Of a stretch of DNA of 64,000 nucleotides, positions 1-64,000 are shown in pieces. The position numbers and the translations under genes are program-made. Within the stretch, counting starts at the first letter, position 1. Every line of letters starts with the position of its first letter. The notes beneath the pieces were generated by a model, which was given only the letters and a program-made list of their open reading frames with translations, was not told where the DNA came from and ran no database searches. The DNA comes from Planctomycetota bacterium (GTDB taxonomy: Bacteria; Planctomycetota; UBA8742; UBA2392): positions 806,001-870,000 of the forward strand of contig JABTUE010000001.1 of NCBI GenBank assembly GCA_015075515.1, read 5' to 3'.

Positions 1-2
1 GC

Positions 3-464
3 TGGCAGGAACTCAAGCTGCCCATCCGCAGCCAGGGCCACGCCAACGCGATCGCCCAGTTTGGTCTGGGTCTGTACTACGCCAGCGCCTGCCAGGCCAG
101 CTACTTCTTTGTGCACTACCGCGAAGGCGGCAAATACCCCTACCGTGACCTGTGGTGGCAGTACCTGGCCAAGGACTACAAGGGCGAGATCCAGCTCAAG
201 AGTTACGACGACAACCGCGCGGTGGACGAGTTCAAGAAAATGTTCGGCATCAAGTCGGACAAGGATTGGGACGCCCTGGACAAGAAGTTCGAAGACTTCA
301 CTGTGGCGCTGAAGCCCGAAAACGTGGGCCGGTCCGGCGGGCCCACGGGCGGCCCCGATGACGCGGGCACGATTCTGCCGGGCGCGCCGGTTCCGCTGCC
401 GGAGCCTTCGCGCGACGGCGGGCCGCATTCCACGCGCGAGTTCGCGCTGGCCGGGCGCGACTGA
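3..464 (+). CDS. C-terminal part of a hypothetical protein, possibly peptidase-MA-like (DUF1570-type)
   Basis: The reading frame is open from the first full codon of the window, so the N-terminus lies upstream; 153 residues are visible. The pattern of a long aromatic-rich helix (FGLGLYYASACQASYFF), then a short helix ending in YLAKDY, then FKKMFGIKSDKDWDALDKKF resembles the tail of peptidase-MA/DUF1570 proteins common in planctomycetes. The zinc-binding HExxH would be off-window, so this is a resemblance only. The last 50 residues are Gly/Pro-rich and probably disordered. The gene converges on rplT across a shared hairpin. Confidence 0.6.
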   Translation, partial: WQELKLPIRSQGHANAIAQFGLGLYYASACQASYFFVHYREGGKYPYRDLWWQYLAKDYKGEIQLKSYDDNRAVDEFKKMFGIKSDKDWDALDKKFEDFTVALKPENVGRSGGPTGGPDDAGTILPGAPVPLPEPSRDGGPHSTREFALAGRD

Positions 465-482
465 AGGCTGTCACAAAATCAA

Positions 483-509
483 CGCGGCACGGCCGATGGC
501 CGTGCCGCG
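483..509 (-). terminator. Intrinsic terminator after rplT
   Basis: A 12-bp perfect stem (CGCGGCACGGCC with GGCCGTGCCGCG, loop of 3) lies 17 nt beyond the rplT stop. Read on the minus strand it is followed by TTGATTTTGT. It may also serve the converging upstream gene. Confidence 0.7.
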
Positions 510-526
510 TGCGCTTTCACGGGCTG

Positions 527-877
527 CTATCGCGCGGCTTTGGCCGTTTCCACGACCCTGGCAAACGCCTTGGGGTCGCGCACGGCAAGCTCGGACAGGC
601 TCTTGCGGTTGAGTTCGATTTTGGCCTTGCCCAACTGGTGGATCAGCGCGCTGTAGGTAATGCCGTTCTGGCGCGCGGCGGCGGACAGGCGGGTGATCCA
701 CAGGCGGCGGTATTCGCGCTTTTTCTTGCGGCGGTGGAACCACGAATAACGCCAGCCGCGCTCGACGGCGCCGCGGGCCTGGCGGTAGTTCTGGCGCCGG
801 CCCCAGTAGCCCTTGGCCTGCTTGCGGAACTTTTTCTTGCGCCGGTGGCGCGGAACACGTGTCACTGCGTGGGTCAT
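527..877 (-). CDS. rplT: 50S ribosomal protein L20
   Basis: A 116-residue protein that binds 23S rRNA early in large-subunit assembly. It opens MTHAVTRVPRHRRKKKF and continues with the family hallmarks KGYWGRRQNYRQA, then the conserved RRLWITRLSAAARQNGITYSALI core and NRKSLSELAVRDPKAF. The length matches L20 (about 117). The frame extends 20 codons further upstream, but ATG at 877 is preceded by GGGAG at an 8-nt spacing and matches family N-termini. It lies 89 nt downstream of rpmI in the usual L35-L20 order. Confidence 0.98.
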   Translation of the reverse strand: MTHAVTRVPRHRRKKKFRKQAKGYWGRRQNYRQARGAVERGWRYSWFHRRKKKREYRRLWITRLSAAARQNGITYSALIHQLGKAKIELNRKSLSELAVRDPKAFARVVETAKAAR

Positions 878-966
878 GGCGTTTCTCCCTGGGCTCCGTT
901 CCGGGGCAGTTCGTGGCGGCCCGTGCCGCTGTTTCACGCCCTGCGCTCAGCCGGCGGGGCCGATGG

Positions 967-1242
967 TTACCTTGATTCGGTCTTTGCCGTGGCCTGTTCG
1001 GCGGCGCGGATCTGGGCCTGGCTGGGCGTGGGCGCGGGCGGCTTGGTGCGCACGCCCATCAGCAGCGCGACGTTGCGCGCCACCGACGGTGACAGCACGC
1101 GGGCGTGGCGCTTCTTGCGCTTGCGCTTGGCGGACTTGGTGGACATCAGGTGGCTGTGGCCGGCGTTGAAGTGCTTGATCTTGCCCTTCTTGGTGACCTT
1201 GAAGCGCTTGGCCGCGCCCTTGTGGGTCTTCATCTTCGGCAT
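967..1242 (-). CDS. rpmI: 50S ribosomal protein L35 with C-terminal extension
   Basis: A 91-residue protein that begins [23 protein letters not shown] and carries the family signature [15 protein letters not shown]. Typical L35 is about 65 residues; here about 25 extra residues ([25 protein letters not shown] region) follow the conserved core. ATG at 1242 has a strong GGAGG 6 nt upstream. infC, which normally precedes rpmI, is not next to it; instead a promoter sits about 65 nt upstream, so rpmI-rplT appears to be its own transcription unit. Confidence 0.97.
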
Positions 1243-1309
1243 GGCGAACCTCCGTGCGCACGGGTCCGGGCGGCAAAGCCGTCTTGAAACCGGCCGGTGC
1301 GGGGCGGGA

Positions 1310-1337
1310 TTTATAGCGGCTGCAACCGCGCGCGCAA
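1310..1337 (-). promoter_or_regulatory. Predicted sigma70-type promoter of rpmI-rplT
   Basis: On the minus strand: -35 TTGCGC (1337-1332), 16-nt spacer, -10 TATAAA (1315-1310). It predicts a transcript start near 1303 and a 60-nt 5' UTR, long enough for L20 autoregulation, although no L20-binding fold was identified by eye. Confidence 0.55.
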
Positions 1338-1694
1338 GCGGGGGCGTGCCGGGAAAAAACGCGCACGGCCGGCCTTGACCTGTCAAGACACGCGGCGTGC
1401 CACCGCGCGCCGGGTCACAGATTATCGGTCGCTGGCGCCAGGCGTGCGAACTGTCTCTTTTGCGGCAGTGCGCGCCAAACGCCGATGCTGCGGCCTTTGC
1501 GCGCCGTCGGCCGCGCAGCGGCTACTGACCGGCGTTGCCGGGCATGGCGGCCCGCCAAAGGCTTGGCCAAGCGGTCCGGCCAATAGCGCCGCAAACTGGC
1601 TTCGTCAAGCATAATTCCGGGCCGGTATCCCCAAAACCGTTGATTTGAAGCGGGTTTGACGGCGCGATTTTTTCAACATTTCGCCAGTGATGGC
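1338..1694. other. Intergenic region without a recognisable gene
   Basis: This region separates the divergent rpmI and HU units. ORFs here have frame-shadow composition and no Shine-Dalgarno. There is no infC remnant, tRNA or repeat that I can see. Confidence 0.5.
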
Positions 1695-1723
1695 TTGACC
1701 CCTTGCGCGGCGCGGGCTATGTT
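1695..1723 (+). promoter_or_regulatory. Predicted promoter of the HU gene
   Basis: TTGACC (1695-1700), 17-nt spacer, TATGTT (1718-1723). The start would fall near 1730, giving a 5' UTR of about 215 nt before the HU start codon. Confidence 0.55.
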
Positions 1724-1841
1724 CCCGCGCACGCAAGCCATAGGGGCTTGAGTTGAACAGGGGTCAAAGGGGGCGCCTGTATTCCTTGAAACTTCAGGGT
1801 TGCAGGGCAGTCTCTTCTGAATCCAAGTTCAAGAATTTTGC

Positions 1842-1869
1842 TGACGGACTACATGTTGTATATCCGTCA
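1842..1869 (+). promoter_or_regulatory. Inverted repeat in the HU 5' UTR
   Basis: Perfect 7-nt arms TGACGGA (1842-1848) and TCCGTCA (1863-1869) around a 14-nt AT-rich loop. It could be an RNA hairpin in the leader or a protein-binding dyad. A second, weaker promoter-like TATATC lies inside it. Confidence 0.35.
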
Positions 1870-1945
1870 TGGTATGTGAACAAAGTCGCAGGGATTGGCC
1901 CGCGCGACACTCGTTTTGGGAACCCCTCAGGGGAATGGAGCAAAG

Positions 1946-2239
1946 ATGAACAAGGCACAGCTGGTTGACCTCGTCCTCAAGAACAAGAACGCCGGTTTCG
2001 AGAGCAAGGCCGCCGCAGAGCGCGCCTTCGACGCGGTCATTGACGCCATCAAGGACGGCGTCCAGAAGGACAAGAAGGTCCAGGTCATCGGCTTTGGCAC
2101 GTTTGCCATCCGTGAACGCGGCGCCCGCAACGGCCGCAACCCCCAGACCGGCGCGGCCATGAAGATCAAGGCCTACAAGACCGTCGGCTTCAAGGTGGGC
2201 AAGGAGTTCAAGGACGCTGTCAACGGCAAGCGCAAGTAG
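1946..2239 (+). CDS. hup: HU-family DNA-binding protein
   Basis: A 97-residue nucleoid protein that bends DNA as a dimer. It opens MNKAQLVDLVLKNKNAGFESKAAAERAFDAV-type helices and then has the HU/IHF signature region VIGFGTFAIRERGARNGRNPQTG, in which the beta arm enters the DNA minor groove around the RNPQTG proline. ATG at 1946 has GGAG 5 nt upstream; 17 extra upstream codons are rejected because they lack a ribosome site and are not conserved-looking. It is monocistronic, with an unusually long leader and a strong terminator. Confidence 0.97.
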   Translation: MNKAQLVDLVLKNKNAGFESKAAAERAFDAVIDAIKDGVQKDKKVQVIGFGTFAIRERGARNGRNPQTGAAMKIKAYKTVGFKVGKEFKDAVNGKRK

Positions 2240-2258
2240 TTTCGCCGCCACAGACCGC

Positions 2259-2291
2259 ACGGGCCGCGCATCAGCGCGGCCCGTTGTGTTT
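2259..2291 (+). terminator. Intrinsic terminator after the HU gene
   Basis: A 10-bp perfect stem (ACGGGCCGCG with CGCGGCCCGT, 6-nt loop CATCAG, 2259-2284) followed by TGTGTTT, 20 nt after the HU stop. It sits just beyond the stop of the converging small gene and may act in both directions. Confidence 0.8.
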
Positions 2292-2496
2292 ACACACCTT
2301 TGCCGCGTCGCCGGCGCGGCTCAATCTTCGGGTACAGCGCCTGGCGATGACCGGGCTGGCCACCCCCGACCGTGCCGCGCCCGCACCGGGTGGTCGGCGC
2401 ATCCGGCGGTCGGTGCTCGGCCAGGGCGTCTTCCTCGGTGCCCTTGAGCATCCTGGCGTTGCCGCCTTCTTCGTGCCAGTTGGCCTTGCGCGGCAT
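2290..2496 (-). CDS. Hypothetical 68-residue basic protein, translationally coupled
   Basis: Its start overlaps the stop of the preceding DUF1858 gene as TGATG, an arrangement that favours translational coupling. The N-terminal part (MPRKANWHEEGGNARMLKG) looks like genuine coding sequence; the C-terminal half is Arg/Gly-rich and low in complexity. No family was recognised. It ends right at the HU terminator. It may be a real third member of the redoxin cluster or a fortuitous frame; the only support is the overlap and the position. Confidence 0.35.
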   Translation of the reverse strand: MPRKANWHEEGGNARMLKGTEEDALAEHRPPDAPTTRCGRGTVGGGQPGHRQALYPKIEPRRRRGKGV

Positions 2497-2696
2497 CAGG
2501 CTTTCACCTCGGCCTGCAGCGCCTTGACCACCGTGGCCACGGGCAGGTTGGCCGCCCTGGCGGCCTGGGCCACGGTCTGGTCGGGCACGCTGCAGCCCGT
2601 GCAGTGGATGATGGCAAAGCGTGCCAGCACGCTTTTGGTGCCGGCCTCGTCCTTGCGGGCCAGTTCGGCCAGGTTGCTGTCCGCGGTGATTGTCAT
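2496..2696 (-). CDS. DUF1858-like small CxxC protein
   Basis: A 66-residue protein resembling DUF1858/ScdA-N domains: a short N-terminal segment, then IIHCTGCSVPDQTVAQAARAANLPVATVVKAL, i.e. a CxGC motif followed by two helices. Family members are small helical domains found in redox and iron-sulfur repair contexts, with a proposed role for the cysteines in metal or redox chemistry. The ATG overlaps the redoxin stop as ATGA, so the two are probably co-translated, which supports a thiol-redox function (inference). Confidence 0.75.
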   Translation of the reverse strand: MTITADSNLAELARKDEAGTKSVLARFAIIHCTGCSVPDQTVAQAARAANLPVATVVKALQAEVKA

Positions 2697-3436
2697 GATG
2701 CACGCCCCTGGGCGTTGCCCGGTTCATCCTTGACGCGGTCAATCGGGCAGCAGCCCTTGGGGGCTGTGTAGCGCCACGCGGGCGCGCGCCCGGCCAGCAG
2801 ATCCTTCAGAACCTCGCGCAGATAGCTTGTCTTTACGCGCGCCGGGTTGCGGGCGTCGTCAATCGCGCCGCGGTAGACCAGCCTGCCGTCGCGGTCAAAC
2901 ACGAACGTTTCCGTGCTGACGCGCGCGCCGAAACGGTCGGCCACCACGTTGCGGTCGTCCTTGAGCACCGGCCAGTTCAGGCGCCCGGGGTCGGCGCGCT
3001 CGAAGTGCTCGCGCAGTTCAGCCACGCTTTCCATTGCCGCGCTGTTCACCGCCACCCAGCGCACGTTCGGAAAATCGCGCGCCAGTTCGTTCAGGCGCAC
3101 CTCGTACACCTTGCTGGTCGGGCACAGACAAGAAACCCACACCACCACCGTGGCATCGGCGCCGGCCTTGACGCTTACGCTTGTGCCGTGCAGGTCCGGC
3201 AGGGTAAAGGGCTCCAGACTCTGGCCCGGTCTGTACCCCGGCACGCTTTCGGGCACGGCCCCGTCGGGCAGGGCTTCTTCAATTTTGGCGTGATCCACGC
3301 CGGGAACCTCTGAAACATCTTCAGGCCCAAGCAACCCGATGTATTCGCAGCACTGGTCAATCACCTGCCTGGGCATGGCCAGCCAGGTCAGGGCCAGTGT
3401 GGCAATCACAACCACGGCACCAATGGCATACTTCAC
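2693..3436 (-). CDS. Membrane-anchored redoxin-like protein
   Basis: A 247-residue protein with one N-terminal membrane helix (KYAIGAVVVIATLALTWLA), a linker, and a thioredoxin-fold domain from about residue 75 on. It has the AhpC/TSA-redoxin layout: FTLPDLHGTSVSV, VVVWVSCLCPTSK at the active-site turn, then WPVLKDDRNVVADRFG and TETFVFDRDGRLVYRGAIDD. The active site reads SCLCPTS rather than the usual CxxC, so reductase activity is uncertain. The start is taken as GTG at 3436 because AGGAGG lies 5 nt upstream; the in-frame ATG far upstream has no ribosome site. It is first in a three-gene overlapping cluster. Confidence 0.85.
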   Translation of the reverse strand: MKYAIGAVVVIATLALTWLAMPRQVIDQCCEYIGLLGPEDVSEVPGVDHAKIEEALPDGAVPESVPGYRPGQSLEPFTLPDLHGTSVSVKAGADATVVVWVSCLCPTSKVYEVRLNELARDFPNVRWVAVNSAAMESVAELREHFERADPGRLNWPVLKDDRNVVADRFGARVSTETFVFDRDGRLVYRGAIDDARNPARVKTSYLREVLKDLLAGRAPAWRYTAPKGCCPIDRVKDEPGNAQGRAS

Positions 3437-3637
3437 GGCAACCTCCTGCGCGCACCATACTAAAACAGCCGGACAGGCCCAAGGATTCTGCAAACCCGGT
3501 GCCGTGCGAAACGGCGTATCGGCAACGGCGCCTCTGACACATGTCGTTTGACCACAGGGATTTGCACGCATCAACATTGGCCGGAACCGGCGCGCGCCGC
3601 CGGGGTTCCATTGAGTGACCTTTCAAGGAGCCCTTTC

Positions 3638-4378
3638 ATGAAGCGTGCGATTCTGTTTTCAACCTTCCTGCTGTTCTCCGGCGGTCTGTACGCCCAGATG
3701 GAGCCGCAGCCCGAACCCGCGCCGGCACCCGCGCCCGCGCCCGCACCCGCACCCGAAGCCAAACCGGAACGCAAGCCTGAGGCCAAACCGGAACGTGTGC
3801 GCCCCGAAGGCCGCCCGGAACGCCGCCCCGAAGGCGCGCCCGGCCGCGTGCGCCCCGGCGCCGAAGCACCCAAGGTGGACCGCGCGGTGCTGGAGGAAGA
3901 GTTCAAGGTTCTGGACCGCGACGACGACGGCAAACTGTCCAGGGACGAACTGGGCGAACGCCGCGCCGCCATGCTGGACACCGCCGACGAAGACAAAGAC
4001 GGCTTTCTGGGCAAAGACGAATACGTCAAGGCCCGTGAAGCCCAGACCCCCAAGCCCGCGCCCGAAGGCGAACGCCCCAACCGCCCCGGCGCCATGCGCG
4101 ACATTCTCAAGGATCTCGACAAGGACGGTGACGGCAAGATCAGCAAGGACGAAGCCCCTGAACGCCTCAAGGCCCGCTTTGACGAACTGGACACCGACAA
4201 GGACGGCTTCCTGAGCAAGGAAGAAATCGAAAAGGGCATGCGCGGCGCCGCCGAACGTGTGCGCCCCGCCCGCCCCGGCACCGAGGAAAAGCCCAAAGAA
4301 GAACCACGCAAGGAAGAACCCAGGGGCGAGAAACCCGCCGAGACTCCCAAGGAAACCCCGAAGGAAGAAGGCAAGTAA
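3638..4378 (+). CDS. Secreted EF-hand protein
   Basis: A 246-residue protein with signal peptide MKRAILFSTFLLFSGGLYAQ, then a Pro/Ala/Glu-rich repeat region (PAPAP, then KPERKPEAKPER units), then four calcium-binding EF-hand loops: DRDDDGKLSRDE (about residue 93), DEDKDGFLGKDE (119), DKDGDGKISKDE (161) and DTDKDGFLSKEE (185). All have Asp at positions 1, 3 and 5, Gly at 6 and acidic residues at 12, so calcium binding is likely. The C-terminus is Lys/Glu/Pro-rich. ATG at 3638 has AAGGAG 7 nt upstream. The frame extends upstream but without a ribosome site. It is monocistronic with its own terminator. The binding partner is unknown. Confidence 0.9.
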   Translation: MKRAILFSTFLLFSGGLYAQMEPQPEPAPAPAPAPAPAPEAKPERKPEAKPERVRPEGRPERRPEGAPGRVRPGAEAPKVDRAVLEEEFKVLDRDDDGKLSRDELGERRAAMLDTADEDKDGFLGKDEYVKAREAQTPKPAPEGERPNRPGAMRDILKDLDKDGDGKISKDEAPERLKARFDELDTDKDGFLSKEEIEKGMRGAAERVRPARPGTEEKPKEEPRKEEPRGEKPAETPKETPKEEGK

Positions 4379-4391
4379 CCCCGGCTCACGC

Positions 4392-4425
4392 AAACCCCAC
4401 CGCCCCGGCGGTGGGGTTTCTGTTT
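4392..4425 (+). terminator. Intrinsic terminator after the EF-hand gene
   Basis: Inverted repeat AAACCCCACCG...CGGTGGGGTTT (4392-4419, stem 11-12 bp, short loop) followed by CTGTTT, 13 nt after the stop codon. Confidence 0.85.
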
Positions 4426-4491
4426 GCCTGGCCCGGCGGCCCGGCCTGACCGGCCGCGCGCGGCGTGTTATGGTACGCGGCGGAGACCCAC

Positions 4492-5973
4492 ATGCGCGTT
4501 GTTGCCCCGGCCCTGTGTGCGGTTCTGGCGTTGGCGCTTGTGCCGTGCCGGCCTTGCGCCGAGCCGGCGGAGCCGCAACTGCAATGGGCGCCCGAGGTCA
4601 ACGCGCTGCTGCAAACCTGCCGTGACGCGGCGCTGTACTCGATTGCCGGCCACGCCTGGCTGGTAACCGCCGCCGCCGACGGCGCGGCACTGTGGCGGCT
4701 GGACAACGGCAAGGCCCACGCCGTGACAACCCCCGACGGAAAGCCCGTCACCGGCCGCGCGATTGCGCCTTGTTTTGACTTCGGCAGCGCCCTGGTCGCC
4801 GTCAGTGACACGCCCGACGGCCCGCGCCGCCTGCTGCAATTACAGGCCGACGGCGCCGTTATCCTGCGCGACAGCGAAGGCCGGCCCGCCGTCATCGAGG
4901 CCGGCGCCGAGATCCGCGACAGCCGCTATGGCCGGCACTCGGTGGTCAGCATCCTCAAGCCCGAGACCCCGGCCCGGCACTTTGTGGCGCGCGAGGGCGT
5001 GCTGGCGCCGGTGCTGGGCACCGACGGCAAGCCGCTGCTGGGCGACAACCTGTACTGGCGCGCCGCGCCCGACGGCGCTCTGTACGTCTCCACGGCCGCC
5101 GACGACGACCCCTGCGCCTATCGCCTGGTCGGCAACGCCGTGATCCGCAACCCCGAACCGCCCCGCCCCCAGGCGCTCAAGGACACGCGGCTTGTGATCA
5201 CGCGCCTGCCCGTGCCCGGCGCGACACTGGTCGCCGCCATGGAACAACTCACTGCCGCCACACACCTGTGGCTGGCCAAAGACGGCACCGCCGTGCCGGT
5301 GCAGACCGCCGATGGCCCGTTGCCGGCCTTTGACGACTACTATCTGCTCGAAGTCGGCGGCGTGCCCTGCATTGCCTGCGGCACTGCCGGCGAGCAGCCG
5401 CGCCTGGCGCTGTATGTCTTTGAAGACGGCAAGGCCCGTCTGCTGGGCGACGCCGACGTGGCCGCGCACTGGGTCAAGAATGCCGGCATTGGTCTGCCGC
5501 CGGCGCTGGCCGTTGAGGACAGGCGCCGGAACCAGACCTGGTACGTGCCCGAAAGCGGCAAGCTGGTGCCGGTCAGGCTGACAGCGGGCGAAGTATTCCG
5601 GCCGTCGCCGCGGGCGGCCTTTGTGTGGCCGGCTGAAACCGGCTGCTGCTTTGATCTGATGGACCCCGGCGCGACATTGGCGCGCCTGGAGGGCAGCAGG
5701 CTGCACTGGCTGAAGTTCGGCACCGCCCCGGTGCGCAGCAGCGCGCCGTTGACCGTTTGCGGCAAGGACCTGTTTCTGGTGGCCGCCGCGCAAGACGGCA
5801 AGGGTAAGGTGCTGTGCCGAGTCGGGCCCGGCGGCGCGGTGGTGGCCGTAGACGGCCCGGAAAATCTGGCGCGGAGCGCGGCAATCCAGATTGCCGCCGG
5901 GCGCGGGGCGCTGTGGGTGCTTACACTGGCGGAAACCGCCAGGTGGCAGGCCGGATACCGCAACATCGGGTAG
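4492..5973 (+). CDS. Secreted protein of unknown function, possible beta-propeller
   Basis: A 493-residue protein with signal peptide MRVVAPALCAVLALALVPCRPCA. The mature part lacks membrane helices. It contains repeated short beta-hairpin-like units with a DGK/DGxP turn after a hydrophobic strand (LWRLDNGKAHAV, VLGTDGKPLLGD, YVFEDGKARLLGD, WYVPESGKLVPV), which suggests an all-beta, perhaps propeller, fold. No family was recognised. Nine extra upstream codons were rejected: GGAG sits 6 nt before the ATG at 4492. A weak hairpin lies 27 nt after the stop. Confidence 0.75.
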   Translation: MRVVAPALCAVLALALVPCRPCAEPAEPQLQWAPEVNALLQTCRDAALYSIAGHAWLVTAAADGAALWRLDNGKAHAVTTPDGKPVTGRAIAPCFDFGSALVAVSDTPDGPRRLLQLQADGAVILRDSEGRPAVIEAGAEIRDSRYGRHSVVSILKPETPARHFVAREGVLAPVLGTDGKPLLGDNLYWRAAPDGALYVSTAADDDPCAYRLVGNAVIRNPEPPRPQALKDTRLVITRLPVPGATLVAAMEQLTAATHLWLAKDGTAVPVQTADGPLPAFDDYYLLEVGGVPCIACGTAGEQPRLALYVFEDGKARLLGDADVAAHWVKNAGIGLPPALAVEDRRRNQTWYVPESGKLVPVRLTAGEVFRPSPRAAFVWPAETGCCFDLMDPGATLARLEGSRLHWLKFGTAPVRSSAPLTVCGKDLFLVAAAQDGKGKVLCRVGPGGAVVAVDGPENLARSAAIQIAAGRGALWVLTLAETARWQAGYRNIG

Positions 5974-6287
5974 CGTCGCGTCGGGCACGCGGCGTGTTGC
6001 AACGGGAAGCCCCCGTTGCTTTCAACGAGTGGTGTCTCCGTTGACGGGAACGAATGCTGGCATCACCAGCCGCCCAGACGGGCAAACCCGGAGGCCCGCG
6101 GCAAAGCAGGGTCCGTTGGGCATTGGGGGCGAACTGTGCGAGCTTGTGTTCAAAGAGGGCGGTCAAGACAAGATGTGCAATCTTATTGTAAAGTCATAAT
6201 CGAGAGTAGTGTTGCAAAAAAAGTATTCTGGCTAATCTCCTCCCTGGCGCGCCCAATCGGGGTCGCGCACATTGCGGAGGCGCTGCG
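5974..6287 (+). other. Intergenic region with hairpin, riboswitch-like patch and AT-rich promoter zone
   Basis: No gene is seen. The region holds three things: a CAACGGG/CCCGTTG hairpin with 5-nt loop (6000-6018) followed by CTTTC, possibly a weak terminator of the preceding gene; a segment at 6078-6120 with GGGCAAACCCGG and GGCAAAGCAGGGTCC that partly resembles the c-di-GMP-I (GEMM) riboswitch core; and an unusually AT-rich tract (6175-6235) that probably contains the promoter of the next gene. The riboswitch idea is weak because the expected base-paired stem and the purine before CAAAGC do not fit well. Confidence 0.35.
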
Positions 6288-7145
6288 ATGCATCGCGTAT
6301 TTGGAAGGGTGGCAGCCATCGCCACGGTACTGTGCCTGACAACGGCCGGCGCGTTTGCCGTAGCCAGGGCGGTGGTAATCTCCCTGTACGGTCCGCTGGC
6401 CATGGAGGGCCGCGACTACTATGCCGGTGCGGACGAATTCCTGACTGTGTACCACGACGAGGGGATTCCAACCCTCACGGCCGCGACTGGTGAGATCCAC
6501 AATACGACAGCCAGCCATGATTGGTCGTCGTATGCCCATGATTCGGGGTATCACGTTGGCGTGATTGCGGACGCGGAGGTTCCCTTCTGGAAGGTCGAAC
6601 TCAAGACGATCCAGCCCGTACGCGTGTATGGCGATGGCACGACCCTGCCGCTGGTGACACCTTCGCACTACTACCGATCCGAGGCCCAGCATGCGGGCTA
6701 TGCGCGGTTCATGGGCGAGGTACAGATCTGGGATGGGGCCCACTACCACATTGGAAACAACCAGTCCGACGTGGACGGCTTCTGGCGGCAGGATGTCAGC
6801 CCCTTTGAGGCAATCACCCTGGCCCACAAGGTGCGCTCGTCGGGTGAACTCAAGAATGAATCCAGGAACGCTGACGGTACACGGGCCTACGACGAGAGAA
6901 CGTGCACCGTGCAGGGGCCCGGCTTCGTCGTGGACTGGTTTTCCTTGACCCACAAGGCGCACCTGGTGCACCGGCCCTATTGGATCACCATTGACCCCGC
7001 GCTGCCCGGGATACCGCAGTATCACCACGTGGAACTGGACGTGAACATGGACAACAGCTTGTCCGACGGCGGCAAGCTTCAGGGCTATGCCGAAGCCTGG
7101 GACTTGGCCACGAATACCAAGATCCAGACTTTTGTGTTTGAGTGA
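6288..7145 (+). CDS. Exported protein of unknown function
   Basis: A 285-residue protein with an N-terminal hydrophobic segment (VAAIATVLCLTTAGAFAVARAV) that is a signal peptide or anchor. The remainder is soluble, rich in His, Tyr, Trp and Asp (HDWSSYAHDSGYHVG, SHYYRSEAQHAGYARF, PQYHHVELDVNMD) and probably all-beta. No family was recognised. ATG at 6288 has GGAGG 7 nt upstream. It overlaps the alternative GTG start of the next gene, so the two form an operon. Codon composition is noticeably less GC-rich than in the flanking housekeeping genes. Confidence 0.75.
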   Translation: MHRVFGRVAAIATVLCLTTAGAFAVARAVVISLYGPLAMEGRDYYAGADEFLTVYHDEGIPTLTAATGEIHNTTASHDWSSYAHDSGYHVGVIADAEVPFWKVELKTIQPVRVYGDGTTLPLVTPSHYYRSEAQHAGYARFMGEVQIWDGAHYHIGNNQSDVDGFWRQDVSPFEAITLAHKVRSSGELKNESRNADGTRAYDERTCTVQGPGFVVDWFSLTHKAHLVHRPYWITIDPALPGIPQYHHVELDVNMDNSLSDGGKLQGYAEAWDLATNTKIQTFVFE

Positions 7146-7165
7146 TTGACGTTGCGGGAGCGTCA

Positions 7166-8800
7166 GTGCGCGAGACACCATCCACTCCAAAGCGTCGGCG
7201 TATCTGGTTGCCGCTGGTCTTCATTATCTTTGCCCTGCTTGGCGCGGGCACGGCCTGGCTGCTGGCGCCGGAGGTGCGCCAGCGGCTGCGGCAGCAGGTG
7301 GCCGGCGGTGGCGAATCTGACGGCCAGATGCCGGGCCGTGACAAGGACCCCGGTTCCAGATTCCCTGGTGCTGATACGACCCCGCCGCCTCCGGGAAGCC
7401 TGGGAGCAGATACGGCGGCAAACGCGCAGCTTCGAATCACCTGTGTTTATGGCACGACGCCCGTTGCCGACGTACCCATTGACATCAAGGTGGTGTCGAA
7501 CGTGGCGGGGGTGCCCCGGTCCGAACTGCTGCAGCCAAAGACAGACGCCGGGGGTGTAGTGCGATTTGCCGTGAAGGGTGTCGTGACATCGCTGGTTGCG
7601 GGTGTGGTTACGGACCAGTGGCGCAGTCCGGCACGGTTGGCCGCGGCCGATTTCGTGCGCAACGTTGCCACGGATGAGTTTGAGGCAACGCTGAAACTTG
7701 TGCCGCTCGTGCGGCTGTACGTGGACGTGAAGTATGACGACGACACCCCGTACGATGGGCAGCTTGAGATGCTCTCGCCGGGTTGGATCCAATCCACGAT
7801 GGTGGTCATGGGCCGTTGCGAAGTGCAGGGGGTGCCGGTTGCGGACATCACCTGCTGCGCCCGGCCCAGGCGTGCTGGGTACAGCACGTTGTTCCAGAAT
7901 GTCCCGGCATCGCAGGTAGTCGCCGACGCCAGGATCGAGCTGGTTCTGGGCAAGTCCAAGTGGCCGGCTTCCGGGTTGACCGTGCGCGTGGCCAAGGTTG
8001 TGGACCGATACGGTGTGGATGCCGCCATCAACCTTTATCTGCGCGTCGTCCACGACGATTCCGGAAGAACGTGGAGTGACGGGAGGATGGCCTTCAACAA
8101 ACAGGATGACGCCTGGTATGCCGACTACAACCTGATGCCCGGTACATACACGGTGACAGTGCGTCACCAGAACCTGGTGGGCTCCAGAACCGTGGTTCTG
8201 GGCGTAAACGAGGTTGTTGACCTGGAGTTGAACCTGGAACCCGGCGCGACGGTGCGGGCGACGATTTTGGATGACCGGGGACAGCCCCTGCACCGTGCCG
8301 TGCTTCGCTACCCGGATGGGCCGTACACGACATTTCCTGCCAAAGCCAAGTCCAATGGGACACGAGCCTTGTCCAGGGCCGATGGTGTTGCCGTCCTTCA
8401 GGGTGTTGCGCCTGTCGCCCAGACGTTACAGGTGGACGCCGAGGGGTTCGAGGTCTTCAAACTGGAAATTGCGCCCGTTGCCGGTGCGGTCATGGAAGTG
8501 ACCTGTCGGCTTACGCCCGCGTCGGCGCGACTGGCGATCCGCCTTGCGAACGGCGTTGATGGCGGCAAGTATCTCGTGTCCTGGATGCACCCCACGGTCG
8601 GTGGCGGATTCGACAACCAGGACATTGAGGTACTGGCGGGCGCCGAACTGGTGGTCGAGCGCGTTCCGCGGCGCAAATACAATGTGGTTGTGCGCGGTGC
8701 GGAAAACGGCCCCATCGCGCAGGCCTGGATTGACCTGGCCGAGCCCGATTGCGACGGGCGTGTCGAAGTGGACGTTTCCAAACTCAAGCCACGGCCATAG
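7166..8800 (+). CDS. Membrane-anchored protein with carboxypeptidase-regulatory-like domains
   Basis: About 544 residues: a basic N-terminus (RETPSTPKRRRIW), one membrane helix (LPLVFIIFALLGAGTAWLLA), a Gly/Pro-rich linker, then repeated beta-sandwich units of the carboxypeptidase-regulatory/CNA-B type with typical turns such as DDRGQPLHRAVLRYPDG, NLMPGTYTVTV and VPRRKYNVVV. The GTG at 7166 is chosen because GGGAG lies 5 nt before it; a GTG at 7142 would overlap the previous stop as GTGA. It belongs with the exported protein upstream. It shares its architecture with the proteins at 23.4 and 53.2 kb. It probably acts on the outer face of the membrane. Confidence 0.75.
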   Translation: MRETPSTPKRRRIWLPLVFIIFALLGAGTAWLLAPEVRQRLRQQVAGGGESDGQMPGRDKDPGSRFPGADTTPPPPGSLGADTAANAQLRITCVYGTTPVADVPIDIKVVSNVAGVPRSELLQPKTDAGGVVRFAVKGVVTSLVAGVVTDQWRSPARLAAADFVRNVATDEFEATLKLVPLVRLYVDVKYDDDTPYDGQLEMLSPGWIQSTMVVMGRCEVQGVPVADITCCARPRRAGYSTLFQNVPASQVVADARIELVLGKSKWPASGLTVRVAKVVDRYGVDAAINLYLRVVHDDSGRTWSDGRMAFNKQDDAWYADYNLMPGTYTVTVRHQNLVGSRTVVLGVNEVVDLELNLEPGATVRATILDDRGQPLHRAVLRYPDGPYTTFPAKAKSNGTRALSRADGVAVLQGVAPVAQTLQVDAEGFEVFKLEIAPVAGAVMEVTCRLTPASARLAIRLANGVDGGKYLVSWMHPTVGGGFDNQDIEVLAGAELVVERVPRRKYNVVVRGAENGPIAQAWIDLAEPDCDGRVEVDVSKLKPRP

Positions 8801-9166
8801 CCACGAATCATCCCGGCACCGATTCTGCGTCCTGGACGGTGTTGTGAAAGCGGAACATCCGGCCCGTGTCGAGCGCAACCTTTCGCGAAGCACGAAGTTC
8901 CCCGCCGTTCGGGGCCCCAGCGCCTCACGTAGACCGGTGGGTTCAGGGCTGCAATCTGCCGCCCCGCTTCGGCGTCCTCAGCCGGCGGGACTTTCGCCCC
9001 GCAAGTGCCGCCCCCGTTGCCGAAGGCGACCCTGAGCCGGTGCGCGGGGGTTTGAATCCCGCGTGGGGGCGCGACCCCCGGGACGGGCTTGCAGAGCCGC
9101 GTCCCTTGGCCCGGTGCTGCAACACCGCGCTGCACTGCAAGAACCATATCCCGTGAAAACCGCTTG
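8801..9166. other. Intergenic region with no recognisable gene
   Basis: This 366-nt stretch lies between two convergent genes. It is GC-rich with several short self-complementary runs but has no T-rich terminator, tRNA-like fold or conserved ORF that I can support. Confidence 0.5.
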
Positions 9167-10639
9167 TCAAAGCCTGTCGGCGGATAGTTGAGATGTGGAA
9201 ACCTGACCTGTTTCCGACATACCCGCCTGCCGCAAGGCCGATTCTGCGGCCTCGCGCGCGCCGCGGATACAATCCGGGATTCCCACGCCGTCAAAGGCGT
9301 TACCGATCACGCACAGCCCGCGCCGGGCCGCCAGTTGCGCCCGTATCCGTTCGACGCGCCCGCGGTGCCCCACGTGGTACTGCGCCATCGCGTCGCGGTG
9401 GCCGGCGGCGTGGCTGTACAGCGGCTGGCCCGAAATGCCCACCAGGTCGCGCAATTCCTCCAGCGCCACGCGCGTCAGTTCGGCGGCGTCCAGGGCCGCG
9501 ATTTCGGGCCGCAGCGCCCCGCCCAGGAACGCGCGCAGCACAACCCGGCCCGCCGGCGCCCGGCCCTCAAACTTCACGCTGCTGAAACTGAACGCCACCA
9601 GCCGCCGGTTTTCCGCCGCCGGAATCACCGCGCCGATGCCGTCCATGGCGTGGCGGATCTGGCCGCGCTCGAACACAAAGTTCACCACCGCCGCGCCGGC
9701 GTATTCAATTTCGCCCAGCGCGCGCGACAGCTCCGGCGCGCTGTCGCCCAGAAGCCGCGCGCTGGCGTGCGCCGGCAGCGCCAGGCACAGCACGTCGGCC
9801 GCCAGTTCGTCGCCGTCGCCAAGACGCGCGCGCCAGAGACCAAACTCGCGCCGCAGCTCCGCAACAGGGCTGTTCACCCGCAGCGCGCCGGGCGGCAACT
9901 GCGCCGCCAGGGCACCGGGCAGCGCCCCCATGCCCTGTTTCAGCGTCACAAACATGCCGTAACGCGGCCCGGCCGCGCGCGCAAGTTCGGCGCCGGCGGC
10001 GTCGGCGGCCTTTGCCCGCAGGGCGCGGATTACGCTGCCGTGGGTGCGCTCCATTTCATGAAACTGGGGAAAGGTGGCCTGCAGGCTGAGTTTTTCCGGG
10101 TCGGCGGTGTAGATGCCGGCGATCATGGGCTGGGCAATGCGCGCAAGCGCCTGGCGGCCGAAGCGCCGCCGCACAAATGCGGCCAGCGACTCGTCGCCGG
10201 TTTCGGCGCGCGGGCCGATCAGCAGTTCAAGCCCCATGCGCAGCTTGCCCAGCGGCGACAACAGCGGTGTGGCCAGCAGCGCCCGCACCGACATCGGCGA
10301 GATCAGAAAAAAACCCTCGGGCAGACGCTGCAGCACGCCGTCGCACAGCACAAAGCTGCGCCGCACGCCGGGCCGGGTTCCGATCAGGTCGGATTCCAGC
10401 CCCAGTTCGCGGCACAGCTCCACGCCGGCGGGCTTGTTGCCCGCCCAGCAGTCCGGCCCCGATTCCAGCAGGCAGTCGCCCCACCGCAGCGTGCGGATCA
10501 CGCCGCCCACGTGCCCCGAAGCCTCCAGCACCGACAGTTGCAGCGGCCGGCGCGCGCGCGCCGCCAGAGCCTGAACGCGGTGGGCAAAGGCCAGCCCGGA
10601 AATGCCGGCGCCAACGACAACGACGCGGAGCGGATCCAT
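9167..10639 (-). CDS. hemG: Oxygen-dependent (HemY-type) protoporphyrinogen/coproporphyrinogen oxidase
   Basis: A 490-residue FAD enzyme of late heme synthesis, oxidising protoporphyrinogen IX or coproporphyrinogen III. It opens with a dinucleotide-binding fold, VVVVGAGISGLAFAHRV, followed by the second flavin contact GGVIRT and GPDCW. Other family patches are PLLSPLGKLRM, the FVRRRFGRQALARIAQPMIAGIY motif diagnostic of PPOX, and the C-terminal flavin-binding LCVIGNAFDGVGIPDCI. The frame is open 168 codons further upstream, but that part is the antisense of the next gene; ATG at 10639 is the family-like start. No other heme gene is adjacent. Confidence 0.95.
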   Translation of the reverse strand: MDPLRVVVVGAGISGLAFAHRVQALAARARRPLQLSVLEASGHVGGVIRTLRWGDCLLESGPDCWAGNKPAGVELCRELGLESDLIGTRPGVRRSFVLCDGVLQRLPEGFFLISPMSVRALLATPLLSPLGKLRMGLELLIGPRAETGDESLAAFVRRRFGRQALARIAQPMIAGIYTADPEKLSLQATFPQFHEMERTHGSVIRALRAKAADAAGAELARAAGPRYGMFVTLKQGMGALPGALAAQLPPGALRVNSPVAELRREFGLWRARLGDGDELAADVLCLALPAHASARLLGDSAPELSRALGEIEYAGAAVVNFVFERGQIRHAMDGIGAVIPAAENRRLVAFSFSSVKFEGRAPAGRVVLRAFLGGALRPEIAALDAAELTRVALEELRDLVGISGQPLYSHAAGHRDAMAQYHVGHRGRVERIRAQLAARRGLCVIGNAFDGVGIPDCIRGAREAAESALRQAGMSETGQVSTSQLSADRL

Positions 10640-10670
10640 GCCACAGGTATAGCCGCAACCGCGCCGGGCG

Positions 10671-11588
10671 CTACGGTGCCGCGGCCCTGCGCCGGCGCCA
10701 AAGAGCCGCCAGCGCCAGAACAGCCGCCGCCGGCGGCCACGGGGCGCCGGGCACGGCCGCGCAGCGACCCTCGTTGTCGTCTTCGTTGCTGTCGGTGTTG
10801 TCCACGCGCGCAAGCAGCGTGTCTGTCGGCGCCGTAACCGCCCAGGCCGCGCTGCCCGCAAAACCCGCGGCGCCGCGCGCGTTGACGCGCAGCGTGCGCT
10901 TGCCGCTGCCCGACAGCGCCACGCTGACGGCATCGGGCATGGCGGCCTGCGTGATGGTGGCCAGAATCGTGGCCGAGCCACCGGTGGTTTCGACCAGTTC
11001 CATGCGGTTGAGGTTCGTGCCCGCGCAGTCCAGCCGGATGAACACCGTGCGCGGCACGGGGCCGAGGTCAACCTGAAACCCGGCGGCCACCACCGCGCCG
11101 GGCGTGGTCGTGGCGTTGAAAAACGCCATGCGCCCCACGGCAAAACGCAGGCCCGTGGCCGACAGCACCAGTTGTTCCTGGGCCGGCAGTTCCAGTGTGC
11201 CGGCGCTGGAGGTCACGTTGCCGGAAAAGCTGGAACCGGCGCCGGCGCTTTCAATTTCCAGCACGAACTCGCGCCGCCCCGCGTAACTGCCCGAAAGCGT
11301 CGCGTTGGCCGTGCCCGCGCCCGGCACCACGGATTCGTCAAAGCCCGGCGGGTTCAGCGCGCCGCTGCCCGCCACGGCGTCAAGGTCCATCAGCCGCACG
11401 ATGATGCCCTGGCTCGAGGGCGTGCTCACGCTGGCTGCCAGGCTGAAGCTGACCGCCGCCGGCCCGAAGTCGGCGCGGATCAGATACGTCAGGCGGCGGT
11501 TGCCCGGAACCGAACCCGAAACCGCAAAACTGTCCTGGGCCGCAAGCAGGGGCGCAAACAATACCAGCGCGATCAGCAGCGTTCTCAT
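10671..11588 (-). CDS. Secreted protein with MYXO-CTERM-like C-terminal sorting signal
   Basis: A 305-residue protein with signal peptide MRTLLIALVLFAPLLAA, a beta-rich Ser/Thr/Gly body with internal jelly-roll-like strands (FVLEIESAGAGSSFSGNV, FIRLDCAGTNLNRMELV), a short acidic stretch (DNTDSNEDDNE), then GRCAAVPGAP, a hydrophobic helix and WRRRR near the end. This Cys-helix-Arg-cluster tail is the tripartite layout of MYXO-CTERM/GlyGly-CTERM sorting signals and closely matches the tail of the 1213-residue protein at 45.3 kb. ATG at 11588 follows AAGGGG; upstream codons are discarded because they run into the SRP RNA. Function of the body is unknown. Confidence 0.8.
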   Translation of the reverse strand: MRTLLIALVLFAPLLAAQDSFAVSGSVPGNRRLTYLIRADFGPAAVSFSLAASVSTPSSQGIIVRLMDLDAVAGSGALNPPGFDESVVPGAGTANATLSGSYAGRREFVLEIESAGAGSSFSGNVTSSAGTLELPAQEQLVLSATGLRFAVGRMAFFNATTTPGAVVAAGFQVDLGPVPRTVFIRLDCAGTNLNRMELVETTGGSATILATITQAAMPDAVSVALSGSGKRTLRVNARGAAGFAGSAAWAVTAPTDTLLARVDNTDSNEDDNEGRCAAVPGAPWPPAAAVLALAALWRRRRAAAP

Positions 11589-11631
11589 GCCCCTTGTAAC
11601 GCGCCAGCCCGGCCAAAGTTGTCCCGCGTGC

Positions 11632-11659
11632 TTGCCGCCGGCGCGCCGCTTGTTACTGT
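11632..11659 (+). promoter_or_regulatory. Predicted promoter of the SRP RNA gene
   Basis: TTGCCG (11632-11637), 16-nt spacer, TACTGT (11654-11659). The predicted start about 7 nt downstream coincides with the first G of the SRP RNA terminal stem at 11666. Confidence 0.65.
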
Positions 11660-11665
11660 TAACAC

Positions 11666-11742
11666 GGGCACGCGGAGTTAGGGCGTGAACCTGGTCAGGC
11701 CGGAAACGGAGCAGCCATAGCGCACCAAGCTGGTGCGTGCCC
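11666..11742 (+). ncRNA. ffs: Bacterial small signal recognition particle RNA (4.5S)
   Basis: The RNA scaffold of the SRP, which pairs with Ffh to target nascent membrane proteins. The diagnostic domain IV is present: GGTCAGGCCGGAAACGGAGCAGCC region (11693-11715), containing the GGAA tetraloop and the asymmetric loop with AGCAG bound by Ffh. The ends form a perfect 8-bp closing stem, GGGCACGC (11666-11673) with GCGTGCCC (11735-11742). The transcript has its own promoter and terminator. The ends are inferred from pairing. This is the short, Alu-less form typical of Gram-negative-type bacteria. Confidence 0.95.
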
Positions 11743-11754
11743 ACCTGAAACGCG

Positions 11755-11788
11755 GCGGACGAGCCAAAAGGCTCGTCCGCTTTGTTTT
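11755..11788 (+). terminator. Intrinsic terminator of the SRP RNA
   Basis: An 11-bp perfect stem GCGGACGAGCC (11755-11765) and GGCTCGTCCGC (11770-11780), AAAA loop, then TTTGTTTT. Confidence 0.92.
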
Positions 11789-11799
11789 GTGGCGGTGCG

Positions 11800-13797
11800 T
11801 CAGCGGCCGAAACTGCTGAAATCGAGGTTCGGCATGGACGACGGCGCCGGCGCGGCGCTGGCGCTTTCACGTTTCTTTTTGGCCTCTTCGCGCGCTTTTT
11901 TGATGTCGTCTTCCGACGGCGGCGTGACGGCGTTCTTTTCCTTCCACACGCCTTCGGTCTTGTATTTCACCTCGGGCACGTATTGGGTGTCGCGCCGGCG
12001 GATTACCTTGATCGAAAGGATCGGGTCGTCCTTGGTGACTTTGGCGCACAGGTCCAGACCTTCCAGCACGCGGCCGAACACGCAGTACGGGCTGCTTTTG
12101 CGGTCCCATTCCGGCATGTCCTTCAGGTTGATGAAGAACTCCTGGCCCGCGCCGTCCAGGTCGCTGGTGCGCGCCATGGCGATTGTCCCGCGCACGTTGG
12201 CCACGCCGCCGCGGTCCAGCCCGAAGAACGCGTCGTACTTGGAGTTGTCCACGGCCTCGTTGCGGATGTTGTAGTCGTACTTGTCGCGGGATTTGCTCTG
12301 GTCGTTGCCGCCCTGGATGATGCGCAGGCCGCCGCTTCGGTAGATTTCGGCGATGTCGCTGCCTGTGCCCTCAACGCGGTAGAACTCGCAGTCAATGTCG
12401 TAAAAACGTTCCTGCACCAGGTTCAGGAAGTTTTTCACCGTGTTCGGCACCACGTCTTCAAACAGTTCCACCAGCACGTCGCCCTGTTCCAGTTCAATCA
12501 CGACCAGCGGGTTGGCCGTGTTGTTGACTTCCAGCGGCACCTTGCCAAAGCGCACCGGTTCGGGCTTCTTGTCGCGCTTGAGCGTCGGCACCGGCCAGCC
12601 GTCGTAGTTCACCATCGGCAGGTAGGTCACGCCTTTGCGCTTCTGCTTCACATAGGTGTAGTAGATGTCCGCGCCGCCGATGCGCTGGAACACCGCGTGT
12701 TCGGCCTCGCCGCCCACCAGTCTGCCCAGCGGGCGAAAGTTGATGTCCAAAGCGAAGCTGGGCTCCAGCACAAAAATCAGGTCCGTGCGCGCGCGCGAAG
12801 GGTCGGTTTCTTCGCGGCCCAGTGCAATGCTGCCGACTTCAAACCGCGCCACGCTGCTGCCCTGGTACTCGATCGTGTAGGGGTTCTTGGTCGTGGCCAG
12901 GTCAACGTCTTCGCCTTCCTTGGCGCTGGTCGGGCGCTTGAGTTCCACCCCGACCGGTCGGCCTTCCTTGCCCGTGGTGACCACCGTGGCGCTGCGGTAG
13001 GGGCCGCTGGCCACAAAGTAGTTCGAATACGACTGCGCCGACAGGTCGGCCCGGTCGTAAAAGCCCTCCTCACACAGGCTGACCAGGTGCTTCACCGCGT
13101 TGGTCGCGTCGTCTTCAAACAGTTCAAAGGCAATTTCGCCCACGCTGGTCACAAACACCACGATCGGGTTGCCGCTTTCCACTTCGACGGCCTTGGGGCG
13201 GTCGAACTTCGTCTTGTGGTCCCAGGGCAGACGGGCCAGCGACTTGGGGTCTTCCAGAAACGCCAGATCCGCGCCCAGCCGGTCGCGCAGCGCCTTGATC
13301 CGCGTGTTCCAGGCCGCGTGGGCCTCGACACCGCCGAACTTGCCGATGTATTCGTCCAGAATCCCCACCACCTTCTTGAGTTCGTCCACCTTGTACGGGC
13401 GTTTCACCAGGTCAAACGCCCGGATCGCGTAGCGGTACTGGGCATAGGCCTGAAGTTTGCCGGCTTCTTCGGCCTCGGCAATCGCGGGTTCCATGCGGCC
13501 GGGCAGGTCGCCCACGCTGTTGGCGGCCAGCGCGGCCTTGTCAATGCGGTTGCGCAGTTCCAGTTCGTCGGTGGCGCGCATGCTGTGCACGATCCACCAG
13601 GTGGTAAGACCGGCGATCACCACCAGCACCACCGGCACCAGAACCTTGCCGTAGGCGGCCAGAAACTTGGACAGGCCGTCAATCACCTGGGCGCCGGCGC
13701 TCAGTCCGGTGCGGGGCAGAACGTCGCGGTGGGCGTCCTGGCTGGCGGCCAGCGGTTGGTCGGGTTTGATCTGCTTTTTGATCTTGGTCCAGGCCAT
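11800..13797 (-). CDS. Membrane-anchored peptidylprolyl isomerase with two cyclophilin-type domains
   Basis: A 665-residue protein that catalyses prolyl cis-trans isomerisation in the cell envelope. The N-terminus is cytoplasmic and basic; one membrane helix follows (VLVPVVLVVIAGLTTWWIV, about residues 53-71), then a helical TPR-like spacer. A first, diverged cyclophilin-like domain starts near residue 210 (VVFVTSVGEIAFELFEDDATNAVKH). A second, well-preserved one starts near residue 440 (VIELEQGDVLVELFEDVVPNTVKNF, IIQGGNDQ, GTIAMARTSDLDGAGQEFFINL, FGRVLEGLD). The C-terminus is charged. It lies 11 nt after a lipoprotein gene, so the pair is an operon. Only the second domain keeps recognisable catalytic patches. 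Confidence 0.92.
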   Translation of the reverse strand: MAWTKIKKQIKPDQPLAASQDAHRDVLPRTGLSAGAQVIDGLSKFLAAYGKVLVPVVLVVIAGLTTWWIVHSMRATDELELRNRIDKAALAANSVGDLPGRMEPAIAEAEEAGKLQAYAQYRYAIRAFDLVKRPYKVDELKKVVGILDEYIGKFGGVEAHAAWNTRIKALRDRLGADLAFLEDPKSLARLPWDHKTKFDRPKAVEVESGNPIVVFVTSVGEIAFELFEDDATNAVKHLVSLCEEGFYDRADLSAQSYSNYFVASGPYRSATVVTTGKEGRPVGVELKRPTSAKEGEDVDLATTKNPYTIEYQGSSVARFEVGSIALGREETDPSRARTDLIFVLEPSFALDINFRPLGRLVGGEAEHAVFQRIGGADIYYTYVKQKRKGVTYLPMVNYDGWPVPTLKRDKKPEPVRFGKVPLEVNNTANPLVVIELEQGDVLVELFEDVVPNTVKNFLNLVQERFYDIDCEFYRVEGTGSDIAEIYRSGGLRIIQGGNDQSKSRDKYDYNIRNEAVDNSKYDAFFGLDRGGVANVRGTIAMARTSDLDGAGQEFFINLKDMPEWDRKSSPYCVFGRVLEGLDLCAKVTKDDPILSIKVIRRRDTQYVPEVKYKTEGVWKEKNAVTPPSEDDIKKAREEAKKKRESASAAPAPSSMPNLDFSSFGR

Positions 13798-13808
13798 GAT
13801 TGCCCTGT

Positions 13809-14246
13809 CTAGTTGTCGTACGGCGCGTTCATTTCAACCACCAGCACGCTGAAGCGGTCGGAACTCTGAAGCCGTGTGTCAGGCGCCAGCTTTAGCCCCA
13901 GCTTGTCGTCGCCCTTGATGAAGCGCAGGGTAAAGGTGCCCTTGTCGGCGTTGATTTCTTCAACCTGGAACTCCCAGCCTTTTTTGGGCAGCTCTTTCTT
14001 GAACCAGGCCGCGAGACTGGCCGGGTCGTCCAGGGTTTCATGGCGGTAGGCATAGCGGCCGTACACGCGGCGGCCGTTGGCGCCGTCGGTGCGGCGAAAC
14101 GGCGGCGTGTCATAGGGCTGGTAACTGGCGGGCACCACCACGTCGGCGTAGGTTTCACCCCATTCAGACTTGGGGCTTCCCGTCGTTTTGCACCCGACGG
14201 CCATACAGGCCAGCAAAAGCACCAGCAGGCACAGTGTCTTGTTCAT
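13809..14246 (-). CDS. Putative lipoprotein
   Basis: A 145-residue protein with lipoprotein signal MNKTLCLLVLLLACMAVGC (lipobox AVGC, Cys19). The mature part is small, with YGRYAYRHETLDDPASLAAWFKKELPKKGWEF followed by beta strands; this pattern resembles small envelope proteins that report a one-step change in a trait. No firm family was recognised. ATG at 14246 has GGAG 5 nt upstream, so 16 extra upstream codons are rejected. It is co-transcribed with the cyclophilin gene. Confidence 0.8.
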   Translation of the reverse strand: MNKTLCLLVLLLACMAVGCKTTGSPKSEWGETYADVVVPASYQPYDTPPFRRTDGANGRRVYGRYAYRHETLDDPASLAAWFKKELPKKGWEFQVEEINADKGTFTLRFIKGDDKLGLKLAPDTRLQSSDRFSVLVVEMNAPYDN

Positions 14247-14359
14247 GGTATCTCCGGCGCGACGGGTACCGTCACGGGGGCGCAGAATATACACAAACCG
14301 GCCCCGTGGCGAAGGGGGAATGCGGCATCCCGGCCGGCCGCCTGTGGCGTCGGCGCCGG

Positions 14360-14716
14360 TCAGTCAAAGCGCACAAACGGGGCCATGCGTTCGCGGGCCG
14401 ACTGGGGTATGCCGCCGGCGGCGCGGGCCAGGTCGTCCATGTCACGCAGCGGCGCGGTCTGGCGCGACTGCACGATGCGTTCGGCCTTGCGCGGGCCGAT
14501 GCCGGGCAAGGCCGCCAGTTCGGCCACTCCGGCGCGGTTCACGCGCACCAGCGCCGGCGCGGCGTCGGTGCCGGCCACCGGCACGGGCGCGGGTCCGGGC
14601 GCCGCCAGCGCCGCGCCGACCCACAACCCGCCCACGGCAAGAACAACGGCCAGAAGCACTGCGGCCTCGCGGCCCTCCAGCCGGTACCATGCAAATTCCG
14701 GTTCGGGGGTCTGCAT
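14360..14716 (-). CDS. ComEA-like helix-hairpin-helix protein with membrane anchor
   Basis: A 118-residue protein with an N-terminal membrane helix (AAVLLAVVLAVGGLWVGAALA), a short Ala/Pro linker, then a helix-hairpin-helix domain VRVNRAGVAELAALPGIGPRKAERIVQSRQ, with LPGIGPRKA as the DNA-backbone-binding hairpin, followed by MDDLARAAGGIPQSARERM. This is the ComEA/SLBB-HhH layout associated with DNA binding at the membrane during uptake; no other competence gene is nearby. The start is ATG 14716 or 14722, and either overlaps the divergent ruvC start. Confidence 0.8.
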   Translation of the reverse strand: MQTPEPEFAWYRLEGREAAVLLAVVLAVGGLWVGAALAAPGPAPVPVAGTDAAPALVRVNRAGVAELAALPGIGPRKAERIVQSRQTAPLRDMDDLARAAGGIPQSARERMAPFVRFD

Positions 14717-15224
14717 GGCCATAGACGTTAGCGCGCGCGGCGACAGGGTGCGAGTGCTGGGTGTGGACCCGGGCACGCGGGTAACCGGCTGGGCGGTGGT
14801 GGACGACGAACGCGGACAACTGCGTCTGGCGGCGCTGGGTGTGATCCGCACGCGGGCGGACGACCTGGCGGGGCGGCTGGCGGAAATCCACGCCGCGCTG
14901 CTGGCCGTGGTGGCGCAGCACCAGCCTGCCGAGGCCGCGGTCGAGGAAACCTTCAGCGGGCGCAACCCGCGCACGGCGCTGGTGATCGGCCAGGGCCGGG
15001 GCGCGGCGCTGGCGGCGCTGGGGGCGGCCGGGCTTGCGGTGGCGGCGTACCCGGCGCGCAGCATCAAACGCTGCGTGGCCGGCGCGGGCGGGGCCGACAA
15101 GGACGCCGTGGCGCGCATGGTGGCGCTGCAACTGGGGTTGGCCAGACTGCCCCAGCCCCGCGACGCCAGCGACGCCTGCGCCGTGGCCATCACCCATTGC
15201 GTGCAGCGGCGCATGCCGGCCTGA
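14715..15224 (+). CDS. ruvC: Crossover junction endodeoxyribonuclease RuvC
   Basis: A 169-residue Holliday-junction resolvase of the RuvABC pathway. The RNase-H-like acidic residues are visible: Asp in LGVDPGTRVTGWAVV, Glu in AAVEETFSGRNPRTALVIGQGRG, and the paired Asp of DASDACAVAITH. Length matches the family. The ATG at 14715 gives ten residues before the first strand and overlaps the divergent helix-hairpin-helix start; a GTG at 14748, right before the first strand, is an alternative. ruvA and ruvB are not in the window. Confidence 0.95.
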   Translation: MAIDVSARGDRVRVLGVDPGTRVTGWAVVDDERGQLRLAALGVIRTRADDLAGRLAEIHAALLAVVAQHQPAEAAVEETFSGRNPRTALVIGQGRGAALAALGAAGLAVAAYPARSIKRCVAGAGGADKDAVARMVALQLGLARLPQPRDASDACAVAITHCVQRRMPA

Positions 15225-15247
15225 CCCGGCAACTTCGCCAACTGCTT

Positions 15248-16009
15248 CTACTGGTCCAGTTCGCGCCAGCCTTTGGGCAGTCTGGTTTCGCAGCCCAGGG
15301 CTTCGGACAGCCGTTGCACGGCGGTTTCACACACGGTCACGCGGGCGTGCCATTTGCGGTTGGCGGCCACCACGTGCCAGGGCGCGTATTTGGTGCTGGT
15401 TTCCCTGAACATGTCGTTGATGGCGTCTTCGTACTTGTCCCACTTTTCGCGGTTGCGCCAGTCTTCGTCGGTGATCTTCCAGTTCTTGAACGGGTTCTGT
15501 TCGCGTTCCCTGAAGCGCTTGAGCTGTTCGTCCTGGTCAATGTGCAGAAAGAACTTGATTACCGGCACGCCGTCACCGGTCAGGATCTTTTCAAAGGCGT
15601 TGATCTCGCCGTAGGCGCGCTGCCAGGCCTCTTTTTCGGCAAACTTTTCGACGCGCTCGACCAGCACGCGGCCGTACCAGCTTCGGTCAAAGATCGCGAT
15701 CCGGCCCGGGCCGGGCATGCGCGTCCAGAAGCGCTGCAGGTAGTGCACCTGTTTTTCTTCGCTGGTGGGGGCGGCAATCGGGTGCACCACGTAGCCGCGC
15801 GGGTCCAGGCGTTCAATCAGCCGGCGGATCGAGCCGCCCTTGCCCGCGGCGTCCCAGCCTTCGAAGACAAACACGGCCTCGCGTTTGTTTTCGTAGATAT
15901 GGCGCTGGATCAGCAGCAGCTGCAACTGGGCCTTGCGCAGGCGCTCTTCGTATTCGTCCTTGTCGGCGAGTTTGGCCTTGAGGTCAATGTCCTTGAGTTT
16001 GATCGCCAT
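15248..16009 (-). CDS. Polyphosphate kinase 2 family protein
   Basis: A 253-residue PPK2 protein that transfers phosphate between polyphosphate and a nucleotide. Walker A is GWDAAGKGG (residues 51-59), Walker B is IFDRSWYGRVLVERV (Asp108), and the lid region KWDKYEDAINDMFRETST and APWHVV match the family. The single-domain length (about 250) fits PPK2 class I/III rather than the duplicated class II. Whether AMP, ADP or GDP is the substrate cannot be read from the sequence. It converges on ruvC, 23 nt apart, with no terminator seen. Confidence 0.93.
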   Translation of the reverse strand: MAIKLKDIDLKAKLADKDEYEERLRKAQLQLLLIQRHIYENKREAVFVFEGWDAAGKGGSIRRLIERLDPRGYVVHPIAAPTSEEKQVHYLQRFWTRMPGPGRIAIFDRSWYGRVLVERVEKFAEKEAWQRAYGEINAFEKILTGDGVPVIKFFLHIDQDEQLKRFREREQNPFKNWKITDEDWRNREKWDKYEDAINDMFRETSTKYAPWHVVAANRKWHARVTVCETAVQRLSEALGCETRLPKGWRELDQ

Positions 16010-16099
16010 GCAGGTTCCGTGTCTGGAGTTTCGTCTGTCGAGTCTGCTGCAACAACATGCCGGCGGCCGTTGCCGGGGCGCCCGGAATCGGGAACGCCG

Positions 16100-18712
16100 C
16101 TACTCCCTTGCCATTCCCTTCAGGCGCAGCAGTTCGGCCAGCGCCTGCTCGGGCGTGATGCGGCTGGTGTCCACGCCTTCCAGCGCCTGCATCACGTTGT
16201 TCTCCCGGACCGTGAACAGACTGAGCTGCACAGGGCCCTTGCGCCTGGGGCCTTTGGCATCCACGGCCTTGCCGCTGAGCACCGGACTGTCGGCTTCGAG
16301 TTTGCCCAGAATATCACGCGCCCGCGCCACGACCTCGCCGGGTATGCCGGCCAGTTTGGCCACATGAATGCCATAGCTGCGGTCGGCCCCGCCGTCGCCG
16401 ATCTTGTGCAGAAAGATCAGTTCATCCTGCCATTCGCGCACCAGCACGTTCAGGTTGCGCACCTGCGGGTACTTCAGCGCAAGCTGCGTGAGCTCATGAT
16501 AATGGGTCGCAAAGAACGTGCGGGCCCTGGCGCTGATCAGAAACTCGCTGACGGCCCAGGCGATGCTGACGCCGTCAAAGGTGCTGGTGCCGCGGCCGAC
16601 TTCGTCCAGCACCACCAGCGACCGGTCGGTCACATGGTTCAGAATGTTGGCGGTTTCGGCCATTTCCACCATGAACGTGCTTTGGCCGGCGCGGATGTCG
16701 TCGGCGCTGCCCAGGCGCGTGAACACGCGGTCTACCAGGCCGATGCGGGCCTCGCGGGCGGGCACAAAACTGCCGGCCTGGGCCAGCAGCACGCACAGGG
16801 CCAGCGTGCGCACATAGGTGGACTTGCCGGCCATGTTCGGGCCGGTGACGACGGCCATGTTGTGGTTTTCCAGCACGGCGTCGTTGGGTACCAGCTTGCC
16901 GGGCTCCAGTGTGGCCTCGAGCACCGGGTGGCGCGCGTCCAGCAGTGAAAACGCCCGCGAGTCGTCCACCGTGGGCCGCACCCAGGCGCGGTCAATCGCC
17001 ACGCGCGCCAGTGACGCCAGCGTGTCGGTCAGGGCCACCAGCCGCGCCGAGGCCAGCAGGCGCTGGGTGTGCTTGAGCAATTCTTCGCGCAGGGTGTTGA
17101 ACAGCGATTGCTCGAGCTGATGGATGCGTTTCTCGGCGTTGAGGATGCGCGATTCGTAGTCCTTGAGTTCGGGGGTGATGTAACGCTCGGCGCCCTTGAG
17201 GGTCTGTTTGCGGATGTAGTCTTTGGGCACGCGGTCGGCCTGGGCGTGGGTGATTTCGATGTAATAGCCGAACACGCTGTTGTAGCCGACCTTGAGGCTG
17301 GCAATGCCGGTGCGGGCGGCTTCCTGCTGCTGGTAGCGCGCCATCCAGCCCTTGCCGTCGCTGCCCAGTGCGCGCAGTTCGTCAAGTTCGGCGTTGACGC
17401 CGTGGCGGATCACGCCGCCGTCCTTGACGGCCGCGGGCGGTTCGTCGGCAAGCTGGTCTTCCAGCAGGCGTCGCGGTTCGTCCAGGGCGTCAAGGTTGTT
17501 GCCGGCATAGCTCAACAGTGTGCTTTCCGCGCCGGCCAGGGCCGACCGCACCAGCGGCAGCTTGCGCAGCGCCGCGCGCAGGGCGGCGCAGTCGCGGGGC
17601 GTGGCGCGGGATGTTCCCAGCTTGCCGCCCAGGCGTTCCAGGTCGCCCATGCCCTCCAGTGCTTCGCGCAGAATCGCCAGCCGGCGCGGCGTCTGCACCA
17701 GCTCGGCCACCGCGGCGTGGCGCTGGGCGATTTTGCGCGTGTCGGTCAGCGGCGCGGTCAGCCAGGCGCGCAGTTCGCGCGCGCCCATCGGGGTCTGGGT
17801 GCGGTCCACGGCCTCGACCAGCGAGCCCTTGCGGCCGGATTCGCGCAGCGTGCGGGTGATTTCCAGCGCGTCCAGGGTGGCTTTGTCCAGCGCCATGACC
17901 TGGCGCGGGTCAAAGCGCTCAATGGCGCGCATGTGGGCCAGCTTGCCCTTCTGGTTTTCGGCCACGTACTGCAGCAGCGCGCCGGCGGCGGCCACATCCG
18001 GCCCGGTGTGTTCAATGCCGAACCCGCGCAGCGTGCGCACGCCGAACTGGCGGCACAGTTCGTCGTGGGCGCGCTTGGGTTCAAACGAGAAATCCGGCGC
18101 GGCGGTGATCGCCCCGGCCAGAAGCTGGCGTACATCGGCCAGTGTGTCGCGTCCGCCGGTCCACAGTTTTTCCGGCAGCAGCAGCTCGCCCGGTTCCAGC
18201 CGCGCCAGCGCCGCGGCCAGTTCGGCGCCCGCCAGCTCGCAGCACAGAAAGCGCCCGGTCGAAAGTTCCGCCCACGCCAGCCCGCCCGGCTGGCGCCCCC
18301 CCGGCGGCAGCCACGCGGCAATCAGGCTGGGCTTGCGCGCGTCCAGCAGCGCGTCTTCCAGCACCGTGCCGGGTGTGATCACGCGCGAGACTTCGCGGCG
18401 CACCAGCCCTTTGGCCTCGGCGGCGTCTTCGGTCTGTTCGCAGACCACAACGCGCAGCCCGGCCTCCAGCAGCCGCGGCAGGTGCTGGTCCAGCGCGCGC
18501 AGGGGAAACCCGGCCATCAGAATCGGGTTGCCCCGGGTGTCGTCGCCGCGTGTGGTCAGGGTGATGCCCAGCGTTTCGGAAAGCAGCCGGGCGTCGTCAA
18601 AGAACGTCTCAAAGAAATCGCCCATCTGGTAGAGCAGCAGCGCGCCCGCGTGCTGGTCCTTCAGCTCGCGGTACTGTCGCATCGCGGGGGAGTCTTCGCC
18701 CTTGCCGGCCAT
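16100..18712 (-). CDS. mutS: DNA mismatch repair protein MutS
   Basis: An 870-residue ATPase that recognises base mismatches. It starts with the mismatch-binding domain, where QYRELKDQHAGALLLYQMGDFFETFFDDA contains the intercalating Phe and Glu of the F-x-E motif (GDFFETF). The connector, lever and clamp regions follow, then the ABC-type ATPase with Walker A GPNMAGKSTY (about residue 625), Q-loop, signature and Walker B VVLDEVGRGTSTFDG. ATG at 18712 follows a G-rich stretch and matches MutS N-termini. It is 51 nt downstream of a small unknown gene. Confidence 0.97.
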   Translation of the reverse strand: MAGKGEDSPAMRQYRELKDQHAGALLLYQMGDFFETFFDDARLLSETLGITLTTRGDDTRGNPILMAGFPLRALDQHLPRLLEAGLRVVVCEQTEDAAEAKGLVRREVSRVITPGTVLEDALLDARKPSLIAAWLPPGGRQPGGLAWAELSTGRFLCCELAGAELAAALARLEPGELLLPEKLWTGGRDTLADVRQLLAGAITAAPDFSFEPKRAHDELCRQFGVRTLRGFGIEHTGPDVAAAGALLQYVAENQKGKLAHMRAIERFDPRQVMALDKATLDALEITRTLRESGRKGSLVEAVDRTQTPMGARELRAWLTAPLTDTRKIAQRHAAVAELVQTPRRLAILREALEGMGDLERLGGKLGTSRATPRDCAALRAALRKLPLVRSALAGAESTLLSYAGNNLDALDEPRRLLEDQLADEPPAAVKDGGVIRHGVNAELDELRALGSDGKGWMARYQQQEAARTGIASLKVGYNSVFGYYIEITHAQADRVPKDYIRKQTLKGAERYITPELKDYESRILNAEKRIHQLEQSLFNTLREELLKHTQRLLASARLVALTDTLASLARVAIDRAWVRPTVDDSRAFSLLDARHPVLEATLEPGKLVPNDAVLENHNMAVVTGPNMAGKSTYVRTLALCVLLAQAGSFVPAREARIGLVDRVFTRLGSADDIRAGQSTFMVEMAETANILNHVTDRSLVVLDEVGRGTSTFDGVSIAWAVSEFLISARARTFFATHYHELTQLALKYPQVRNLNVLVREWQDELIFLHKIGDGGADRSYGIHVAKLAGIPGEVVARARDILGKLEADSPVLSGKAVDAKGPRRKGPVQLSLFTVRENNVMQALEGVDTSRITPEQALAELLRLKGMARE

Positions 18713-18763
18713 GCCCCCAACGGTGTTCGGGGCGGGCGCGCAAGTCAACGGCAAATGCGACGG

Positions 18764-19066
18764 TTACAACGCGCCGCCGAATCGCCGGCCGGTGCGCGAA
18801 TCGGCCACCGTCGCCGTGGTCTCAAAGTGCCACGCGGCCTCGTGCGGCTCGTGGGCAAGTTGCGACACCACGCGGCAGGCGCCGTTGACGGCGTAAAGCT
18901 CCCAGGCGCCGGTCTCGGCCGTCACGGTCAGCAGAAAGCCGCCCTGGGGCGCGCGGGCGATGAACCGGATCACGCCCTCGAACACCCGGCCGTCCAGTTC
19001 CAGGGCCAGCACATCGCCGACGGCACAGTCGCCAAGCCGGCGCATGACACGAACGCGGGTCTGCAT
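18764..19066 (-). CDS. Hypothetical 100-residue protein
   Basis: A small, probably all-beta protein (LGDCAVGDVLALELDGRVFEGVIRF, GGFLLTVTAETGAWELYAVNG) without signal or membrane segment. No family was recognised. It has a good ribosome site, GGAG 7 nt before ATG, and precedes mutS by 51 nt on the same strand, so it may share its transcript. Confidence 0.6.
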   Translation of the reverse strand: MQTRVRVMRRLGDCAVGDVLALELDGRVFEGVIRFIARAPQGGFLLTVTAETGAWELYAVNGACRVVSQLAHEPHEAAWHFETTATVADSRTGRRFGGAL

Positions 19067-19180
19067 GGGATTCTCCGCAGGGTCATGGACACGCAGTCTA
19101 GCCGGGTCGTGTCAACCAAAGATGAAGGTCGCGTGAATCCCTGGCGCGGCTCGCGGCGTGAAGCCGCAAGCCCGCCGGGC

Positions 19181-19843
19181 TCAGGTGCCGATCAGGGCCA
19201 CGGTTTCGCGCACGGCCTTTTCAATGCCTTCGGCCACGTGCGCGATGCTGGGCCCCAGCATCCAGGCCGGGGTGGTGACAATGCGGTGTTTGCGGTCCAC
19301 GACGAAATCGCGCACGCCGCAGGTTTCGTGCCCGGCGCCGCAGGCGGCCAGCGCCGCGGCGGTGCCTTCGTCGTTGCCGATGGTCAGGGTGGGCCCGGCC
19401 TTGCCCAGCACGGCGGCAATCACGGCCGGGGCAATGCAGATGGCGCAGACCGGTTTTTTCGCCTTGTGGGTTTCGCGCACCAGGCGGGCGACTTCGGGGT
19501 GTACGGTTGCCCTGGCGCCGTTTTTGGCAAAGTCGCTCAGGTTCAGGGCCGCGCCGTAGCCGCCGGGCAGAATCAGCGCGTCAAAGCTGCCGGCCTTGAC
19601 GGTGGCGATGTTGACGATTTCGCCGCGGCAGATGCGGGCGCTTTCGACCAGCACGTTGCGCGATTCGGCGGTTTCCTTGCCGGTCAGGTGGTTGACGACT
19701 TTGGCCTGGGGCATGTCGGGGGCCATGCACAGGGCCTTGACGCCCATGCGGTCAAGGGCCAGCAGGGTCAGCACGGCCTCGTGGATTTCGGCGCCGTCAC
19801 GAAAACCGCACCCGGAAAGAATGACACCGGCGGTGTAGGGCAT
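19181..19843 (-). CDS. elbB: ElbB-type glyoxalase-like DJ-1/PfpI protein
   Basis: A 220-residue protein of the DJ-1/PfpI superfamily. It carries the ElbB signature start AGVILSGCGFRDGAEIHEAVLTLLALDRMG and then ALILPGGYGAALNLSDFA and KPVCAICIAPAVIAAVLG, where the Cys after PV is the nucleophile-elbow position. E. coli ElbB is annotated as an isoprenoid-biosynthesis-linked glyoxalase; the physiological role is not settled. GGAG precedes the ATG at 19843 by 6 nt, so the eight extra upstream residues are rejected. Confidence 0.93.
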   Translation of the reverse strand: MPYTAGVILSGCGFRDGAEIHEAVLTLLALDRMGVKALCMAPDMPQAKVVNHLTGKETAESRNVLVESARICRGEIVNIATVKAGSFDALILPGGYGAALNLSDFAKNGARATVHPEVARLVRETHKAKKPVCAICIAPAVIAAVLGKAGPTLTIGNDEGTAAALAACGAGHETCGVRDFVVDRKHRIVTTPAWMLGPSIAHVAEGIEKAVRETVALIGT

Positions 19844-19918
19844 GGTGGTCTCCTGTGTTGGCGCCAATCAAGCATGGCGCGGCGCGCGGAAAAAGCGCGA
19901 GCCCGGAATTTCCGCCGG

Positions 19919-21550
19919 TCAGAAGCGCAGATCCACGGCCAGTTGCACGCTGCCGCCAAAGCGCTGGGGCAGCGGGTCAAAATCCAGGCTGGTGCCGAAG
20001 TTGTTGGTGTCCACGGCCAGCATGCCCGCGAAGTCCAGCCGGAAAAACGCGATCCGCAGGCCCAGTCCGGCGGTAAACGTGGTGGCCTGGCCGGCGTCGG
20101 CGATGTTCTGCAGCATGCCCGCGCGCACGGCAAACCCGAACAGGCCGAAGTCGGGCTCAAAGCTCACGCCCGCGCGCACGAACTGGGTGTGGTAGTTGGG
20201 CAGCACGTCGCTGCTGACACGGTTGAGGTCAATTTCAAAGCCGAAGCTCAGCGGCAGACCGGCCTTGGCAAACAGGGTGTAGCCTGCGCCCAGCCGGAAC
20301 TGGGGGTCAAAGCGCACCAGCTTGGGGGCCTTGTAATAGCCGCCGTCCCAGCGGAACTCGGGCCCGTTGACGTTGCGGGCGGTAAGCGAAACCGCCAGCG
20401 TATCCAGCCCCGGCACCTGGGGCGTGAACACCAGCCCGAGGTCAAGACCGACGTTGAAGCGTTCGGCGTCGGCCTCAAAGGCGTAGGCCTGGCGCAGGTC
20501 GTCGCGCAGGCGGTTGATGGTGTCTTCCACGCCGTCTTCGTTCATGTCCTGCACGCGCAGCAACTGGCTGAAGGCGTAGGCCTGGATGAACTTGACGGTG
20601 GCGCCCAGCGCCAGCCAGTCAGCGGCGCCCAGAATCGGCAGCCCGAAGCTGTAGGTCAGCCCGATTTCGTACCAGCTCAGGCCGCGGATCAGAAAGCCCG
20701 AGTTGTTGCCCTCCAGCGGGTTGGCGCCGCCCTCCAGACTGGTGCCGGTGCCGTTGAGCGTGTTGAGCAGAAAGTCCAGCAGAATGCCGGCGCCGGCGCC
20801 GCCGAAGTTGATGCCCGCGGCTTCGGCCTGGGCGGCCAGGGCGTCGGCGGACTGCTGGCTGTAGCCGCCGGCCTGAAGCTGGGCGCTGAAGGCCTGGCCG
20901 CCGGGGGTCTGGGGCGCGGGGGCGGGCTGGCCGCTGTTGGCAATCGCCAGCGTGACCAGTTGTTCGAACTGGGCGCCGGATTCGTCGGTCAGGCGATAGC
21001 CGCGCAGGCTTTCCAGATCCACCACCGGTGAAAACGCGCCGATGCCGAAGCCGCCCACATAGATGCCAAACCCGTCACGTGGCAGCAGCAGTCCCGAAAA
21101 GCGCACGCCCAGTCCGGTGCCGGTGCCGACATACAGGCCTTCGCCGTTGAGCCCGTTCAGGCGGTCCAGCGCGTCAAAGACCTTGATGGCAAACCGGAAG
21201 TCTTCAAAGGTGATCGAGTTGGTGCCGGCGTCAAAGGCGCCGTCCTGAAAGCGGTCGAACAGGTCGTTGGCCAGTTCCACGGTGTCGAAGATGAAGCGGA
21301 AACTCTCGCCGTGCACGGCGGCGGAGAACGACGCCGGAATGTCAAACTCGATGTGAAACGCGCCGTCTTTTTCCCAGGGCCGGCGCGCGGCGTTGGCCGG
21401 GTTGTAGTAGGCGGCGGTCCCGCCGCGGGCGAACAGTGCGCCGGCGCCGCCCTGGCCCTGGGCGCGCGAGGAAAAATCAACCCATTCTTCGGCCCCCAGC
21501 GCCGGCGCGAAAAACAGCACGCACAGCGCCCCCAGCACAAACCCTTTCAT
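19919..21550 (-). CDS. Outer-membrane beta-barrel protein, TraF/FadL-like family
   Basis: A 543-residue protein with signal peptide MKGFVLGALCVLFFAPALGA, then the motif SRAQGQGGAGALFARGGTAAYYNPANAA typical of TraF-type (PF13729-like) and FadL-like barrel proteins. Alternating strands continue to the end and the last residue is Phe (VQLAVDLRF), as in barrel proteins assembled by BAM. It therefore implies a diderm envelope. The substrate is unknown; the TraF name is a family label and does not imply conjugation here. The start overlaps the DUF151 stop as ATGA and has GGGAGG 7 nt upstream. Confidence 0.8.
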   Translation of the reverse strand: MKGFVLGALCVLFFAPALGAEEWVDFSSRAQGQGGAGALFARGGTAAYYNPANAARRPWEKDGAFHIEFDIPASFSAAVHGESFRFIFDTVELANDLFDRFQDGAFDAGTNSITFEDFRFAIKVFDALDRLNGLNGEGLYVGTGTGLGVRFSGLLLPRDGFGIYVGGFGIGAFSPVVDLESLRGYRLTDESGAQFEQLVTLAIANSGQPAPAPQTPGGQAFSAQLQAGGYSQQSADALAAQAEAAGINFGGAGAGILLDFLLNTLNGTGTSLEGGANPLEGNNSGFLIRGLSWYEIGLTYSFGLPILGAADWLALGATVKFIQAYAFSQLLRVQDMNEDGVEDTINRLRDDLRQAYAFEADAERFNVGLDLGLVFTPQVPGLDTLAVSLTARNVNGPEFRWDGGYYKAPKLVRFDPQFRLGAGYTLFAKAGLPLSFGFEIDLNRVSSDVLPNYHTQFVRAGVSFEPDFGLFGFAVRAGMLQNIADAGQATTFTAGLGLRIAFFRLDFAGMLAVDTNNFGTSLDFDPLPQRFGGSVQLAVDLRF

Positions 21551-21960
21551 GGTGTGTCCTCCCGGTACAGGGGCTGCAGCACGCGCTCTTCGTCCACAAA
21601 CAGGTCGGCGTTGGCGCCCACCACAATCGCGATCGCGTCGCTGGGCCGGGCGTCTATGCGCACTTCGCCGTCGGCGGTCTGGATCACCAGGTTGGCGTAA
21701 TACGTGGAATCGCGCAGTTCGCTGATTTCAACCGCCTTGACCGTGCCGCCCATGCCGGCAATCACGTTGTCCAGCAGGTCGTGGGTCAGCGGGCGGGGGT
21801 GAAGGCGTCTGGTGACACGGCGGTAAATCGCCACGGCTTCGGCCTCGCCGATTTCGATCGTGAAGTGCCGGGGGCCGGAAAGCTCGCGCAGGATGATGCG
21901 CTGGGCCTGTTCAACATCGGACAGTACAACGCGGGCCAGCGCGAACGGAACCATTGCCAT
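21547..21960 (-). CDS. Bifunctional nuclease family protein (DUF151)
   Basis: A 137-residue protein with the DUF151 core: FTIEIGEAEAVAIYRRV, then RPLTHDLLDNVIAGMGGTVKAVEISELRDSTYYANLVI and the conserved IDARPSDAIAIVVG. Characterised relatives have RNase/DNase activity. The start is ATG 21960 because TACAAT lies exactly 6 nt before it, consistent with a leaderless transcript; an upstream GTG at 21993 would overlap the previous stop as GTGA and is the alternative. Its stop overlaps the next start (ATGA). Confidence 0.88.
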   Translation of the reverse strand: MAMVPFALARVVLSDVEQAQRIILRELSGPRHFTIEIGEAEAVAIYRRVTRRLHPRPLTHDLLDNVIAGMGGTVKAVEISELRDSTYYANLVIQTADGEVRIDARPSDAIAIVVGANADLFVDEERVLQPLYREDTP

Positions 21961-21989
21961 GGCGGCATTGTAGCGCGCGGCGGCGGGCT

Positions 21990-23342
21990 TCACAGGCCCA
22001 TCAGGCCCAGCGCCAGATCGCGCACGCCGGTCATGGCCGGCGCAGCGGGCAGAACGCCGGGTTCGCTGCAGGCAATCAGCGGCCCGTGCGCGCTGTCGGC
22101 CGGAACCAGGCCGTGGCTGCCGCGAACAACCGAGGCATCCAGCGGGCAGGTGCGGAAACGATAGCGCAGGCCCAGTTTTTTGCGCAGCAGTGTGAACGCG
22201 GCGCCAAGGTTGCCGCCGGCCAGAAACAGCTCGCAGGGGTCGTAGCCGGGCTTGCGGTGGATGTCCACGCTGCGGGCAAAGTCGGGCGCGCGGGCGTCGT
22301 CCAGCCAGTAGGGGTAGGCGAACCAGGCGTCGGGTTCGGACAGCAGCACCAGTTCGCCGCTGTCGGGGTGATCAATGCCGGGTTCGGCCTGGGCCGCGCG
22401 GTCCAGAACCGCCGCGACGCCGGGCACGGCGCGCAGTGTCTGGGTCACGGCCGGCAGGTCGGCGCCGTCGCGCACGTACACGTGGGCGGCCTGGTGGTCG
22501 CACACGGCAAAGGCGCGGCTGGTTGTGGGGTCAAGCATTTCGCCAAAGGGCCCGTCGCGCACGCGCAACAGGCCCGCGCGGCGCAGTTCACGGTTGGGGT
22601 GCACGGCGCGGCGCACCGGGGCGATGCCGTATTCACTGACGACAAGAACGGCAGCGTCAACGGCGCGAGCGGCGTCAAGCACCGTGGCGGCGCAGGCGTC
22701 CGCTTCGGCCACCAGACGCGCGGTGTCGGCGCGGTCGCCGTGGCGCTGAAGGTCGTAATCCAGGTGCGGCAGATAACACAGTGTCAGCGCGGGCCGGCGC
22801 GTGTGGATGACCAGGTTCGTGGCGTCGGCAATCCAGCGTGAGCTGGCCAGCCCCGCGCGCGGCCCCCAGAAGGCGGCAAACGGAAAGGGGCCCAGCTTGG
22901 CACGCAGCTCGCGGGCCAGCTCGGGCGGCTCGGTCAGGATGTCGAACTCCTTGCTGCCGTCGCTGCCGTAGTGGGGTTTTGGCGTGACCGACCAGTCGCA
23001 GCCGCTGCCCTGGTTGAACCACCAGAACAGCTTGGCGCAGGTGAAGTTCTGGCCGCGTTCGCGGGCGCGGCGCGCGGCGGTGCGGTACAGCGGCTCGGCG
23101 CCCAGCAGCGCGCTGGACTGCACCCAGTTGCGCACTTCGCCCAGCCGGCGCCAGTACCAGGTGTTGCCCACCACGCCGTGCACGCGCGGCAGTTCGCCCG
23201 TCAGCAGTGTGGCCTGGGCGGTCATGGTCACGGCCGGAAACACGCCGCGCAGCGGCGCGTGCGCCAGCGCCGAAAGCCGGGGCGCCAGCGGCAAAAGCGC
23301 GGGCGTCAGACCGACGACGTTGAGAATCACCAGCGGTCGCAT
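21990..23342 (-). CDS. Alkaline-phosphatase-fold phosphodiesterase/nucleotide pyrophosphatase
   Basis: A 450-residue cytosolic protein of the type I phosphodiesterase/nucleotide pyrophosphatase family. Family features are the N-terminal VILNVVGLTPALL strand, the nucleophile-loop region FPAVTMTAQATLLTGELPRVHGVVGN (Thr nucleophile candidate), YLPHLDYDLQRHGD and the metal-binding loop VVSEYGIAPVRRAVHPNRELRRAG. The metal ligands Asp and His around PHLDYDLQRHGD support hydrolase activity. No signal peptide is seen. The substrate is unknown. The two downstream genes are tightly spaced with it. Confidence 0.87.
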   Translation of the reverse strand: MRPLVILNVVGLTPALLPLAPRLSALAHAPLRGVFPAVTMTAQATLLTGELPRVHGVVGNTWYWRRLGEVRNWVQSSALLGAEPLYRTAARRARERGQNFTCAKLFWWFNQGSGCDWSVTPKPHYGSDGSKEFDILTEPPELARELRAKLGPFPFAAFWGPRAGLASSRWIADATNLVIHTRRPALTLCYLPHLDYDLQRHGDRADTARLVAEADACAATVLDAARAVDAAVLVVSEYGIAPVRRAVHPNRELRRAGLLRVRDGPFGEMLDPTTSRAFAVCDHQAAHVYVRDGADLPAVTQTLRAVPGVAAVLDRAAQAEPGIDHPDSGELVLLSEPDAWFAYPYWLDDARAPDFARSVDIHRKPGYDPCELFLAGGNLGAAFTLLRKKLGLRYRFRTCPLDASVVRGSHGLVPADSAHGPLIACSEPGVLPAAPAMTGVRDLALGLMGL

Positions 23343-23419
23343 GGGTATCTTTTAGAGCCGGCGCGGGTGTTTGTATGCACCGGCGCGGGCGCACCGTGGC
23401 AATTGCAGGCCTGCTGTGC

Positions 23420-25579
23420 TCAGCGCACGGCGGGTTCCAGGTTCGCCATCAGTGTGGCCGCCGGGATTGTCAGCTCAACCCGGGTTGTGCCGCGCAACAC
23501 CACCACCGGCACGGTGGTCTTGCCCCGGTTGGCCTCGACCATGGCGTTGAGTTCGGCGCGGTTGGCGACCGGGCGTGCGTCGTACTCGATCAGGATGTCG
23601 CCGGTGCGTACCCCGGTCCGGAACAGTTCGGACCCCTGATCTACCCAGCCAAAGCGCAGGGCGTTGGCCTCCACCAGCGTCAGGGTGACCTCGTTCAGGC
23701 GGCCGGCGGCCACGGTGACCTCGACCAGGCGTGACCCGAGCCTGCCGCACGAAACGGCCATCAGGTAGGTGCCCTCGGGCAGGGTCAAGGTGTGCTCGGG
23801 TTTATCCATGAAGGATTCAGACGGGGGTTCACCGTCGCCACGGCTGTACCACAGTGTCATCCATTCGTTGCGACCTGCCGGAAAGCCCTTCACGGTAACT
23901 TTCAGCGTGCACAGCCCGGCCACGCGGATGTCGTGGCGCAGCCCGGTGCCTGTGATCTGGACGACCTCAGAGGCCTCACAGCGGCTCTGGGGGTCGAGAA
24001 ACACCTCAAAGGCCCAGGCGCCCCGGGATAACGGCTGGGTGGTGAACGCGCCGTCTTTCCGTGTGTAGGTCACCAGATAGCGGCCCTTTTCGCCGCCGCC
24101 GGGTGGTGTCAGGCGCAGGTACACGTCGGCGAGCCCCCGGCCCGAGCTGTCGGTGACGCGGCCGGTCACGACGCAGCCGGGCGCCAGCGTGACCTCAAGC
24201 CGTTGGGGGCCGGTGGTCAGGTCTACTTCATGCCATTGCGGCGCGTAGGCGTCGGAGTGCATGTCAATGCGAACCTCCACCACGGCGCGCGGCAGACCGA
24301 GATGGAGGGTTTCGCCGGGCACGCCGGTTTCCTGGCTCAGGGCATGCAAGTGCTCGCCGGCGGCATCCTGCAAGGTCACCCACACGTTTCCCACGGGTTT
24401 GCCTTCGGGGTTCAGTACCCGCACGGTCAGCGCGGGGCCCGCATCCAGCACGAGTTTGATGTCGGAATCGGATTCGGATTCCAGCTTCACGCTTACCGGT
24501 TCGCTGTCCAAGGCGCCGGCACGGGCCTTGACCTGGTATTCGCCGGGCGCCAGTGAATGCAGAATGAAACGCCCGGACACGTCACACCGCACTTCGATCG
24601 GGTCGTCCGGGCCGTTCTCAGCGCCGGCGGCGGGCAGGGCCAGCACCGTGGCCTTTGGCACGGGCGAACCCGAAGGGCTGACCACCTGACCGGTCAGCCG
24701 TGGCGCCACCCGCAAGACAACGCGCAGGTCGCGCCGTCCGCGCGTTTCCACGCCCAAAGGCTCCGACGGCACAAAGCCCGGCGCCTCGATCCGGAAGCGG
24801 ACATGGCCGGCCTCCCAGCGCATCACAAACCGGCCGGGCTGGGGCGACGCCTCGCCGGAGTCATGAAACGCCTCGCCCCAGGATCGGGTCACCCGCAGGC
24901 CCGGTACCGGGTGGCCCTGCGGATCTACGGCCTCGCCAAGGGTCAAGGCGGCTACCCCGTACTGCAATATGAGTGTTTCGCCCGCCGAGCAGTCCGTTTT
25001 GCGCAGCGCGCCCCACAGGTCGTGGTGGGCCGTGACAAAGTACAGGTGATCGCGGGCCAGTTCGCGAAACGCGAACCGCCCGGCCTCGTCGCTGGTGGTG
25101 TGCCAGGTGTTGCGCCGGGCCTCGGCGATGAGGCGCAGTGTGGCTTCGTCCAGCGAAGCCCCGTTCAGGGAAACAGTCCGGCCGCGCGAGTGGGGCAATT
25201 GCGGGGCGGCCCCGATTCGCGCGCCAGGTACCGGGTTGCCGCCGGCGTCGAGCACCATGCCCTCCAGCACGCCGTCGCCGCGAAGCTCGGGGCGGGCTTG
25301 GGGCGTGTCGGGTGACGGATCCACGGTCGCGGCGTGTTCCGGCGATCCGTTTTCGCCTCCGGGCTCGCGGTTGCTGGGGCCGGGAGTCGCCCGACCGTTG
25401 GGGCGAGTGTCGGCGCGTTCCGGCGGGGTGTCCGGTGCGGGGGCCGCGCGGGCCGGTTCGCCTGTTGTGGCAACGCGCGGCGGCGCCACGCCGTCGGGGC
25501 GTGTCATGCCGTAAACGCCAAACGCCAGGCCGGCCGCCGCGACAACCAGCAGCGCGACATGGAGCCGATCCAGTTTCAT
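23420..25579 (-). CDS. Membrane-anchored carboxypeptidase-regulatory-like protein with C-terminal PDZ domain
   Basis: A 719-residue protein: one N-terminal membrane helix (LHVALLVVAAAGLAFGVYG), a Pro/Thr/Arg-rich disordered stretch to about residue 100, then several carboxypeptidase-regulatory-like units (for example EGMVLDAGGNPVPGARI, GQVVSPSGSPVPKATVLA, GRVTDSSGRGLADVYLRL). The C-terminal 70 residues form a PDZ-like domain (TGVRTGDILIEYDARPVANRAELNAMV). Start ATG 25579 has GGAGG at 5 nt. It is probably an envelope scaffold or sensor; no catalytic domain is visible. The PDZ end distinguishes it from its two relatives in the window. Confidence 0.85.
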   Translation of the reverse strand: MKLDRLHVALLVVAAAGLAFGVYGMTRPDGVAPPRVATTGEPARAAPAPDTPPERADTRPNGRATPGPSNREPGGENGSPEHAATVDPSPDTPQARPELRGDGVLEGMVLDAGGNPVPGARIGAAPQLPHSRGRTVSLNGASLDEATLRLIAEARRNTWHTTSDEAGRFAFRELARDHLYFVTAHHDLWGALRKTDCSAGETLILQYGVAALTLGEAVDPQGHPVPGLRVTRSWGEAFHDSGEASPQPGRFVMRWEAGHVRFRIEAPGFVPSEPLGVETRGRRDLRVVLRVAPRLTGQVVSPSGSPVPKATVLALPAAGAENGPDDPIEVRCDVSGRFILHSLAPGEYQVKARAGALDSEPVSVKLESESDSDIKLVLDAGPALTVRVLNPEGKPVGNVWVTLQDAAGEHLHALSQETGVPGETLHLGLPRAVVEVRIDMHSDAYAPQWHEVDLTTGPQRLEVTLAPGCVVTGRVTDSSGRGLADVYLRLTPPGGGEKGRYLVTYTRKDGAFTTQPLSRGAWAFEVFLDPQSRCEASEVVQITGTGLRHDIRVAGLCTLKVTVKGFPAGRNEWMTLWYSRGDGEPPSESFMDKPEHTLTLPEGTYLMAVSCGRLGSRLVEVTVAAGRLNEVTLTLVEANALRFGWVDQGSELFRTGVRTGDILIEYDARPVANRAELNAMVEANRGKTTVPVVVLRGTTRVELTIPAATLMANLEPAVR

Positions 25580-25648
25580 GGGTGCCTCCGGATCCGCAGC
25601 CGAACCAGTATACGGGCACGCGCGGGGGGCCAAAGGTCAATCGCCGGG

Positions 25649-26479
25649 TTACTCGCCGGGGATGCTGTCCTTGACGCTGGCGATGCGGCCTTCCAGGGGG
25701 CTTGAGGCGTTGGCGTAGAGTTTGCGCGGGATGCGCCCGGCCAGATAGGCCAGACGGCCGGCCTCGACCCCGGCCTTCATGGCGTAAGCCATGCGCAGGG
25801 GGTCTTTGGCGTGGGCGATGCCGGTGTTGAGCAGCACGCCGTCGGCGCCCAGTTCCATGGCGATGGCGACGTCGCTGGCGGTGCCGACGCCGGCGTCCAC
25901 GATGATCGGCACGCCGAACTCGCCGCGCACGGTCTCGAGAATAATCCGCAGGTTGTTGGGGTTCAGCACGCCCTGGCCGCTGCCGATGGGCGACCCGGCG
26001 GGCATCACGCTGGCCACGCCCAGCCTGGCCAGATGGCGGGCCATGATCGGGTCGTCGCTGGTGTAGACCAGCACGGTAAAGCCTTCCCGGACCAGTTGCT
26101 CGCAGGCGCGCAGCGTGCCCACGGGGTCGGGCAGCAGGGTTTTTTCGTCGGCCAGCACTTCCACCTTGACCAGGTCGGTGCCCAGGGCCTCGCGCGACAG
26201 GTGGGCGGTGCGCACGGCGTCTTCGGCGGTGTAGCAGCCGGCGGTGTTGGGCAGGATGCGGTAGCGCGACTGGTCAATCCAGCTGAGCAGGTTTTCTTCG
26301 CGCCGGCCGTCGAGTTTGACGCGGCGCACGGCCACAGTGACGCAATCGGTGCCGCTGGCGGCCAGACATTCCTTCATCAGGGGAAAGCCGGGGTACTTGC
26401 CGGTGCCGACAATCAGCCGGCTGGCAAAGGTGTACTTGCCGACCTTCAGCGGCGTATCCAGATCTCTGGCTTCGGTCAT
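25649..26479 (-). CDS. thiG: Thiazole synthase ThiG
   Basis: A 276-residue TIM-barrel enzyme that makes the thiazole phosphate ring of thiamine from deoxyxylulose phosphate, glycine imine and the ThiS thiocarboxylate. Visible features: [12 protein letters not shown], the Schiff-base Lys in TDLVKVEVL (Lys105), [27 protein letters not shown] and the phosphate-binding [29 protein letters not shown]. It lies 24 nt after thiS. thiO/thiH and thiF were not found nearby. Confidence 0.97.
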
Positions 26480-26503
26480 GCTTGTTCCGTGCTGTTCATG
26501 GCA

Positions 26504-26704
26504 TTACCCGCCGCCCACAAAGGTGACGATCTCCAGCCGGTCGCCCTCGGCCAGCGGCGTCTGTTCGTACCGGGCCCTGGGCACCACCTGAAGGTTGCGC
26601 TCGGTGGCGATGCGGTCGTTTTTGACGCCCAGGGTTTCCACCAGTTGCGCCACGGTCGTGCCGGGCGCGACTTCAAGTTCCTTGCCGTTGACGGTGATCT
26701 TCAT
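26504..26704 (-). CDS. thiS: Sulfur carrier protein ThiS
   Basis: A 66-residue ubiquitin-fold protein (MKITVNGKELEVAPGTTVAQL) ending FVGGG; the C-terminal Gly-Gly is adenylated and converted to thiocarboxylate for thiazole formation. It sits between an unknown membrane protein (2-nt gap) and thiG. The start at 26704 is the family-like one; 53 upstream residues in frame belong to the antisense and upstream gene. Confidence 0.95.
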   Translation of the reverse strand: MKITVNGKELEVAPGTTVAQLVETLGVKNDRIATERNLQVVPRARYEQTPLAEGDRLEIVTFVGGG

Positions 26705-26706
26705 GG

Positions 26707-27291
26707 TCAGCGCGGGATGTTCTGGTCGTAGACGAGTCCGCCGATTTTCTGAAGTTCGTCGCCCTGCAGCACGCGCACGCTGCCGTCGGCCAGCAGCACC
26801 ACGGCGTGAAACGGCGGACGCGAACCGCGGTAGGTGCGCTGGGCGGGCTCCACGTCGCTGCACAACGCCCAGCGGGCGGGGTCCATGCCGGCCGGCACAT
26901 CGCCCGAATAGGGCAGCGGCCGGCCCGACAGCAGTCCCTGAAACACGAAATCCTGGGGCAGAAGCTGCACGAACTTCAGGTCGTCCAGGCTGGCGGGCCA
27001 GCGCAGGCCGTCGCCGAACTGGTCGCGGTAGGCGCGCATGGCTTCAGCGATCTGTTCCATCTGGCGGCGCGCGGCGCCGACGCGGCCGGAGCCGGCGTTT
27101 GGCGGCCCGGCCCAGTCGTCGCCGTCGGGTGGCGGCGTTTGCGGGCGCGAAGAACGGCCGGGGTCGTACCACACCAGAAACACGCCGCCGGCCACGCCGG
27201 CCAGAACCGCCAGCACGACCAGACGCGCCCACAGACGGTTGTCGCGGCGGGCAGGCGCGGGCGGCGCATCGGGTGTCGGTTTGACGTCCAT
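26707..27291 (-). CDS. Membrane protein with H-x6-DG-type pilin-like C-terminus, in a thi operon
   Basis: A 194-residue protein with one N-terminal membrane helix (LWARLVVLAVLAGVAGGVFLVW), a helix (RRQMEQIAEAMRAYRDQFGDGLRWPASLDDL) and a C-terminal segment PFHAVVLLADGSVRVL. The alpha-N plus H...DG pattern resembles type II secretion pseudopilin-like (DUF1559-type) proteins of planctomycetes, but there is no prepilin cleavage motif. It is the first gene of the thiS-thiG transcript. TAACCT lies exactly 6 nt before its ATG and there is no Shine-Dalgarno, so it may be leaderless. A role in thiamine metabolism is not implied by the sequence. Confidence 0.7.
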   Translation of the reverse strand: MDVKPTPDAPPAPARRDNRLWARLVVLAVLAGVAGGVFLVWYDPGRSSRPQTPPPDGDDWAGPPNAGSGRVGAARRQMEQIAEAMRAYRDQFGDGLRWPASLDDLKFVQLLPQDFVFQGLLSGRPLPYSGDVPAGMDPARWALCSDVEPAQRTYRGSRPPFHAVVLLADGSVRVLQGDELQKIGGLVYDQNIPR

Positions 27292-27297
27292 GCCAGC

Positions 27298-27303
27298 AGG
27301 TTA
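27298..27303 (-). promoter_or_regulatory. Predicted -10 element, leaderless start of the thi operon
   Basis: TAACCT (27303-27298) is followed by six bases and the ATG at 27291; no ribosome site is present. It is back to back with the manA element. Confidence 0.5.
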
Positions 27304-27340
27304 GCCGCGGCTTGCGCCTGCGCCATAAGGCGGCGCGCGG

Positions 27341-27346
27341 TACAAT
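27341..27346 (+). promoter_or_regulatory. Predicted -10 element, leaderless start of manA
   Basis: TACAAT (27341-27346) is followed by six bases and the manA ATG at 27353. No Shine-Dalgarno is seen. The best -35 (TTGCGC) is too far upstream, so sigma contact would rely on the -10. Confidence 0.5.
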
Positions 27347-27352
27347 GCAGCC

Positions 27353-28327
27353 ATGACCTACCCCCTGCGCCTGCACCGCGTGGCATTGCCCAAGCCCTGG
27401 GCCGGGCGCGAACTGGCGCGCCTGTACCCCCAGGCCGCCGCCGACTGGCCCGAAGGCACCGGCGAGAGCCTCGAGGCCGGCGATCTGCCCGGCGCGTCCA
27501 GCGTTGTGGCCAACGGCCCCTGGCGCGACCTGAACCTGGGCCAGTTGATGCAGAGCCACCGGCTGTCGCTGCTGGGGCAACTGGCGGGCGCCGACGAACT
27601 GCCGGATTTTCCGCTGTGCCTGAAACTGCTGGACACGCGCGAGCCGCTGAGCGTCCAGAACCACCCCGGCGACCAGTTCCGCAGGGGCCACCGCGTGTTT
27701 CGCGGCAAAAGCGAGGCCTGGCTGGTGCTGCACGCGCAGCCCGGCGCGGTGATCTACCAGGGCCTGCGGCCGGGGCTGAAGCCGGCGGATTTCGAAGACG
27801 CGCTGCGCCACGACCGCGCGGCCGAGGCGCTGCGTGCCTGGCCGGTGCAGGCCGGCGACTGGCTGTACAACCCCGCGGGCGTGGTGCACGCCGTGGGCGG
27901 CGGGCTGGCGCTGTGGGAGCTGCAGCAGAACTGCCCGCTGACCTACCGGCTGTGGGATTTCCCGCGGCCGGGCGGCCCGCGGCGCGAGCTGCACCGGCGC
28001 CAGGGCATGGCCGCGGCGCGCTGGGATCTGGAGCCCGTGGCGCCGCGCCGGCCCCGCGACGACGACATACTGGTGGATGAAGGGCCGTTCGGCGCGCGCA
28101 TGCTGCGGCTGTCCCGGGCGCGGCAGTTGGGCCGCACCTGGGCCGGGTTCACGCTGATGACGTGTCTTGCGGGCCGGTGCGAGGTCACGGCACGGGCGGG
28201 CAACACGCTGGAGGCGGTGATTCTGCACGCCCCGGAAACGGTGCTGTTTCCGTCGGACTTCACGGCGTTTGAGTTTTACCCCCAGGGGCCCTGCGAGCTG
28301 ATGCTGGCCTGGGCGCGGGCGTCGTAG
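27353..28327 (+). CDS. manA: Type I phosphomannose isomerase
   Basis: A 324-residue zinc enzyme interconverting fructose 6-phosphate and mannose 6-phosphate. The cupin metal ligands are visible: Gln102 and His104 in LSVQNHPGD, Glu121 in KSEAW, and His179 in NPAGVVHAVGGG. The length is that of the short bacterial class I enzymes. It is divergent from the thi operon and ends 16 nt from the convergent ETF-QO stop. Confidence 0.93.
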   Translation: MTYPLRLHRVALPKPWAGRELARLYPQAAADWPEGTGESLEAGDLPGASSVVANGPWRDLNLGQLMQSHRLSLLGQLAGADELPDFPLCLKLLDTREPLSVQNHPGDQFRRGHRVFRGKSEAWLVLHAQPGAVIYQGLRPGLKPADFEDALRHDRAAEALRAWPVQAGDWLYNPAGVVHAVGGGLALWELQQNCPLTYRLWDFPRPGGPRRELHRRQGMAAARWDLEPVAPRRPRDDDILVDEGPFGARMLRLSRARQLGRTWAGFTLMTCLAGRCEVTARAGNTLEAVILHAPETVLFPSDFTAFEFYPQGPCELMLAWARAS

Positions 28328-28343
28328 GGTCAGGTCGCAGGGT

Positions 28344-30116
28344 CTACATGTTGGTGTAGACCGGGCCTCCGCCGCCTTCGGGCACTACCCAGTTGATGAT
28401 CTGGTAGGGGTCCTTGATGTCGCAGGTCTTGCAGTGCACGCAGTTGCTGGCGTTGATTTTCAGGACCAGCCCGGCGCTTGTGGTCTTGCCCTCGCCGTTG
28501 CGGTCCAGTTGCGGGCTGCCGCCCTTGCCTTCGTCTTTGGGCACCATTTCGTAGACATTGGCCGGGCAGAAATGCTGGCAGGGGTTGCCGTATTCCTGTG
28601 CGCACCGGGTGACGCAAACGTCGGGTTGAGTGACCTGCAGGTGGCAGGGCTGGTCTTCGTTGTGGGTGCTGCCGGAAAAGTACACGTCCTTGAGCTTGTC
28701 AAACGTCAGCTTGTCGTCAAAGCTGCTCTTGGGTGTGGGTTTGGTGGTGCCGCCTTCGCCGGGCAGGCGGGTGTAGTCCTTGTAGTCGGCGTGCACGGAC
28801 AGGCGCGAGCTGATGCCGCGGCCGCCGCTGATCATGGCCACGGCGGTGTTGACCATGCCGAAGGTTTCGCCGCGCTGGAAGCCCTGGCGGAAGTTGCGCA
28901 CCGACCACAGTTCCTGTTTGGCCCAGCTTGTTTCAAACAGGTTCTGGTACTTGTGCAGGCGCAGGGCCGAAAAGTCGTTGTCGCGCAGACATTCAAAGAT
29001 GGTCTGGGCCGCCAGCATGCCTGACTTGATGGCCAGGTGAATGCCCTTGAGCCGCATGGAGTTCAAAAAGCCCGCCGTGTCGCCGACCAGCAGCACGCCG
29101 TCGGCCGACAGCCGGGGCATGCTGAAATAGCCGCCGTCGGGAATCGTCTTGGCGCCGTAATGCAGCAGCTCGCCGCCCTCCAGAATCCCCGCCAGCCACT
29201 TGTGCGTCTTCCACTTCTGGAACAGCGCGTGCGGGTCCAGCGTGGGGTCCCTGTAATCCAGCCCGATCACCCAGCCGATGCTGGCCACGCCGTCGGCCAT
29301 GCCGTAGACCCAGCCGCCGCCGAACACGCCCCTGGGCATCGGCCACTTCATGGTGTGGTAGACATCGCCGGGCTTGAGGATTTCACGCCCCCTGTCGGAC
29401 AGCTTCCAGACTTCCTTGACGCCGATCTGGTACACCTGGTCGTTGCGGCCTTCATCCAGCTTGAGTTTCGGAATCAGGTGCTTGGCCAGGCTGCCGCGTG
29501 TGCCTTCGCCCAGCACGGTCACCTTCGCCACCAGGTCGGCGCCGGGGGTGAACTCGCCGTCCTTGACCTCGCGCCACTTGTTCACGCCGCTGTCGCGCAC
29601 GCGCACGCCGCGCACGCGGTTGCCGTCGTACAGCACGTCGCTGCCCGGAAAGCCCGGAAAGATGTTCACGCCCGCGGCCTCGGCCTGTTGCGCCAGCCAC
29701 TTGACCACCTTGTTCAGGCTGACGACGTACTTGCCGGTGTTGTGCAGGCTGGCGGGGACAAACGCGAGCTTTTTGATCGTTCCGTTGGGTCTGAACTTGA
29801 CCATGGCGTCGCGCGCCACGGGGGCCTCAATTGGAAAGCCCTGTTCCTTCCAGTCGGGCATCAGTTCGGCAATGCCGCGCGGGTCCATGACCGCGCCGGA
29901 AAGCTGGTGGTGCCCGATTTCGGCGCCTTTTTCAATGATGCTGACCTGCGGGGCCAGTGGATTGGCCGCCGTTTCGTTGTGCTTTTTGACCAGTTGCATC
30001 AGGTGAATCGCCAGCGACAGGTTGGCCGCGCCGGCGCCGACCAGCAGCACGTCCTGTTCCATGGTTTCGCGCGGGACGGATTCAGGGTCGTAAGGTGTGC
30101 CGGTGCTGTCGCTCAT
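28344..30116 (-). CDS. Electron-transfer flavoprotein:ubiquinone/menaquinone oxidoreductase (ETF-QO)
   Basis: A 590-residue protein that passes electrons from ETF (fatty acid or amino acid oxidation) to the quinone pool at the membrane. It has an N-terminal FAD fold (QDVLLVGAGAANLSLAIHLM), the IIEKGAEIGHHQLSGAVMDPRGIAEL region, VLGEGTRGSLAKHL, GDTAGFLNSMRLKGIHLAIKSG, and a C-terminal [4Fe-4S] domain with C-x2-C-x2-C in NCVHCKTCDIKDPYQIINW. Start ATG 30116 agrees with family N-termini; GGAGG is 12 nt upstream. ETF subunits were not found in the window. Confidence 0.96.
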   Translation of the reverse strand: MSDSTGTPYDPESVPRETMEQDVLLVGAGAANLSLAIHLMQLVKKHNETAANPLAPQVSIIEKGAEIGHHQLSGAVMDPRGIAELMPDWKEQGFPIEAPVARDAMVKFRPNGTIKKLAFVPASLHNTGKYVVSLNKVVKWLAQQAEAAGVNIFPGFPGSDVLYDGNRVRGVRVRDSGVNKWREVKDGEFTPGADLVAKVTVLGEGTRGSLAKHLIPKLKLDEGRNDQVYQIGVKEVWKLSDRGREILKPGDVYHTMKWPMPRGVFGGGWVYGMADGVASIGWVIGLDYRDPTLDPHALFQKWKTHKWLAGILEGGELLHYGAKTIPDGGYFSMPRLSADGVLLVGDTAGFLNSMRLKGIHLAIKSGMLAAQTIFECLRDNDFSALRLHKYQNLFETSWAKQELWSVRNFRQGFQRGETFGMVNTAVAMISGGRGISSRLSVHADYKDYTRLPGEGGTTKPTPKSSFDDKLTFDKLKDVYFSGSTHNEDQPCHLQVTQPDVCVTRCAQEYGNPCQHFCPANVYEMVPKDEGKGGSPQLDRNGEGKTTSAGLVLKINASNCVHCKTCDIKDPYQIINWVVPEGGGGPVYTNM

Positions 30117-30171
30117 GGCGGGGTAACGCCTCCGCCCGGATGTTAGGCCGCCAATGCGGGGCGGCAACAGG

Positions 30172-33100
30172 CTAGGTCGCGGCGTACTGGATGCGGTCAG
30201 GCGGGATCATGCCGGTCAGCACCTGCTCAAAGTCACGTGTCGGCTGCACGCGGAAATCGGGCCCGGCCTCGATCAGGTCCAGCTCCACGCCGTCTTCGCC
30301 CAGCACGCGAAAGAACAGCGGCGTGGTGCCGTGGTGGGCCAGCGCGGCTTCGCTGATGCGGCCCAGCAATTCGCCGTTGACTTCGGCCGCGGTCAGGGTC
30401 AGGCAGATGCCGCCGGTGAAACGCGCGCGCGCGTTGGCGGCGTGGGTCAGTTCGGCGGCCTTGATCGCATGGCGCCCGTCGCGGTCGGCCTCGGGTTCGC
30501 CGGTGGCGAACAGGGCCATGCCTTCCCTGATTTTTCCGGCCCACTGGCCGGCCAGATCGCCAAACACCAGCACGCGGAACGCCCCGCGCGGGCCGGCAAG
30601 GTTGAACGTGGCGTATTCGTTGCCGCGCTGGCTTTTGCCGGCGCGCAGTCCGGCCACGGTGCCGCCCACGCGCACGCGGGTGCCCTTTTCGACCAGCGCC
30701 AGGTCTTCGGGCGTGGTGGTGGTGAACAGGCGGAACTCGGCCTCGAACTTCAGGGATTCGTCGGCTTCAAACTCGGCTTCGGCGTCGCGTGCGTGCACAA
30801 TCTTTCCGGCCAGAACGCTGACCTGCTGGTTGTCTTCGTCGTCGCCCTGCACTTCGGCCATGCCGCGCAGAATTACGGGCGCGTCTTCGGCGATCACGTC
30901 GGCGTGGGCCTCCAGCACGTCGGGAAACACGGTGACTTTGGTGATGCCGGTTTCGTCCACCAGGTCAAAGCGGGCCATTTTCTTGCCGAAGTTGCGGCTG
31001 TTTTCGTTCTTGATCACGCTTACGTTCAGGCCGCTGATCAGGCCGCCCAGGGTCACCGGGCCGCCGGCGCCGTTTTCGCGCAGCTTGGCGGCGTTGTCGC
31101 GGGCAAATTTTTCAAACACCGGCCGGAAGCTTTCCAGCGGCGAACTGGTGATGTACAGGCCGAAGGTTTCCTTTTCGGCGCGTTGCAGTTCGGACTCGGT
31201 GAACGGCGGCTTGTCGGGCAGCAGCGCGCGGTCGCGGGCGGCTTCGTCTTCTGTCTTTTCGGCCCTGGCCGGGCCCCCGAACATGCCCTTCTGGCCGCGG
31301 GCGCGGTCGGCCGCGCCTTCCAGCGCCACGCCGATGGCGCGTTCCAGACCGGCCAGCAGGCTGCTGCGGTTGATGCCCAGGCTGTCGAACACGCCGCCCT
31401 TGGCCAGTGATTCGATCACCGGCCGGCCCACCTGGGTCAGGTCCACGTTGTCCAGAAAGTGCATGAAGCCGCGGAAGCGGCCCACCTTGCGGCGCGCCTC
31501 GATGATCTTTTCAACCGCCTTGGTCCCCACGCCCTTCATGCCCGACAGGCCGAACACGATTTTGCCGCCGGCGGGCGTGAACTCGGCATCGCTGATGTTG
31601 ATGTCCGGCGCGACCACCTTTACGCCGCTGGCGCGCACGTGGCGCATGGATTCGACAATCTTGTCGTTGTTGCCGATCATGCTGCTCAGCAGCGCGGCGT
31701 AGTATTCGGCCGGATAGTGCGTCTTCAGCCACGCGGTCTGGTACGTGATCAGCCCGTAGGCCACGGTGTGGGCCTTGTTGAAGCCGTAGCTGCCAAAGCC
31801 CTCAATCTGGTTCCACAGCAGTTCGCCCAGCTTGCGGCCGAAGCCGGATTTTTCGCAGCCCTCCACGAACTTGGGCCGCAGTTTGTCCATTTCGTCCTGT
31901 TTTTTCTTGCCGATCGCCTTGCGCAGCTTGTCGGCCTCGCCGGGCGAAAAGCCCGCCAGGTGGCGCGAGATCAGCATCGCCTGTTCCTGGTAGATCAGGG
32001 TGCCGTAGGTGTCGGAAAGAATCCTGCGCAACTGTTCAACGGCCGCGGCGTTGGCGATGCCCTCGGCTTCGCCGGGCATGGTCACCTTCATGCGGCCGTG
32101 CTTGCGGGCGGCGAATTCCTTGTCCACGCCGGCGCTCAGCGGGCCGGGGCGGTAAATCGCCAGCACCGCCGAAATGTCCTCAAAGGTGCTGGGCTTGATG
32201 CTCTGCAGCAGCCGGCACATGCCCTCGCTTTCCACCTGAAACACGCCAAAGCCGTCGCCGGCGGCCAGCGTCCTGTACGTCGCCTCGTCGTCCAGCGTGT
32301 GCAGGCTTTTGTACGGCGCGTCTTTGGGCGCGGTGACGGGGTCCAGGTCAATCTTCGGGCCGCCGCCTTTGGCAATCAGTTCCACGGCGCGCTGCATGAT
32401 CGTCAGGTTGCGCAGGCCCAGAAAATCCATCTTGAGCAGACCGGCGGCCTCAACCTCGTTCATGTTGTATTGCGTGGCCATCACGTAGCACTTGTTGCCC
32501 TGGGCGTCTTTTTCGCCGCTTTCCTGGCGCATCAGCGGCAGATAGCTGGTCACGTCGCGGTCGGCGATCACCACGCCGGCGGCGTGAACGCCCGAGCCGC
32601 GGTTGAGACCCTCCAGCTTCATGGCGGTGTCCACGACGGTTCTGATTTCGGGGTCTTTGTCGTAGGCGGCCTTGAACTCGGGTTCTTCCTTCAGGCAGTC
32701 GGCCAGCGGTTTGACCTTGCCCTGCAGTTGCGGGACCAGTTTGGTCAGGTCGTTGATCTTTTTCAGGCTTACGCCCAGCACGCGACCGGCGTCCTTGACG
32801 GCGGCGCGGGCCAGCAGCTTGGAAAACGTGCCGATCTGGCACACGCACTGGTCGCCGTATTTGTTGCGAACGTAGTCAATCACTTCGCCGCGCCGGTCCA
32901 CGCAGAAGTCAATGTCAATGTCCGGCATGCTGATGCGGTCGGGGTTCAGAAACCGCTCAAACAGCAGGTTGTAGCGCAGCGGGTCAAGGTTGGTGATGCC
33001 CAGCGCGTAGGCCACAATCGCGCCGGCGGCCGAGCCGCGGCCGGGGCCGACGGGAATGCCGCGCTGTTTGGCCCAGCCGATGAAATCGGAAACGATCAGG

Positions 33101-34161
33101 AAGTAGCTGTTGAAGCCCATGCGGTCAATTGTGGCCAGCTCGAACTCCAGGCGCTGGCGGATGGCGTGGCCCTCGGCCAGCGCGTCGTCGCCGTAGCGTT
33201 CGCGCACGCCTTTTTCGCACAACTGGCGCAGGTACAGCCTGCTGTCCACGCCGCCGGGGGTCTTGAACTCGGGCAGGTGGTAGCCTTCGTTTTTGACCTC
33301 AAGCCCGCAGCGCGAGGCGATTTCAAGCGTGTGGGCCACGACCTCGGGGTGGTCGGGAAACAGCGCGGCCATTTCGGCGGCGTCCTTCAGGTAAAAATCG
33401 GGCCCGTAGTCCAGCCGGTTCTGGTCGGAAAGCAGCCGCCCGGTGCTGATGCACAGCAGCGCGTTGTGGGCGTCGTAGTCGGCCGGGTTCAGATAGTGGC
33501 TGTCATTGGTCAGCACGACCCTGGCGCCGGATTTTTCGGCGACCTCGAACATGCGCCTGGCGACGATGTCCTCGAACTCGCCGCTGCGCGAGCCGCGGTG
33601 GGCCTGGATTTCAAGGTACAGGTTTTCGCGCCCGAAGATTTCCTGGTAGGTCCTGACCTTGCACACCGCGGGCTCGGCGTCCTTGCCGCGCAGGATTGCC
33701 TGCGGCACTTCGCCGCCCAGACAGGCCGTCAGCGCGATCAGCCCCCGGCTGTGCCGGCGCAGAAAGTCGTAATCCACGCGCGGCTTGCGGTAAAAGCCGT
33801 CTTTGAACCCGGCGCTGGTGATCTTGCACAGGTTGCGGTAGCCCTCCAGATCGGCGGCCAGCAGCACCAGGTGCGCGTTTTCCTTGACACCCCTTTCGCC
33901 GCCGGGGGCGGATTCAATGTCGGGGTTGCGCGGCTCCGACATCGAATAGGGAACCACGTAGATTTCGCAGCCCAGAATCGGCTTGATGCCCTGTTTGCCG
34001 CACTCGCGCTGCAGTTCCAGCACGCCGCACATGTTGCCGTGGTCGGTCAGCGCCAGCGCCGGCAGGTCAAGGTTTGCCGCGCGTTTGGCCAGCCCGGCCA
34101 CGGTCGCGCCGCCGTCCAGAAAACTGTAGTCGGAATGAACGTGCAGATGAACAAAGGACAT
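30172..34161 (-). CDS. dnaE: DNA polymerase III subunit alpha
   Basis: A 1329-residue replicative polymerase. It begins with the PHP domain (SFVHLHVHSDYSFLDGG, with the metal-binding HxH and Asp). The catalytic Asp pair lies in MPDIDIDFCVDRRGE (Asp414 and Asp416). Tau-/helix-hairpin-helix and OB-fold regions follow, the latter around residue 1000 (VTLGGLISGLNV). The frame is open 36 codons further upstream, but the ATG at 34161 is family-like and has TACACT 6 nt upstream, suggesting a leaderless mRNA. The stop is 55 nt before the ETF-QO start; a shared transcript is possible. Confidence 0.97.
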   Translation of the reverse strand: MSFVHLHVHSDYSFLDGGATVAGLAKRAANLDLPALALTDHGNMCGVLELQRECGKQGIKPILGCEIYVVPYSMSEPRNPDIESAPGGERGVKENAHLVLLAADLEGYRNLCKITSAGFKDGFYRKPRVDYDFLRRHSRGLIALTACLGGEVPQAILRGKDAEPAVCKVRTYQEIFGRENLYLEIQAHRGSRSGEFEDIVARRMFEVAEKSGARVVLTNDSHYLNPADYDAHNALLCISTGRLLSDQNRLDYGPDFYLKDAAEMAALFPDHPEVVAHTLEIASRCGLEVKNEGYHLPEFKTPGGVDSRLYLRQLCEKGVRERYGDDALAEGHAIRQRLEFELATIDRMGFNSYFLIVSDFIGWAKQRGIPVGPGRGSAAGAIVAYALGITNLDPLRYNLLFERFLNPDRISMPDIDIDFCVDRRGEVIDYVRNKYGDQCVCQIGTFSKLLARAAVKDAGRVLGVSLKKINDLTKLVPQLQGKVKPLADCLKEEPEFKAAYDKDPEIRTVVDTAMKLEGLNRGSGVHAAGVVIADRDVTSYLPLMRQESGEKDAQGNKCYVMATQYNMNEVEAAGLLKMDFLGLRNLTIMQRAVELIAKGGGPKIDLDPVTAPKDAPYKSLHTLDDEATYRTLAAGDGFGVFQVESEGMCRLLQSIKPSTFEDISAVLAIYRPGPLSAGVDKEFAARKHGRMKVTMPGEAEGIANAAAVEQLRRILSDTYGTLIYQEQAMLISRHLAGFSPGEADKLRKAIGKKKQDEMDKLRPKFVEGCEKSGFGRKLGELLWNQIEGFGSYGFNKAHTVAYGLITYQTAWLKTHYPAEYYAALLSSMIGNNDKIVESMRHVRASGVKVVAPDINISDAEFTPAGGKIVFGLSGMKGVGTKAVEKIIEARRKVGRFRGFMHFLDNVDLTQVGRPVIESLAKGGVFDSLGINRSSLLAGLERAIGVALEGAADRARGQKGMFGGPARAEKTEDEAARDRALLPDKPPFTESELQRAEKETFGLYITSSPLESFRPVFEKFARDNAAKLRENGAGGPVTLGGLISGLNVSVIKNENSRNFGKKMARFDLVDETGITKVTVFPDVLEAHADVIAEDAPVILRGMAEVQGDDEDNQQVSVLAGKIVHARDAEAEFEADESLKFEAEFRLFTTTTPEDLALVEKGTRVRVGGTVAGLRAGKSQRGNEYATFNLAGPRGAFRVLVFGDLAGQWAGKIREGMALFATGEPEADRDGRHAIKAAELTHAANARARFTGGICLTLTAAEVNGELLGRISEAALAHHGTTPLFFRVLGEDGVELDLIEAGPDFRVQPTRDFEQVLTGMIPPDRIQYAAT

Positions 34162-34167
34162 GCGCGC

Positions 34168-34173
34168 AGTGTA
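34168..34173 (-). promoter_or_regulatory. Predicted -10 element, leaderless start of dnaE
   Basis: TACACT (34173-34168), six bases GCGCGC, then ATG (34161). No ribosome site and no good -35 are visible. Confidence 0.45.
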
Positions 34174-34309
34174 ATTGCCCCCGCGACATACCGGTTTGGT
34201 TGCGGAGCGATTGTGGATGAGTGACGGTGGTTCAGGTTTCAACCATCCGCGCCGACCCGCGCCGCGCAAGGCTTTGGCGCCGGCCGCAAAGAAAAACCGG
34301 AATTCCCTG

Positions 34310-34337
34310 TTGACGGGTCAAGTTTCGTCCCTACACT
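34310..34337 (+). promoter_or_regulatory. Predicted promoter of the sulfur-assimilation operon
   Basis: TTGACG (34310-34315), 16-nt spacer, TACACT (34332-34337). The start would fall near 34343, only about 5 nt before the leader-peptide ATG, which explains why that ORF lacks a ribosome site. This is the only good promoter seen upstream of cysC. Confidence 0.7.
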
Positions 34338-34348
34338 TCCGCCCCGTC

Positions 34349-34429
34349 ATGAACCTCAACCACACCAGCAAGTGCTGTCTGATGTGCGCCCACGGCGGTG
34401 GGTCGTGCACGGATGGCGTTGTTGGCTAG
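34349..34429 (+). CDS. Cysteine leader peptide upstream of cysC
   Basis: A 26-codon ORF encoding MNLNHTSKCCLMCAHGGGSC plus six more residues. Cys codons are at positions 9 and 10 (adjacent, TGC TGT), 13 and 20: 4 of 26, far above the average protein. It begins about 5 nt after the predicted transcript start, has no ribosome site, ends 76 nt before the cysC ATG and precedes a terminator. This is the layout of attenuator leader peptides, and resembles the polycysteine leader ORFs reported upstream of sulfur genes in actinobacteria. The peptide itself probably has no function; ribosome stalling on Cys codons would be the signal (inference). Confidence 0.75.
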   Translation: MNLNHTSKCCLMCAHGGGSCTDGVVG

Positions 34430-34462
34430 ATAACCCAACAAACCCGTACACGAGGCCACCGC
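34395..34462 (+). promoter_or_regulatory. Potential antiterminator pairing, cysC attenuator
   Basis: GCGGTGG (34395-34401, inside the leader ORF just after the Cys9/10/13 codons) is the exact complement of CCACCGC (34456-34462), which covers most of the 5' arm of the terminator. The two structures are mutually exclusive. A further hairpin pairs CGTGCACGG (34404-34412, contains the Cys20 codon) with CCCGTACACG (34443-34452, one mismatch), enclosing TTGTTGG/CCAACAA; that one is compatible with the terminator. A ribosome stalled at Cys9/10 would leave 34395 on free. Confidence 0.6.
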
Positions 34463-34485
34463 GACCGGTGGCCTCTTTCTTTTTT
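34452..34485 (+). terminator. Attenuator terminator in front of cysC
   Basis: A 10-bp perfect stem GAGGCCACCG (34452-34461) and CGGTGGCCTC (34466-34475), loop CGAC, then TTTCTTTTTT. It lies between the leader peptide and cysC, 20 nt before the cysC start, with no gene end that needs it except the leader ORF. Confidence 0.9.
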
Positions 34486-34505
34486 CCAGCGACAGGAGAC
34501 GAAAC

Positions 34506-35069
34506 ATGGCAGCGACAAAGGGATTCACACTGTGGTTTACCGGCCTTTCCGGCGCGGGCAAAAGCACCCTGGCCGAAAACATCTCGCGCCGGCTGAAGGA
34601 TAGCGGCATCGGCCACGAGGTGCTGGACGGCGACGTGGTGCGCACCAACCTTTCCAAGGGCCTGGGCTTTTCGCGCCAGGACCGTGACACCAACATCCGG
34701 CGCATCGGCTTTGTGGCCGAACTGCTGACACGCCACGGCATCCCGGTGCTGACGGCCGCGATCAGCCCCTACCGCGAAACCCGCGCCGAAGTGCGCCGCA
34801 AGATCGGCGAAAAGAAGTTCATTGAGGTCTACGTCCAGGCCAGCATCGAGGAACTGACCCGCCGCGACGTAAAGGGCCTTTACGCCCGAGCCCTGCGCGG
34901 CGAGATCCAGAACTTCACGGGCGTGAACGACCCCTACGAGGCGCCCGAAGCACCCGAAATCACCGTCAACAGCGAAACCGAAACCGTCGAACAGTCCGCC
35001 GACAGAATCTGGGACTATCTGGTCAACCACAAACTGATCGTGATCGAGGACGAACTGGCCCGCGTCTGA
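34506..35069 (+). CDS. cysC: Adenylylsulfate (APS) kinase
   Basis: A 187-residue kinase forming PAPS from APS and ATP. Walker A is GLSGAGKS (residues 13-20), followed by [40 protein letters not shown], the APS-binding core, and [10 protein letters not shown] and [40 protein letters not shown]. Start ATG 34506 has AGGAG 7 nt upstream. It is under the first attenuator. ATP sulfurylase (cysD/N or sat) was not found in the window. The stop region is duplicated by a 16-bp tandem repeat. Confidence 0.97.
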
Positions 35070-35090
35070 CCCGGCCCGCGTCTGACCCGG
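35057..35090 (+). repeat. 16-bp tandem duplication over the cysC stop
   Basis: The unit GGCCCGCGTCTGACCC (starting at 35057 and again at 35073) occurs twice in a row and partly a third time. It duplicates the stop codon and lengthens the spacer between cysC and the second leader peptide. Confidence 0.85.
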
Positions 35091-35105
35091 CCCGAGGAAA
35101 CCACC

Positions 35106-35174
35106 ATGCGAAAGTTCACCCGCTGTTGTCGCCGTGCGAAGCGCGCCATGCGCAAGGGCATGTGCATGCCCTGA
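35106..35174 (+). CDS. Second cysteine leader peptide, between cysC and the transporter gene
   Basis: A 22-codon ORF encoding MRKFTRCCRRAKRAMRKGMC plus MP, with adjacent Cys codons 7 and 8 (TGT TGT) and Cys20: 3 of 22. Unlike the first leader it has a ribosome site (GAGG at 35094-35097, 8 nt before ATG). It lies 36 nt after cysC, precedes a terminator and is not long enough for a usual gene. Arg/Lys-rich content is otherwise low complexity. It probably senses cysteine for downstream genes (inference). Confidence 0.75.
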   Translation: MRKFTRCCRRAKRAMRKGMCMP

Positions 35175-35175
35175 C

Positions 35176-35208
35176 CGGTCTGTGTGCGTCTTTTGCGCCC
35201 ACAGGCCG
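35176..35208 (+). promoter_or_regulatory. Potential antiterminator hairpin, second attenuator
   Basis: CGGTCTG (35176-35182) pairs with CAGGCCG (35202-35208, one G-T wobble); the helix extends by TG/CA and GCG/CGC around one mismatch, giving a 12-pair stem with loop TCTTTTG. It begins 2 nt after the leader stop codon, so a terminating ribosome would cover it, while a ribosome stalled at Cys7/8 would not. It uses the same bases as the terminator 5' arm (35203-35210). Confidence 0.6.
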
Positions 35209-35230
35209 CCCGCAAGGCGGCCTTTCTGTT
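35203..35230 (+). terminator. Attenuator terminator between cysC and the yeiH-like gene
   Basis: An 8-bp perfect stem AGGCCGCC (35203-35210) and GGCGGCCT (35216-35223), loop CGCAA, then TTCTGTTT. There is no promoter between it and the next gene, so it must be read through for the rest of the operon. Confidence 0.85.
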
Positions 35231-35270
35231 TCCACCCGAACCCCCGCAGTGCAGCCCGACGAGGAACGTC

Positions 35271-35393
35271 ATGAGTCAGGAAAAGGTCAACCAACTCAAG
35301 CGCGTGTTCGCCCGCGAGTTCGCCGCCACGATGGTGGCGCTGGCGCTGATTGCCCTGGTCAAGGCCGGGCTGGTCGGTCTGGTGCCCTGGTAA
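35271..35393 (+). CDS. 40-residue single-span membrane peptide in the sulfur operon
   Basis: MSQEKVNQLKRVFAREFAAT is followed by a single hydrophobic helix (MVALALIALVKAGLVGLV) and ends PW. It has a ribosome site (GAGG, 6 nt spacing) and ends 4 nt before the transporter start. An amphipathic basic N-terminus with one membrane helix suggests a small subunit or regulator of the transporter, but no family was recognised. Confidence 0.7.
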   Translation: MSQEKVNQLKRVFAREFAATMVALALIALVKAGLVGLVPW

Positions 35394-35397
35394 ACCC

Positions 35398-36408
35398 ATG
35401 CCCGACACCGCCGAACTGGTTCGTCCGTCATCCCGCGCCGCGCCCGACCACCGTCTGGGCGGTCTGGCGGCGCTGGCCGGCATTGTGCTGCTGGCCAAGC
35501 TGGCGCACTGGCTGGCGCCGCAGGTTCCGGCGGTGGTCTACGCGCTGGGCTTTGGGATGCTGGCGGGGCTGGAGGCCCGGCGGCTGCGCGTGCGGCTGGC
35601 GCTGCCGCACGAACTGCCGCTGATGCTGGGCTTTGTCCTGATGGGCGCGCAGGTCGAACACGGCGTGTTTGCCGTGGCGGGACTGGCGGGGCTGGCCCTG
35701 CTGGCGGCCTGGGTGGCGGCGACACTGGCGCTGTTTTCGCTGGTGTGGCGGCTGCGGCTGCTGCCGCGGCGCCTGGCGGGGCTGTTTGCCCTGGGCCAGG
35801 CCGGGTTCGGCGTGTCGGCCGTGGTCGCGGCCGGTGCGCGCGATCCGGCGCTGGCGGGCACGCCCCAGACGCTGGCGACGCTGCTGATTCTTCTGACCGG
35901 AGCGGCCGGGCTGGTGGCGTACCCGCTGCTGGCGCCGGCGCTGGGGCTGGACGAAGCCCGGTTTGCCGCGCTGGCGGCCGTCAGCATCGCCAACAACGCC
36001 GAAGCCATCGCCACGGCCGGCACGCTGGGTGCCGGCGCGGCGCTGGGCGCGGCGGCGCTTAAGGTGGCGATCAACGCCTTTGAGGGCGTGGCGCTGGTGG
36101 CGTTTCTGCGCGGCAAGGACCGGCCGGCGCGGACGCGGCGCTGGCACGACGCGATTCCGCGCGTGCCGGGGTACGTGATCGGTTTTTCGCTGGTCGCGGC
36201 GCTGAGTCTGGCCGGCGCCTTTGACGGTGCCGAGCGCGCGTCGCTGGCCAACCTTACGCATTGGGCATTCTTCATCGCGCTGGCGGGCGTTGGATTCCGC
36301 ACCCGGCTGGATCTGCTGGCCCGCGTGGGCTGGCGGCCGCTGGCCGTCGGCGTGGCGGTGTGGCTGTTGACGGCAACCGGGCTGCTGGCGTGGCTGGCAA
36401 CCCACTGA
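35398..36408 (+). CDS. YeiH-family putative sulfate exporter/transporter (UPF0324)
   Basis: A 336-residue protein with about ten hydrophobic membrane segments. It matches the YeiH/UPF0324 family by the early VVYALGFGMLAG region, LMLGFVLMGAQ, the conserved AVVAAGARDPAL and the middle SIANNAEAIATAGTLGAGAALGAAALKVA helix. Members are called sulfate exporters mainly on context. Position after cysC and before sulfite reductase fits transport of a sulfur oxyanion; direction and substrate are not shown by sequence. It starts 4 nt after the small peptide gene. Confidence 0.85.
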   Translation: MPDTAELVRPSSRAAPDHRLGGLAALAGIVLLAKLAHWLAPQVPAVVYALGFGMLAGLEARRLRVRLALPHELPLMLGFVLMGAQVEHGVFAVAGLAGLALLAAWVAATLALFSLVWRLRLLPRRLAGLFALGQAGFGVSAVVAAGARDPALAGTPQTLATLLILLTGAAGLVAYPLLAPALGLDEARFAALAAVSIANNAEAIATAGTLGAGAALGAAALKVAINAFEGVALVAFLRGKDRPARTRRWHDAIPRVPGYVIGFSLVAALSLAGAFDGAERASLANLTHWAFFIALAGVGFRTRLDLLARVGWRPLAVGVAVWLLTATGLLAWLATH

Positions 36409-36417
36409 GGACGAATC

Positions 36418-38754
36418 ATGGAACCCGAGATCCGGCACCTTCCCAAAACCGACTTCGAAAAGCACCGCATCGTGCGCAGCGACGGCGAAGTCACCATTGA
36501 CGGTGTTTACCCCGAGCGCGAAAAAGGCTTCTACATGCTGCGCCTGCGCGTCCCCGGCGGCGTGCTGACACTTGACCAGGCCGATGCCCTGGCCGATTTC
36601 GCCCACGACTACAGCGGCGGCGAATGGCACGTGGACACCCGCGCCAACATCGAGTTCCACGCCGTGCCCGAGGCCAGGCTGCTGGAGTTCGTGGAAAAGG
36701 TCGAAACCATCGGCCTGACCACCCGCGGCGCCTGCGGCGATTCCGTGCGCAACATTGTGCTGGGCAGTGAGAGCACCGGCCCGGCTCTGGACCGCATCCA
36801 GCAGGTGGTGGAGGCCGCCACCCGGCGCTTTGCCGGCAAGCCCGAGTTCGAGGTGCTGCCGCGCAAGTTCAAGATCGCGTTCTACGCCGCCGACGACCGC
36901 GAGCCGCTGCACCGCATCAATGACCTGGGGTTTGTCCAGGAAAGCGACGCCGGCGTGCCGCTCGCGGCCGGCGCCCATGCCCATGCGGACGGGACGCCCG
37001 CGCTTCTGCACTTTTCGGTCTGGATCGGCGGCGGACTGGGGCGCGAGCCGCGCCTGGGCGACCTGGCGTTTGCCCGCGTGCCCGAAACCGAAGTCGGCAA
37101 CCTGATCGAGGCCGCCGTGCTGGTCCACAACCAGTGGGGCAACCGCAAGAACCGCGCCCGCGCGCGCCTGAAGTACGTGCTGGAAGACCTGGGTCTGGCC
37201 AAAGTGCGCGAACTGATCCTGCAACGCTGGGCCGCGCCGACGGGTGTTGATCTCAGCCCGGTGGCAAGTCCGGCGCGGCCCGCGCCGCGCCTGAGCGCCG
37301 ACGGCGTGCACGCCCAGCACGACGGGCGCTTTCGCGTGCGCGTGCCGCTGGTGGCCGGCGACATCACCGGCCGCGGGGTCAGGCCGGTTCTGGCCGCCGC
37401 GCGCCGTGCCGGCGCCACGCGCATTCAGCTTTCGGCGCGCCAGAATATTGCGATTCCCGACGTGCCCGCCGCGGCCGTTGCGCCGCTGGTGCGCGAACTG
37501 GAGACTCTGGGCTATCCGCCCTCGGGCTGGTTCGGCGCGCGCGACATTGTCGCCTGCCCCGGCGCAAGCAGTTGCCGCAAGGGCTTTGTCGAAACGCACG
37601 ACTTTGCGCGTGTGCTGTCGGACGCGCTGGTCGCCGCGCCGGCACCCGACTGGGCCAGGCGGCTTCGCATCAGCGTTTCGGGCTGCCCCAACTCGTGCAG
37701 CCAGCCCCAGCTTTACGACCTGGGCTTTCGCGGCAACGCCGGCAAGGCCCGCGGCGCCGTGGTCAAGGGCTATGACCTGCTGATCGGCGGGCGGCTCTAC
37801 GGCCGCACGCTGATCGGGCAGCAGTTCGCGTCTCTGCTGAGCCAGCAGGATGTGGTCGCCGTTGCCACGGCCGCCGTGAAACTGATCGGCGAAACCGGGC
37901 GCGACGGCGAGGCCTTTGACGCGCTGGTAGACCGCGTGGGGCTGCTGCCGTTTGCGCGGCAGTTGCAGGCCCGCGTCACGCTGCAACAGGGCGAATGGGC
38001 AAACGTGCTGACGCCCTTTGCCGGCGCCGCGCCGCGCACAAACGCCGAGGCCGCGGCCCTGTCGGCCGAACTGGAAAAACTGCCCCCGCGCGAAATCCTG
38101 CGCTGGGCCGTTGAAGTGTTCGGCGACAGGCTGCTGGTCAGCACCGCGTTGAACGCCGGCGGGGTGCTGCTGCTGCAATACCTGCACGAAATCGCGCCCG
38201 GCCACCGGGCGTACTTCATGGACACCGGCAAGCTGTTTGCCGAAACCCTGGCCTATCGCGACCTGCTGCGGGATCGCTTCGGTCTGAACATTGTCACCGT
38301 GGGGCCCGATTTCACCGAGACCGAATTCGCCGCCACCTACGGCGCCGGTCTGTGGCGGCGCGACCCCAACCTGTGCTGCAACATCCGCAAGGTGCAGGTG
38401 ATGAACCGGCTGCGCCACGGCAAGGCGGCCTGGGTCAGCGCCCTGCGCCGCGAACAGGGCGGCGAGCGCGCGGCCGTCAATGTGCTGGAGCTGGAGCCCG
38501 ACGGCGTGGTCAAGATCCAGCCGCTGGCGCTTGCCACCCGCGCCGACATTGACCGCGAACTGGGCGTCTACGGCATCCCCCAGCACCCGCTGCTGGCGCG
38601 CGGTTTCCGCAGCATCGGCTGTGAGCCCTGCACCGTGCCCGTGGCCGAGGGCCAGGGCGAACGCGCCGGCCGCTGGGCCGGCACCGGCAAAACGGAATGC
38701 GGCCTGCACAGCCCCCGTCGTGCCGCGGCCCGCCTGACAGGAGCACAGCCATGA
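36418..38754 (+). CDS. Fusion of ferredoxin-type sulfite reductase and APS/PAPS reductase
   Basis: A 778-residue protein. Residues 1-515 are a nitrite/sulfite reductase hemoprotein: TTRGACGDSVRN, and the siroheme/[4Fe-4S] ligands C380-x5-C386 (CPGASSC) and C423-x3-C427 (CPNSC). Residues 540-770 are a CysH-type thiol reductase: DTGKLFAETLAYRD and the redox Cys761 in ECGLHS. Paired Cys653/654 and Cys735-x2-Cys738 have the [4Fe-4S] pattern of APS reductases (also seen in B. subtilis-type CysH that takes APS and PAPS). The fusion would couple sulfate-to-sulfite and sulfite-to-sulfide steps in one chain. ATG 36418 has GAGG 7 nt before it. Confidence 0.93.
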   Translation: MEPEIRHLPKTDFEKHRIVRSDGEVTIDGVYPEREKGFYMLRLRVPGGVLTLDQADALADFAHDYSGGEWHVDTRANIEFHAVPEARLLEFVEKVETIGLTTRGACGDSVRNIVLGSESTGPALDRIQQVVEAATRRFAGKPEFEVLPRKFKIAFYAADDREPLHRINDLGFVQESDAGVPLAAGAHAHADGTPALLHFSVWIGGGLGREPRLGDLAFARVPETEVGNLIEAAVLVHNQWGNRKNRARARLKYVLEDLGLAKVRELILQRWAAPTGVDLSPVASPARPAPRLSADGVHAQHDGRFRVRVPLVAGDITGRGVRPVLAAARRAGATRIQLSARQNIAIPDVPAAAVAPLVRELETLGYPPSGWFGARDIVACPGASSCRKGFVETHDFARVLSDALVAAPAPDWARRLRISVSGCPNSCSQPQLYDLGFRGNAGKARGAVVKGYDLLIGGRLYGRTLIGQQFASLLSQQDVVAVATAAVKLIGETGRDGEAFDALVDRVGLLPFARQLQARVTLQQGEWANVLTPFAGAAPRTNAEAAALSAELEKLPPREILRWAVEVFGDRLLVSTALNAGGVLLLQYLHEIAPGHRAYFMDTGKLFAETLAYRDLLRDRFGLNIVTVGPDFTETEFAATYGAGLWRRDPNLCCNIRKVQVMNRLRHGKAAWVSALRREQGGERAAVNVLELEPDGVVKIQPLALATRADIDRELGVYGIPQHPLLARGFRSIGCEPCTVPVAEGQGERAGRWAGTGKTECGLHSPRRAAARLTGAQP

Positions 38755-39656
38755 GCGAACCGGTAAACGTGGAAACAACAGGCATTGTGACGCTGGTGGG
38801 CGCCGGCCCCGGAGACCCGGATCTGCTTACCGTGGGGGCGGCCCGTGCCCTGGGCCGCGCCGACGTGGTGCTGTACGACAACCTGGTGTGCCCGGAAATC
38901 CTGGAGCTCGCGCCCCGGGCCGAAAAGATCAACGTGGGCAAGCTGCCCTTTGGCGAGTTCACGGCCCAGCGCGCGATTAACGCCCTGCTGGTGCGCGAGG
39001 GTTCGCTGGGCCGCAACGTGGTGCGGCTCAAGGGCGGCGACCCGTTTCTGTTCGGCCGCGGCACCGAAGAGGTCGAGGCGCTGCACCGCGCGGGCATTCC
39101 GTTTCGCGTGATCCCGGGCGTCAGTTCGCTCAACGGCGTGCTGGGCGCGGCGGGCCTGGCCGTGACTTCACGCGGCCGCAACCACGGCTTTGCTGTCTTC
39201 AGCGGCGCGGGCCAGACCGGCAACGACGAAATCCGCCGCTGGGCCGGTTCGCCAGGCCCGGTGGTGGTGTTCATGGGCGTGCACCGCGCGGCCGACATCG
39301 CCCGCGAGTTCATCGCCGCCGGGCGTTCGCCCCATGAGCCCGTGACGGTTGTGGCACGGGGCGGCTCGCCGCGTGAGGTGATCGCCCAAACCACGCTGGC
39401 CGCGCTGCCTGAACTGGTGGCCGAAGCGGGGGACTGGACGCCTGCGATCATTGCCGTCGGCATCGCGCGCGAGCACGCCTTTGCCGCGCGCAACCTGGAC
39501 GGCAGGGTTGCCGTGCTGGACGGCCAACCGCTGGACAGCCCGTTTGCCGATCTGCTGCGCGCGCTGGGCGCCCGTGTGGCCAGACCGGCCCAAAGCGCCG
39601 TGCCGCATCCCTTGAGCCGCGAAGCACCGCTGCCGGTCGAAAAGGAGCAACCGTAA
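38751..39656 (+). CDS. cobA: Uroporphyrinogen-III C-methyltransferase
   Basis: A 301-residue SAM-dependent enzyme that makes precorrin-2, the siroheme precursor needed by the sulfite reductase encoded just upstream. Motifs: VTLVGAGPGDPDLLTVGAARALGRADVVLYDNLV, then GKLPFGEF, VVRLKGGDPFLFGRGTEE, VIPGVSSLNGVLGAAGLAVTSRG and VVVFMG. The start overlaps the reductase stop as ATGA with AGGAG nearby. No precorrin-2 dehydrogenase/ferrochelatase domain is attached, so siroheme completion must use another gene. Confidence 0.95.
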   Translation: MSEPVNVETTGIVTLVGAGPGDPDLLTVGAARALGRADVVLYDNLVCPEILELAPRAEKINVGKLPFGEFTAQRAINALLVREGSLGRNVVRLKGGDPFLFGRGTEEVEALHRAGIPFRVIPGVSSLNGVLGAAGLAVTSRGRNHGFAVFSGAGQTGNDEIRRWAGSPGPVVVFMGVHRAADIAREFIAAGRSPHEPVTVVARGGSPREVIAQTTLAALPELVAEAGDWTPAIIAVGIAREHAFAARNLDGRVAVLDGQPLDSPFADLLRALGARVARPAQSAVPHPLSREAPLPVEKEQP

Positions 39657-39789
39657 CTTCTGTCGGCGTCCGGGTGCGGCGCGCGGCGTGGTGCCGCCCG
39701 CCGGCCAAACCCCGGTCAGGCCCGTGTCGGGGCAAGGGCGCGCGTTCGCGCGTTCAGCCAAGGCTCCCCGGACGCCGGCGGATTTTCCA

Positions 39790-39817
39790 CTGACGCGTCG
39801 CGTCGCGCCGGTACCAT
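39790..39817 (+). promoter_or_regulatory. Predicted promoter of the phosphatase gene
   Basis: CTGACG (39790-39795), 16-nt spacer, TACCAT (39812-39817), then six bases and the ATG at 39824. No Shine-Dalgarno, so a leaderless start is likely. Confidence 0.5.
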
Positions 39818-39823
39818 TCCCGC

Positions 39824-40759
39824 ATGCGTCTTTCCCGCCGCCGTTTCCTGCGGGCCGGCGCGGTCTTCGGCGCGCTGACGGCCCTGGGCTGTGCGCGCCA
39901 CCGCCTGCCGGTTCATGTGCCGCCCGCGGCCTACGCCGACTTGCCGCCGCTTGGCGCCGAGGTGCGCCTGCTGGTGCTGGGCGACTGGGGCTCGGGCCAG
40001 ATCGAACAATGGCAGGTGGCCCGCGCCATGGATCGCGCGGCGCGCGAATCAGGCGGCTTTCACGCCGGGCTTATGCTGGGCGACAACTTTTATCCCGCCG
40101 GCGTGGACAGCGTGGACGACCCCGCCTGGCGCGAATACTTCGAGCAGGTCTACGACACCGAACACCTGGGCCGCCTGCACTGGTACCCCGTGCTTGGCAA
40201 CCACGACTACGCCGGCAACGCGCAGGCCCAGATTGACTACTCGCGCAAAAACCCGCGCTGGCACCTGCCCGACGCCTTCTGGGCCCGCACCTGGAACAAC
40301 GCCGCGGGCGCGCCGCTGGTCAAGATCATCGGCCTGGACACCAACAAGGAGTTCACCCGCTGGCCCGAACAGATGCGCTTTCTGGACCGCGAACTGGCCG
40401 ACGCCGGCAGCACCCCCGTGGTCGTGATCGGCCATCACCCGGTCTACACCTGCGGCAAACTCGGCGCGCTGCCGCGCGTGAAAACCGAACTGCGCGACAA
40501 ACTGGTTGCCGCCAGAGTCGCCGCCTATCTGGCCGGACACGAACACAACCACCAGTTGATCGTGCGCGACGGCCTGACCCAGTTGATCCAGGGCGGCGGC
40601 GGCAAAACCCTTACGCCCCTGATCTGGCGCCACCAGGCCAAAGGCGTGATCTTTGCCGACGAGTCCTACGGCTTCAGCGTGCTGCGCGCCGGCCCCGGCG
40701 GCCTGCGCTTTGACTGGCGCGACAAAGACGGCAGGCTGCTGCACGCGCACAAGCTATGA
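39824..40759 (+). CDS. Tat-exported metallophosphoesterase lipoprotein
   Basis: A 311-residue protein with twin-arginine signal SRRRFLRAGAVFGALTALGC; Cys23 ends a lipobox-like TALGC, so it may be both Tat-exported and lipid-modified. The calcineurin-type metal-binding motifs are in order: GDWGSGQ, GDNFYPAGV, GNHDY, GHHPVY and AGHEHNHQ. The spacing is close to purple-acid-phosphatase-like (ACP5-type) family members. It is co-transcribed with the next gene (ATGA overlap). Confidence 0.9.
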   Translation: MRLSRRRFLRAGAVFGALTALGCARHRLPVHVPPAAYADLPPLGAEVRLLVLGDWGSGQIEQWQVARAMDRAARESGGFHAGLMLGDNFYPAGVDSVDDPAWREYFEQVYDTEHLGRLHWYPVLGNHDYAGNAQAQIDYSRKNPRWHLPDAFWARTWNNAAGAPLVKIIGLDTNKEFTRWPEQMRFLDRELADAGSTPVVVIGHHPVYTCGKLGALPRVKTELRDKLVAARVAAYLAGHEHNHQLIVRDGLTQLIQGGGGKTLTPLIWRHQAKGVIFADESYGFSVLRAGPGGLRFDWRDKDGRLLHAHKL

Positions 40760-41868
40760 AACGCGTCCTGATTGTTTCGGCCAGTGTCGGCTCCGGCCAC
40801 GCCCGCGCGGCCCAGGGCCTCCAGGCCTGGATCGCCCGCCAGGCCCCCGGCACCGAAGCGCGGCACCTCGACATCCTGACCCTCACCGGCAGGACCTACC
40901 GCAAGGCCTATACCTCCAGCTATCTCAAGCTGGCCGAACACGCGCCCGAGGTCTGGGGTTACCTGTACGACAGCGCCGACAAAAAGAAGCCGCGTTTCAA
41001 GCCGCCGCGCCTGATCCGCGCCTTTGACAAACTTGAGTTCGCGAAGTTCCGCCACTTTGTGCGCGACTTTGCGCCCGACCGGATGATCTGCACCCACTTT
41101 CTGCCGGTGCAGGTGCTGGCCTCGTCGCGGGGCAAACCCTGGGCGCAGTTCGGCCTCAGCATCGTGGTCACCGATTACTACGCCCACGGGTTCTGGGCCC
41201 AGCCCGCGGCCGACATCACGTTTCTGCCCACGACCGAGTGCCTGGAAGAACTGGCCGACAAAGACATGGACCGCGCCAGGCTGGTTGCCACGGGCATTCC
41301 CGTGCTGCCCCAGTTTGCCGGGCCACCCGCCCGCCAGGCCGCGCGGGCCGCTCTCGGCATTGGCAACGATCGCCCCGTGGTGCTGGTGATGGGCGGCGGC
41401 TGGGGCGGCGGGGGACTGGACGCTCTGGTGGCCGAAGTGCTGCGTGCCGGGGATGCCGCCGTGCTGGCGATTGCCGGCCGCAACGCAAGGGTCCGGGCCA
41501 CGCTGGAAGCCATCCAAGATCCGCGCCTGCGCGTGTTCGGCTTTGTCGAGAACATCCACGAGCTGATGGCCGCCAGCGACGTGTGCGTGACCAAATCCGG
41601 CGGCCTGACCACCAGCGAGTGCCTGGCGCTGGGCCTGCCAATGCTGATCCCGGGCGCGATTCCCGGCCAGGAAGAACGCAACGCCGACTACGTAACCGAG
41701 GCCGGCGCGGCCATGCAGGCGCGCAGCCCCGCCAGCCTGCGGTTGAAGCTGGCACGACTGATCGCCGAGCCCGAACTGCGCGCGCGCATGAGCGAATCCG
41801 CCCGGGCGATTGCCCGCCCCTTTGCCGGCCGCGACATCGCCCGGCATGTGCTCGGCCCACGCCCATGA
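40756..41868 (+). CDS. Diacylglycerol glucosyl/galactosyltransferase-like protein (MGDG synthase type)
   Basis: A 370-residue GT28-type glycosyltransferase. It starts RVLIVSASVGSGHARAAQGL, which is the MGDG synthase/UgtP donor-fold opening with SxGxGH. Also seen are IVVTDYYAHGFWAQPAADITFLPT, MGGGWGGGGLDALV, and the donor-binding segment VCVTKSGGLTTSECLALGLPMLIPGAIPGQEERNADYV. Family members make glycolipids (monoglycosyldiacylglycerol) at the inner membrane. The start overlaps the phosphatase stop as ATGA. The sugar donor cannot be told. Confidence 0.92.
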   Translation: MKRVLIVSASVGSGHARAAQGLQAWIARQAPGTEARHLDILTLTGRTYRKAYTSSYLKLAEHAPEVWGYLYDSADKKKPRFKPPRLIRAFDKLEFAKFRHFVRDFAPDRMICTHFLPVQVLASSRGKPWAQFGLSIVVTDYYAHGFWAQPAADITFLPTTECLEELADKDMDRARLVATGIPVLPQFAGPPARQAARAALGIGNDRPVVLVMGGGWGGGGLDALVAEVLRAGDAAVLAIAGRNARVRATLEAIQDPRLRVFGFVENIHELMAASDVCVTKSGGLTTSECLALGLPMLIPGAIPGQEERNADYVTEAGAAMQARSPASLRLKLARLIAEPELRARMSESARAIARPFAGRDIARHVLGPRP

Positions 41869-41900
41869 GCCGGTGCGTGGCTTGAACCGCAAAAGCCGGA

Positions 41901-41968
41901 ACCACGGATACACACGGAGTCACCGAGCAGGCGCTTCGTTCCTGTGTTCTGCCGTGTGTATCTGTGGT
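41901..41968. repeat. Inverted repeat, MITE/REP-like
   Basis: Arms ACCACGGATACACACGG (41901-41917) and CCGTGTGTATCTGTGGT (41952-41968) match at 16 of 17 bases around a 34-nt spacer. The sequence is AT-rich relative to the surroundings. Similar ACCACGGATACACACGG-type units are familiar from dispersed repeats in environmental genomes (from memory, not verified). No ORF lies inside. Confidence 0.75.
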
Positions 41969-42158
41969 GAATGCTTTGGTCTTCCGGCCGGAAACCGCAG
42001 CGGCACCGGCGCCCGTGGCACCCGCCCGCGCGCTTTTTCGCCACAAAATCCGGAAATTGTCCTTGCCGCAAACCCTGACCGCGCGGCCGGTTGGCGCCCG
42101 CGCCGGCAAAAACGCCGCGCCGGACTGTCACGTTTCGTGCCTGTGTGCGGGAGCACGC

Positions 42159-42486
42159 GTGACCGACGACCTGCCCAACTTTCACCTGCATGACCCCAGC
42201 GAATACTTCAACGGGGTCACCAAGGACGGCAAACCGCTGCACTTTCCGTCCAAGGAAATGCACCCGCCCTTTTTGCCCTGGCAGATCCCGCCCGGCGAAA
42301 CTCCCAAACTGCCCGAATACTCCGAACACCACAAGGCCGCCTCGGCCCACGTCCTGCACCGCGCAGCGCATGCTGCACGACCGACGGGCGCCTGTGCGCC
42401 GCCGACGACACTGCGCCGCGATTGCCGCCGGACAGGCTGCCGCCAAAGCCATGACCGCCGCCGCCGAAGTTCAGGCGCGGCCATGA
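42159..42486 (+). pseudogene. Remnant A of a decayed locus (one frameshift)
   Basis: It starts at GTG 42159 with GGGAG 5 nt before it and reads TDDLPNFHLHDPSEYFNGVT, then KDGKPLHFPSKEMHPPFLPW, without a stop to about 42360. Continuing coding-like sequence (AIAAGQAAAKAMTAAAEVQA) is in a different frame and ends in TGA at 42486. The stop overlaps the next start as ATGA. No family was recognised. It could be true decay or an assembly error. Confidence 0.5.
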
Positions 42487-43027
42487 CCGAAATCGAAACC
42501 AGTCCCGCCGGCTGCTGGCTGGACCCTGAGCCAGGCCAAAACCCTGGACGAGCTGCCGCCCGACATCCGCAAGGCCGCGCTGGCCGCCGCCAACCGGCCG
42601 CGCAAGCCCCGCGCCAGGGTGGAAGCCGCGGCGGAGGAAACAGAAGCCGAGGCCGCAACAGAAACGACAACAGAAGCCGCGCCGGAAACGGATGCGACCC
42701 CGGCCGCGCCTGCGACAGAGACCGCCCCGGAATCCGCACCCGCGCGCGCCCGTGTGTACACGGCCTTCAGCCTGACCGCCGCCGTGAGCCTTGGCGTGCG
42801 GGCGGCGCGCGAGCTTTCGGTGCTGGCGCCGGTGCTGTTGCAGACCGGAGCAGAAGTACGCCTATCTGGAAGCCGACGGCGAGCTGCGCCAGGAGTTCCT
42901 GCAGGACCGCGCGGTGTGCATTGTGCTGGACGTGATCACCAAGATGGACGAGGTGTTTGCGAACCTGGGTTTCGGCAACTGGATGCCGTTTCGGTACTTT
43001 GACCAGATGACGGCCTTGCCGGGGTGA
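42483..43027 (+). pseudogene. Remnant B of a decayed locus (two frameshifts)
   Basis: ATG 42483 starts MTEIETSPAGCWLD in one frame; LSQAKTLDELPPDIRKAALAA and a Glu/Ala/Thr-rich linker continue in a second frame to about 42850. YAYLEADGELRQEFLQDRAV, then CIVLDVITKMDEVFANLGFG and WMPFRYFDQMT, is in a third frame and ends TGA at 43025. The amino-acid composition and pattern are continuous across the breaks, so it looks like one gene with indels. Family not recognised. Confidence 0.5.
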
Positions 43028-43343
43028 TGACGCGGGTGCTGGCGGCGCACGGTCTGATCCGCAGCGACACCGACCCGGATGATGTACCGGCGGCTGCTGG
43101 AGGAAACCCCCGATTTCGGAAACATCACAGGATTGTTACTGCGCGCCGCCGCTGAGCCTGGCCAAGAGTTTCCGGCTGTCTTCGATCAAGACCGTGGAAG
43201 ACCTGAAACAGCGCATCGCCGCGCGACGCGAAGACCCGAACTACTGGCACGAAATCACGTTCTGGCGCAAACGCATGGAGGCCGACCTGAAACGCCAGGC
43301 CCGCCGCGAAGCCCGCCGCGGCGTGGACGACGACACGTCGTAG
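43027..43343 (+). pseudogene. Remnant C of a decayed locus (two frameshifts)
   Basis: ATG 43027 overlaps the previous stop as TGATG: MTRVLAAHGLIRSDTDPDD, then in the next frame YRRLLEETPDFGNITGLLLR, then in a third frame LSLAKSFRLSSIKTVEDLKQ and a basic helical tail ending at TAG 43341. The three remnants retain start-stop overlaps, so they were probably a coupled operon. Confidence 0.5.
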
Positions 43344-43356
43344 GCGATTCGTTTTT

Positions 43357-43435
43357 CCGTGCCGCGTGTCCCGTGCCGCGACCCGTGCCGCGTGTGCCGT
43401 GCTCCGTTGCGCCCGTGCCGTGGCCCGCGGCACGG
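43357..43435. repeat. CCGTGCCG-type short repeat cluster
   Basis: The string CCGTGCCG recurs at 43357, 43371, 43383 and 43413 with variable spacers, between the decayed locus and lysC. It looks like slippage-prone low-complexity DNA. It could also be the terminator region of lysC, but there is no T-run on the minus side. Confidence 0.6.
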
Positions 43436-44761
43436 TTAGCCGAACAAAGCCTTGTGCAGGGCCGGGATGGCGCGCGGGATGGCCGAGTCGTCAATCAGAA
43501 AGCTCAGGTTGATCTTGTTGGCGCCCTGGCTGACCATTTCGACGTTCACGTCCGCGTCGCGCAGCGCCGTAAAGACTTTGGCGCCCAGGCCCTTCTGGTC
43601 GCGCACGTTTTTGCCGACCACGCACACAATCGTCTTGTCGGTCACCAGGCTTACGCGCCCGAACTGTTCCAGGTGTTTGACCACGGCGTTCAGGTTCGGC
43701 AGTTCGGCGCAGGTCATGCTCACGCTGACTTCACTGGTCGCGATCATGTCAATGTCCACGCCGTCGCGGCCCAGCACGTCAAACACCCTGGCCAGAAAGC
43801 CCGGCTGGCCCAGCATCAGCGTGCTTTCAATCGTGATGACGGCCTGGTTTTCCTTGTACGCGATGCTGGTCACCGGCAGGCCGTTGTCGCCGCCGTTTTC
43901 GGTGATCACGGTGCCGGGGTGGTCCGGCCGGTTGGTGTTCAGCACCCGCACCGGAATGTTGCGCTTGATCGCCGGCAGCAGCGTGCTGGGGTGCAGCACG
44001 CGCCCGCCGTAATAGGCCAGTTCGCTGGCCTCGGCAAAGCTCATCACGGGAATGCTGCGCGCGTCCTTGATCAGGCTGGGGTCGGCGGTCATGACGCCAT
44101 CGGTGTCGGTCCAGATTTCGCATTCTTCGGCGCCAAGGCCGGCGGCGAAACAGGTGGCCGTGAAATCGCTGCCGTTGCGGCCCACGGTGGTCAGGTCGCC
44201 TTTCTGGGTCTTGCCCACAAAACCGGTGATGACGGCAATGACATCCCTGGGCACCTTTTTGGCGAACTCTTCGGCCATCAGCTTTTCATAGCCCTGGATC
44301 GGGCGCGCCGCCCCGAAGTTTTCGTCGGTGATGTAGCCCAGATCAAAGGCGTCAAAGGCCTGCGCCTTCAGCCCCTGGCGCGTGAAGTATTCGGCGATCA
44401 CGCGGCAGCTCATGCGTTCGCCAAAACCGCTCAGGTAATCAATGCTGCGCTTGCTGGCTTCGCGCACCAGGGCGATGCCGCGCAGCAGGTCTTCGATCTC
44501 GCGGTAAAACGGCTCCAGCAGTTCGTCCTTGCAGCCGGCGGCCCTGGCCACGGCGCGCTGCTGTTCAAAGATCGCGCCGGGGTCGGCCTTGCCGGTGCTT
44601 GCCGCGGCGTGCCCGGCGTTGATCAGCTTGTCGGTGATGCCCTTGTGGGCGCTGCAGACCAGCACCGGCTTGCGCTTGAGGCGCCCGCGCGTGATCTCAA
44701 GAACCTTGTGGATCTGGGTGACGTCTTTGACCGACGTGCCGCCGAACTTCATCACCAGCAT
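43436..44761 (-). CDS. lysC: Aspartate kinase
   Basis: A 441-residue enzyme of the first step of the aspartate family (Lys, Thr, Met). It begins [11 protein letters not shown], the diagnostic KFGGTS, then [59 protein letters not shown] and the [11 protein letters not shown] region. Two ACT domains for feedback control follow ([40 protein letters not shown] and [33 protein letters not shown]). It has its own promoter; GAGG is 9 nt before the ATG. Confidence 0.97.
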
Positions 44762-44788
44762 GGCTGTAACCTCGTAAAGGGCGGCGAG

Positions 44789-44816
44789 ACACTAGAAAAA
44801 GGGCCCTTGCGCGCAA
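44789..44816 (-). promoter_or_regulatory. Predicted promoter of lysC
   Basis: On the minus strand: TTGCGC (44816-44811), 16-nt spacer, TAGTGT (44794-44789); start near 44782, 20-nt UTR. The spacer contains GGGCCCTTTTTC. No leader peptide or attenuator is seen here. Confidence 0.5.
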
Positions 44817-44898
44817 TCGGGGGAAGGCCGCCGTTGCCGCGATGCTGCAGGCCTCAAGAGTGTCCCCGTCATCTGCCGATGCTGACACGGGAGTGAGC

Positions 44899-45225
44899 AT
44901 GTCCGGCCGCAAGTCAATCCGGGAAAGCCTGCGCATGGAAGGGCGCGACTGGTCGCTGCTGGCGGCCGCCGGCGCGCTGGTCGTGTTCGGGCTGGCGGTG
45001 CATAACAGCATTGTGCCCGGCTATCACGAGCACCAGGCGATTCTCAGGCGCCACGCCGAGCTCAAGCAGCAGTTGCAGCAGGCCAAAGACGAGGGCGCGC
45101 GCCTGCAGGACGAAATTGACGCCATGGACGACCCGTACTATCTGGCCCAGCGCATGATGGACGAGTACGGCTGGCACTACGCCCCGCCGCCCCAGGCCGA
45201 GGCCCCCAAACCGGGCAAAAAGTAG
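44899..45225 (+). CDS. FtsB/DivIC-like septum formation initiator
   Basis: A 108-residue protein with one membrane helix (WSLLAAAGALVVFGLAVHNSIV), then a heptad-patterned coiled coil (HQAILRRHAELKQQLQQAKDEGARLQDEIDAM) and the DDPYYLAQRMMDEYGWHY motif that corresponds to the FtsB/DivIC 'dp.yie..AR..lg' element. These proteins bridge FtsL and FtsQ at the division site. GGGAG precedes the ATG. It is divergent from lysC. Confidence 0.85.
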   Translation: MSGRKSIRESLRMEGRDWSLLAAAGALVVFGLAVHNSIVPGYHEHQAILRRHAELKQQLQQAKDEGARLQDEIDAMDDPYYLAQRMMDEYGWHYAPPPQAEAPKPGKK

Positions 45226-45250
45226 GGCCGGGGGATTCCCCGGCCCTTGT
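45225..45250 (+). terminator. Weak hairpin after the FtsB-like gene
   Basis: GGGCCGGGG (45225-45233) and CCCCGGCCC (45238-45246), loop GATT, followed by TTGT. Strong stem but a poor U-tract; it starts on the stop codon. Confidence 0.5.
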
Positions 45251-45277
45251 GGTGTCGCGCTGATGGCGGCAATGCCC

Positions 45278-48200
45278 TTACTGCCTGCGCCGGCGGCGCC
45301 AGGCCGCCAGCAGCACCGGCAGCACAACCGCCGCGGGCGCCGCGCCGATGCCGGCCGCGCAGCCGCCCTTGCCGCCGCCTCCGCCGCCGCCCACGCCGAT
45401 CACCGCCACGTTGCTGTAGCTGAAGGTCTGGGTCAGCGTCTTGGGGCCCAGGTTGTTGGTCGTCAGCACAATCGGCAGGTTCTGCCCGCTGCCGGCCGGA
45501 ACCGTCAGGCCCGTGATCTGCGTGCCCGCGGCGTTGACCGTGGCCACGCCGGGGCAGTTCACGCCGCCGATCGTCAGCGTCACCGGCAGGCCGAAGCCTG
45601 AACCCGTGATCGTGATTGCCGCCCCGCCGCCGGGCAGACTGGCCGTGGGCGTGATGCCGGTCAGGGCATAGGTCACCACGCGCAGGCCCGCGGCGTTGGG
45701 CGGCACGGTGCCGATCGCCACCGTGCCGGCCGTGATGGCCTGCACGTCCGTGGCCGCGGCAATCCCCGCGTTGAACACCTCGGCCGGGCTGCCGCCGGCT
45801 GACGCCAGCACGTCGTACACCACCCAGAAGTCCACGCTGGTGTTCATGGCAATCGTCTGGTTGGCCGCAAACACGCAGCTCACAACCGGCGTCGCCCCGG
45901 CGCCGGCGAACACCTGGGTGTCACCGGCGTCAAAGCTGCCGTTGCCGTCGTCGCGCCAGACCTGCACGCCCGTGGCGCTGTTCAGGTTGCCCGCCCAGTT
46001 GCCGCCGCCGCTGGTGCTCAAGGTAAAGCCCGAGATCACAAAGTCGGCGTTGCTGGAGGTCATGCGGAACTGGCCCACCAGCACCGTGAAGTCCGCCCCG
46101 GTCTGCTCGCGCGTGACCGTGGACGGGTTTTGCGGCCCGGCGTTCACGGTCAGAATCGGCACGTCAATCTGCAGCGCGCTGCTGGCCGCCGTGGGCGTGC
46201 CCGCCACGGAGCCGCCGCTGGGCGCGCCCGCGGTCACGCCCGTCAGCGCCACCCGCAACTGCTGGCCGGGGCTGGCCGTGCCCGCCAGCTTGGCCGCCAG
46301 GTAGTAACGCCGGGTCTGGTTCACCGTAAACGTGCCCGCGGCGCCGGTCAGGTTGGCCGTGTAGGTGCCGTTGGCCGCGTTGAAGCCGGTGCCCGCGGCC
46401 GCCGTGGCCAGAAGGTCCGTCGCCGGGCCGTCCCAGGTGCCGTTGCCGTTGTCGGCATACAGCGCCAGGAAGTTCAGACCGGCCTGCCCGTCCATGCTGC
46501 CCGATTCGGTGAACACCATGACCGTGGCCGTGAACGAGTCATTGCGCGAGGCCAGTGTCACCTCGCACACGATGTGGCCGTCGTTGTTGGGGCCCTGGCT
46601 GTTGTTGTTCACCGTGGTGAAGGCCACCGGCCCGATCAGGGTCACGCTGAGCGTCGCCGGGTTGATGGTCAGGGCCGGGGCCGCGCCCGAGGTGGGCGTG
46701 CCGGTGACACTGCCGCCGCCGCCGGTGGTGGCGTTGACCGTGGTCAGTTCGGCCACCACGGTCTGGCCGGCCGTGGCCACACCCGACAGCTTGCAGACCA
46801 GAAAGAAGCGCCGGGTGGTGGAGACCGCCCAGGCGCCGTTGGCCAGTGTGGCGGTGTAGGTGCCGTTGGGCGCGTTGAAGCTGGTGCCGGCCGCGGCCGT
46901 GGCCAGGGTGTCCGTGCCCGGCCCGTCAAACACGCCGTTGGTGTTGGTGTCTTCGTACAGGGCCAGAAAGTTCAGACCGGCCTGCTCGTCGGCGGTGCCC
47001 GACGCGGTGAACACCAGGTCAGTCACGTTCCAGGCCGCCTGGGCCGTGGCCAGGGTGATGTCCAGAATCACCAGACCGTTGCCGCCGGTGCCCTGGGCGT
47101 CGTTGTCCACCATGGTGGTCGCCGCCGGCCCGTTGCGCGTCACCGCCAGGTTGTTGGGCGGCGTGACGGCGCCGGTCACGGCCACGTTGACGCTGGCGGT
47201 GCCGGCCACGTTGGTCACGTTGCCGTTGAAGCTGCCCAGCGTCGCGCCGGTCAGGCGCACCCAGATGGTGGCGTTGAGTGTGGGGGTCTGGTTGATGTTC
47301 AGGCTGGTGCTGTAGCTGCCGGTCTGGCTGAGGCTGATTTCAAAGTTGGCCGGCGCGTTGACCACGGTGTTGGAGACCAGCCCGGCGCCGGTCAGGTCAT
47401 AGCTCTGGGGTGTGCCGGGCGTGCCCACGCTGGTGGAACCCAGGTTGAGGCTGGTGGGGTTGGCGGTGTACAGCCAGGTGTTGCCGCTGACGGCAACGTT
47501 GGCCGAGGCGCTGCCGCTGACGTGGGTGATGTTGCCTGAAACGATCATGGCGCTGGTGCCGGTCAGGCGCGCCCAGATCGTGAGGTTGGTGTAGCTGGGG
47601 AAAGTGGAATGCTGGATGGACTGGGCGTAACCGCTGGACTGGCTGAAGCTGACCTCAACGCCGGTGGGCGCGGTAATGGTGGTGGCGCCGGAAAGCGCTG
47701 AGCCCGAAATTGTGTAGCTGACGGCGCTGCCGGGTGTGCCCTGGGGCGTACTGCCCAGGTTGATCGCGCCGGTTGAGGGCGTGATCGTGGGCGGCGTGAC
47801 CGTGCCGGTGACGGCGACGTTGACGGTAGTGGCGCCGGAGCTGGCGTGGGTGATGTTGCCGCTGACCGTGCCGGCGGTGGTGCCGATCAGGCGCGCGTAC
47901 ACCGGCGTGTTGGTGTAGGTGGGCCAGGTGTTGATCGTGATGGCGTTGGTAAAGCCGGTGGAGGAACTGAAGCTGACCTCAACGCCGGCGGGCGCGGTGA
48001 TCGTGGTGGGGCCGGTCAGCGCCGAGCCCGAAACCGTGTAGCTGACGGCGCTGCCGGGCGTGCCCTGGGGCGTGCTGCCCAGGTTCAGCGAACTGGTCGA
48101 GGTACTGATTGTGGGGCCCGTCACCGTGCCGCTGACCGCCACGTTGCGGTTGGCCGCACCCGAGCTTGCGTGGACGATGTTACCACTGATGGTTCCCATG

Positions 48201-48919
48201 CTCGATCCGATCAGTCGGGCATAAACCGGGGTTGGGCCCCAGGTGCCGGTCGTGTTGATGGTCAGCGAGTTCGTGTAGCCGCTGGCGGCGGAAAAGCTGA
48301 TCTCCACGCCGGTCGGAGCTGTGATGGTGGTTGCAGCCGTTGTGGTGGTACCGCTGACGGTGTAGCTGACGGCGGTGCCGGGCGTACCAACTGTTGTTGT
48401 GCCGAGGTTCAGCGACGTTACGGATGTAGTGATGGACGCGCCCAAACGTGTGGCTACGACAAAGTTTCCTGGTACCGCGCCACCAACGTGATTCAGCGTG
48501 GACCACAGCATCTGGCCCTGTGCCAGGTTTGCCGTAGAGGTGCCCGTCCAGGTGATGGACTGCCCGATCGCCGTAGGTATCCAGTGGTTGGACGTTACCG
48601 GTGTGAATGTCGGGCCATTATGTCCGCCGCTGCTGCTGGAGATGCCAGTCCAGTTACCAACGGGAAAACCCGAGGTGTGCGTGTAGTTGGTAAGCGGAGA
48701 AGATGCCGAGGCCGCATCACCGAAAATGAACCAGCCCCAACCTTGGCCTGACGCCCAAGAATTGTCGTTGTTATCAAGAGTAAGCGTAAACGTGTATGTG
48801 TAAGGACTGGCCGATCCCGTAACGGAATACTCAAGCTTCAGGGGCACGGCGGACAGCGACGTGGCGCCGAGAAGCAGACCGAACGCCAAAAAAACGTTAA
48901 GTGCGTGACGTGTTCCCAT
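45278..48919 (-). CDS. Large repetitive surface protein with IPT/TIG domain and C-terminal sorting signal
   Basis: A 1213-residue protein with signal peptide (ALNVFLAFGLLLGATSLSA). Four repeats of about 100 residues share NLGSTPQGTPGSAVSYTVSG-like openings (from about residue 165), then two repeats of about 150 residues share AGLNFLALYEDTNTNG/LATAAAGTSFNAPNGTYTA, then a related third unit. An IPT/TIG-like domain is near residue 1110 (ITPTASLPGGGAAITITGSGFG). The tail is Gly-rich, then GGCAAGIGAAP, a hydrophobic helix and WRRRRRQ. That end is near-identical in plan to the 10.7 kb protein. GGAG is 9 nt before the ATG. It has its own promoter. Function unknown; probably adhesive or structural. 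Confidence 0.85.
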   Translation of the reverse strand: MGTRHALNVFLAFGLLLGATSLSAVPLKLEYSVTGSASPYTYTFTLTLDNNDNSWASGQGWGWFIFGDAASASSPLTNYTHTSGFPVGNWTGISSSSGGHNGPTFTPVTSNHWIPTAIGQSITWTGTSTANLAQGQMLWSTLNHVGGAVPGNFVVATRLGASITTSVTSLNLGTTTVGTPGTAVSYTVSGTTTTAATTITAPTGVEISFSAASGYTNSLTINTTGTWGPTPVYARLIGSSMGTISGNIVHASSGAANRNVAVSGTVTGPTISTSTSSLNLGSTPQGTPGSAVSYTVSGSALTGPTTITAPAGVEVSFSSSTGFTNAITINTWPTYTNTPVYARLIGTTAGTVSGNITHASSGATTVNVAVTGTVTPPTITPSTGAINLGSTPQGTPGSAVSYTISGSALSGATTITAPTGVEVSFSQSSGYAQSIQHSTFPSYTNLTIWARLTGTSAMIVSGNITHVSGSASANVAVSGNTWLYTANPTSLNLGSTSVGTPGTPQSYDLTGAGLVSNTVVNAPANFEISLSQTGSYSTSLNINQTPTLNATIWVRLTGATLGSFNGNVTNVAGTASVNVAVTGAVTPPNNLAVTRNGPAATTMVDNDAQGTGGNGLVILDITLATAQAAWNVTDLVFTASGTADEQAGLNFLALYEDTNTNGVFDGPGTDTLATAAAGTSFNAPNGTYTATLANGAWAVSTTRRFFLVCKLSGVATAGQTVVAELTTVNATTGGGGSVTGTPTSGAAPALTINPATLSVTLIGPVAFTTVNNNSQGPNNDGHIVCEVTLASRNDSFTATVMVFTESGSMDGQAGLNFLALYADNGNGTWDGPATDLLATAAAGTGFNAANGTYTANLTGAAGTFTVNQTRRYYLAAKLAGTASPGQQLRVALTGVTAGAPSGGSVAGTPTAASSALQIDVPILTVNAGPQNPSTVTREQTGADFTVLVGQFRMTSSNADFVISGFTLSTSGGGNWAGNLNSATGVQVWRDDGNGSFDAGDTQVFAGAGATPVVSCVFAANQTIAMNTSVDFWVVYDVLASAGGSPAEVFNAGIAAATDVQAITAGTVAIGTVPPNAAGLRVVTYALTGITPTASLPGGGAAITITGSGFGLPVTLTIGGVNCPGVATVNAAGTQITGLTVPAGSGQNLPIVLTTNNLGPKTLTQTFSYSNVAVIGVGGGGGGGKGGCAAGIGAAPAAVVLPVLLAAWRRRRRQ

Positions 48920-49037
48920 AACCGCATCTCCTTAGCCACTGGCAGTGGTGGCCGGTTTAGCCTTTCAATCACATGCAGGCGCGCTTTATGACAAATGCAC
49001 GCGTGCGGCATGTCTGGTGTAGTTGTATGGGCCTTGG

Positions 49038-49065
49038 ATTATAGGCGGGGCTGACTCGCAGGCAA
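49038..49065 (-). promoter_or_regulatory. Predicted promoter of the large surface protein
   Basis: On the minus strand: TTGCCT (49065-49060), 16-nt spacer, TATAAT (49043-49038), a consensus -10. Start near 49031, 5' UTR of about 110 nt. Confidence 0.65.
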
Positions 49066-49410
49066 CGGCCAAAGCACAACTTGCACTCACAAAAACGCTG
49101 CTATTTGATTGGTTTCGACCATGCGACGTTTTCTGGACTAACGTGCAGCAGCCTTGTTGGCTTGGGTGGGATTGGAGCAGTGCCGGACGGGGCAATCTGA
49201 CCATGAATCGCCGCTTTCGCCCTTGGCGTTAACCCGTATAAGGGGCGCCCCGCAGCAGGGCGTTGAGAAAATGCTTCTCAACCTCCTGCCCGGCCCGCGC
49301 GACGGCACGGGCTGGCCGGCTAGCGGCTTTACGCCGCGGCCGGGCTGTCGCTTTCCGTCGAAGAAGTCGCCCCGGCGGCTTCTTCAGCGGCCTGATCGAG
49401 GAACGCCGGC
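49066..49410 (+). other. Intergenic region upstream of the macro-domain gene, with hairpin
   Basis: No gene is seen in about 345 nt. A hairpin with perfect arms GTTGAGAA (49262-49269) and TTCTCAAC (49275-49282) has 4 further base pairs outside a small internal loop. It is not followed by T residues. It may be a regulatory RNA element of the macro-domain gene. Confidence 0.45.
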
Positions 49411-49920
49411 ATGAACAAGGACCACATCAAGCTCAAACTCGGCAAGGTCAAAACCGCCGAGGCCGACGCCATTGTCAGCGAGATCAACAACGACCTGATC
49501 TTTGCCCCGGAGGCCCATTGCAGCCTTGGCCCGAACGTGGACACCGACATCATCCGCCAGTGTCTGGCAATCGGAAAGCTGGACCTTGGCGAGGCCGTGG
49601 TCACCGACGCCGGCGACCTCAAGGCGCGCTGGGTGATCCACGCCGCGAGCATGGATTACGACCAGCGCAGCACCGAGGACAGCATCGTCAACAGCCTGCG
49701 CAGTTCGCTCAAGCGCGCGGCTGAAATCGGCGCGCGCACGGTGGCGATCCCGCCCATCGGCATGGCCACCAGCCACGTGCCGATCAAGCGCGTGGCCGAA
49801 CTGCTGCTGAGCGAATGTCTGCGCCACGACCCGCGCGAAAGCACCGTGGAAGAAGTAACCTTCTATCTGCCCGACAAGACCATGATGCGGGTGTTTGAGG
49901 AATGCCTGAAACAGGTGTAG
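49411..49920 (+). CDS. Macro-domain protein
   Basis: A 169-residue single-domain protein of the macro (ADP-ribose-binding) fold. It aligns in pattern with DAIVSEINNDLIFAP (cf. DAIVNAAN), LGEAVVTDAGDLKARWVIHAA and RTVAIPPIGMA. The usual Asn-Ala-Ala-Asn substrate loop is replaced by EINNDL and there is no GGGV loop, so hydrolase activity is doubtful. GAGG is 7 nt before the ATG. No partner ADP-ribosyltransferase is adjacent. Confidence 0.8.
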   Translation: MNKDHIKLKLGKVKTAEADAIVSEINNDLIFAPEAHCSLGPNVDTDIIRQCLAIGKLDLGEAVVTDAGDLKARWVIHAASMDYDQRSTEDSIVNSLRSSLKRAAEIGARTVAIPPIGMATSHVPIKRVAELLLSECLRHDPRESTVEEVTFYLPDKTMMRVFEECLKQV

Positions 49921-49936
49921 CCGCGCGCAGCGCGGC

Positions 49937-49964
49937 TGGTCCGAAGTGCGTGGTCCGAAGTGCG
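49937..49964 (+). repeat. 14-bp tandem duplication left of the four-helix-bundle gene
   Basis: TGGTCCGAAGTGCG occurs twice in a row. Its CGAAGTGCGTGG is the reverse complement of CCACGCACTTCG found to the right of the gene (50461-50472). Confidence 0.85.
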
Positions 49965-50046
49965 TGGTCATCGGCTGGGTCCGGATCTCGTTGTATTGCA
50001 CGCCTGGGGCAAGTTGAACCTCCGAAGACTTTGGCTGGAGGCCGAT

Positions 50047-50430
50047 ATGGCGGGGTTCACGCGGTTTGAGGATATCCAGGCCTGGCAAAAGGCGCGGGAA
50101 CTTGCGCGCGAATTGTTTGTGACCTGCAATCAGCCAGCGTTCCGCCGACAGTTCACCATCAAAGATCAGCTGATCCGGGCCGGCATTTCCATCGGTGCAA
50201 ACATCGCAGAGGGGTTTGGTCGGAAGACCGACGCTGACTTTGCGCGGTTCTTGGATGTCTCGCGCGGCTCGGCAACAGAGATACAGTCCCTGTTGTACAA
50301 CGTGCTGGGCTTCAAGCTGATCGAACAGGCACGCTTTGACCACCTGTATGGATTGGCAAGAGAAGTTCTGGCCCTGACAGCCGGATTCATGACGTACCTG
50401 AGGCGTGGCAAGGAGGCCGCCGGCTCATAG
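50047..50430 (+). CDS. Four-helix-bundle protein (23S rRNA intervening-sequence/S23 type)
   Basis: A 127-residue protein of the bacterial four-helix-bundle family: TRFEDIQAWQKARELARELF, then the conserved FTIKDQLIRAGISIGANIAEGFGR and FARFLDVSRGSATEIQSLLY. Such proteins are encoded in intervening sequences within 23S rRNA genes or, as here, stand alone. Biochemical role unsettled. ATG 50047 has GGAGG at 5 nt. Composition is less GC-rich than in the flanking genes. It is enclosed by inverted short repeats, which suggests it was acquired as a unit. Confidence 0.92.
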   Translation: MAGFTRFEDIQAWQKARELARELFVTCNQPAFRRQFTIKDQLIRAGISIGANIAEGFGRKTDADFARFLDVSRGSATEIQSLLYNVLGFKLIEQARFDHLYGLAREVLALTAGFMTYLRRGKEAAGS

Positions 50431-50440
50431 CGGGTCAGAC

Positions 50441-50475
50441 TTCGCACTTCGCACTTCGCACCACGCACTTCGCAC
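50441..50475 (+). repeat. Heptanucleotide tandem repeat right of the four-helix-bundle gene
   Basis: Five consecutive 7-mers, TTCGCAC x3, CACGCAC, TTCGCAC. The CCACGCACTTCG inside is the reverse complement of the left-hand repeat. It ends 12 nt before the cystathionine synthase start, so it lies in its 5' region. Confidence 0.85.
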
Positions 50476-50487
50476 ACGGGACCTTCC

Positions 50488-51849
50488 ATGGACATCCAGA
50501 ACTCCATCCTTGACTGCATCGGCCACACCCCGATGGTCAAACTTTCGCGGCTGTCCGAAGGTCTGGGCTGCACGCTGCTGGCCAAGCTGGATCACCTGAA
50601 CCCCGGCGGGTCGGTCAAAGACCGCATCGGCATCGCCATGATCCGCGACGCCGAGGCCAAAGGTCTGCTCAAACCCGGCGGCACCATCACCGAAGGCACG
50701 GCCGGCAACACCGGTTTGGGCCTTGCGATTGCCGCCAACACCATGGGCTACAAGTGCGTGTTCTGTCTGCCGGACAAGATGAGCAAGGAAAAGATTGACC
50801 TGCTGCGGGCCTACGGCGCCAAGGTGATTGTCACGCCCACGGCGGTGGACAAACACAGCCCGCTGCACTACGCCAACGTGGCCAGGCGCATTGCCAAAGA
50901 AACGCCCGGCGGCTGGTTTGCCGGCCAGTTCGAAAACCAGGCCAACCCGCAGGTTCACTACGAAACCACGGCGCGCGAAATCTGGAACCAGACCGACGGC
51001 AAACTGACGCACTTCTTTGCCGGCGCGGGCACCGGCGGCACGATCACCGGCGTGGGCAAACTGCTGAAGGAAAAGAACCCGAAGATCAAGGTCGTGCTGT
51101 GCGATCCCGAGGGCAGTTTTTACGGCCCGTACTTTCGCGACCGCAACGCCAAACCCGCCCCGCGCAGCTACACCGTGGAAGGCATCGGCCTGGATTACAT
51201 CCCGGGCACGATCAGCTTTGAGCACATTGACGACGTGATCAATGTAAGCGACCGCGAAAGCTATCTGGCGGCGCGCAAACTGGTGCGCCTGGAGGCGATC
51301 TTCACCGGCGGCAGCAGCGGCAACAACCTGGCCGGGGCGCTGAAATGGCTCAAGCAGAACCCCGCGGGCAAGGACGCGATGCCGGTGGTGTTTCTGTGTG
51401 ATGTGGGCGACCGCTACCTGTCCAAGATGTACAGCGACGACTGGATGCGCGACAACGGGTTTCTGGAGCGCAGCGACGTCACGGCCGGCGAAATCCTGCT
51501 GCGCCAGCGCGGGCGCAGGCTGGTCACGGCCGAGCCCGGCCAGTCGCTGGCCGAAGTCATGGTTCAGGTCAAGACGCTGGACCTGTCGCAGATTCCGGTG
51601 CTGGAAAACGGCAAGCCGATCGGCGCCCTGTACGACAGCCAGTTGCTCAAGCTGCTGCTGGACGGCCGCAAACTCGACCAGATCAAGGTGCGCGAGGTCA
51701 TGGGCGACCCGCTGCCCGTGGCCGACGAAGAACTGACCGTGTCGGAACTGCTCAAGATTGTGGATCACGCGCCCCACGCAGCGCTGATCCAGCGCGCCAG
51801 CGGCGACTGGGGCATCCTGACCAAGGCCGACCTCGTGGCGGTGCTGTAG
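50488..51849 (+). CDS. Cystathionine beta-synthase with tandem CBS domains
   Basis: A 453-residue PLP enzyme condensing serine (or O-acetylserine) with homocysteine. The PLP Lys is K44 in NPGGSVKDR; TEGTAGNTGLGLAI and FAGAGTGGTITGVGK contact the cofactor. The C-terminal third (from about residue 335) has two CBS domains (VTAGEILLRQRGRRLVTAEPGQSLAEVM, IKVREVMGDPLPVADEELTVSELLKIVDHAPHAALI), which set it apart from CysK and usually bind adenosyl compounds. Cysteine synthase activity cannot be ruled out. The next gene starts 2 nt after its stop. Confidence 0.93.
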   Translation: MDIQNSILDCIGHTPMVKLSRLSEGLGCTLLAKLDHLNPGGSVKDRIGIAMIRDAEAKGLLKPGGTITEGTAGNTGLGLAIAANTMGYKCVFCLPDKMSKEKIDLLRAYGAKVIVTPTAVDKHSPLHYANVARRIAKETPGGWFAGQFENQANPQVHYETTAREIWNQTDGKLTHFFAGAGTGGTITGVGKLLKEKNPKIKVVLCDPEGSFYGPYFRDRNAKPAPRSYTVEGIGLDYIPGTISFEHIDDVINVSDRESYLAARKLVRLEAIFTGGSSGNNLAGALKWLKQNPAGKDAMPVVFLCDVGDRYLSKMYSDDWMRDNGFLERSDVTAGEILLRQRGRRLVTAEPGQSLAEVMVQVKTLDLSQIPVLENGKPIGALYDSQLLKLLLDGRKLDQIKVREVMGDPLPVADEELTVSELLKIVDHAPHAALIQRASGDWGILTKADLVAVL

Positions 51850-51851
51850 CC

Positions 51852-52448
51852 ATGCTGTTCCGGCAGCAGTTTCTGGATGGAATCAAGGCCGGCGCGATCA
51901 CTCGCGCGTTTCGACGCTGGCGGCGCCCGACGGTCAAGGCAGGTGGCACGCTGCTCACGCCCGTCGGTGTGGTTGCCATTGACTCGGTGCAGGAGGTTGC
52001 GGCCGATGACCTGACCACAGGTGACGCTCGTGCGGCCGGCTATGCATCGCTGGGGGCACTTCAGGCCGACATCGCCGGCCAGCGCCCCGGCACACTGTAC
52101 CGGATTAACCTGCACTTTCACGGCGCCGATCCGCGCATTGCGTTGCGTGACCGAACCCATGCAGGGGACTTGCCTGACGTACTGAAGCGACTGGCGCAAA
52201 TGGACGCCTGCGCCAGGGGCGGGCCGTGGACGCAGGTGGTGCTGCAACTGCTGCGCGACAACCCGGGCACGCGCGCCGGCAACCTGGCGCCGCAGGCAGG
52301 GCGGCAAACGCCGGACTTCAAACGCGACGTACGCAAGCTGAAGGCGCTGGGGCTGACGGAAAGTCTTGGCACCGGCTACCGGCTGTCACCCAGAGGCCGC
52401 GCGGTGCTGAAGAAGCTGGCCGGCGGACAAGGTATCCGGGGTCGTTGA
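51852..52448 (+). CDS. ASCH-domain-like protein
   Basis: A 198-residue protein. The N-terminal half (QQFLDGIKAGAITRAFRRWRRP, GTLLTPVGVVAIDSVQEV, DDLTTGDARAAGY) matches the ASCH pattern with its conserved Gly-Lys-Thr-like G-x-K-x-x-T-x-R turn; ASCH domains bind RNA or nucleotides. The C-terminal 80 residues look like a winged helix (FKRDVRKLKALGLTESLGTGYRLSPRGRAVL). It lies 2 nt after the cystathionine synthase stop, without its own ribosome site, so coupling is likely. Confidence 0.65.
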   Translation: MLFRQQFLDGIKAGAITRAFRRWRRPTVKAGGTLLTPVGVVAIDSVQEVAADDLTTGDARAAGYASLGALQADIAGQRPGTLYRINLHFHGADPRIALRDRTHAGDLPDVLKRLAQMDACARGGPWTQVVLQLLRDNPGTRAGNLAPQAGRQTPDFKRDVRKLKALGLTESLGTGYRLSPRGRAVLKKLAGGQGIRGR

Positions 52449-52850
52449 TCCGGCGTACCGGCCTGTCCTGACCCCCGGCCAGCATCTGATGGTTCTGGTT
52501 GTCTGCGGCCACCATGAACCGCAACTTTCATCCCAGCGCGCCGGGGCAACAGCCTCCCGCTGCATCATGATGGTTCCCGATGCATCGAAAAACGGCCGGG
52601 GCGGGGCCAAAAATCGCACAGTCCGCGCCGCCAGCGCCGCTGTATAGAACCTGCACAGAAGCGTAAACCCGCTTCCCGTAGCCCTTGGCGACCGATACGC
52701 GGGCGTAACCGGGCCCGGGCCAAATTACCGCGCGGGAAAGTGCAATAAGAGGAAACCGTGCGACCGGTTGTGCGTTCTTACATGGTGAAAGGAGTTGCGC
52801 CAAAGGGCATGAGAATTGCACCGGTATGGCGCATCACCCAAGGAGCCGCC
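52449..52850. other. Intergenic region without recognisable gene
   Basis: About 400 nt. Short frames here have no ribosome site and shadow-like composition. There is no terminator with a T-run; promoter-like hexamers are too weak to call. Confidence 0.45.
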
Positions 52851-53102
52851 ATGTACGACACCGATGGCATGGACGACCGCGCGGTCGAAAAAATCACGCG
52901 CCGTTATGCCGGGCTAAAACCCGGCGAAACCGCCCTGCGCCTGCGTGAAAAATACACCCGGCGCCGCGAGGCGATCCAGACCTTCACCGAAAAGCTGGTG
53001 CGTGACGGGTTTGTGGACGACGCCGAGGTTGTCACCCTGCGCGCGATCGGCGTCTCGGAAGAAGAAATCCAGGCGCTGGTCGAAAAATACGGCGTCAAGT
53101 AG
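52851..53102 (+). CDS. Hypothetical 83-residue protein
   Basis: A small helical, charged protein (MDDRAVEKITRRYAGLKPGE, EKLVRDGFVDDAEVVTLRAIGVSEEEIQAL), no membrane segment. AAGGAG is 5 nt before the ATG at 52851; 31 upstream codons in frame are rejected. No family was recognised. The gene has no close partner. Confidence 0.7.
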   Translation: MYDTDGMDDRAVEKITRRYAGLKPGETALRLREKYTRRREAIQTFTEKLVRDGFVDDAEVVTLRAIGVSEEEIQALVEKYGVK

Positions 53103-53212
53103 CGCCGCAACCGGGCCTCCAGGACGGCCGTTGCCGCCCCGTGAATCCACTTGACCCGCGCCGCCCGGTGCGGGTTGTTTCTTTGCCACAGCCCGACCGT
53201 TAACCTGTAACC

Positions 53213-55462
53213 ATGCAGCGTCGCCGCACAGTCTGGTTTGCAGGTCTGGTCGCCGTGATTCTGGCGCTGGCGGCGGCATGGTTGTGGCACCTCGAGGCCG
53301 GGGGCGTCCCGCGCGCGACGCACACGCCCCAGGCCGACCCCGCAGCCCGCGCCGGCACGCCCCAAACGCCGCGCCCGGCCAACGCGCCGGTGCCGTCTGT
53401 GCCGGCGCCGCATGCCGAACCCTCCCGGCCCGCGCCGCGCGATCCGCCGGCGCCCGAAACTGCACCCGAAACCGCCCCGGACGAGCCGGCGATCACGCCC
53501 CAATACGACGACCGCCTGCGCCGGACCGGCGCTGTCATCACCTTTGACCTGCGCGACGCGCAAGGCCAGTGGCTGGTCGAGGAACCGGTAAGCGCGCGGC
53601 TGTTCCGGCGCCTGGGCCCGTACCTGGTCTGGGAGTGGTGCCAGTGGGTGTTTGACGAAGGAGTGATTCTCTGTGACGGCGAATCGGGCGCGGGGCTCGA
53701 ACCCGGCAGCCACGTGCTGGAAATAGACGCCGGCTGTTACGGCTCGCTGCTGCACCGGTTTGAAGTCCAGCGCGGCGAGGTTTCGCGCCACGAACTGCGC
53801 ACACCGCTGTGGCGGCGCATTGTTTCGTGCCGCTTTGAAGACACGCGCGGCAATCTGCTGCCGTTTCTGCCGGCGGCGCCCAGTGTCAGCACCACGCGGC
53901 CGGCGCCGCCCCAGTCTCTGTACCCGCGGCACGCGCCGGATGTGCTGCGCCATCCGCCCGTAGTGGACACCGGCGGGGGCGGCGGGGGCGGCCGGGGCGG
54001 CTTTTCGTATCGCCGCGCGCGCGGCGGCGGCGGCCCGCGCGTATTTTTGACCGACGGCGGCCTGTGGCACTTTGCCGTGTTCGCGGGCACGCCCAACCGC
54101 ATCAGCGCCGAGGCGCCGGGCGGCCCCTGGCCCGGCGAAAACCTGGTGATCGAAGGCGATTTTGACTCCCCCGAGCCCGTCGCCATCACCTTTCGCCTGG
54201 ACGCGCCGGCTGACCTTGAAACCGCCTATGCCGGCCACACGCGCTTCAATGCCGCCGACCCGGGCCAGAAAAGTCTTCTGGCCTGGGCGGCGCGCAAGGG
54301 CGCCCTGCCGGCGCCGGATGCCCCCGCGGAACTCGTGGCCGGCCCGCGCCTGGTGCTGGAGCTGGAGGCCCCCATCGGGCTTGAGCCGCGCCTGCACGCG
54401 GTGGAAGCCGCCGAGGGCAAGGAACCGCAGGCCCCGCCGTTTGCCCGAATGACGCCCATGCGGCGCCGCGCCGGCCTGTGGTTTGCCCCCGTAACCCCCG
54501 GCCTTGAGTACTGGCTGGTGCTGGGCAACGAACGCGGCCTGACGCTGGAGCCCGAACGCTTCACCGCGCAGGAGAGCCTGACACGCCTTGCGCGCCGGGT
54601 GCCGCCGGGTACGCCCAACACGCTGGCCTGGCCGCTTGTGCCGACGCTGGCGGCCTGGGCGATTCACCGCCAGGCCGGCGTTTACGACCCCGCGCACCCG
54701 GAACAGTTGCTGCTGCGCATGGATTGCGGTCTGCCCGTGCTGCTGGCCGACCCGGCCGGCCGTCAGGCGGTGGCGTCGCGGCCCGTTGTGACCCTGCGCT
54801 GGCAGGTGGCCGGCCAGGCCGACGTGGGCGTCAGCAACAGCCGACGCGAGTCGTGGCGGCCACAGTGGGTTGATCTGGCCGTGCTGGGCGATCTGCCGGG
54901 CGACAGCGTGGCCCGCCAGCTTGAGCTTGGAACGCTGGCGCCGCCGGCGCCGGCGCGCGGGCTGTTCTTTCGCGCCGTGGATGCCTGGGGCGCGGGGCTG
55001 CCCTGGGTTAAGGCCACGCTGCATGAACTGGCCGACGACACCCGCGCCGCCCGCCTGCGCGAAATCGAACGCGCCGGCCACAAGGACGGCTGGCGGCCCA
55101 GACTGTCGCATGCCTATGCCGTCGAGCGCGCCAAAGACCCCTACGGCCTGAACGAAGAAGACCTGCGCCGCGACCGCGCGCGCGAGCATGTGGGCGAAGA
55201 GTTCGAGCGCGCCTGCGCCCGCGACGGCGACCTGGCCTGGTACCTGCGCACCGGCGCCTGGTACGACAGCTACACGCGGCTGCAGACCGATGACTACGGC
55301 TATTTCGTGGAGCCCGGTCGCGCGCTGGTGCCGGGGCGCAAGTACGTGCTGTACCTGTGGAGCAACAGCCGCAACGACCTGTACCCCGACGCGCGGGTGG
55401 TGTTTCAGGCCGAAGCCGTGACGGACCTTGGCGTGATCACGCTGCCGGCCTACGCGGAATAG
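53213..55462 (+). CDS. Membrane-anchored protein of unknown function with beta-rich domains
   Basis: A 749-residue protein: N-terminal membrane helix (TVWFAGLVAVILALAAAWLW), a long Pro/Ala-rich linker (residues 30-105), then a beta-rich body with carboxypeptidase-regulatory-like strands near residue 105 (GAVITFDLRDAQGQWLVEEPV) and a Gly-run (VVDTGGGGGGGRGG) near 250. The C-terminal third is charged and helical, then ends in strands. Same architecture as the 7.2 and 23.4 kb proteins, but no PDZ. TAACCT lies 6 nt before the ATG without a ribosome site: likely leaderless. Confidence 0.75.
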   Translation: MQRRRTVWFAGLVAVILALAAAWLWHLEAGGVPRATHTPQADPAARAGTPQTPRPANAPVPSVPAPHAEPSRPAPRDPPAPETAPETAPDEPAITPQYDDRLRRTGAVITFDLRDAQGQWLVEEPVSARLFRRLGPYLVWEWCQWVFDEGVILCDGESGAGLEPGSHVLEIDAGCYGSLLHRFEVQRGEVSRHELRTPLWRRIVSCRFEDTRGNLLPFLPAAPSVSTTRPAPPQSLYPRHAPDVLRHPPVVDTGGGGGGGRGGFSYRRARGGGGPRVFLTDGGLWHFAVFAGTPNRISAEAPGGPWPGENLVIEGDFDSPEPVAITFRLDAPADLETAYAGHTRFNAADPGQKSLLAWAARKGALPAPDAPAELVAGPRLVLELEAPIGLEPRLHAVEAAEGKEPQAPPFARMTPMRRRAGLWFAPVTPGLEYWLVLGNERGLTLEPERFTAQESLTRLARRVPPGTPNTLAWPLVPTLAAWAIHRQAGVYDPAHPEQLLLRMDCGLPVLLADPAGRQAVASRPVVTLRWQVAGQADVGVSNSRRESWRPQWVDLAVLGDLPGDSVARQLELGTLAPPAPARGLFFRAVDAWGAGLPWVKATLHELADDTRAARLREIERAGHKDGWRPRLSHAYAVERAKDPYGLNEEDLRRDRAREHVGEEFERACARDGDLAWYLRTGAWYDSYTRLQTDDYGYFVEPGRALVPGRKYVLYLWSNSRNDLYPDARVVFQAEAVTDLGVITLPAYAE

Positions 55463-55467
55463 CGCGG

Positions 55468-56688
55468 CTAGCCCGGTTTCGGGCGGCGGGCCGAAAGCTT
55501 GCTGTCGCGCTGGGGCAGGGCGTCCAGCCGTTCGGGGTGGGCGAGCATGCCGGCGCAGGCCACAAACGGTGCGCAGAACGGTCCCAGCCGCCAGCAGCCC
55601 GCGGGCGCGGCCAGGGTCGTGACCGCCGCCGGGCGGTCCGGCTGTACCAGCGAGGCCACGGGCGTTCCCGGCGCGTGCCAGCGCGCGCCCAGGTCAGCCA
55701 GTGTCTCCGCGATGTCTTCGGCGCGGGCCTGTTCCAGCACGCCGGCGGAGTCGGGCACCAGGTCCAGTATCATGCCCGGCGCCGGCTTGTGCCGCTGGAT
55801 GATCTGACGCGCCTGGCGCAATACCTCAAGGCCGCACGAGTGATCGCCGCCGATGATGACATGGCGGATTGGCGTACCGTGAAACTCGGCAATCGGCGCC
55901 GCGGCGTCCACACCCGCCGGTGGCACGGCGCAGATCACGGCGCGGCCCAGGTCAAAGTTTTCGGCACGCGCGAAGACGGCGCCCTTTTCGGGTTCCAGTG
56001 TCACATAGGGCCGGCCGGCGCGCGCGTTGAGTTCGGCCACGGCGGCGCGGTCAGGCGCGCACCAAAGGGCGAACAGGCCCGCGTGCACGGCCATCGAGCA
56101 CAGCGCCGCGCGCTCGAACAGCCGGAGTGTCCCAAGGCCGGGGCCGTAAACCTCCAGCGCGCAGCCGGCCAGCCGGTCGGGGCTGAACTCGCGGCGCAGG
56201 GATAAAAACAGGTCGCGTCCGCCCACCTGGGGCTGGCGTGTGCCGGTCAGTTCAAGGCGGATCACCGGCGGCACGCTGATTTCGACCGCCCGGCCGCACA
56301 ACAGCGCGCCCAGATCGCGCGGCGTAAGCCGCAGGCCCAACGCGCCCATGCCGCCCAGCGCTGCAATTGCCGGCCATGTCGCGGCCGCGCATTCGCCGGG
56401 AACCACCAGAGACTCGTCCGTCAGGGCTGCCAGTTCGCAGCCGGGTTCAATCGCGCGCGCCCCGGCGGCGGCGGCGCGCCCGCGCAGGGCCGCGTCTCGG
56501 CACGCCGCCAGCAGCGTAACGCCGGGCGCGGGCCTGTCGCCGCAGGCATCCAGCGCCGCGGCCGCGTCGTGGTCCGTCAGCAGCACGGCGTGCGGCCGCA
56601 CCGCCACGCGGTCGCCGGGGGCAATGTTGCGCGCCCCGGTGACGGCCTGGATCAGGCGGACCAGCGCGGTTTGCGGCGCGTGGGGCAT
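55468..56688 (-). CDS. Degenerate aconitase/LeuC-like protein
   Basis: A 406-residue protein with the overall course of the aconitase/3-isopropylmalate dehydratase large subunit: N-terminal ALVRLIQAVTGARNIAPGDRVAVRPHAVLLTDHD, middle GGMGALGLRLTPRDLGALLCGRAVEISVPPVIRLELTG, and IRHVIIGGDHSCGLEVLRQARQI where LeuC has GSCTNGR...DL. The Fe-S ligands are not canonical: the first site reads GGDHSCG, the second GPFCAPFVAC instead of CGxC, and GADSHT is missing (ALTDESLVVPG). Dehydratase activity is therefore doubtful. GAGG overlaps the purL stop 6 nt before the ATG, so it is coupled to purL. Confidence 0.75.
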   Translation of the reverse strand: MPHAPQTALVRLIQAVTGARNIAPGDRVAVRPHAVLLTDHDAAAALDACGDRPAPGVTLLAACRDAALRGRAAAAGARAIEPGCELAALTDESLVVPGECAAATWPAIAALGGMGALGLRLTPRDLGALLCGRAVEISVPPVIRLELTGTRQPQVGGRDLFLSLRREFSPDRLAGCALEVYGPGLGTLRLFERAALCSMAVHAGLFALWCAPDRAAVAELNARAGRPYVTLEPEKGAVFARAENFDLGRAVICAVPPAGVDAAAPIAEFHGTPIRHVIIGGDHSCGLEVLRQARQIIQRHKPAPGMILDLVPDSAGVLEQARAEDIAETLADLGARWHAPGTPVASLVQPDRPAAVTTLAAPAGCWRLGPFCAPFVACAGMLAHPERLDALPQRDSKLSARRPKPG

Positions 56689-56695
56689 GGCGGCC

Positions 56696-59662
56696 TCAGG
56701 CAACGGTGGCGGGCACGTCTTCGCCCATGGCGCGGTACAGCGGTTCACGCCAGGCGCGCTGCAGCTCAGCCACGGGTTCGTGGATCACCAGCGACCCGTT
56801 GAGACCCTCAACGCGCAGGGCGCCGTGGGCGGCCACGCTGCCCAGGCGCGCCAGCGGCAGACCCTCAAAGCGCCGGATCAGTTCGGCCTCGTCGCGCGGC
56901 CGGATTTCGAGAATCAGCCGCGAGGCGCTTTCGGCAAACAGCAGCACGTCGTCGTCAATGTCGGCGTCGGTGGCGGCCAGTTCCTGGGTCAGGCGCGCGT
57001 CGGCGCCCAGCCGCCCGCCGATGCACATTTCGGCCAGCGCCACGGCAAGCCCGCCTTCGGCGCAGTCGTGGGCGGCGCGGATAATGCCCACGCGCTGGCA
57101 GTCGTTGACCATGCGGTAACAGCGCAGCGCCGTCGCCGCGTCCACGCGCACCCCGTTGTCGCCGCGGATGCCGGTGACCAGCTCGTGGTGGCTGCCGGCA
57201 AACTCGCGCCGCGTAAGACCCACCACATACAGCAGGTTGCCGGGCTCCTTCAGGTCGCTGGTGGTCAGACCGTCCAGACTGACGGCCTTGCCGATGGCCG
57301 AAATCAGCAGCGTATGCGGAATGGCGATGCTGGCGCCGGCTTCGGTGCGGAACTCGTTGTTCAGGCTGTCCTTGCCGCTGATGAACGGCGTGCCGAACGC
57401 GCGCGCGGCGTGCAGCGCGCCATAGCACGCGCGCACCATGGCCCCCAGCCGGTCGGGCCGGGCGCAGTTGCCCCACGAAAAGTTGTCCAGAATCGCGCAG
57501 TGGTCAATATCGCCGCCGGTGGCCACGTAGTTGCGCAGGGCTTCGTCAATGTTGGCCTGGGCCATGTGGTACGGGTCCACGTCGCCGTAGTGAACGTTCA
57601 GGCCGTTGCTGACGACAATCGCCTGGTTGCCGCCGGGGCGGGGCACAACGGCGCAGGCGTCGCTGGGCCCGTCGCGGCCGGGGCCGGTGAAGGGTTTGAC
57701 GGCGCTGCCGGCCTGTACTTCGTGGTCGTACATGCGCACGACCCATTCCTTGCTGCACACGTTGGGGCTGGCCAGAATCGCGCGCAGAATCGCGCCGGGC
57801 TCGCGCGGGGCGTTGTCGCGGCGCGGCAGGGGCCGGGGCGCGGGTTCGGCCCATTCGGCCTCGCGCCAGACTTTGGGCATGCCGTCGTGCAGAAAGCTCA
57901 TGGCCAGGTCGGCCACGGTTTCGCCGTGCCACTTGAGCACAAGCCTGCCGGTGGGGGCAAACACGCCGATGTCCGTGGCCTCGACGTCTTCGGCGGCAAA
58001 CAGGGCCAGGCAGTCGGCTACCTTGTGGGGCGGCACGGCGATCACCATGCGCTCCTGGGCTTCGCTCAGCCAGACTTCAAGATAGCTCAGGCCGGCGTAC
58101 TTCAGGGGCACACGGGAAAGTTCGACCTCGGCGCCGATGTCTTCGCTCATTTCGCCCACGGCGCTGGAAAGACCGCCGGCGCCGCAGTCGGTGACGGCGC
58201 TGTACAGGCCCAGGTCGCGCGCGCGCAGCAGCGTCTCTTGAACCATCTGTTCCTGGATGGCGTTGCCGATCTGGACGGCGCCGCTGGAAACGACTTCGCT
58301 TTTGCTGGTCAGCTCGGCGCTGCTGAAGGTGGCGCCGCCGATGCCGTCGCGGCCGGTGCGCCCGCCGATCACGATAATGTGGTCGCCGGGTTTGGCGCGC
58401 TTTTCAATTTTGTCGCGCGGGAGCAGCCCCACGCAGCCGGCGTACACCAGCGGGTTGCCGGTGTAGCGCGGCTCGAAGTGAATGCTGCCGTTGGGCGTGG
58501 GAATGCCCATGCGGTTGCCGTAATCGCGCACGCCCTGCACCACGCCGCGCAGAACCTTGCGCGGGTGCAGCGCGCCCTTGGGCACGCCGTCGCGGGGCAG
58601 GTCCCAGGGGCCGAAGCAGAACACGTTGGTGTTCAGAACCGGCCGCGCGCCCAGCCCGGTGCCCAGAATGTCGCGGATCACGCCGCCAATGCCGGTGCCG
58701 GCGCCGCCGTAGGGCTCAATCGCGCTGGGGTGGTTGTGGGTTTCAACCTTGAAGCAGATGGCGTCTTTGTCGTCGAACTCGATCACTCCGGCGTTGTCCA
58801 CAAACACGCTCAGGCACCAGGGTTTGGCCAGTTCGTCGGTGACCTTCTTGATCGTGTCCTTCAGCAGGTTGTCAATCCGGCCGTCGCGCGGCAGGTCGGG
58901 CAGGTCAAACAGGCTGTCGTGTTCGACACGGTCGCCGCCGGGGCCCTTTTCGCGGTAGTGCACGTGGCCGGCCAGCGTCTTGTGCTTGCAGTGTTCGGAC
59001 CAGGTCTGGGCGATGGTCTGAAGTTCGACGTCGGTGGGCTCGCGCTTGAGCGACTCAAAGTGATCGCGCACCGCGCGCAGTTCCTCAATGTTCAGCGCCA
59101 GGCCGTACGTGCCGTTGACCAGCAGCAGGTTGGGGTCGTCAAAGCTGCGCACCGGCACATGGCGCAGCTCAAACCTGTACTCGCGGCCACGGGGCAGGCT
59201 TTCCAGTTGCAGCGGCCCGGCGTGGGCTTCGTCCACCACAATGTTGCCCAGCGCCGCCGCGGCGCGCGAAAGGTCCTGGGCCCCCGGTCTGGCCGCAAAC
59301 CGGTACTGGTCGGCGGATTTGACCGCCGCGGGCGCAAGCCCGAAGTCGCGCAGGGCGCGCGTCAGGCTTTGCTCGACGGGGTCCATCACGCCGCTGCGGC
59401 GCATGATGTGAAACAGCCGGTCGCCCTCGGGCTCGGCGTCGGTGCCGGCCAGCACTTCGGCCGTTTCCAGCACCGGGTCAGCCAGCAGGTGGGCCGCGGC
59501 GCGCACGGCCTGTTCACGGGTGATGTCGCCCTCGATCAGAAACAGGCGGATGTGGGTCACGCCGTCGGCCTCGACCCCGGCCTCGCGCAGCACGCGGGCG
59601 ACGCGGCGGGATTCGGGGCTGTCGGGGCCGAGTTTGGGAATCAGGCGGATCTTGTAGAGCAT
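56696..59662 (-). CDS. purL: PurS-PurL fusion, phosphoribosylformylglycinamidine synthase
   Basis: A 988-residue protein. The first ~80 residues (YKIRLIPKLGPDSPESRRVARVLREAGV...IEGDITREQAV) look like PurS, the small dimeric linker subunit that is normally a separate gene. The rest is PurL, the ATP-dependent FGAM synthase: TIAQTWSEHCKHKTLAGHV, ICFKVETHNHPSAIEPYGGAGTGIGGVIRDILGTG, and YTGNPLVYAGCVGLLPRDK. There is no glutaminase (PurQ) domain, so PurQ must be separate. ATG 59662 is chosen (TATGTT 7 nt upstream, leaderless-like); an in-frame ATG at 59674 is possible. The window shows no other pur gene. Confidence 0.95.
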   Translation of the reverse strand: MLYKIRLIPKLGPDSPESRRVARVLREAGVEADGVTHIRLFLIEGDITREQAVRAAAHLLADPVLETAEVLAGTDAEPEGDRLFHIMRRSGVMDPVEQSLTRALRDFGLAPAAVKSADQYRFAARPGAQDLSRAAAALGNIVVDEAHAGPLQLESLPRGREYRFELRHVPVRSFDDPNLLLVNGTYGLALNIEELRAVRDHFESLKREPTDVELQTIAQTWSEHCKHKTLAGHVHYREKGPGGDRVEHDSLFDLPDLPRDGRIDNLLKDTIKKVTDELAKPWCLSVFVDNAGVIEFDDKDAICFKVETHNHPSAIEPYGGAGTGIGGVIRDILGTGLGARPVLNTNVFCFGPWDLPRDGVPKGALHPRKVLRGVVQGVRDYGNRMGIPTPNGSIHFEPRYTGNPLVYAGCVGLLPRDKIEKRAKPGDHIIVIGGRTGRDGIGGATFSSAELTSKSEVVSSGAVQIGNAIQEQMVQETLLRARDLGLYSAVTDCGAGGLSSAVGEMSEDIGAEVELSRVPLKYAGLSYLEVWLSEAQERMVIAVPPHKVADCLALFAAEDVEATDIGVFAPTGRLVLKWHGETVADLAMSFLHDGMPKVWREAEWAEPAPRPLPRRDNAPREPGAILRAILASPNVCSKEWVVRMYDHEVQAGSAVKPFTGPGRDGPSDACAVVPRPGGNQAIVVSNGLNVHYGDVDPYHMAQANIDEALRNYVATGGDIDHCAILDNFSWGNCARPDRLGAMVRACYGALHAARAFGTPFISGKDSLNNEFRTEAGASIAIPHTLLISAIGKAVSLDGLTTSDLKEPGNLLYVVGLTRREFAGSHHELVTGIRGDNGVRVDAATALRCYRMVNDCQRVGIIRAAHDCAEGGLAVALAEMCIGGRLGADARLTQELAATDADIDDDVLLFAESASRLILEIRPRDEAELIRRFEGLPLARLGSVAAHGALRVEGLNGSLVIHEPVAELQRAWREPLYRAMGEDVPATVA

Positions 59663-59743
59663 GGCGGCGAACATAGTAAGCCCGCGCCCGCGCGCCATAG
59701 AATGTAGATAACGGCGCCTGTAGGCTTTTGCGCGGGGGCGGGC

Positions 59744-62700
59744 ATGGATGCGCCGGTAGAGGTTCTGACGGCCCTGCTGCGGGCTGTGGCCGAGGGCCGC
59801 GTGACGCCCGAGCGCGCGATTGAATTGGCGCGTTCGCAGGACCCGTCTTCGGCGCTGGCGCAACTGCCCACTGCCGGCGGCGAAACGCTGCTGGCGCTGA
59901 ACCCCGATTCCGCCACCACCGAAACGCAGGCGCCGCCAAGCCAGGCCCCCACCCTGCCGCCGCGCGCCGATGGCCCGCGCCCGGCCGCCGTCGCCGCTGC
60001 CGCCACGCGCTATCAGGTCAGGCGTGAATTCGCCCGCGGCGGCATGGGCCGCGTGCTGCTGGCACTGGACACCGTCGTGGGCCGCGAGATCGCGATCAAG
60101 GAACTTCTGCCCGGCCGCAGCGGCAGCGGCCGCCAGCCCAGCACAAGCAACACCCACGCCAACGTGGACCGCTTTCTGCGCGAGGCCCGCATCACCGGCC
60201 AGCTTGAACACCCCAACATCGTGCCGGTGTACGAGATCGGAACCCGTCAAGACGGCAGCATCTTTTACAGCATGAAGTTCGTGCGCGGCGAAACCCTGGC
60301 CGAAAGGCTCAAGGCCATCAACAGCCGCCAGGGCGACGCCCGCACACGCATGAACGATCGCCTGCGTCTGCTGGATGCCTTTGCCCAGGTCTGCCAGGCC
60401 GTGGCCTTTGCCCATTCGCGCGGCGTGATCCACCGCGACCTGAAACCGGGCAACATCATGCTGGGCGAGTTCGGCGAAGTGCTGGTGCTGGACTGGGGTC
60501 TGGCCAAGGTCAGGGGCGCGGCCGACATCGGCGGCGACACCACACGCCACCTGAAGGATGACAGCAGTGTCCAGACCATGGACGGTCTGATCATGGGTAC
60601 GCCGGCCTACATGGCCCCCGAACAGGCGCGGGCCGAAAGCGAACTGGTGGACGAAAAGAGCGACGTCTACGCCCTGGGCGCAATTCTGTTCGAGCTTGTG
60701 ACCGGCCGCCCGCCCTTTGAGGGTTCCGCGCGGCAGATCATTGACGAAGTGTCCAAAGGCGGCCCGCCGGCGCCGCAGAATGTTCTGCCCGAGGCCCCGC
60801 CGGAACTGTGCGCCCTGATCGAAAAAGCCCTGGCCCGCGACCGTCAGGCCCGCCTGGCAAGCGCGCGGCAACTGGCCGAACAGGTGCAGGCCTACCGCGA
60901 CGGTCGGGCGCTGAGCGTGTACCAGTATTCCAGCGGCGAACTGCTGAGGCGCTTTGTCACGCGCAACAAGGGCGCTGTGCTGGTGGCGTGTACACTGCTG
61001 GTGGCGCTGGCGGTTTCAGGCGCCTGGTTCTGGGCCAGCCTGGTGGCGGAGCAGCGCCGCACCGCCGACGAACGCGACCGCGCGATTGCCGCTGGTGAAC
61101 TGGCCGACAGGAACGAAAAACAGGCGCGCCGGTATGCCGAACAAAGCGAACGCAACGCTGACGCCGCCCGCCGCCACGCCGACGAGGCCCGCCGCCACGC
61201 CGACAACGCCGACGCCGAACGCGCCAAGGCCGAAACCGCGCTGGCCCGGGCCGAAACCAGCCTCAGCCACGCCTACGCCGAGGCCGCCGTTACGGCGCTT
61301 TCGCGCATGCGCCTGAACGACGCGGCGCTGCTGGCGGCGCAATCGTTGCAGCACGCCGACAACCCGCGCGCCCGCGCGATTCTGGCCCAGGCCCGGCCGG
61401 TGCCTTTGCAGGCCGCCTTCCGGCTGGACGAGGGCGGCAGTTGCCTGGCCTTTTCGCCCTGCGGGCGCTGGATCGCCACGGGCACCGAAGCCGGCCAGGT
61501 GGTCTGTTTTGACCGCGCGGCACAGGCCGAGGTCTGGCGCGCCAGAATCACGCGCGCGCCGCCGGAACTCACGATCCAGGCCCTGCACTGGGGCATGGGC
61601 AGTCTGTACGTGCTGGACCGCAAGGGCACGCTGACTGTGCTCAATCACGACGGCGAAGTGCAACGCCGGGTTTCCGGTGTTCTGCGAGACCCGTTCACGC
61701 TGGCCGTCAGCCCCGCCGAAACCCGCGTTGTGGTCGGCAGCCGCAGGGGCGAAGCACGCCCCGTTGAGGGCGGCACGGCCTATCAGGCGGAATGCGGCGC
61801 GGCCTCGGCCGTGGCCATGCACCCGTTGGGCGAGTTGCTGGCGGTAACGGAACGCAACAGGGTCAGAATCCTGAACGCCGCGACACGCCGGGCGGCCGTG
61901 GAGCTGACCGCGGGCAAGGCCAGCCTCACGCGGGTTCTGTTTGCGCGCCACGGCACAAAGGTGGTTGCGGCCGACAACACCGGCCGGCTCTGGCTGTGGT
62001 GGGCCGACGGCGAGGCGATTGGCGACTTTCAGGTCAGCACTGAAGTGATTTCGGCGCTGGACTGGTGCGAACGTCTGGGGCTGCTGGCCTGTGTGGGGCC
62101 TGAAAACGCCGTGCGTCTGTTCGACGAGGCCGGTCACCTGCGGGCCGAACTGACGGGTTTTGAACACTGGGTTACGGGCGTGGCCTTTGACGCGGCGGGC
62201 AGGACACTGGCCGCGACATCGCGCGACGGGCAGGTGCGGGTGCATGATCTCGGCGCGGGCGTGGGCAACTGGCGCCCGCATGTGGATCACGAAGTGCTTG
62301 ACCTGGGCTGGGACGACGCGGGGCTCTACGTTGCCCTGCGTGACCTGACGATCCACGACTTTGAGCACGACGCCCCGAACCCCGCGCGCGTGCTGCGCGG
62401 GCCACAACGCAACCCCGGCGGTCTTGTGATCGGCCCCGACGGCGCGCCGCGCTGCTTTGAAACCGGGGGCATTCTGCACCGGTGGGAACCCCGCGCCGGC
62501 GGCCCGGGGCGCGCGGAAACCCGGCCGCCCGGCCACGAGGCCGGCCCCGCGGCCTGGGTGCGCGACCGGGGCCATGCCTACGCGAGCGATGAAGGCCGGC
62601 TGGTGTTGTTGCAGGGCGACCAGCCCCGCGTGTTCGAGGCCACGGGCGCGAGTTTCTGGAGCCTTTCGGCCAGCCCCGACGGCGGCATGGTCGCGGGTGC

Positions 62701-64000
62701 CGCCGGCGGCGGGCAACTGGTGGTGTGGGATCTTGCTTCCGGCGCCCACCGGCAGTGGCGGGCCCATGACGGTGCGGCCCTGGGCGTGGCTTTCGGCGCG
62801 GATCGTCTGTTCAGCACCGGACGCGAGGGCACGCTCAAGGCCTGGGACGCGCGCACGGGCAGGCTGCTTGCCGAACGCCGCCTGGGCCCGGTAACGCCGT
62901 TCTGCGTGGCGCTGAGCCCGCGCGGCGACGTGCTGGCCGTGGCCGATGAAACCGGCACGCTGAAACTGCTGGCCCCGGCAAGCCTTGAGCCACTGGCCGA
63001 ACTGCGCCCGGTGCAGGACTTTGTCACCAGCATGCAGTTTTCGCGCGACGGCCGGCGGCTGGCCCTGGCTGCGATCAACCGGCAGGTGCTGGTGCTTGAA
63101 CTGGAATGGCTGCTGGCCGCGCCGGCCGAAGTGCTGGCGTCGGTGCAGGATCGCACGGGTCTTGGCGTGCGCGAGTTCGGCATCGGGTCGGGGCAGGCGC
63201 CGCCGCGCGCGCCCGGTGTTGCGGCGTTTGGCCCGGCGGCGGTCCGGACACTGGGCGCGCACAATGGCAGTGCCGAACGCTGGTGGACCGAAGCCGGGCG
63301 CCCGGCCGCCGAACGGCTGAACGTGCGGGCATCCGCGCCACGAACCATCAGCTTCCTCCGGCGCGAAAAAGAACCCGTGGCAAGGGCCATGGCACTTTAC
63401 CGCCAGGCCGCCGCCAGTGCCGCCTGGCCCCGTGACACCGTGGCAGACATCGCCGCGGAGCTGATCGAAATCAACCTGCCCCATCTTGCCGCGGAGTTGC
63501 TGGCTCGCGCGCTGGATGACGCGCAGGATCCCCACGGGCTGGCACTGACATGGCATCGCGGTGCCGCCCTGTTCCAGCAGGCCCGAACCCTGAGCGACGA
63601 AACCCAGGCCGCCGAAAAACTCACACGGTTCGTGCAGGCCACGGGATCAGGCGGCTTCGTGCCATCGGCCGAACAGTGGCTGGAAGTTGCCGCGACCGCC
63701 GTGGCCGCGGGCCACAGCGGCCACGACAAGCCGGCCGCGGCGATGGATTTTGTGGCCCGGGCGGTTGCCGCGGGGGCCAAACCGGAACAGCTGTTTGCCG
63801 ACGAACGGTTCCAGGCGCTGCACCCGCACCCACGCTGGGCTGACCTGATGCACGACCTGGGCTGCACCGAAGACGGCATGGCCGTGCTGGTCCTTGGCGC
63901 CGACGGCGACACGATGGACGTGCTTTGGTCCGCCGATCACCAGTTCATGGAAAACGCACAGGTCCTGCGCGAACTCGTGGCCGAACGCGGCAAGGCCGTG
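59744..64000 (+). CDS. Serine/threonine kinase with transmembrane helix, coiled coil and WD40 repeats (3'-truncated by window)
   Basis: At least 1419 residues, open to the window end. An N-terminal Pro/Ala-rich stretch leads to a Hanks-type kinase: glycine loop FARGGMGRV (residues 96-104), Lys119 in IAIKEL, HRDLKPGN (catalytic Asp232), DWG at 250-252 (in place of DFG, Asp kept), GTPAYMAPEQA. One membrane helix is at about 411-431, then an Arg/Ala coiled coil (to about 515), then at least ten WD40-like units (e.g. VTGVAFDAAGRTLAATSRDGQVRVHDL) to about 1130, and a helical tail. Kinase inside, propeller outside: a sensor kinase (inference). Confidence 0.92.
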   Translation, partial: MDAPVEVLTALLRAVAEGRVTPERAIELARSQDPSSALAQLPTAGGETLLALNPDSATTETQAPPSQAPTLPPRADGPRPAAVAAAATRYQVRREFARGGMGRVLLALDTVVGREIAIKELLPGRSGSGRQPSTSNTHANVDRFLREARITGQLEHPNIVPVYEIGTRQDGSIFYSMKFVRGETLAERLKAINSRQGDARTRMNDRLRLLDAFAQVCQAVAFAHSRGVIHRDLKPGNIMLGEFGEVLVLDWGLAKVRGAADIGGDTTRHLKDDSSVQTMDGLIMGTPAYMAPEQARAESELVDEKSDVYALGAILFELVTGRPPFEGSARQIIDEVSKGGPPAPQNVLPEAPPELCALIEKALARDRQARLASARQLAEQVQAYRDGRALSVYQYSSGELLRRFVTRNKGAVLVACTLLVALAVSGAWFWASLVAEQRRTADERDRAIAAGELADRNEKQARRYAEQSERNADAARRHADEARRHADNADAERAKAETALARAETSLSHAYAEAAVTALSRMRLNDAALLAAQSLQHADNPRARAILAQARPVPLQAAFRLDEGGSCLAFSPCGRWIATGTEAGQVVCFDRAAQAEVWRARITRAPPELTIQALHWGMGSLYVLDRKGTLTVLNHDGEVQRRVSGVLRDPFTLAVSPAETRVVVGSRRGEARPVEGGTAYQAECGAASAVAMHPLGELLAVTERNRVRILNAATRRAAVELTAGKASLTRVLFARHGTKVVAADNTGRLWLWWADGEAIGDFQVSTEVISALDWCERLGLLACVGPENAVRLFDEAGHLRAELTGFEHWVTGVAFDAAGRTLAATSRDGQVRVHDLGAGVGNWRPHVDHEVLDLGWDDAGLYVALRDLTIHDFEHDAPNPARVLRGPQRNPGGLVIGPDGAPRCFETGGILHRWEPRAGGPGRAETRPPGHEAGPAAWVRDRGHAYASDEGRLVLLQGDQPRVFEATGASFWSLSASPDGGMVAGAAGGGQLVVWDLASGAHRQWRAHDGAALGVAFGADRLFSTGREGTLKAWDARTGRLLAERRLGPVTPFCVALSPRGDVLAVADETGTLKLLAPASLEPLAELRPVQDFVTSMQFSRDGRRLALAAINRQVLVLELEWLLAAPAEVLASVQDRTGLGVREFGIGSGQAPPRAPGVAAFGPAAVRTLGAHNGSAERWWTEAGRPAAERLNVRASAPRTISFLRREKEPVARAMALYRQAAASAAWPRDTVADIAAELIEINLPHLAAELLARALDDAQDPHGLALTWHRGAALFQQARTLSDETQAAEKLTRFVQATGSGGFVPSAEQWLEVAATAVAAGHSGHDKPAAAMDFVARAVAAGAKPEQLFADERFQALHPHPRWADLMHDLGCTEDGMAVLVLGADGDTMDVLWSADHQFMENAQVLRELVAERGKAV

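Follow-up and report, generated by a model that had tools for sequence, protein, structure and literature searches.

Our analyses indicate that a tripartite C-terminal tail, i.e. a Cys-containing motif, a hydrophobic helix and an Arg cluster, recurs genome-wide on secreted proteins in one Planctomycetota family. It is probably a sorting signal of the MYXO-CTERM class, with which myxobacteria anchor proteins at their surface, and is putatively processed by a CPBP protease, most likely one of the orthogroup that we designate B. The tail was first noticed on two proteins encoded in a 64,000-nt stretch of DNA from Planctomycetota bacterium (assembly GCA_015075515.1, contig JABTUE010000001.1, positions 806,001–870,000 of the forward strand), hereafter the window, in which the relevant features are:

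10671..11588, minus strand: secreted tagged protein 1, 305 aa, with a body of unknown family (ATG start, signal peptide, tail)
11535..11588, minus strand: N-terminal signal peptide of protein 1, MRTLLIALVLFAPLLAAQ (sequence and hydrophobicity score)
10674..10769, minus strand: C-terminal tag of protein 1, GRC-AAVPGAPWPPAAAVLALAALW-RRRRAAAP (model scores of the cut tail; genome profile match)
45278..48919, minus strand: secreted tagged protein 2, 1213 aa, with a repetitive body of Ig-like type (ORF, domain search, signal peptide)
48848..48919, minus strand: N-terminal signal peptide of protein 2, MGTRHALNVFLAFGLLLGATSLSA (sequence and hydrophobicity score)
45281..45367, minus strand: C-terminal tag of protein 2, GGC-AAGIGAAPAAVVLPVLLAAW-RRRRRQ (model score of the cut tail; genome profile match)

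Protein 1 ends in GRCAAVPGAPWPPAAAVLALAALWRRRRAAAP and protein 2 in GGCAAGIGAAPAAVVLPVLLAAWRRRRRQ, each directly before the stop codon, and the invariant Cys is encoded at 10761–10763 and 45359–45361, respectively. In both tails a Gly/Arg-Cys is followed by a hydrophobic stretch of 20–23 residues and then by RRRR. Exactly these two of the 307 ORFs in the window end in the pattern of GC, hydrophobic stretch and RRR, while order-5 Markov sequences give it in 5 of 24,045 ORFs, i.e. about 0.06 expected in the window. Protein 1 has no Pfam match above cut-off, and its body shows no similarity to that of protein 2. Both are real ORFs with signal peptides, and the sequence-only reading, which had described nearly the same tail on two unrelated bodies, is borne out, as is its remark that the window encodes no processing protease (we find no CPBP-like protein there). 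Both proteins have tagged relatives in the sister species G047: a weak homologue of protein 1 (L296, 26% identity over 214 aa) and a closer one of protein 2 (L312, 62% over 996 aa). Elsewhere in the source genome, a 171-aa ORF (L174, G000:C1:594500-596500) is paralogous to the C-terminal portion of protein 2 but degenerate; DNA identity is 89% over 1 kb, and the tag is exactly preserved.

We then scanned the ORF C-termini of the source genome (G000) with a profile built from its own tails (E<=1e-3), a check that the sequence-only reading had proposed. The profile, which matches the tags of proteins 1 and 2 with E-values of 3e-9 and 2.3e-10, respectively, recovers ∼28 tagged proteins, of which 26 clear tails are listed. 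The outcome named in advance as contradicting the reading, a genome devoid of further tagged proteins, was therefore not seen. The Synergist_CTERM model, built independently of these tails, gives 18 matches in the same genome, with four above its cut-off, and none over the cut-off in 14 control genomes. All 26 listed tails lie at ORF C-termini and contain both the Cys and an Arg or basic cluster, 17–22 residues apart; GGC is present in 24 and an Ala two residues past the Cys in 21. The signature is (G)GGC-x-A, helix and RRRR, and its motif, preceded by a long run of Gly, takes the form (G)nGGC-[AV]-A-[GA]. This revises the motif first proposed, CAAxxGA/helix/WRRRR: its Cys and Arg cluster are general, but CAAxxGA occurs in only 3/26 tails, being partly a coincidence of the two window proteins, and is ruled out as the signature, and the Trp before the Arg cluster occurs in 8/26. 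Signal peptides are present on nearly all carriers (the exceptions are the fragment L174, L187 and L197). The bodies include subtilase, matrixin, amidase with golvesin domain, GSDH (sugar dehydrogenase) and, in many cases, PKD/Ig/fn3 and beta-helix types, so judged from its domains the cargo is of surface type.

In 17 parsed orthologue pairs between the source genome and the same-genus genome G047, mean identity is ∼75% for the bodies and ∼44% for the stretch from Cys to Arg; none of the 17 pairs has lost the Cys or the basic cluster. Retention of Cys and Arg while the helix diverges is the pattern of a recognition signal rather than of an incidental Cys. A plain stop-transfer anchor, whose helix stays in the inner membrane and whose Cys is incidental, would also look like a hydrophobic helix followed by Arg. 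However, the ubiquity of the Cys at a narrow distance from the Arg cluster, its retention between orthologues, and a Gly-rich-Cys signature that is family-restricted and matches curated Cys-tag models make such an ordinary tail anchor improbable. The earlier claim, i.e. a dedicated sorting tag in three parts whose Cys is invariant, is supported by this conservation together with the number of carriers, their signal peptides, and the family-wide presence and model scores described below.

At the level of the family, the tag is present in all 16 genomes covered by a whole-class survey, with 3–28 matches each. In a phylum sample of 199 genomes, each of the 10 drawn members of the family has it, as do 2 of the 189 other genomes, with a single match in each, one of which (L062) proved spurious on inspection. 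The sister-family genome G166 has divergent tails (e.g. GGCALNGSDSLAAWVMLILVLALASRRRR, and also GGCALN..RRRR). An isolated but convincing tag (GGGGGCGLGATSTLTFLLLFLTWRRRRLGD, followed by the stop) terminates a 1300-aa ORF in G174, a planctomycete of another family (L201, G174:C100:1-16000, tag at 5773); the 16 kb that we read at this locus contain no CPBP gene.

We next compared the tag with known sorting systems. The tail of protein 1, when cut from its body, scores 21.5 bits with the MYXO-CTERM model TIGR03901 (cut-off 20) and 18.2 bits with the GC_trans_RRR model TIGR03382 (cut-off 15.85); the cut tail of protein 2 scores 16.6 bits with TIGR03382 and does not reach the TIGR03901 cut-off. 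At whole length, neither protein reaches the cut-off of TIGR03901, TIGR03382 or TIGR04564. Across the genome, TIGR03901 matches 23 of 25 tails at E<=1. Because cut tails exceed the MYXO-CTERM, GC_trans_RRR or Synergist-CTERM cut-offs, the tag belongs, as far as profile matches can tell, with Cys signals processed by CPBP proteases, i.e. in the Cys-containing MYXO-CTERM class but outside Myxococcota; the resemblance to MYXO-CTERM suggested earlier is thereby upheld. MYXO-CTERM has been reported as specific to myxobacteria (PMC11980579), but the relatives that carry both the tag and the protease discussed below are Planctomycetota MAGs, and the restriction to Myxococcota does not hold for them.

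The likeness to individual systems is only partial. As in the MYXO-CTERM (TIGR03901, TIGR03382)/MrtX-MrtC-MrtP system, dozens of proteins of surface type in one genome start with a signal peptide and end in a Cys motif, a helix and an Arg cluster, and the genome encodes a CPBP protease; several of the cut tails also exceed the curated cut-offs. By contrast, the host is a planctomycete, the Cys motif follows a long Gly run, and no CPBP protein of the genome reaches the MrtX, MrtC or MrtP cut-off. The GGGCxAG motif of the Synergist-CTERM (TIGR04564)/MrtS system is shared, and four proteins of the genome itself exceed its cut-off, but most tails fall below it. JDVT-CTERM (NF033191) likewise has a Cys signature, but its protease MrtJ pairs with one neighbouring target (PMC11980579), whereas in the present case a single enzyme would act on dozens of scattered proteins. 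GlyGly-CTERM shares the Gly-rich signature, helix and Arg tail. This likeness, together with weak matches of the GlyGly_CTERM model to 5/25 tails and of the PEP_CTERM model to 6/25, and PEP-CTERM-like tails elsewhere in the phylum (G002), could point to a GlyGly-CTERM signal with rhombosortase or a PEP-CTERM-like signal with exosortase. However, GlyGly-CTERM signatures never contain Cys and are served by a serine (rhomboid) protease (PMC3237569), while Cys is present in all tails here, and many more of the tails are matched, and matched better, by the models for MYXO-CTERM and Synergist-CTERM; judged from the tail sequences, we consider either of these two assignments very improbable.

If the tag is of the MYXO-CTERM class, a CPBP protease would be expected to process it. 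The source genome encodes six CPBP (Rce1-like) proteases, which fall in six orthogroups within the family (A–F). The best myxosortase fit among them, and a good candidate for the cutter of the tag on the sequence comparisons below, is the orthogroup B member L021:

G000:C2:384649-385380, minus strand: L021, CPBP protease of orthogroup B (PF02517)

Orthogroup B is present in 15 of the 16 family genomes and in the sister-family genome G166 (146 bits); elsewhere in the phylum sample it has no close match (next best 87 bits). Among ∼85,000 species genomes scanned, close matches (E<=2e-27) are found only in 14 Planctomycetota MAGs. The catalytic motifs EExxxR/H/HxxxN are intact, and 18 orthogroup B sequences all share E164, E165, R169, H197, H229 and N233. 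All nine members tested match MrtS (best 1.4e-12), MrtJ and Mrt_core, and some also match MrtZ, MrtC, MrtP and MrtX. L021 itself lies below every curated Mrt cut-off (i.e. MrtX, C, P, S, J, A, Z and Mrt_core): its best NCBIfam match is MrtJ with 45.4 bits against a cut-off of 75, and it scores ∼31 bits against 130 for MrtS and 29 against 100 for Mrt_core; the other members give best E-values of similar magnitude. A search with an AlphaFold model of orthogroup B (pLDDT 80) returned no significant solved structure (top match SpdC, E 0.63), and a sequence search of solved structures gave no match. The locus is conserved (tadA, B, membrane protein, MEMO, acpS and carB) and consists of housekeeping genes, with no tagged proteins in the neighbourhood. 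This is expected if one enzyme serves many scattered targets.

The sequence-only reading had also suggested looking for a protease whose presence tracks the tag across genomes. Orthogroup B does so, but within one clade only. Two tagged genomes have no orthogroup B match in their assemblies: G022, with at least 16 tags (94% complete), and G200, with one tag (54% complete). Co-occurrence within a single clade would also fit other clade-specific genes and cannot alone single out orthogroup B, so the matching phylogenetic profiles are suggestive.

An alternative is that the same sorting tag is processed by another CPBP protease, i.e. one of orthogroup A (L022, MroQ/MrtJ-like) or orthogroup E (L024, MrtA-like). 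Orthogroup A is as clade-restricted as B: in the phylum sample, 9/10 family genomes carry it, with matches elsewhere of only ∼80 bits in G166 and G085, and its members match MrtJ. They are, however, closer to MroQ than to the Mrt core (Mrt_core matches 2/9). Orthogroup E is also present in 9/10 family genomes and is the best match to the archaeomyxosortase MrtA (1.6e-18), but ∼19 planctomycetes that lack the tag have it at >120 bits, and it deviates from the EE and HxxxN motifs, which disfavours it as the partner. We regard processing by A or E as unlikely, and orthogroup B as the preferred candidate.

Specifically, L024 (G000:C1:1121277) has VEFFFRG instead of EExxxRG and lacks the HxxxN spacing. 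The remaining orthogroups were set aside: C (MORN + CPBP) and D each occur in just 5/10 family genomes, and F, besides G166, occurs in five genomes that do not belong to the tagged families, three of them at >150 bits. The CPBP protease L019 (G000:C1:344082), found in half of the drawn family genomes, has a MORN-repeat-like N-terminal domain.

Taking the preferred reading, i.e. a Cys tag cut by orthogroup B, we propose that (i) tagged proteins would be exported via their signal peptide; (ii) the C-terminal helix would hold the protein in the inner membrane, so that the Arg cluster lies on its inner and Gly-Gly-Cys on its outer side; (iii) the invariant Cys would then probably be lipidated; and (iv) a CPBP (Rce1/myxosortase-type) intramembrane glutamic protease, most likely the lineage-specific L021 orthogroup, would cut next to the Cys and remove the helix and Arg cluster, leaving a lipid-anchored surface protein. 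The lipidation step is suggested by analogy with Myxococcus xanthus MrtX, for which Cys-dependent cleavage of MYXO-CTERM has been shown and Cys lipidation proposed but not shown (PMC11980579).

More tentatively, and with somewhat less than even confidence, this could be a separately evolved, family-wide Planctomycetota Cys-tag system with its own undescribed myxosortase (orthogroup B), in which C-[AV]-A-[GA] after a polyglycine spacer would be a bacterial counterpart of the eukaryotic CaaX box. A planctomycete member may already figure in the 2024 paper that defined myxosortases. More generally, a genome-wide tag of the MYXO-CTERM class in a planctomycete family, with a distinct candidate protease, would (i) extend the known range of CPBP-mediated surface anchoring; (ii) offer a new route to annotating the planctomycete surface proteome; and (iii) provide an independent enzyme–tag pair with which to ask whether Cys lipidation comes before cleavage.

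Two further observations concern tagged loci of the source genome. At L200 (G000:C1, ∼361388), the start of a tag, GGGGCAAGAP, runs into another frame that ends in PAALAAWRRRLQ and a stop; the gene is apparently split by a frameshift, whether real or an assembly error. L184 and L185 (G000:C1, 1148557 and 908714) are tagged paralogues with bodies 85% identical and identical tags, and both have tagged orthologues in G047.
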